A stretch of DNA of 21,991 nt, taken from the IMG/VR virus record IMGVR_UViG_3300042564_001213, positions 1 to 21,991 of that record; one strand, written 5' to 3'. This DNA comes from a virus. Below are positions 1 through 21,991 of the stretch, piece by piece (the stretch's first letter is position 1; each line of letters begins with the position of its first letter). The notes under the pieces are model-generated. The model worked only from the letters and a program-made list of their open reading frames with translations, was not told where the DNA came from and ran no database searches. Made by a program: the position numbers and the translations under genes.

Positions 1-34
1 ATTATAATCAAACTCAACTAATATATTTTCCGAT

Positions 35-361
35 TTATCTACCATAATAAAAGAAGTAATTTTCTAGGTCATTGTTGTAATCCTGTAATGATGCTATTAA
101 AGGATAAGGGATTGTCAAGATAGCCCCATCAGGGATATTCCACTCTTGACCAGCGTATAATGGATTTGCTTGTAATATTAACCAACCAAAATAAGGACTA
201 CCATAAAATTGTTGTGAAACTTTATCTAATCTAGATTGAGCGACTTTGAAAATATATCTTTTATCGGTGGATTTACTTGGCAGACCAATATATGGTACAA
301 CAGTTTGTTGTCCATTAACAATAAAATTATTGTATCTATTATAATAATCTCTAGTGCCCAT
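35..361 (-). CDS. gp53-like baseplate wedge protein with LysM-like fold
   Basis: A 108-residue protein resembling the T4 gp53 family of baseplate wedge subunits. The central part (about residues 38-85) shows the LysM-like pattern of these proteins: a segment reading RLDKVSQQFYGSPYFGWLIL, then an N-P pair and a hydrophobic I-L-T-I-P-Y strand. In phages and related contractile injection systems such proteins join the baseplate wedge to the hub and help trigger sheath contraction. The start codon lies only two bases after the stop of the large baseplate gene, with no promoter-like motif of its own, so it is probably translated from the same message. It is shorter than T4 gp53 (about 196 residues), with only the LysM-like core clear. 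The family assignment rests on remembered motif patterns. Confidence 0.72.
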   Translation of the reverse strand: MGTRDYYNRYNNFIVNGQQTVVPYIGLPSKSTDKRYIFKVAQSRLDKVSQQFYGSPYFGWLILQANPLYAGQEWNIPDGAILTIPYPLIASLQDYNNDLENYFFYYGR

Positions 362-363
362 AA

Positions 364-3300
364 TTAATCAAATTTTATTTTACCATCAAATGTTAATTTA
401 TCATTATTAACGTTAACAGTTTTATATAAATTAGCAATATCTGTTTTTTGTTGTGTTTCAGTTGCAGGGTCAGGAACCGTAGTATATGTAAACTTTCTTA
501 ACTTACCTTTAGGATAAGCCGGTTGATTCACAAATTTTGAATAAGATTCTTTATCCCTAATTGTTTTAATAAATTTTTGTTCAGCAATTAACTCTTTTTT
601 TGTTAAATCCGCAAAATCATCACAAATATTATTAAATTTTCTAACTAACTTATTATCATTTTTTAGTTCACCACTAATAATTGCGTTCTTAAATTGTGTT
701 AGTTTATTATTATCATTAAAAATTTGAGCCATCACCATGAATTGTCTTTTATCTTGAACAGATGCTGTTGCAAAGTCTTTTGATATTGGTTCAAATTCTC
801 CCGGACCTTCATAAGGTACAGTAACTGTTGTAATTATTTTTTCAGCGTCCATCAGTACATTAAATTGGTCTAATCTAATACCAACTAAACGGTAATCATC
901 ACACAATTCTTGATAAGTATCCAAAGGTGGTCCAGGACTTGCAGTATTAACTTCTGTTGTTCCGGATATTGTATAAACTCTAGGAACTCCAGTATCTAAA
1001 ATCTTACCATCAGTTTTGGTTGTAACTAAATTTATTTTTCTAATAATTTGAACCATACTTTGCTCTAAAGTCACAATTTCTTGAATTTTAGTAAATAAAC
1101 CACTACTGTAATCACTTTTTAATGTGTTAATATATTGATTCATATTTGTTTTAACTCTTTGAATTGTTGCGTCAGTAAATTTAAACCCTATTAACCTTGA
1201 TATTATATAATTTTGATTAGTTGGATTATCAGCGTTAATGTCTGATATAAATGTACTAAATAATGAATCTACTTTAGTTTCAACACCTTCCGGTTTTCCA
1301 TAAATTGGTGCCAATATACTACTAGAATTTAAACTTATTTCTCCCGAAGTATATAATCTATCTTGAGTTATTAATTGCCACACACCATAATTGTACGATT
1401 TAACAATACTATCACTTTGATTTAAAACATTTGTATAATATTCTTTAGTCGCATCTAATATTTTATCCATAATGGTCATATAGGTAATTTCACCTGTTTG
1501 ACCACTAGTAACCGGAATATTAGTTAATATATCACCAATAGTATTTCCACCATCATTAACAATATCAGTTTGGACATTATCAACTGTGACAGGAGGTTGA
1601 GCATTTAAAATTGATTGTATTAATGTTGCATCTAACGCTGATGTATCTTCAGTCCATGTTGCTCTTTCATCATAAATTTCAGTATTAGCATAAAAGTTAA
1701 ACGATAATGCGTTTTGTAATTGTTCAACAGGCCTAGCTAATCCCATACCACCAATCATGTCAAAACTTAAATTAACATTTGCAATCATTGGTTGGACACC
1801 AATACCTTCCGGATTCATATCTAAAACTAATGGGTCATATGTAAATGAAATTGTTTTTGGAATTATTTTACCATTATAGAAATCCCCAATTCTTAATACT
1901 AAAACCGGTGGTGCACCAAATGCAGTATTAACCGCATCATTATATTTTGGTTTACCATCAACACCAATGACCGGTATTGTTTCACCAGGCCTTACACATT
2001 GATTTAAGAATGTTAATCGAGCATTTAAACCTTCAGGTGTCATAGAGTGAAATGCGGGGTTAAAGAATTTAATCTTATCCGCAATTGACCCATATAATAC
2101 AGGGTTACTTTCTTTAATAACTTCAAAATAATCACATTCACTTAATAATTGTCTAATAATTCGTTTTCCAATTCCTTCTTTCAATTTTTGTTGTATTTCA
2201 ACAGTTTGAACAGGTTTAATTGTATTAATTGTTGTCGCACTAACATCAGGAGTTATAATTTCAGTTTTTGGTGGTGGTGGCACATCTATTGGTGGAGTTG
2301 GTGTAATAAGAATACTATTAATTTTAACTCTTCTACAGGCCATCGCATCTGTTGAATACACTTGAGAAAATTTAGTAACTTGACCATTTTTATCTTTAAT
2401 ATCAACAGTACAATCAACTTGTGTTCCTGTACCTGACTCACCTTGAGGTATTGAAATTTGTTCACCCTTACCACTTTGTAATGTAATTTGTAAAGTTTGA
2501 TTATCAAAGAATGGAGCCAAATTAACATCACCAATACGATACGCTTTTAAGAATTGAATAACCGAATCATTTCTTCGTTTAGAAAGATTTTCATTATACG
2601 GGACACTAGCGGTCGCCGAAGCCGAACCAACCATTTGAATACTTATAGTTCCCTTTTTCTCTTTTAGAATATTGTAAGCATCTTTTATAAAATTATTATC
2701 ATTAACTGCAATTTTTTTATAATTAGACTCAACAATATTAGTAAAAAACTCACCAACATTTCTATTAGTACTACCCGCATTAAAAATACCACTTGCGGTA
2801 TCAACATATGTTTTAATATTTCCGGGACTAGTGTAAGCAGAATATGTTACATTATATGGAACTGAAGAAACCGTTCCGTTTGATTTTGGGTTAGGAATAT
2901 CATTATCAAAATAAAACGCCAATTGAGAATAATTCTTTTTAAAATCGTCAATTGATGTATCAGGATTTGTTATTTTTGTTGTTGCATCACCAGGTGTCCC
3001 CGCACCACCTTGAGTTACAGAATTTTCTCTTGTAATACTTATACTAACATTTTTTAATTCCTCATCAGTTAATCTTGGGTTACTTAAAATCTCTTGATAT
3101 GTATATAAATCTTTTGTTGGGATTGTATTAAATTTTAACGCTAATTCATAGATATCGTATTTAACACATCCCGCAAAGAATGAATCAATAATTGAATTTA
3201 TTCTTTCTTTATTTTGACCTTTTAATTGTTTTTCAACAACAGTATTCATTACAGATGGACTATCAACAATAATCTTCCAACTTAATTGTCCCGTTCTAGT

Positions 3301-5370
3301 TGTATTCTTGTAAGTATAAATTGGTTCCGGTCTACCCAAGAAAGAGGTGTCATTCCAATTGGCACTACTACTATCAGAGAATTTTAAATCATATGGTGGA
3401 AACCACATAACTCTACCACCATTTGGTCCTTTTTCACAAACAGGTAATTCGTCATAAGTAAAACCAGGTCTACTTGATGTTCTCCAAGCTAAGTTCTCAA
3501 TTGAGAACATATATTTTTTAGCATAACCCCCCGTTCCATTAACATTATTAGCGATAATGTTTGTTGAACCCGGATTTCTTAATGGAGCGATGTTTAAGTT
3601 ATATGTATTATCTAATACAGAGTGAGTAAATCTTCTACCCGCTGTAGTTATACCATCTGTTTTTTGTAAATCATTATATGTGTAATAAGGATTGTCTTTT
3701 GTAAAAACTCTACAATATTCAATTCCTGCCGCACCTCCTGTTGTATTATCAGTATATGATAACACTTGAGAACCTTTAGTAATTTCTTTATACCCATCAT
3801 TGAATACCTTACTAATTTGATTCATTGCATTACCAACGTGTTTTAATCGAGCAATACCTGTAACATTATCCGCAGAATCAATTAATCTTTGAGTTTGGTC
3901 TAATATGGAAGTTTCTTTAAACTCAATATTTGTTGATTCATCTCTTGTAATGTTTCCACTAACCAATTGATAATCCTCATCCATTGTTCCTGAACCACCT
4001 CCCGGTATTGCACGGAATCCGGCATTGGCTTTATATTTCGGAGATACCCAAACGAATCCTCCGTCAATACTATCAGTGTCAGCAAAGGACCTTCCTCCTA
4101 AACCAAAATTACTAAGAACCGATTCATTACCTTCATATAAAATACCCATCTCTGATGGACCGTATACAGGTGAAGGGTCTTGTTGACCAAAGGCGTTAAC
4201 AGGTATTTGATTTGGGGGTGATGTGATGTAAGAAGGTTCAGATGTTCTATTACCAACATAATAACCACCAACTAATGTACCATTACCCGGATTAATATTT
4301 GGAACTAATAAATTAACAAGACCTTGAGCAACCCCAAATAATAAACCATAATCTTTATCGTATGATGGTTGATATCTGTTGTAATTTATATTTGCAAATA
4401 AAACAGACCTTTGTCCATTACCCGTGTTTGCCAAGAATATTTGAGAACCACTTCTATTAAGATTTAAAATTGGACCTAAAAAACCACCTGTTAATTGATT
4501 AACGGTATTTAATGCGTTTGATGTCTGTTGTGTTTGACTATTCTCGTTATTATCATTGAAGTAATCTCCCGGTATTAACGAAACAGGCCAATAAGCCCCT
4601 GCTAATCTTGTTAAGAAGTCAGCAGCAGCAACAACAGGGTTTTCAGGTACAGTAATCTTCCAATTCTTATAAACTAAAGGTTGTTGTCCTGACAACATCA
4701 TACTAATCTCAAACGGGTCTTGTAGAGATTGTAAGTTGATTTGACCTAATGTGTTTTGGAATAATTCAGCATCAATTCTTTTTTTCAATAAAGAATTTAA
4801 TTCAATCGCCCCAAATCTTGCGATAAATGAATCTTGAGACAATAAACCATTACTACCAATTGGATTTGGTGATAATAAAATATTATATGGAGAATATGAT
4901 GAAGGAGCAAAACTTGGTGGCTCCCAATAAGGTTGATAAATCTTATTATTATTCTCAACATCAGTAATAATAACTAAATCATTATAACCACCATTAGGAC
5001 CATACGCATTTTGAATATAAGCGGCATCAATAAAAAATTCATTAAGTAAATCTAACGCAGTATCATTAGGGTTATATTCTCCTTGATTTGAATTAACAGG
5101 TAAAGGAGGTCCATTAAAATTAATGTCTAAATTATAACCCCCATTTGGTCCATATTCATTTAATGGATATAATAATTGAGCATACGGGTCATTTGTTATT
5201 AACTCACCCGGTGAATCAATAACATTACTAACACCTAAAATAGTTTCGTAATTAACTTGATTTGCTGGTGGAGTATAAACACCTTGAACACTGTAGGGTG
5301 CCAAGTTTTTTGCCATTAGAGAATTTCTAAAGGATGACGTGGACGCAAATGATAATGAACTATCTGACAT
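364..5370 (-). CDS. Very large baseplate/tail protein with embedded OmpA-like domain
   Basis: A 1668-residue protein between the tape measure and the gp53-like wedge gene, the slot of baseplate hub or spike components. Residues about 1-330 are Asn/Pro/Gly-rich and hold two copies of a YGPNGGYN motif. Residues about 650-705 contain WFPPYDL and then GRPEPIYTYKNTTRTG followed by a beta-strand, like the conserved core of Afp7/Pvc7-type baseplate proteins. Residues about 855-1020 look like an OmpA C-terminal peptidoglycan-binding domain: a beta-strand, GSASATAS, YNENLSKRRNDSV and a late ACRRVKI. Residues about 1170-1240 contain a second conserved segment (FTYDPLVLDMNPEGIGVQP, then LQNALSFNFYANTE). 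The C-terminus is polar and probably helical. I infer that it is structural and may contact cell-wall peptidoglycan. It could instead be several fused baseplate functions; the exact T4 equivalent is not clear. Confidence 0.62.
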   Translation of the reverse strand: MSDSSLSFASTSSFRNSLMAKNLAPYSVQGVYTPPANQVNYETILGVSNVIDSPGELITNDPYAQLLYPLNEYGPNGGYNLDINFNGPPLPVNSNQGEYNPNDTALDLLNEFFIDAAYIQNAYGPNGGYNDLVIITDVENNNKIYQPYWEPPSFAPSSYSPYNILLSPNPIGSNGLLSQDSFIARFGAIELNSLLKKRIDAELFQNTLGQINLQSLQDPFEISMMLSGQQPLVYKNWKITVPENPVVAAADFLTRLAGAYWPVSLIPGDYFNDNNENSQTQQTSNALNTVNQLTGGFLGPILNLNRSGSQIFLANTGNGQRSVLFANINYNRYQPSYDKDYGLLFGVAQGLVNLLVPNINPGNGTLVGGYYVGNRTSEPSYITSPPNQIPVNAFGQQDPSPVYGPSEMGILYEGNESVLSNFGLGGRSFADTDSIDGGFVWVSPKYKANAGFRAIPGGGSGTMDEDYQLVSGNITRDESTNIEFKETSILDQTQRLIDSADNVTGIARLKHVGNAMNQISKVFNDGYKEITKGSQVLSYTDNTTGGAAGIEYCRVFTKDNPYYTYNDLQKTDGITTAGRRFTHSVLDNTYNLNIAPLRNPGSTNIIANNVNGTGGYAKKYMFSIENLAWRTSSRPGFTYDELPVCEKGPNGGRVMWFPPYDLKFSDSSSANWNDTSFLGRPEPIYTYKNTTRTGQLSWKIIVDSPSVMNTVVEKQLKGQNKERINSIIDSFFAGCVKYDIYELALKFNTIPTKDLYTYQEILSNPRLTDEELKNVSISITRENSVTQGGAGTPGDATTKITNPDTSIDDFKKNYSQLAFYFDNDIPNPKSNGTVSSVPYNVTYSAYTSPGNIKTYVDTASGIFNAGSTNRNVGEFFTNIVESNYKKIAVNDNNFIKDAYNILKEKKGTISIQMVGSASATASVPYNENLSKRRNDSVIQFLKAYRIGDVNLAPFFDNQTLQITLQSGKGEQISIPQGESGTGTQVDCTVDIKDKNGQVTKFSQVYSTDAMACRRVKINSILITPTPPIDVPPPPKTEIITPDVSATTINTIKPVQTVEIQQKLKEGIGKRIIRQLLSECDYFEVIKESNPVLYGSIADKIKFFNPAFHSMTPEGLNARLTFLNQCVRPGETIPVIGVDGKPKYNDAVNTAFGAPPVLVLRIGDFYNGKIIPKTISFTYDPLVLDMNPEGIGVQPMIANVNLSFDMIGGMGLARPVEQLQNALSFNFYANTEIYDERATWTEDTSALDATLIQSILNAQPPVTVDNVQTDIVNDGGNTIGDILTNIPVTSGQTGEITYMTIMDKILDATKEYYTNVLNQSDSIVKSYNYGVWQLITQDRLYTSGEISLNSSSILAPIYGKPEGVETKVDSLFSTFISDINADNPTNQNYIISRLIGFKFTDATIQRVKTNMNQYINTLKSDYSSGLFTKIQEIVTLEQSMVQIIRKINLVTTKTDGKILDTGVPRVYTISGTTEVNTASPGPPLDTYQELCDDYRLVGIRLDQFNVLMDAEKIITTVTVPYEGPGEFEPISKDFATASVQDKRQFMVMAQIFNDNNKLTQFKNAIISGELKNDNKLVRKFNNICDDFADLTKKELIAEQKFIKTIRDKESYSKFVNQPAYPKGKLRKFTYTTVPDPATETQQKTDIANLYKTVNVNNDKLTFDGKIKFD

Positions 5371-5385
5371 ATATTATTATTTATC

Positions 5386-5393
5386 TATAAATA
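5386..5393 (-). promoter_or_regulatory. TATTTATA motif before the large baseplate gene
   Basis: An exact TATTTATA on the coding strand, 15 bases before the ATG of the 1668-residue baseplate protein. It belongs to a set of such sites before genes in this window. I take it as a candidate phage promoter element or leader signal; the function is inferred from recurrence. Confidence 0.45.
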
Positions 5394-5416
5394 GATTGTA
5401 CTTTATTTTATCCACC

Positions 5417-7297
5417 TTACTTATTAGATAAGTTAGGATTCATTAGTTGTGTTTTATTTGACGTTGGGGCCAATAATCCATTACTATACATCGCCTCTTT
5501 TAATGCACTAACCATACCTTGTTGAACATCAGTATTCTTAAATGCTTGAACCACTTGATTAGTATCAATATTACCATTTGTTTTTAAATCAATATTATGA
5601 TTTAATGTTATTTCAATTGGTTTATTTGGTGCCGTATTATTTGATTGAGTATTAGTTGATGTTGCGGACGCATTTCTAACACTACCAATATTTCTTTTAA
5701 CATTTGCCGGATTAGCGTCTGACGATTGTTTTTTAATATTTGCAGTTCCTCTCATATCACCTGTAGTAATTTGTTGAAGTTGTCTCACAAGAGGAAAATC
5801 TTTATTTAATTTTTCGGCTTCTACACCAGCATTTTGTCTACTAGTCTCAATAGTGTTTTTAATAAATGAATTTAAATCTGTTAAATTTGTACCTAATTCT
5901 TTTGATGCTTGAGCTTTAGTTATTTCACCTTCAGATAACCTTTTTATTATATCTAAATTTTTATCAACACCGCTGTCGATTGAACTTCTAAGATTTTTTG
6001 ACTCCATTTGTTTTGGTGCCATCACTTTAGCAACACTTGATGTGGATGCTCTACCGAATTTTTGAAGACCAGTCATCGTTTTACCCCCCGCTAAACCTAA
6101 CCCTGTTCTATCCGCCATTGATGCAATATCCGCCGCCATAGCTTGTGTAGTACTTAATTGGTCTTTAGCCAATTCCTCCATAGTTTTTGGAGCGGTATTG
6201 GCCATTTTTTCAAGATTCGCAACGTCTTTTTCATTTAATTGGTCAAGTGCTTTGGTAATTGTTTGTCCTGTTTCTTGGTCTGTTACTTGAACTTCATATT
6301 TACCACCCGCACCCATTTCAGCCATATTGGCTATCATTTTTTGCTTATCTTCGTCTAATCCCGGTAAATCAGGAAAACGGATTTTACTCATTTTGTCTTC
6401 CAACTCAGCACTACCTAACGCCATTTTAGTCAATTGTTCGTAAGGAATACCCATCGCTTTTGAGATTTCTCTCATTTGACGTTTTGCTCCCGGCATGATT
6501 TCAAAATTACCATCCTTACCAAGTTGAACAAATTGCTTACTCATTTCCGCCATTTGATTTTGTAACTCGGCAGGGTCATTTTGTGCTAAGTCCATAAGTT
6601 TTAATGGGTCAAGTAAACTACTTTGAGACACACCTAATCTTTGCATGGCAGCAGCCATTTCAATCGCACCTTCAGGGTCAAACACTTTTTCAGCAAACGC
6701 TAATGTTTGTGACATATCAATTCTTAACAAACTTGCTTGTGCCGCCATTTTAGCTAAACCTGATACACCACCTTCAAAATTATATTTGTTAAGAGCGTCC
6801 ATATTTTGTAAGACTTTTGAGGATACATCAGCAGCATTTACACCTGATTGAGCGGCAATGTCAACAACGTTTTTCATTTCTTGAGCAACTTTTCCAGCCC
6901 CAATCCCAACATCTTTAAATCCTGTCACCAATTTACCAACATCTTGCCCGGTTACTTTCATTGTAGCGTAAAGGTCTTTATTTACTTCCGCAGATAATAT
7001 TACGTTTCTTTGTAAAGCACCTGAAGCATCCTGTTGTGTTTTAATAACGTCCGATATATCTCCACCTAAAGCCCTAACATTACTAACAGCATCAGCCATT
7101 GTTGCATTTAATGTTTGAGCCATTTCTTGACCAAGACCAAACTGTTTTAAAAGTAAACTAGCACCATTATCAAGTTCCTGTACAACCTTACTAACAGCCG
7201 CAACACTAAAATTACTTGCTAAAGCATCACCAAACGAGTCAATAATACCCTTACCTTTTTTTCCACTTGAGTCTAAACTACTATTAGCATCTTGCAT
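5417..7297 (-). CDS. Tape measure-like tail protein
   Basis: A 626-residue protein, about the size of T4 gp29 (590 residues). It is Ala-, Gln-, Lys- and Met-rich and predicted mostly helical, with long stretches such as VTGFKDVGIGAGKVAQEMKN and QNQMAEMSKQFVQLGKDG typical of tape measure proteins. Residues about 240-330 (FEIMPGAKRQMREISKAMGI and after) resemble a recurrent segment in such proteins of large phages. The tail after about residue 540 is Asn/Ser/Thr-rich and low in complexity. It lies directly downstream of the chaperone gene and upstream of the baseplate genes, the usual place of the gene that sets tail length. The start ATG follows the AT-rich leader with ACAA seven bases upstream and a TATTTATA motif 13 bases upstream. 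The role is inferred from composition and gene order, since tape measure proteins share little sequence. Confidence 0.65.
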   Translation of the reverse strand: MQDANSSLDSSGKKGKGIIDSFGDALASNFSVAAVSKVVQELDNGASLLLKQFGLGQEMAQTLNATMADAVSNVRALGGDISDVIKTQQDASGALQRNVILSAEVNKDLYATMKVTGQDVGKLVTGFKDVGIGAGKVAQEMKNVVDIAAQSGVNAADVSSKVLQNMDALNKYNFEGGVSGLAKMAAQASLLRIDMSQTLAFAEKVFDPEGAIEMAAAMQRLGVSQSSLLDPLKLMDLAQNDPAELQNQMAEMSKQFVQLGKDGNFEIMPGAKRQMREISKAMGIPYEQLTKMALGSAELEDKMSKIRFPDLPGLDEDKQKMIANMAEMGAGGKYEVQVTDQETGQTITKALDQLNEKDVANLEKMANTAPKTMEELAKDQLSTTQAMAADIASMADRTGLGLAGGKTMTGLQKFGRASTSSVAKVMAPKQMESKNLRSSIDSGVDKNLDIIKRLSEGEITKAQASKELGTNLTDLNSFIKNTIETSRQNAGVEAEKLNKDFPLVRQLQQITTGDMRGTANIKKQSSDANPANVKRNIGSVRNASATSTNTQSNNTAPNKPIEITLNHNIDLKTNGNIDTNQVVQAFKNTDVQQGMVSALKEAMYSNGLLAPTSNKTQLMNPNLSNK

Positions 7298-7310
7298 ATT
7301 AAATTTGTTT

Positions 7311-7318
7311 TATAAATA
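7311..7318 (-). promoter_or_regulatory. TATTTATA motif before the tape measure gene
   Basis: An exact TATTTATA on the coding strand, 13 bases before the tape measure ATG and directly next to the preceding terminator-like hairpin. This terminator-then-promoter arrangement suggests that the tape measure starts a new transcription unit. Confidence 0.45.
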
Positions 7319-7360
7319 AATACACCAAAGACATATTTTAATTTACGTCTCTGGTGTATT
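7319..7360 (-). terminator. Terminator-like hairpin after the chaperone genes
   Basis: Inverted repeat with arms 7319-7332 and 7347-7360 (AATACACC and GGTGTATT outside, one mismatch, then AGAC/GTCT) and a 14-base loop. On the minus strand it is followed by TTTATTTAT, a moderate U-rich tail. The stop codon of the chaperone's +1-frame extension (7343-7345) lies in the loop, so the hairpin sits exactly at the end of the extended reading frame. This supports the extension as the true end of the unit. Confidence 0.6.
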
Positions 7361-7498
7361 ATCTTCTATTATTCTATTTATTAAAAATTTTCTTACATAG
7401 GTTGGCATCTCATTGAAGTCTATATAAGATGTCCTAATGAACCTAGCCATCAAGTAATACTCCTCAATTAGAAGTTGTCGATAGTTAGAAGAAAGGCC
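7343..7498 (-). CDS. +1-frame extension of the tail assembly chaperone (probable frameshift product)
   Basis: Beyond the stop of the 251-residue chaperone, the +1 frame stays open for 51 codons and ends at a TAA inside the terminator hairpin. The encoded peptide reads GLSSNYRQLLIEEYYLMARF, then IRTSYIDFNEMPTYVRKFLI, then NRIIEDNTPET. A short helical segment with an aromatic-rich YYLM, an 'xxMPxYVRKFxI' motif and a charged end is the pattern of the C-terminal part of frameshifted tail chaperones (the T in G/GT systems). No stop separates it from the slip site at 7498-7514, and the position between tube and tape measure is exactly where such products are made. With a slip at UUU the fusion would be about 298 residues. 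A separate 35-residue protein starting at the ATG at 7450, preceded by GAGGAG, is the alternative. Confidence 0.62.
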   Translation of the reverse strand, partial: GLSSNYRQLLIEEYYLMARFIRTSYIDFNEMPTYVRKFLINRIIEDNTPET

Positions 7499-8240
7499 GA
7501 AAAAACTCCACCCCAAAGGTTATCTCGAAAGATACCAGTTCTCCTGACGGGGCGTTTGCTGTTCTTTTAAGGTCTAATGACGGTTCATTTTCTCTTAAAA
7601 AAGTTCTTATGTATTTAGAGTCCATAATAGGTAAAGTATCAACAAACATAGCTATTTTACCTCTATCAGAATCACCATCAATCTCAACAATTTGTTTTTG
7701 TAATTTCCAAGTAATTCTTGGTGCCTGTCTTCCTGCTGGGTATTGTTCAACCATTTTATCTAACTCAACAGTATCATAAAATGTTGTAGGTCTTAATTTA
7801 ACAGTAACCCCTGTTTTAGGTAACATTGTAGTAAATAAACCATTTTCATCAGGTTTATTTTGGGTTTTTTTGATATTTAACTCATCTAACACAACTGTAT
7901 GTACAAATGGTTTATCAGTTTGTGGGTCAATTAAATTAATTATATATTCCGCACCAAAAGAAGTATTTCTTAAAAATATTAAAATAGCTTCAACATCACC
8001 ATCTAATAATTCTTCAGGTCGTAAATCATGTTCATATAATTTATTTCTTAATAATGTTAATACAACATTTTCTTTACCCGCCAAAGCGCCAATTAAATAA
8101 TTTTCGTCAGATGCTGTTAGATAACCAACTTTAATTGACTTTTTTTTAGATTTATAAAAAATTCCACCACTTGGTAATGATACTACATCATGTGGTAATG
8201 TGAAATTTTCCGTTCCTGCGTTAATTAAACTCTCATCCAT
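7485..8240 (-). CDS. T4 gp26/gp51-like protein, probable tail assembly chaperone
   Basis: A 251-residue protein with the N-terminal signature FTLPHDVVSLPSGGIFY, like the LPSKG-type start of the T4 base-plate assembly (gp26-like) family. A helical middle follows (about residues 55-90, ending ILIFLRNTSFGAEYIINLID) and then a beta-rich part with VTVKLRPTTFYDTVELDKMV. It lies between the tail tube and the tape measure, the slot of tail assembly chaperones that coat the tape measure before tube growth. Its 3' end holds GAG-TTT-TTT-CGG and then a stop 12 bases later, while another frame continues (separate entry). In T4 the family is annotated as baseplate hub assembly; here the gene order and the frame extension argue for a chaperone role. 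A TATTTATA motif lies 43 bases before the ATG. Confidence 0.6.
   Translation of the reverse strand: MDESLINAGTENFTLPHDVVSLPSGGIFYKSKKKSIKVGYLTASDENYLIGALAGKENVVLTLLRNKLYEHDLRPEELLDGDVEAILIFLRNTSFGAEYIINLIDPQTDKPFVHTVVLDELNIKKTQNKPDENGLFTTMLPKTGVTVKLRPTTFYDTVELDKMVEQYPAGRQAPRITWKLQKQIVEIDGDSDRGKIAMFVDTLPIMDSKYIRTFLRENEPSLDLKRTANAPSGELVSFEITFGVEFFRPFF
7498..7514 (-). promoter_or_regulatory. Candidate programmed +1 frameshift site
   Basis: On the minus strand the message reads GGGGTGGAG-TTT-TTT-CGG. The peptidyl tRNA-Phe on the second UUU can re-pair with the overlapping UUC when it moves forward one base. The next zero-frame codon, CGG, should be rare in so AT-rich a genome and could stall the ribosome. 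The purine-rich GGAG ends three bases before the slip codon, the same spacing as the Shine-Dalgarno-like stimulator in the bacterial prfB +1 site. The parts are visible in the sequence; actual slippage is inferred. Confidence 0.55.
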
Positions 8241-8283
8241 ATTAATTTGTTTTTATTATAAAATATAATCTTAAATGGTTTTT

Positions 8284-8291
8284 TATAAATA
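8284..8291 (-). promoter_or_regulatory. TATTTATA motif before the chaperone gene
   Basis: An exact TATTTATA on the coding strand, 43 bases before the chaperone ATG and just beyond the terminator of the tail tube gene. The spacing to the hairpin again gives a terminator-then-promoter arrangement. Confidence 0.45.
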
Positions 8292-8301
8292 GTTAATAAA
8301 A

Positions 8302-8328
8302 AATCCACATATTTTTGATATGTGGATT
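8302..8328 (-). terminator. Rho-independent terminator of the tail tube gene
   Basis: A perfect 11-bp inverted repeat, AATCCACATAT at 8302-8312 and ATATGTGGATT at 8318-8328, with a 5-base loop. On the minus strand it is followed by a run of T (TTTTTTATT), a strong intrinsic terminator. It lies 27 bases beyond the stop of the tail tube gene, so the very abundant tube protein probably has its own short message. Confidence 0.82.
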
Positions 8329-8354
8329 CTTAAATTTAAATATAAATTATAATT

Positions 8355-8843
8355 TTAGTAAACTAATATACATCTATCCATACGAAGTACGGCTGAAATT
8401 GTTGCTAAAGCATCTGTACCGTACCCTAAAGAATCAAAGTTAACGTCAGATAAAAAAGTTCCCTCTAATATCCATTTTTCCACAACAACACCTGTTGGGT
8501 CTAACATCTCAAGGTCAATATTTTTCTTATATCCCGCAGCATACCCCATACGACCTGTAACTGACTCAGCACATAAACGTACCCACTCCATAAGAGCTTG
8601 TGACGCAGAAGGTCCAATTGGGTCACGGAATTTAACATTAATAGTTCCCCAAGTAAAACGACCTGCCACATAAGTTTCAGTATTTAAGAAAGGAATTGCT
8701 ACCGGATTAATTGTTATTTTTGGTCTTGCAGCCGATTCTACGAACCATTCATTAATTCCTAATGTTGAAGGAAAACGTAAAATAAACCTATTTTGTCTTT
8801 TAGGTTCGTAAGGTATGGGCATTTTCATTAATAAATCAGCCAT
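8355..8843 (-). CDS. Tail tube protein (gp19-like)
   Basis: A 162-residue protein, the same size as T4 gp19 (163 residues), which stacks as hexameric rings to form the inner tail tube. The N-terminal part, with PYEPKRQNRFILRFP and VESAARPKITI, and the segment WGTINVKFRDPIGPSASQAL then MEWVRL match the tube fold's strand and helix order. The C-terminal part (DLEMLDPTGVVVEKWILEGT then SDVNFDSLGY) is the other typical stretch. The ATG is chosen because MADLL begins right after the A-rich leader with ACAA six bases upstream. A strong terminator follows the gene and a near-match promoter-like motif precedes it, which suits a protein needed in high copy. Confidence 0.92.
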   Translation of the reverse strand: MADLLMKMPIPYEPKRQNRFILRFPSTLGINEWFVESAARPKITINPVAIPFLNTETYVAGRFTWGTINVKFRDPIGPSASQALMEWVRLCAESVTGRMGYAAGYKKNIDLEMLDPTGVVVEKWILEGTFLSDVNFDSLGYGTDALATISAVLRMDRCILVY

Positions 8844-8883
8844 TTCAAATTGTTTTTAATTTTATTTTTATTTATCTTTATTT

Positions 8884-8891
8884 AATAAATA
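8884..8891 (-). promoter_or_regulatory. TATTTATT motif before the tail tube gene
   Basis: A seven-of-eight match to TATTTATA on the coding strand, 40 bases before the tail tube ATG, preceded by GA as in several other sites of the set. Candidate promoter element. Confidence 0.35.
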
Positions 8892-8954
8892 TCACTATTT
8901 AAAAAATATATTTCTTGACTTTTATAATTTAATTGATTATCATTATAATCCAGT

Positions 8955-9010
8955 CTAGTTTATTTAATACTAGTTTTTTAATTCTAGTTTTTTTTTATTT
9001 AATTCTATTT
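8955..9010. repeat. Degenerate CTAGTTT direct repeats
   Basis: The 179-base gap between the HAD-like gene and the tail tube gene contains CTAGTTT or a near copy starting at 8955, 8970, 8984 and 9005, with A/T-only spacers. No small gene is visible in the gap. The repeats may be slippage products or a binding site for a protein acting on the tube promoter; nothing in the sequence decides between these. Confidence 0.4.
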
Positions 9011-9022
9011 TAATATAAGTAT

Positions 9023-9841
9023 TTAATATTCTTTTTTTATTCCTCCTGCTGTAGAATAAGTTTTAATAATATTTTCTGGGTCTTTCTCAAAATGTTTCTT
9101 TACTACATCCACATTTTTTAAGTCGTCATCTGAAAAACCTATTTTTGGGACAAAATAATTATTTATTTTATTTTTTAAAAACGCCTTTTTTTGTATATGT
9201 TGAGACATTGCTTTAACATATTGAACAAATTCTTTTAACGCTTTAATTTTTCCTTCTTCAGGATTTGTTGCCGAACCTTCACCATAACTAACAGGATAAA
9301 ATCTACATAAATCTAAATACTCTTTAATCATTTCTTTTTTAGAAACATTATCGTCATCATCTAAATCTCGATATTTTTCTAAATTTTTAACTAATTCATT
9401 TGAATCAATTCCATTAAGATTTGAAACAATATAATTGTAACAGGCATCTTTAATTACTGATGGTGTATGTCCTCTAGCCGTAACTATTGAAAATATTGAC
9501 CCGTTATTAATTGCCTCAACAAAATCAGGCCAAGCAGGTCCCGGTTTTGCTAACATAGAATCAACAATAAATTGTTTATCCCCCTTAACACCAAAATATC
9601 TAAAAGGTTCATCTGAAAATCCTACTATTGTATGTCCATCAAATTCAAATGGTTCTTTACCTATAGTTTCTCTATAAGTTGCGAAATCTTCAGTTGACAT
9701 TCCTACCTCATCACCGTCTTCATCTTTTAATATTATTTTTGTCGGCATTGAAACTATATTATCATCCCAATCGAACGCGTAATATTTTTCATCAGGAGCA
9801 CCAAACTCATCAATACCTTCTACTATCTTATTATTTAACAT
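9023..9841 (-). CDS. HAD-superfamily phosphatase-like protein
   Basis: A 272-residue protein with the haloacid dehalogenase motifs. Motif I is FDWDDN, giving the nucleophile and acid/base Asp24 and Asp26, with Asn28 in the place often held by Thr. Motif II is SIVTARGH with Thr121. A late acidic motif, GFSDDD at about residues 235-240, fits motif IV, which binds magnesium. HAD enzymes hydrolyse phosphate esters; the substrate cannot be read from the sequence. The gene lies between sheath and tube and has no promoter-like motif, so it is probably co-transcribed with the sheath gene. Placement inside a tail operon could mean a virion or assembly role, or simply late expression. The N-terminal 20 residues and a Lys-rich end flank the core. 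Confidence 0.7.
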   Translation of the reverse strand: MLNNKIVEGIDEFGAPDEKYYAFDWDDNIVSMPTKIILKDEDGDEVGMSTEDFATYRETIGKEPFEFDGHTIVGFSDEPFRYFGVKGDKQFIVDSMLAKPGPAWPDFVEAINNGSIFSIVTARGHTPSVIKDACYNYIVSNLNGIDSNELVKNLEKYRDLDDDDNVSKKEMIKEYLDLCRFYPVSYGEGSATNPEEGKIKALKEFVQYVKAMSQHIQKKAFLKNKINNYFVPKIGFSDDDLKNVDVVKKHFEKDPENIIKTYSTAGGIKKEY

Positions 9842-9858
9842 AACTTGTTATTTGGCTT

Positions 9859-9891
9859 AATTATGACCCACTATTACAATGGGTCATAATT
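9859..9891. terminator. Perfect hairpin between sheath and HAD-like genes
   Basis: A 12-bp perfect inverted repeat, AATTATGACCCA at 9859-9870 and TGGGTCATAATT at 9880-9891, with a 9-base loop. It starts seven bases beyond the sheath stop. On the minus strand the following bases (AAGCC) are not U-rich, so termination may be partial; on the plus strand it is followed by TTATTTATT. It may reduce read-through into the HAD-like gene or protect the 3' end of the sheath message. Confidence 0.55.
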
Positions 9892-9898
9892 TTATTTA

Positions 9899-12800
9899 TT
9901 ATATATTCTCGAAAGATGCTCCGGTTGGAGTGATATAGAACGTAATGTCTATAAATTCTAACGATTTGGTTGGTTTGATATAAATCTTACCTGTCATTTG
10001 ATTTCTGTCTAAATCAGCTGCGTCAGACGAAACAGTTACACGGAAATCATAAAGACCTCTATCTCTTCTTATAGAGTCTAATATTGGGTTAACTGAATCC
10101 AAGAAGTCTTGTCTTACTTTAGCATCGTTTTGTTCAAATAATAATCTAACAGAAACTGCAGATATTAATTTACGAGCTTGAAGTAATAATCTTCTTACGT
10201 TGATTCTGTCAAGAGCCGACTGTCTAATTTGAAGAGTTTTGTTACCCCAAATTACAGTTCCAACATCAGAGAAAGTTGCGATTGGATTTAAACGACCTTG
10301 ATATAGAGTATCTCTATTTTCTTGTGTCAATTTAATTCTCGCTTTAACCGCGTTTACAATACCTCTTGTGTAACCTGCCGCTGCGAACCAAGGGAACGCA
10401 ATGTTGTCGGTTAATGCCAAGTTTCTTGTGACTTCAGCCGTTGCTGGTAAGTAAATTTGTGTATTATTAACCGTATCTCTCATTAATACCCAAGGGTAGT
10501 AAGTAGCGGTATAGTTAGAGTCAATACCTGAATTAGCCAAATTATCTACAGCCTCTTGTGGGTAAATAAAATCTAATTGATTACTATTCGATGGAACATA
10601 CATATTGTAGTCAGGTGTTGTACATACGTACAATGAATCCGCTCTACTATATTCAATGATATCAATTGCGTTTTCAACTAAATTAGAGTTATTTACATAA
10701 TCAATACCAGGAGTAACAAATACGTTAATATTTACCGCTTCAGGATTTGCGAATGTTTGTTGACCTAATAAGTATGCGTAAAAATCGGTATTAGCATAAT
10801 CTTGAGTATTATCTGCAACAACAATTTGTTTAAATGCTCCCCAACCTGTTGCTGTTGGATATTTGATAGTAGGACAGGCACCTTTTAAATAACCTCTTCT
10901 ACCTAACATAAACTCATCTTTATTTGTTCTAAATTCTCTATAGATATCCCATCCGTCGAAACCACCTTTAACTAATAAGGTAAACTTACGAGCAAAAATT
11001 CTGTAGTATGGATTTTCTTCACTATCAGGGTCAGATGTAAACGGTGCATCACCACAAAAGAACGCCGGAGTACCACTAGTTACAAACACATTAGGAATTG
11101 TTATACCACTTGCGTTTTTATCCATGTGGAAACCTCTTGTTCTAAAATTCCAAGGATTACCTTCAGTATCGTTACAAATTGATAATGGAAGTTGAGTTCC
11201 TTTATATTGGAAGAAATCAACATCAATACCTTCAGTATCTGAAATACCTAAATAAGTTCTTCTAACATTATCACCCGCACTTGTAGTTGAGTCGTCCGCT
11301 CCTGATGCTAATCCAAATGGTGGGTTGTAAACAACTTCACCAGGGTAGTAATATTTAGCTTTGATTAATGGGAATGGTGGTCTTACACCAGCATATTCTC
11401 TATAATCATAACCTAAAAATCCACAAGGAAGTGCATCTATCGGTGCATCCTCATTCATTTCAACCATAATATAACTTGATAATAATGGATATTCACCATC
11501 TAAACTACCAATTTTCTTACCAATAAATGAATTATCTTGAGGGTTCATACTACAATTAGTATATTTTTCAAGAACAACCGGTGCTGAATCAGTATCAAAG
11601 AAATCTCTTACTAACACATCAAAAGTACCATTGTTAAATGACATATTCGCTAACGATATTTTAATATCAATGTTCGCAGCATCACCATCAGCAATAGTTG
11701 TGAATTTAAATAAGTTATAAACTTTATTACCTCTTAATTCAGATACAACCCACGGAGAAACCGGTGATTGATATTTCTCTAAATAAAACGCAATAGATGT
11801 AGGGTTGATTGCTTGTCTTGCATCCGGTAAAGCCGTCAATTCACAATTTAAACCTCTGATATAACCCATTCTCCAAGCATTTGTTAATAAAGCTTGGAAT
11901 GTTTCTTCAACAAATAATGGAACTACTGTTCTTGGTTTTGAGAAGTTAGTTGAACCAAATACTTTACTAACATATTTTGAATCAGAATTAGAGAATGATG
12001 TTTCAAAGAAATATTGGTCACCATCTTTACTTGTTATATTAACACCAAATGTTGAAAATGGGTTTTTAGTAACACCTGAATATGTTCCAGTACAATCTAA
12101 TGTAACCGCAGAACCATCAAATTCACCATAACCATTAACACCACCCGGTACTTCATAAACAGGACCATCATCAAGACCATATGTTGATAAACCTCTTGAA
12201 CGAAGTGTTGCGATTACTAAATCATCATAATCAGTATATGCTGTCCCCGAATAAATATAAATTACCCCAATCAATGTACCTGTATAACAATTAACCGGTT
12301 TTGCCGTTGTTGTTGAAGTAGTTGATGTTGAAGTAGTTGTTGTACAAGGGTTTGTAGTTGTGGTCGTAGTTGACGTTGATGTTGTTGTTGTAATAATAGG
12401 TGTTAATGTTAATCCTGTTACAACTGACCAAAATGAATAACCTGTATAAACAGCATTACCTACATTATCAAATAATGAATAATACCAAGGGTCATTTTGT
12501 GGTGCAGAATAATTACATAAGTTAGCACTTACATTATCTACTTCATAAACGTTTGTTTCACCAGTATACACAGAACTTAATCCTGAATAAACACTAGTTG
12601 GAATTGCCCCATAATAATAGATTGAAGTATCTTCTTTAGCCGGTGTTGAAACAATATCAAAAATTTGTTTAGACATATCTTGATATAATGAACTCATAGA
12701 ACCGTCAAATTGTTCATAAGGTTCGTATAAAATTGTAGATATTTCTGCCGGTAAATTAGTTGTGTTTGTAAAACTAACAGTATCAATACTATTAGTACAC

Positions 12801-13252
12801 GCCGAGAATTCAACCGAATAGTTTATAGTTTTAAAGTCAATACATTCAATAATACAATCAACTGTAGTTGCACTTTCACAAAAGAAATCAACCGTTGTTG
12901 GGTTAACATTTGCTTTAGTTGTTATAGACCAAGATGGTCCTGCATCATAACCAGATAATCCTAACACTCTCGTTACGAATAATTGGTTAGATTGTTGTAA
13001 GTAGGATTTAGCAATGTAAGCTGCTTCGTACTTTGGAATTTGTGTATTTATAAATTTTTCTGGAGAAGTTCCACCGAAGAAATTTGTGAATTCATCAAAA
13101 TTTCGTATAAAGATAGGTTCGAAAGCGGGACCTTTTAAGGTCTCACCCACAATACCCAACGTGGTAACTCCCACACTTTGTGCTACGAAACTTAAATCAA
13201 CTTCAGAAGTATATACTCCGGGAGATACGAATACTTTTTGATTTGATGCCAT
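9899..13252 (-). CDS. Contractile tail sheath protein with large Thr/Ser-rich insert (gp18-like)
   Basis: A 1117-residue sheath protein, against 659 for T4 gp18. The N-terminus FVSPGVYTSEVDLS and the following GETLKGPAFEP are the sheath signature. The C-terminal 250 residues (AFPWFAAAGYTRGIV, LYQGRLNPIATF, SALDRINVRRLLL, FRVTVSSDA then DLDRNQMTGKIYI) form the conserved core that locks neighbouring subunits. Between about residues 130 and 400 lies an extra region, including a Thr/Ser-rich stretch at about 281-318 and a Cys-containing beta-rich segment (about 319-390), probably displayed on the outside of the tail. I start at the ATG at 13252, because MASNQKVFVSPGVYT is the usual sheath start; 20 codons upstream in frame are A/T-rich leader. 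ACAA lies four bases before this ATG. Confidence 0.93.
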   Translation of the reverse strand: MASNQKVFVSPGVYTSEVDLSFVAQSVGVTTLGIVGETLKGPAFEPIFIRNFDEFTNFFGGTSPEKFINTQIPKYEAAYIAKSYLQQSNQLFVTRVLGLSGYDAGPSWSITTKANVNPTTVDFFCESATTVDCIIECIDFKTINYSVEFSACTNSIDTVSFTNTTNLPAEISTILYEPYEQFDGSMSSLYQDMSKQIFDIVSTPAKEDTSIYYYGAIPTSVYSGLSSVYTGETNVYEVDNVSANLCNYSAPQNDPWYYSLFDNVGNAVYTGYSFWSVVTGLTLTPIITTTTSTSTTTTTTNPCTTTTSTSTTSTTTAKPVNCYTGTLIGVIYIYSGTAYTDYDDLVIATLRSRGLSTYGLDDGPVYEVPGGVNGYGEFDGSAVTLDCTGTYSGVTKNPFSTFGVNITSKDGDQYFFETSFSNSDSKYVSKVFGSTNFSKPRTVVPLFVEETFQALLTNAWRMGYIRGLNCELTALPDARQAINPTSIAFYLEKYQSPVSPWVVSELRGNKVYNLFKFTTIADGDAANIDIKISLANMSFNNGTFDVLVRDFFDTDSAPVVLEKYTNCSMNPQDNSFIGKKIGSLDGEYPLLSSYIMVEMNEDAPIDALPCGFLGYDYREYAGVRPPFPLIKAKYYYPGEVVYNPPFGLASGADDSTTSAGDNVRRTYLGISDTEGIDVDFFQYKGTQLPLSICNDTEGNPWNFRTRGFHMDKNASGITIPNVFVTSGTPAFFCGDAPFTSDPDSEENPYYRIFARKFTLLVKGGFDGWDIYREFRTNKDEFMLGRRGYLKGACPTIKYPTATGWGAFKQIVVADNTQDYANTDFYAYLLGQQTFANPEAVNINVFVTPGIDYVNNSNLVENAIDIIEYSRADSLYVCTTPDYNMYVPSNSNQLDFIYPQEAVDNLANSGIDSNYTATYYPWVLMRDTVNNTQIYLPATAEVTRNLALTDNIAFPWFAAAGYTRGIVNAVKARIKLTQENRDTLYQGRLNPIATFSDVGTVIWGNKTLQIRQSALDRINVRRLLLQARKLISAVSVRLLFEQNDAKVRQDFLDSVNPILDSIRRDRGLYDFRVTVSSDAADLDRNQMTGKIYIKPTKSLEFIDITFYITPTGASFENI
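12296..12410 (-). repeat. Trinucleotide-rich tract encoding the Thr/Ser-rich linker of the sheath
   Basis: A GTT/GTA/GTC-rich stretch (ACN and TCN codons on the coding strand) encoding runs of Thr and Ser broken by NPC and AKP. It includes a 15-base tandem repeat, TGTTGAAGTAGTTG at 12311-12324 and again at 12326-12339. Such tracts tend to change length by slippage, so the linker may vary between relatives. Confidence 0.7.
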
Positions 13253-13288
13253 TAGTTTGTCTTTTTTATTTGTAAATTTATTTTTATT

Positions 13289-13296
13289 GATAAATA
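13289..13296 (-). promoter_or_regulatory. TATTTATC motif before the sheath gene
   Basis: A seven-of-eight match to TATTTATA on the coding strand, 36 bases before the sheath ATG. The same TATTTATC variant occurs before the gene starting at 15934. Candidate promoter element. Confidence 0.35.
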
Positions 13297-13311
13297 TTAT
13301 AAAAAAAACCA

Positions 13312-13338
13312 AAATACTTTACTTCATAAGAAGTATTT
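13312..13338. repeat. Inverted repeat in the sheath/RHH divergent region
   Basis: AAATACTT at 13312-13319 and AAGTATTT at 13331-13338 form an 8-bp inverted repeat with an 11-base spacer, overlapping the TATTTATA motif of the RHH gene. It lies between two divergently transcribed genes and is a plausible operator for the ribbon-helix-helix protein encoded next to it. That function is inferred from position. Confidence 0.4.
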
Positions 13339-13341
13339 ATA
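13334..13341 (+). promoter_or_regulatory. TATTTATA motif before the RHH gene
   Basis: An exact TATTTATA on the plus strand, 34 bases before the ATG of the ribbon-helix-helix gene. Its reverse complement is TATAAATA, the T4 late promoter core, pointing at the sheath gene 82 bases away, so this site might serve either direction. Confidence 0.45.
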
Positions 13342-13346
13342 AATTA

Positions 13347-13375
13347 GGTAGAATAAATTCTGCCTTTATTCTACC
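13347..13375. promoter_or_regulatory. Perfect hairpin abutting the RHH start codon
   Basis: A perfect 11-bp inverted repeat, GGTAGAATAAA at 13347-13357 and TTTATTCTACC at 13365-13375, loop of 7 bases, ending at the base before the RHH ATG. In the plus-strand message it would bury the translation start region; in DNA it could be an operator. On the minus strand it could weakly terminate the transcript of the gene ending at 13537, being followed by TAATTTATA. Confidence 0.5.
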
Positions 13376-13540
13376 ATGGCAGATAACGAAAAAAAGATAA
13401 AGAACCTAAAGATATCAATTGAGACTCACAACATCCTAAAGACCTATTGTGAAAAGAGGGGGATTAAAATGTATCGTTTTTTAGAAAGAATGATTATTGA
13501 TAAATGTAAGGAAAAGAAGGATATATACGGTGAGGATTAA
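13376..13540 (+). CDS. Small ribbon-helix-helix (Arc/CopG-like) DNA-binding protein
   Basis: A 54-residue open frame on the strand opposite to its neighbours. Residues about 8-15 (KNLKISIE) fit the N-terminal beta ribbon. THNILKTYCEKRGIKM gives the first helix and turn, and YRFLERMIIDKCKEK gives the second helix, the order of Arc/CopG dimers that insert a two-stranded ribbon into the major groove. Its stop overlaps the stop of the convergent gene by four bases, and its start abuts a perfect hairpin. It is placed to control the sheath promoter region, its own gene, or both. I see no toxin gene next to it. Its codon use and lack of overlap with other frames over most of its length support a real gene. 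Confidence 0.72.
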   Translation: MADNEKKIKNLKISIETHNILKTYCEKRGIKMYRFLERMIIDKCKEKKDIYGED

Positions 13541-14574
13541 ACTAATTGGTTCTGTAACACAATAGAACTCTCTAAAGTATCATTATTTTTAACAACAACA
13601 ATTCTTAAAACATCATTGGTATTGATTTGTATTTGATATAAATCAGACCCATAATATTGATTATTTAAGAACACATCAAATGATTCAATGTTTGATGTTT
13701 CTCCTAAATTTAAATCAACGGTATAATCAAAAACTTGTGAAATAATATTGTTTCCAACAACAAATAAAATATTTGTTTCTGTTCCTTCGTCTGTAATATT
13801 TTTTCTTCGCCCTCTCATAAAAGATTCTTTTTCAAATTCAACTACAGTTAGAACTCTTGAAACAGCCGGAGAAATTTCAAATTCATTTTCATCAATTAAA
13901 AAACCTAACATAGTAAAATCATAACTTTGAATATAATATTTTCTTTTATCTATATTCATAACAGATTCATCTGTAATATTATTCATTATGATTGGAATGT
14001 AATGACCTTTGATGGTTGTATAGGCTTGACGAGACGCAAACATTTCAAGAATGTTTTTATTCAAGGCGTTTAATTCTCTCATTCTATTACAAATAATTTT
14101 AACAGAATAAGTAATATCAACCGGAACAGGTTGAGGTATTTTATAAATGTCCATACCATTTCTATTTCCATCCCAAGTAGGAACTTGAGCATAAAAATAT
14201 TGTTTTCTATTTGGAATATTATAAAGTAATGCGGGGTTAGTACCGAATTTAACTTCAGGGTTTCTCACAATAGTAATAAACGGAGGTGAAACATTTGAAT
14301 CTAAATCTTGGAAGTTCCAAGTTTCGGTAAATTGAGACCAGTTTTGAGTTGTAATAATGATATCAACCGTAGGTATAACTTTACCGTCCACAATTGTTTG
14401 TAATTCATTTTGAACAAAATTTAACATCCCCCCATCTAAATCGGCATGCAAAATGGATTTTGGTAAATAAGTTCCGTCTTTATTGATTTTTTCTAATAAC
14501 TCCTCTCTTCTTGGGTAAAGAGTTTTTGGAAATGTTAACGGTATTGTTTTCTTTATTTTGTTTGGTAAACCCAT
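13537..14574 (-). CDS. Tail terminator / sheath-stabiliser candidate (gp15-like)
   Basis: A 345-residue protein encoded immediately upstream of the sheath in transcription order, where T4 has gp15 before gp18. The middle part has the pattern of gp15-type tail terminators: PQPVPVDITYSVKIICNRMR, then a helix ending NILEMFASRQAY, then a beta segment GHYIPIIMNN, then a strand pair YYIQSYDFTMLGFLID. T4 gp15 has a comparable order (a P-x-x-I-x-Y-x-L-x-I strand, a long helix ending in F-x-P, then a strand ending in a G-W/F-hydrophobic). The C-terminal 90 residues are a further beta-rich region. Terminators cap the tube and sheath at the head-proximal end. The match is by pattern and order rather than clear identity; another baseplate or neck role remains possible. 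Confidence 0.45.
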   Translation of the reverse strand: MGLPNKIKKTIPLTFPKTLYPRREELLEKINKDGTYLPKSILHADLDGGMLNFVQNELQTIVDGKVIPTVDIIITTQNWSQFTETWNFQDLDSNVSPPFITIVRNPEVKFGTNPALLYNIPNRKQYFYAQVPTWDGNRNGMDIYKIPQPVPVDITYSVKIICNRMRELNALNKNILEMFASRQAYTTIKGHYIPIIMNNITDESVMNIDKRKYYIQSYDFTMLGFLIDENEFEISPAVSRVLTVVEFEKESFMRGRRKNITDEGTETNILFVVGNNIISQVFDYTVDLNLGETSNIESFDVFLNNQYYGSDLYQIQINTNDVLRIVVVKNNDTLESSIVLQNQLV

Positions 14575-14575
14575 T

Positions 14576-15022
14576 TTATTGTTTTGTTATAAATATTTTG
14601 TTTCTTAAATTTATCAATTCTACTTCACCGGCACTGTATATTGGTTCTTCGGTGTCTTTTATTACATAAGAATTATATTTGTATGGGTTATAGGTTACGA
14701 TATTACTATTTGGTTCACTTGGTAAGTTTTCACAAGGAAATTTACAATAATCTTCTAATGTTCCAATAACAAATGAGTGAACATTTTTACTTTTTTCTCT
14801 AACCACTTTTTCTCTTCCACCCTGTCTAACTCTAAATTCAACATCAGTTAGTTTAACATAATCTGCGTGAGTAATTACTTTACCATTACGACTAATTGAA
14901 AAAGTGTGTTTATGTAGATTATAATAAACCATAACTTTATCACCTATATAAGTTTTTTCATTATCATCGGTAATGGTTTCTAATATTCTTCTATATTGTC
15001 TTTCGTTAATTATAATCTTCAT
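14576..15022 (-). CDS. Small unknown protein with INE-type N-terminal tag
   Basis: A 148-residue protein of unknown function. The N-terminus MKIIINERQYRRILETI is an amphipathic, charged helix of a type that recurs at the start of other proteins here (15006-15419, and inside the SOD fusion). The rest is beta-rich, with a KVMVYYNLHKHTFSISRNGK hairpin-like segment and Cys at CKFPCENLP. It overlaps the upstream gene by 17 bases and ends one base before the start of the gp15-like gene, so it is translated within the neck/tail operon. The next gene's TATTTATA motif lies inside its last codons. It may be packaged or an assembly factor; nothing decides. Confidence 0.6.
   Translation of the reverse strand: MKIIINERQYRRILETITDDNEKTYIGDKVMVYYNLHKHTFSISRNGKVITHADYVKLTDVEFRVRQGGREKVVREKSKNVHSFVIGTLEDYCKFPCENLPSEPNSNIVTYNPYKYNSYVIKDTEEPIYSAGEVELINLRNKIFITKQ
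14588..14595 (-). promoter_or_regulatory. TATTTATA motif before the gp15-like gene
   Basis: An exact TATTTATA on the coding strand, 13 bases before the ATG of the gp15-like protein. It lies within the final codons of the upstream gene, encoding part of the end IFITKQ, so it survives although it overlaps coding sequence. Confidence 0.42.
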
Positions 15023-15419
15023 AATTGTAATATGCTGATACGGTTTTAACCGGTAAATTAAATTTATCTTGAAACCATTTTTTCATAGGTTCACCCCAAT
15101 GTTCTTGAAACATTTCATCTAAATGTTCCCCATATTCTCCAATAACTTCTAAAATTGGTGCTTTATCTCTAAAAGATTTACTTGATGGTTCATTATAATA
15201 ATCAATATCAAAATAATGAAACACTACATCAGAATCATACTCACCTTCCCAGTCTCCTTTATAGAACATTAAAAAATTTTCATTTTCGGGGTTCTCTTGC
15301 CAATCGTCACCTTCTTCATTTGGACCGTAAACCCAATCCATTTCACTTGGATTAAATGTTTTATCAATATAATTGTATATTGAATTGAATAGTTTATTTT
15401 CTGTTATTTTTACTTTCAT
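15006..15419 (-). CDS. Small acidic unknown protein with ITE-type N-terminal tag
   Basis: A 137-residue, strongly acidic and aromatic protein of unknown function. The N-terminus MKVKITENKLFNSIYNYI resembles that of the next gene. The body is rich in Asp, Glu, Trp and Tyr (WVYGPNEEGDDWQENPENEN, then VVFHYFDIDYYNEP) and ends with a helix and YYNYEDYN. Its start overlaps the stop of the upstream gene by one base (TAATG), which points to coupled translation. It is placed among neck and tail genes; an assembly or virion role is only inferred. Confidence 0.6.
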   Translation of the reverse strand: MKVKITENKLFNSIYNYIDKTFNPSEMDWVYGPNEEGDDWQENPENENFLMFYKGDWEGEYDSDVVFHYFDIDYYNEPSSKSFRDKAPILEVIGEYGEHLDEMFQEHWGEPMKKWFQDKFNLPVKTVSAYYNYEDYN

Positions 15420-15934
15420 TATAATCCTCTAAATTCATTTTCCGTTACCGGAGTTGCTATATATGATTTATAAAATGGTTTATAACCGGCATATGTATGT
15501 TTATTATCTGAATTAATTCTTCCGTCATCGCTAACCACATAATATCTAACTTTTGTTTCTGTTTCATAATAACCAATGTAATCCCCATAATTAATTTGAA
15601 TTCCTAAATCGTTAAGTTGAGCTGCGTAAATTGCAAATTTCATATTACCAGGTTCTGATTGTACAATTTTAGAATTACCCAAAAATTTATTTTCAGGTGG
15701 AAGTATCTGAACATAAGCTTTAAACTCTATTGGTGGTAAATATTTTATACCATCAGTCATCACCTCACCATATACATCGTCTGTTTTGGTTTTTAATCTA
15801 TCTATCTTATATAGTACTAACGTAAAGTTCATATCACCATATAACCATTCCTCTCCCATAGAGATGTCTAAATTGTAATCCTCCGCTCCGAAGAATTTAC
15901 CTATCCTTGTTATTGGTACTAAATTTCTACTCAT
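15419..15934 (-). CDS. Candidate neck / head-closure protein (gp14-like)
   Basis: A 171-residue protein that begins the minus-strand tail unit. Its pattern of a YGEV segment, YLPPIEFKAYVQI and a later GIQINYGDYIGYYET strand pair recalls neck and head-closure proteins, in which a YGE-type segment precedes a beta barrel. Upstream position relative to the gp15-like and sheath genes agrees with the T4 order 13-14-15-18-19, if the plus-strand gp13-like gene is included. The assignment is tentative; it is shorter than T4 gp14 (256 residues). The start ATG follows a TATTTATC motif by only three bases. It is divergent to the helicase gene. Confidence 0.42.
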   Translation of the reverse strand: MSRNLVPITRIGKFFGAEDYNLDISMGEEWLYGDMNFTLVLYKIDRLKTKTDDVYGEVMTDGIKYLPPIEFKAYVQILPPENKFLGNSKIVQSEPGNMKFAIYAAQLNDLGIQINYGDYIGYYETETKVRYYVVSDDGRINSDNKHTYAGYKPFYKSYIATPVTENEFRGL

Positions 15935-15937
15935 ATT

Positions 15938-15945
15938 GATAAATA
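15938..15945 (-). promoter_or_regulatory. TATTTATC motif at the neck-gene start
   Basis: A seven-of-eight match to TATTTATA on the coding strand, only three bases before the ATG at 15934 in the 48-base divergent region with the helicase gene. If it is a promoter, transcription would start inside or at the start of the gene, giving a leaderless message or a downstream start. Confidence 0.32.
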
Positions 15946-15982
15946 TTAAATAATTTATTATATTTCTATTAAAAGATTAAAT

Positions 15983-17758
15983 TTGGAAAACAATACATCT
16001 GAAAATAGTAATCTTGCGTTAGAACAACGTGCGTTAACTCTCCTTGAAACTTACGAGGGGGCGAATAACTATATCCTTAAATTAAAATTTCAAAAGGAAA
16101 GTAATAAAAGATTTTACCCTACTCGAGCACAATCTGATTATATTATAAATTATTACGAAGTTACACCAAAGGTAGCCAAAAAATGGGTTGATTTAGACCC
16201 TTACTTTGCAAAGAAAATTGCCGATGAAAAATTACTAACCAAAATTCCTGAACAAATATGGGTTGAAAAGCTATTAGTTGAGAAAGACAAATCCTATCAT
16301 GTTTGGGGTAAAGTATTGGAGAACGAAACTATCCATGATTTTTGGCTACCAAAAGGTGCTTTGATTAAAACACACACAATTAAAGATGTTAAAATTGATT
16401 ATAGTAAATATAGTCATAGACCACCTCTTGAACATCAACCAATTGCAATTGAAAAATTGGTTGGGTCGAAACGATTTATATTGGCCGATGACATGGGTCT
16501 TGGTAAAACAACCATCACGGTTATTGCCGCATTAGAAAGTGGTGCTAAAAAAATATTAATTGTTTGTCCGGCTTCTCTGAAGATTAACTGGCAAAGAGAA
16601 ATTGCTAACTACACAGATAGAAGTGTTTATATTTCGGAAGGTAAACACTTTTCAACTGAACACGATTTTGTTATTGTAAATTACGATATTCTTAAAAATT
16701 TCTATGATTTAAAAGACAAAGAAAATTCTTTAATCACTCAAGGTAATTTTGACCTTATAATTTTGGATGAGGCACACTATGTTAGTAATGGTCAGGCAGC
16801 AAGAACAAAATTAGTTAATAGTTTTTGTAAAAAAGTTGATAAACTTTGGTTGTTAACCGGCACACCTATGACCAATCGACCAATGAACTATTTTAATTTA
16901 CTATCGTTAATTGAAAGTCCTGTTGCACAAAATTGGATGGCATACGCTATTAGATATTGTCAGGGGTATCAATTTACTGCGGGGACTCGTAAAATATGGA
17001 ATGTTACGGGGGCATCAAATTTAGAAGAGTTGAGAGATAGAACATCAAGACAAGTATTAAGAAGATTGAAAACTGATGTGTTAGATTTACCTGAAAAAAT
17101 AATTACACCAATATACTTGAGATTAAAATCTAAAATGTATGAAGGTTTGATGGGTGAGTATTACGATTGGTACGATAAGAATCCGGATGAAAGTACATCA
17201 TTAACAGTTCAATTCAGTAAACTAATGAAAGTTCGCCAAGTAATTGCCGAAGAAAAAATTAAAGACACAATTGAACTTGCGGAAAACATTATTGAACAAG
17301 GTAAGAAAGTTATTATCTTCACCAATTTTACCGAAACTTTAAATAAAATTACGGAACACTTTGGTAAAATCGCTGTTAAATTAGATGGTTCAACATCAAA
17401 ACCTCAACGACAATACTCTGTTGACCAATTTCAAGAAAATGAAAAAATTAAAGTGTTTGTCGGAAATGTTAAAGCTGCCGGTGTCGGAATTACATTGACC
17501 GCCGCTGAAGCCGTAATAATAAATGACCTATCATTTGTTCCGGGTGATTTGGCTCAAGCTGAAGACAGAGCATACAGATATGGGCAAAAAAATTCGGTAT
17601 CGGTTTACTATCCAATCTTTGATAATTCAATAGAAGGAATCATTTATGATATGGTTAATATGAAAAAACAAAACATTGGAACTGTGATGGGTGATAATAT
17701 TGGTGAGAGTGGTGATTTCATTGAGGAACTTATGAATAAAATCAACACTCGGAGATAA
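15983..17758 (+). CDS. SNF2-family helicase/translocase (HARP-like)
   Basis: A 591-residue superfamily 2 ATPase. An N-terminal region of about 140 residues precedes the motor. Then come the Q-like LEHQ, Walker A DDMGLGKT (residues 169-176), motif Ia CPASLKINW, Walker B DEAH (262-265), motif III LTGTPMTN (291 on), motif V-like GNVKAAGVGITLTAA and motif VI QAEDRAYRYGQ (525-535). The spacing and the DRAYRYGQ motif are those of SNF2 proteins of the SMARCAL1/HARP type, which anneal or remodel branched DNA; in phages such proteins act in replication, recombination or control of late genes. The only start in the frame before the motor is TTG at 15983, because an in-frame stop lies 34 bases upstream and no ATG occurs. 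It is divergent to the neck gene. Confidence 0.9.
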   Translation: MENNTSENSNLALEQRALTLLETYEGANNYILKLKFQKESNKRFYPTRAQSDYIINYYEVTPKVAKKWVDLDPYFAKKIADEKLLTKIPEQIWVEKLLVEKDKSYHVWGKVLENETIHDFWLPKGALIKTHTIKDVKIDYSKYSHRPPLEHQPIAIEKLVGSKRFILADDMGLGKTTITVIAALESGAKKILIVCPASLKINWQREIANYTDRSVYISEGKHFSTEHDFVIVNYDILKNFYDLKDKENSLITQGNFDLIILDEAHYVSNGQAARTKLVNSFCKKVDKLWLLTGTPMTNRPMNYFNLLSLIESPVAQNWMAYAIRYCQGYQFTAGTRKIWNVTGASNLEELRDRTSRQVLRRLKTDVLDLPEKIITPIYLRLKSKMYEGLMGEYYDWYDKNPDESTSLTVQFSKLMKVRQVIAEEKIKDTIELAENIIEQGKKVIIFTNFTETLNKITEHFGKIAVKLDGSTSKPQRQYSVDQFQENEKIKVFVGNVKAAGVGITLTAAEAVIINDLSFVPGDLAQAEDRAYRYGQKNSVSVYYPIFDNSIEGIIYDMVNMKKQNIGTVMGDNIGESGDFIEELMNKINTRR

Positions 17759-17772
17759 TCTGTTTGTTGAGA

Positions 17773-17791
17773 TATTTATATGATATAAATA
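17773..17791 (+). promoter_or_regulatory. TATTTATA / TATAAATA inverted pair before the SOD fusion
   Basis: TATTTATAT at 17773-17781 and ATATAAATA at 17783-17791 form a perfect inverted repeat around one G. The left arm is the exact motif on the coding strand, 20 bases before the ATG; the right arm is the T4 late promoter core on the same strand, 9 bases before the ATG. This is the only place where both orientations are so clearly paired. Confidence 0.48.
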
Positions 17792-17800
17792 ACAAGCCGA

Positions 17801-19339
17801 ATGAAACATATTGAAAATAAAATTAAACTCATTACGGAAGAGATTCAAAATGTTGAAAAACAAGAAAATAAAGAACTCTTTCTTAATGAGATGAAAAAAA
17901 TAGGAATCGAAAAATTACCGTATTCCTACTCAGCTCTAAAGCAATTTATTGACGCTGAAACGATGAACTACCATTATAATAAACATTATAAGGGGTATGT
18001 AGATAAACTAAATTCCGCACTTAAAAATAAAGATTACGGTGATTTAGAACTTGAAGAAATAATTAAATCTATCAGTAGATTTAATCAAACAATCCGAAAT
18101 AATGCCGGTGGGGCTTTTAACCACGCACTTTTTTGGAAAATGTTATCACCTAAAACTCAAACTCCAAATGGTGAGGTAATCAAACAAATTAAAAAAGATT
18201 TTAATACTTTCGCAAACTTTAAAAAAGAATTTGAAACCGTTGCCAAAGAAAGATTTGGTTCCGGGTGGGTTTGGTTGGTCTTAACTAAAAGAAATACTTT
18301 AAAAATTGTATCCACACAAAATCAAGATAACCCTCTTATGAACTCAATTGAAGATGGTGGTTACCCCGTACTAGGTTTAGATTTATGGGAACACGCATAT
18401 TACTTAAAATACAGAAATAAAAAAGATGATTATATTAAAAACTTTTGGAAATGTGTTAATTGGGAATTTGTTAACCAATTATATACTATGAGAGTTAATA
18501 ATAAATTAAATGAGAGTATTGCTCTTAAATCTGTAATATCTGAAGGTAAATCTGAAAGATGTAGTAGAGAAATGAATGAAGCTATCCGAATGGTGTTTAA
18601 TATTAACCCTAAAGTTAAGACAATCTTCAAAGATAGTATCAATCAAATAATGAAAGAAGTTTTTCCCGATAACTATTATGGAAATAACGAATATGCCGAA
18701 GGTGAAGTTGCCGGAGTTTATGATTTAGAGAAAGATGGTCGTTCAGTTTTAAATAAATTAAACACAAATTACAGTTGTTTCTGTATTTTATTAAATGATA
18801 TTAATCAAGTATTAAACTCAAAAAACGAACCTGAAATAAAAATAATTGGACTAAAACCTTTTGAACAAATTAGTGAAGTTAAAAAATTAGTTAACGTACT
18901 AAACGAATATAAATTCAGAATTTTTTCACAAAAATCATCTACATTTCAAAATCTTATGAAAGTTCTAACCCAAACAGATAGTTGGGGACAATCTCGTGAA
19001 GATAAAACTATTGAGATTTTAAAAAAACAATTTGGTAAAGATAATGTCAATGCTGTTGGGAAACTTGGTAGTAAAGAAGATATGATTGGTGGGATTGATT
19101 GTGAAGTTATTGTTGACGGTGTTAAAAAAACTGCTCAAATTAAACCATTTACAGGAGAAAAAGAAATTAACGACTCTGTCATGATTTTAGGAACCGCTAA
19201 TGTTAAAAGATATTCAACAGATTGGTTAATATTCACTCGTAATAATAAAGAAGTTCTAATCTTTGATAATAAACATTCAAAAATAATGGATGGTCAGTAT
19301 ATTTTCCCTAAAGAAGACCTGATTTATACATTAAGTTGA
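17801..19339 (+). CDS. Mn/Fe superoxide dismutase fused to PD-(D/E)XK-like nuclease domain
   Basis: A 512-residue fusion. Residues 35-228 are an iron/manganese superoxide dismutase, which converts superoxide to oxygen and hydrogen peroxide. The four metal ligands are present: His58 (NYHYNKHY), His108 (NHALFW), Asp194 and His198 (LDLWEHAYY). NNAGG before the second His and NQDNPLM with Gln175 resemble the Mn type. The first 34 residues are a Lys/Glu-rich helix. A linker (about 229-250) begins with MRVNNKLNESIALKSVISEG, like the N-terminal tags of other genes here. The C-terminal part has GIDCEVIVDG (Asp433, Glu435) and AQIK (Gln446, Lys448), with an upstream helix at SREDKTIEILKKQFG; this is the layout of a PD-(D/E)XK nuclease fold, with Gln in the usual Glu place. 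Fused function is inferred; it could be a packaged virion protein. Confidence 0.78.
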   Translation: MKHIENKIKLITEEIQNVEKQENKELFLNEMKKIGIEKLPYSYSALKQFIDAETMNYHYNKHYKGYVDKLNSALKNKDYGDLELEEIIKSISRFNQTIRNNAGGAFNHALFWKMLSPKTQTPNGEVIKQIKKDFNTFANFKKEFETVAKERFGSGWVWLVLTKRNTLKIVSTQNQDNPLMNSIEDGGYPVLGLDLWEHAYYLKYRNKKDDYIKNFWKCVNWEFVNQLYTMRVNNKLNESIALKSVISEGKSERCSREMNEAIRMVFNINPKVKTIFKDSINQIMKEVFPDNYYGNNEYAEGEVAGVYDLEKDGRSVLNKLNTNYSCFCILLNDINQVLNSKNEPEIKIIGLKPFEQISEVKKLVNVLNEYKFRIFSQKSSTFQNLMKVLTQTDSWGQSREDKTIEILKKQFGKDNVNAVGKLGSKEDMIGGIDCEVIVDGVKKTAQIKPFTGEKEINDSVMILGTANVKRYSTDWLIFTRNNKEVLIFDNKHSKIMDGQYIFPKEDLIYTLS

Positions 19340-19347
19340 TATTTATA
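19340..19347 (+). promoter_or_regulatory. TATTTATA motif before the gp13-like gene
   Basis: An exact TATTTATA on the coding strand, beginning at the base after the SOD-fusion stop and 13 bases before the gp13-like ATG. It suggests that the neck gene can be transcribed separately from the genes before it. Confidence 0.45.
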
Positions 19348-19360
19348 AAATAAAAACATT

Positions 19361-20503
19361 ATGGCAATATTAACTGGAGCGACATACCAAACAGCTATTA
19401 TACCGGAACCGGATAGAACTAAACTATATACTAGAATTAAACATCTATTAGGGGCACCATTAAGAAGTGTTGAATTAGAAGATGAACAAATGGATAGTTT
19501 ATTAGAACTTTCTATTGGGGATTATTCTCAATACATACAAGATTGGTTAATTGAGTCACAATGGACTTCATTATATAATTTAAATTTAGATACTGAATCA
19601 TTATCAAGAGCATTCATTACTAAAAGTTTAGATTGGGAAACAAGATATACTTACGCATACTCTAAAATCGTAGGATTACAAGCTGGTGGTGATTGGGTAT
19701 TGAAAAAAGATTTTGTTCAATTAGTACCAAACCAACAAATATATGAAATACCTGCAAACCGAGAGATAAATGAAGTATTATGGTTTACTCCTTCAGAATT
19801 AAATGGGTTGTTATTTGACCCGTGGACTTTTGGTGGTTTAGGTGGTGGTGGTTTTGGTGGACCGGGTGGATTTGCTCAAATGGGTGCATCAGGGTCTTAC
19901 TTTATGATGCCAGCATTTGACATGTTATTAAGAATGCAAGAAATTAACATTCAAAGAAGAATTATTGCAGGTGATTTAACATATACCATTACAGCATTAC
20001 CTGAAGGTAAAAAAGCATTACACTTAATGAATACCCCTGGTGGTAAATTTGATTTTGGTAATCAACAAATGGCAAGAGGTAAAGTTTGGTATTGGTATTA
20101 TGATGTTGGTCCTGCCGATAGAGATAATTGTTTAAAAAACAATCCGGATATTATAAAACTACCATCAGACGTTCCAATTGATTCAATGTCTTGGATTGAT
20201 TTAAACAATCCTGCCCAACAATTTGTTAGAAGATGGTTTACAGCATATTGTAAAGAAACATTATCAAGAGTTAGAGGTAAATTTAGTGGTAACATTAAAA
20301 CACCCGATAGTGAATTGACAATGGACTACGCAACTTTAGCGACCGAAGGTAAAGATGAAAAAGCAAAACTTGAAGAAGAATTAAAATTAAGACTTGAAAG
20401 ATTACGTCCTGAAAAAATGATGGAAAGAGAAGCTTTACTTGCAGAAAATTTAAATAAACAACTTAAGTTCCGAGCAATGCCGAGACAAATTTATGTAATA
20501 TAA
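19361..20503 (+). CDS. Neck protein (gp13-like head completion)
   Basis: A 380-residue protein resembling T4 gp13 (309 residues), which with gp14 closes the DNA-filled head and gives the tail its attachment site. The N-terminal stretch YTRIKHLLGAPLRSVELEDE followed by a helix ending SIGDYSQYIQDWL is the family's usual opening (a helix, LGxPxxxVEL, then an acidic turn). Residues about 155-180 are a Gly-rich loop, GGLGGGGFGGPGGF, missing from the T4 protein as I know it, probably a flexible insert. The C-terminal part includes VWYWYYDVGPADRDN and a charged helix (KAKLEEELKLRLERLRPEKM). It is on the plus strand, whereas the other neck and tail genes are on the minus strand. The next gene starts four bases after its stop. 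Confidence 0.68.
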   Translation: MAILTGATYQTAIIPEPDRTKLYTRIKHLLGAPLRSVELEDEQMDSLLELSIGDYSQYIQDWLIESQWTSLYNLNLDTESLSRAFITKSLDWETRYTYAYSKIVGLQAGGDWVLKKDFVQLVPNQQIYEIPANREINEVLWFTPSELNGLLFDPWTFGGLGGGGFGGPGGFAQMGASGSYFMMPAFDMLLRMQEINIQRRIIAGDLTYTITALPEGKKALHLMNTPGGKFDFGNQQMARGKVWYWYYDVGPADRDNCLKNNPDIIKLPSDVPIDSMSWIDLNNPAQQFVRRWFTAYCKETLSRVRGKFSGNIKTPDSELTMDYATLATEGKDEKAKLEEELKLRLERLRPEKMMEREALLAENLNKQLKFRAMPRQIYVI

Positions 20504-20506
20504 ATT

Positions 20507-20893
20507 ATGAATAAGATATCAGATAGATTTACAAGAAAAACAATTAACGAAAGACGATTTTTAGGTAATACTTTAATTGAAATAGAAGAACCTGAAATAA
20601 CACAACCTGAAATAATTCCAATGAAAAAAATAATTACTAGTAATGAATACCAAACAAATGGTGAGGTTTTAATTGTTGTCAAAGATGTTGAAACTTGCAA
20701 TCTTAAATTAGACTCAAATACAACAGAACATATCATTATTAAAGCACTAACCAAAGTTTTTATCAGACCTAGTTCAGGTAAAATTGATGAGTTTTATGAT
20801 GAAATCTTTATTGATTGGGGTGCGTGTGTTGAATTTTATTTATTAGAAAATAATTGGTACATTGTCTCATCAGACGGATTAAAATTAGAATAA
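20507..20893 (+). CDS. Small beta-rich protein, possible virion decoration or fibre-type domain
   Basis: A 128-residue protein in the same transcription unit as the gp13-like gene. The N-terminal 40 residues are charged (ISDRFTRKTINERRFLGNTL, then acidic and Pro-containing). The rest alternates strands: GEVLIVVKDVETCNLKLDS, EHIIIKALTKVFIRPSSGKI, FIDWGACVEFYLLENNWYIV, ending SSDGLKLE. This rhythm, with a 'xNxWYIVSSDG' end, is common in small phage virion proteins with jelly-roll-like or fibre-type domains. I do not recognise a specific family. Translation is probably coupled to the gene before it. A bidirectional terminator follows directly. Confidence 0.55.
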   Translation: MNKISDRFTRKTINERRFLGNTLIEIEEPEITQPEIIPMKKIITSNEYQTNGEVLIVVKDVETCNLKLDSNTTEHIIIKALTKVFIRPSSGKIDEFYDEIFIDWGACVEFYLLENNWYIVSSDGLKLE

Positions 20894-20894
20894 A

Positions 20895-20920
20895 AAAAGG
20901 TGTCGAATATGACACCTTTT
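20895..20920. terminator. Bidirectional terminator between convergent units
   Basis: A perfect 10-bp inverted repeat, AAAAGGTGTC at 20895-20904 and GACACCTTTT at 20911-20920, with a 6-base loop. The A run on one side and T run on the other give a U-rich tail in both directions, so it can stop both the plus-strand neck unit and the minus-strand polymerase unit, whose stop lies at 20926-20928. Confidence 0.85.
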
Positions 20921-20925
20921 CTGTT

Positions 20926-21991
20926 TTAATCAATATGTTCTTCCCAACCAGGTTCGGCTAACTCATAAATATATTCAGAACTAACACCAACTCTTTCCCA
21001 AAACTTTAATTCTAAATCAGTTATTGTTAATAAATCTTCAATTGTATCTTGGTCACCTTCTTTATTTGGAATACCACCAATTAACTCACATTGAGTTTTA
21101 GTAAAGAATCCTCTATCTTCCGGATTAGCAATTAACAAACTTTCTCTTAATTCTTTATTAAAAACAATCAACAATGGTTCGACCTTTTTATTAAATGTTG
21201 AGATTGCTCTTGGAACATTATACTCTCCGGTTAAATCGGGGTTATTCTCAATTTCCGTTTGGTCTAACATATAACAATTCAATTGTATTGTTGAGGTAGA
21301 CTTATCTTCAGGTTCCACACCATTTACTGATGTGAACAAATCTAACGCTTTTTTAGTATAATTGTTTTTAGTTATTTTTTGTACATCCCCGTGTGACGCT
21401 TTCAATCCATTATTAACATAACTAATTACATCACCCAATGAAACTTTTAAATTGTGTTTGATTGCTAATTCCATATGAGCCATTCTACTCATCAACGAAC
21501 CCGCCTTTGTTTTCATTTCACATCGTTTTTTATAGTCCTCAACCGATAATTTAACTCTTGCTCTTTGTGCAATTTGTTTTAATGGTATTTGTTGGTCGTA
21601 TATTCTTTGGTGATATTCAAAATACCACTCAATAAATTCTTGTCCTTTTCCTTCCAATAATAACTTCACACCTTTATCTAAAAACACCTCAATGTATAGT
21701 GGTAATTTTTTAGACTTAATTGAATTCCCGGTTAATTTAATCTTACCATTGGATTCCATAGTTGCATAATTCTTTCTACTTAAATTAATACAAGAATCCC
21801 AAGTTCCATCACAATCTAACCCCATCTCACCTTTCATAAACAAATCGTTGTATTCTGCGGTGTCGGCATAATAACCTCTGTATTCTTTACCTTCTTCAAC
21901 CAACCAATTCAATCCTTTTCCGATATAAACTCTATCATCAACACCACCTTCAGGTAAACTAAAGTTGACACCATCGGTATCAAGTACCAAA
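20926..21991 (-). CDS. Family B DNA polymerase, C-terminal part (truncated by window edge)
   Basis: The last 354 or so codons of a DNA polymerase that begins beyond the right edge. The visible part opens with LVLDTDGVNF, the motif C that carries the two catalytic aspartates of family B polymerases (bases 21970-21981 encode DTDG, where most family members have DTDS). After it, SRKNYATMESNGKIKLTGNS is the palm-to-thumb KxY-type motif that contacts the primer, followed by a helical thumb domain. It replicates the phage genome. It is transcribed toward the plus-strand neck unit and ends just before the shared terminator. The first triplet in the window (TTG) is an internal codon rather than a start. 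The exonuclease domain cannot be seen. Confidence 0.85.
   Translation of the reverse strand, partial: LVLDTDGVNFSLPEGGVDDRVYIGKGLNWLVEEGKEYRGYYADTAEYNDLFMKGEMGLDCDGTWDSCINLSRKNYATMESNGKIKLTGNSIKSKKLPLYIEVFLDKGVKLLLEGKGQEFIEWYFEYHQRIYDQQIPLKQIAQRARVKLSVEDYKKRCEMKTKAGSLMSRMAHMELAIKHNLKVSLGDVISYVNNGLKASHGDVQKITKNNYTKKALDLFTSVNGVEPEDKSTSTIQLNCYMLDQTEIENNPDLTGEYNVPRAISTFNKKVEPLLIVFNKELRESLLIANPEDRGFFTKTQCELIGGIPNKEGDQDTIEDLLTITDLELKFWERVGVSSEYIYELAEPGWEEHID

Follow-up and report, generated by a model that had tools for sequence, protein, structure and literature searches.

Gene organization at the tail locus

The DNA analyzed here, which we call the window, is a 21,991-base virus record (IMG/VR record IMGVR_UViG_3300042564_001213) whose minus strand carries, in order, a tail tube gene, a T4 gp26-like gene, an ORF in the +1 frame and a long gene at the tape measure position (Table 1). 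The product of the gp26-like gene scores above the curated cut-off of PF12322 (E 2.9e-7, 30.8 bits, cut-off 24.5) and matches phrog_150 as its sole phrog family (E 7.2e-11), and the gene sits between the tube gene and the tape measure position, as expected of a tail assembly chaperone (TAC). With the phrog_4542 match of the upstream neighbor, these results bear out the original prediction, made from the sequence without database searches, of a T4-gp26-like chaperone between tube and tape measure. The long downstream gene probably encodes the tape measure protein, the same place being annotated as tape measure in immuto and LIS04; Pfam and phrog profile searches gave this gene no convincing family.

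The 0-frame gene ends in TTT TTT CGG CCT TTC TTC TAA. The slip string, GGGGTGGAGTTTTTTCGG, occupies positions 7497-7514 on the minus strand, and the +1 frame is closed immediately upstream of the slip site and open for 51 codons beyond it. On re-checking, the coordinates first given for the chaperone frame, for the +1 frame and for its stop within a hairpin were all right.

Table 1. Positions of the chaperone gene, its proposed slip site and its neighbors in the window
Feature	Position	Strand	Remark
Tail tube protein (gp19-like), upstream neighbor	8355..8843	-	phrog_4542 E 5.8e-25
T4 gp26-like tail assembly chaperone, short form (TAC-N), 251 aa	7485..8240	-	0 frame
GGGG upstream of slip site	7511..7514	-	invariant in window clade only
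Proposed slippery Phe-Phe pair TTT TTT	7500..7505	-	first TTT 7505-7503, P-site TTT 7502-7500
0-frame A-site codon CGG (Arg)	7497..7499	-	rare codon by count
Predicted +1-frame C-terminal extension, 51 codons (GLSSNYRQ...NTPET)	7346..7498	-	starts at GGC, 7498
Stop codon of +1 frame	7343..7345	-	
Long predicted hairpin around +1 stop	7314..7364	-	fold -24.5 kcal/mol (80 nt folded)
Probable tape measure protein, downstream neighbor	5417..7297	-	basis: position

Conservation of the slip site and of the +1 frame

We scanned IMG/VR with the window chaperone, using the best 80 of 452 loci, and with its immuto and Mel-JY01 homologues, using the best 80 loci each. Together with the window, immuto and Mel-JY01 these three scans gave 243 loci, of which three are cut off by the contig end ahead of the 0-frame stop and 240 remain (81 window-like, 80 immuto-like and 79 Mel-JY01-like). 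The +1 frame is open past the 0-frame stop in 240/240 loci, to its own stop or to the contig end, and reaches at least 100 nt past the stop in 236, the other four being cut by contig ends; the third frame reaches 100 nt in 20 of the 240. An open +1 frame on this scale is far beyond chance. The pattern FFGLxxxYRxxL...VYNMPxxxR is conserved across the slip junction and the extension, and the alignment of relatives, which had been put forward as a check, showed both the slip site and the +1 frame to be conserved, with no stops in the extensions.

Slip codons vary little within each clade. Window-like loci read TTT TTT CGN in 80 of 81 cases, and thus carry the UUU_CGN motif, and TTT TTT CTC in the remaining one. 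The 80 immuto-like loci have TTT, followed by TTT (40), CTT (36) or CTA (4) and then by TGG (79) or TAC (1), and the 79 Mel-JY01-like loci have TTT TTT (76) or CTT TTT (3) and then TGG (77) or TAC (2). The codon after the A site is CCT throughout (240/240). A stop codon in the A site, a feature of prfB-type sites, occurs at none of the 240 loci, where this position holds CGN, CTC, UGG or UAC. In one locus (L073), whose 3' end is intact, the reading frame breaks within an A run around residue 36 of the chaperone, a break that is either real or an assembly error.

Ten fetched records annotate a stand-alone small hypothetical protein over the 3' part of the extension, sharing the extension stop (L082 3836-3946, L084 3755-3874, L086 3001-3237, L090 3201-3377, L092 3388-3510, L279 2028-2237, L282 2076-2252, L283 2142-2336, L285 2028-2258 and L286 2073-2228). 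Such separate annotations include immuto35A_232, SP15_046 and 121Q 595, and a joined chaperone is annotated in none of the ten.

Selection on the extension and on the slip codons

For the analysis of selection, exact duplicates and truncated rows were removed, leaving 180 distinct sequences (44 window-like, 65 immuto-like and 71 Mel-JY01-like), and pN/pS was computed from pairs 75-98.5% identical only. Past the 0-frame stop, pN/pS in the +1 frame was 0.134, 0.177 and 0.188 in the window-like, immuto-like and Mel-JY01-like sets, as compared with 0.229, 0.207 and 0.197 for the 0-frame gene and with 1.30-2.52 for the extension DNA read in its other two frames. The first ten codons of the extension gave 0.078, 0.196 and 0.137 in the same order. 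The extension is under purifying selection, its start included; a codon-substitution test for such selection had been proposed with the original prediction.

Synonymous variation is likewise low at the slip codons. In every clade synonymous heterozygosity is 0 at the first slip TTT; at the second slip codon it is 0, 0.117 and 0 (window-, immuto- and Mel-JY01-like), the value of 0.117 coming from CTT/CTA, and the mean over the gene is 0.256, 0.383 and 0.455. All 44 distinct window-like sequences have TTT TTT, with a synonymous heterozygosity of 0. Among upstream codons, a score of zero occurs at none of 192 in the immuto and Mel-JY01 clades but at 14.8% of 189 in the window clade, which makes a zero alone weaker evidence in the latter.

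Alternative explanations for the open +1 frame

The +1 ORF could instead be a separate small gene with a start of its own, reached by reinitiation or internal initiation, as the annotation of the extension end in the ten fetched records would have it. Potential starts are common: an in-frame ATG lies past the stop in all 44 window-like sequences, 178 of the 180 sequences hold an ATG, GTG or TTG somewhere in the open +1 stretch (ATG in 172), and 138 have a start codon at or before the 0-frame stop (ATG in 51). However, their positions are scattered: past the stop, the first ATG has index 3, 11 or 25 in window-like sequences and other indices in the two remaining clades, in contrast to the conserved separate start that had been named among the findings that would speak against a frameshift. 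Over the whole open stretch 8 of the 180 sequences lack an ATG and 2 lack ATG, GTG and TTG alike, and past the stop 13 and 4 do, respectively. In the window clade no sequence has an ATG before the stop (0/44; TTG or GTG only) and 39/44 have none in the +1 frame before codon ten, yet the first ten codons are the most constrained. A separate gene would also leave the invariant slip codons, and the U_UUU_UUC of the -1 relatives described below, unexplained, and we consider it very unlikely.

Slippage of RNA polymerase on the T run, which would change the mRNA rather than the frame of the ribosome, would suit the runs of 6 or 7 T in many relatives, but half of the immuto-like loci (40/80) have a T run of at most 3 at the site (TTT CTT TGG in 35, TTT CTA TGG in 4 and TTT CTT TAC in 1) and still keep the +1 extension, which makes this explanation very unlikely. 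A slip by -2, as phage Mu reportedly uses, leads to the same frame as +1, and a U run permits re-pairing in both directions; by pairing rules, however, the TTT CTA TGG variants and LR756508 (TTT CTA TTC) should re-pair well only from UUU to UUC, and we consider a -2 slip equally unlikely. A sequencing or assembly indel, suspected from the start given a shift at a homopolymer, or a decayed gene, can practically be dismissed, as the open frame recurs in 180 distinct sequences from three clades with no extension stops and strong purifying selection, which excludes an indel in the T run.

Sequence context of the slip site

CGG occurs once in the 5005 codons of the window's 11 minus-strand genes, namely at the slip site itself. 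The A-site codon is CGN in 43 of the 44 distinct window-like sequences and CTC in one; CGG and CGC together make up 31 of these 44 slip codons, and elsewhere in the window-clade gp26 genes arginine is encoded by AGA in 363 of 452 cases and never by CGG or CGC. The suggestion that CGG would be slow thus holds as far as its rarity goes, and slow decoding itself is plausible from that rarity. Since the A-site codon is UGG in most relatives, rare-codon pausing is not the whole story.

Upstream, the GGGG is made up of a GGG codon and the first G of GTN in 44/44 window-like sequences, and a GGG codon is present in 43 of the 65 immuto-like and 9 of the 71 Mel-JY01-like sequences. The GGAG three bases before the slip codon, which had been likened to the Shine-Dalgarno element of prfB, is not conserved: it is found in 14/44 window-like, 0/65 immuto-like and 0/71 Mel-JY01-like sequences, and given this lack of conservation a prfB-like Shine-Dalgarno is not supported as a general stimulator. 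Judged by eye, a Shine-Dalgarno-like leader precedes 1 of 15 gene starts in the window and is missing from the other 14, a scarcity that suggests a Bacteroidota host. The F. johnsoniae prfB shift site retains a Shine-Dalgarno though ribosomes there generally ignore such signals (PMC8710568), and given this precedent the GGGG may still have a role. A downstream RNA stimulator was not found, mean folding z being -0.44, 0.37 and -0.73 for 30 sequences per clade against mononucleotide shuffles.

Predicted structure

The fused 298-residue protein was modeled with AlphaFold2 from 31 plain 0-frame rows, giving a mean pLDDT of 81.5, with the extension predicted at low confidence as two helices (pLDDT blocks 48-71). 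The best PDB match by Foldseek was the HK97 tail assembly chaperone (E 0.11, probability 0.97). Comparison by VIA-align of the fold predicted for residues 132-221 gave Z 5.6 with both HK97 gp13 (2ob9; 79 aligned, rmsd 3.3) and YqbN (3klu; 83 aligned, rmsd 3.4), the next PDB fold listed falling to Z 2.5; as a Z below 8 in VIA-align can mean a common arrangement, the chaperone matches at Z 5.6 are moderate. YqbN is termed a phage tail assembly chaperone in PMC9603447. Named matches in BFVD include SP-15 and T4-like hub or hub-assembly proteins, and a sequence search of the PDB returned nothing useful.

Homologous extensions in the +1 and -1 frames

Among ten distant phage records, eight have an open +1 extension (immuto, LR756508, SP-15, GXN1, Mel-JY01, LIS04, QdP_Psa3 and RM378), immuto and Mel-JY01 being counted in the 240 loci too and the call for RM378 and QdP_Psa3 being made from the open frame alone. 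The other two, LR756511 and Atu_ph07, have a -1 extension at T TTT TTC. QdP_Psa3 had been taken to hold two gp26-like genes, which was wrong; the upstream ORF is unlike gp26 and, by eye, tube-like. Contigs binned with bacterial or archaeal genomes number 14, of which one runs off and the 13 analyzable ones are all +1, two of these deriving from one genome. Further viral loci comprised two near-copies with +1 (L269 and L270), a metagenome contig with -1 (L253) and Atu_ph07 again (L254), and scans with GXN1 and Atu_ph07 returned one locus each, the latter being Atu_ph07 itself. Eight jumbo phages picked from the 69 records matching Atu_ph07 were all -1 (121Q, RaK2, PA5oct, GAP32, SCTP-2, CM1, Phosso and Hallingskeid), with the site T TTT TTC in seven and T TTT TTT in CM1.

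When the two extension families were compared by hhalign, a single comparison gave a probability of 96.8% and E 2.2e-10; wrong-frame controls, in which the DNA of the -1 group was read in the other two frames, gave E 0.83 and 0.087. By this comparison the +1 and -1 extensions are homologous, and opposite slips would reach the same domain.

Relation to T4 gp26 and gp51

T4 gp26 and gp51 both belong to phrog_150, covering model positions 14-235 and 13-280 of 282, respectively, such that gp51 is a full gp26-like domain with a C-terminal tail. Profile searches of whole records with phrog_150 found two genes in T4, two in Aes508 and one in each of 11 shifting phages (immuto, LR756508, SP-15, GXN1, Mel-JY01, LIS04, RM378, Atu_ph07, 121Q, RaK2 and PA5oct). 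The window, a 22-kb fragment, has one phrog_150 gene and a marginal 11.8-bit match inside the tape-measure-like gene. Counting one place per record by tblastn proved an unfair test for a second gene and was set aside, the gp51 query finding 1407 places in 1339 records, mostly T4-like.

The immuto and Mel-JY01 chaperones match phrog_150, and a profile search gave them no Pfam match. Fusion extends phrog_150 coverage in Mel-JY01 from position 233 for the 0-frame form to 274 and in the window from 233 to 240, and gains nothing in immuto. By hhalign, seven gp26-like proteins of the Straboviridae type, with that of EC-F2 picked by position, matched seven gp51 proteins at 99.3% (E 5e-20). The N domain of the -1 group matched Straboviridae gp26 at 98.0% (E 2.4e-13), and the match of the +1 group was weak (12.9%, P 0.002). 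Both extension sets align collinearly but weakly with the gp51 tail (P 0.009 for +1, 0.0008 for -1), and comparing the extension with T4 gp51 as single sequences gave no significant match. In a 57-row tree the gp26 and gp51 rows form one group (100/99), and the gp51 rows make up a single clade (100/99). This tree needs four changes for four labels, the minimum possible being three; its midpoint root is for drawing only and several long branches meet, which leaves the number and order of changes unsure.

We consider it likely that one family with one Phe-Phe site has taken three routes to a long form, namely a +1 slip at UUU_CGN or UUU_UGG, a -1 slip at U_UUU_UUC (jumbo phages such as 121Q, RaK2 and PA5oct) and a duplicated gene (gp26 and gp51 of the Straboviridae), the direction having flipped while site and domain were kept.

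A proposed +1 frameshift and its relation to known systems

Collectively, the neighboring tube gene, the conserved slip site, the selection on the +1 frame, the chaperone-like fold prediction and the homologous extensions point to a T4-type tail assembly chaperone of which programmed +1 ribosomal frameshifting makes a short and a long form, a reading to which we assign a probability of roughly 0.9. The core of the original prediction, a +1 frameshift in a T4-gp26-like chaperone, thus gains support from the slip-site conservation and the selection seen across related sequences. In this reading, for which the shift, its frequency, the step at the tRNA and the part played in tail assembly are all inferred, most ribosomes would stop after the 251 residues of the short form, and a minority would hold peptidyl-tRNA-Phe on UUU in the P site with the rare and probably slowly read CGG in the A site. 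The tRNA would then slip one base forward from the codon at 7502-7500 and re-pair with UUC (TTC, 7501-7499), making GGC the next codon, and 51 codons read from there would give a long form of 298 residues. If the system works as lambda G/GT does, the tape measure protein would be coated by many copies of the short form and few of the long one, whose additional C-terminal domain would recruit tail tube subunits or hold them in position.

Lambda G/GT, and the tail assembly chaperone frameshift in general, were reportedly described by Xu, Hendrix and Duda in 2004. The lambda system (reviewed in PMC5009743) resembles the present one: a single gene that follows the tail tube gene yields a short chaperone and one extended at its C terminus, through a shift near the 3' end; however, lambda shifts by -1, and the window family is PF12322. 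Vladimirov, Gautam and Davidson reportedly treated T4-like chaperones in 2022, in a paper cited by PMC10885494 and PMC12846349 whose title speaks of another mechanism. T4 gp26 and gp51 share the phrog_150/PF12322 family with the window chaperone, but in T4 and Aes508 the short and long forms are separate genes, whereas the shifting phages have one gene. According to PMC5009743, long-tailed phages other than T4 keep the G-T shift, and the present family ties gp26 and gp51 of this named exception to the two-chaperone frameshift rule. This link hints at how the T4 exception arose, the order of events left aside.

For haloviruses of the HF1/HSTV-2 group, a proposed +1 TAC frameshift at TTT-CGC is described in PMC7230728 and PMC5009743. 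These viruses resemble the window in gene position, in the +1 direction and in a UUU_CGN that sits in a conserved block close to the short chaperone's end. The HF1 chaperones, however, fall in phrog_14268 and phrog_12163 and have no PF12322 match, whereas the window chaperone matches phrog_150 only, and we rejected the HF1 chaperone as a member of the same family on these grounds. The original prediction called +1 shifting rare, with Listeria phage PSA as the example; a +1 shift in a tail chaperone had already been proposed in the haloviruses, and the PSA cases concern capsid and tail-shaft genes. UUU_CGN +1 sites are also known from influenza PA-X and plant amalgaviruses, as cited in PMC7230728. 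They share the UUU ahead of CGN at a +1 shift but involve eukaryotic ribosomes and unrelated genes, and most phage relatives here have UUU_UGG.

For Pakpunavirus Adele and the Andersonviridae, a -1 TAC frameshift with GTTTTT is described in PMC12846349, which also credits poly-T -1 signals in T4-like chaperones to Vladimirov 2022. Like the window, Adele and the Andersonviridae have a myovirus chaperone gene with a poly-T slip site close to its 3' end, but they shift by -1 and belong to other phage families. The -1 part of the PF12322 family may already be known. A search of mostly open-access literature turned up no account of +1 shifting in PF12322 chaperones. The TAC frameshift and the halovirus +1 proposal are thus known, and the +1 variant in the PF12322 family, of which we found no report, may be new.

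To our knowledge, bacterial +1 sites are few outside prfB. The present family offers hundreds of natural variants of one +1 site, with no stop codon and in most cases no Shine-Dalgarno, in phages of which one has a Flavobacterium host. With homologous sites of both kinds, +1 and -1, what determines the slip direction can be studied as a natural experiment. The annotation of the extension ends in the ten fetched records as separate small hypothetical proteins would be corrected to the C-terminal part of the long chaperone.

Other features of the region

The hairpin around the +1 stop may be a terminator-like or processing element ahead of the tape-measure gene, or part of a promoter region. The median fold of the 70 nt around the +1 stop is -19.7, -17.1 and -17.4 kcal/mol in the window-like, immuto-like and Mel-JY01-like sets, as values without shuffle control. 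In printed examples of the three clades a hairpin lies around or after the +1 stop, often with a TATTTATA-like stretch after it. Downstream of the tape measure gene, the window holds a 1668-aa ORF (364-5370) with a weak OmpA-like match, possibly a large hub or baseplate fusion protein. The sheath gene at 9899-13312 is unusually long (1137 aa) and includes a Thr-rich repeat stretch.
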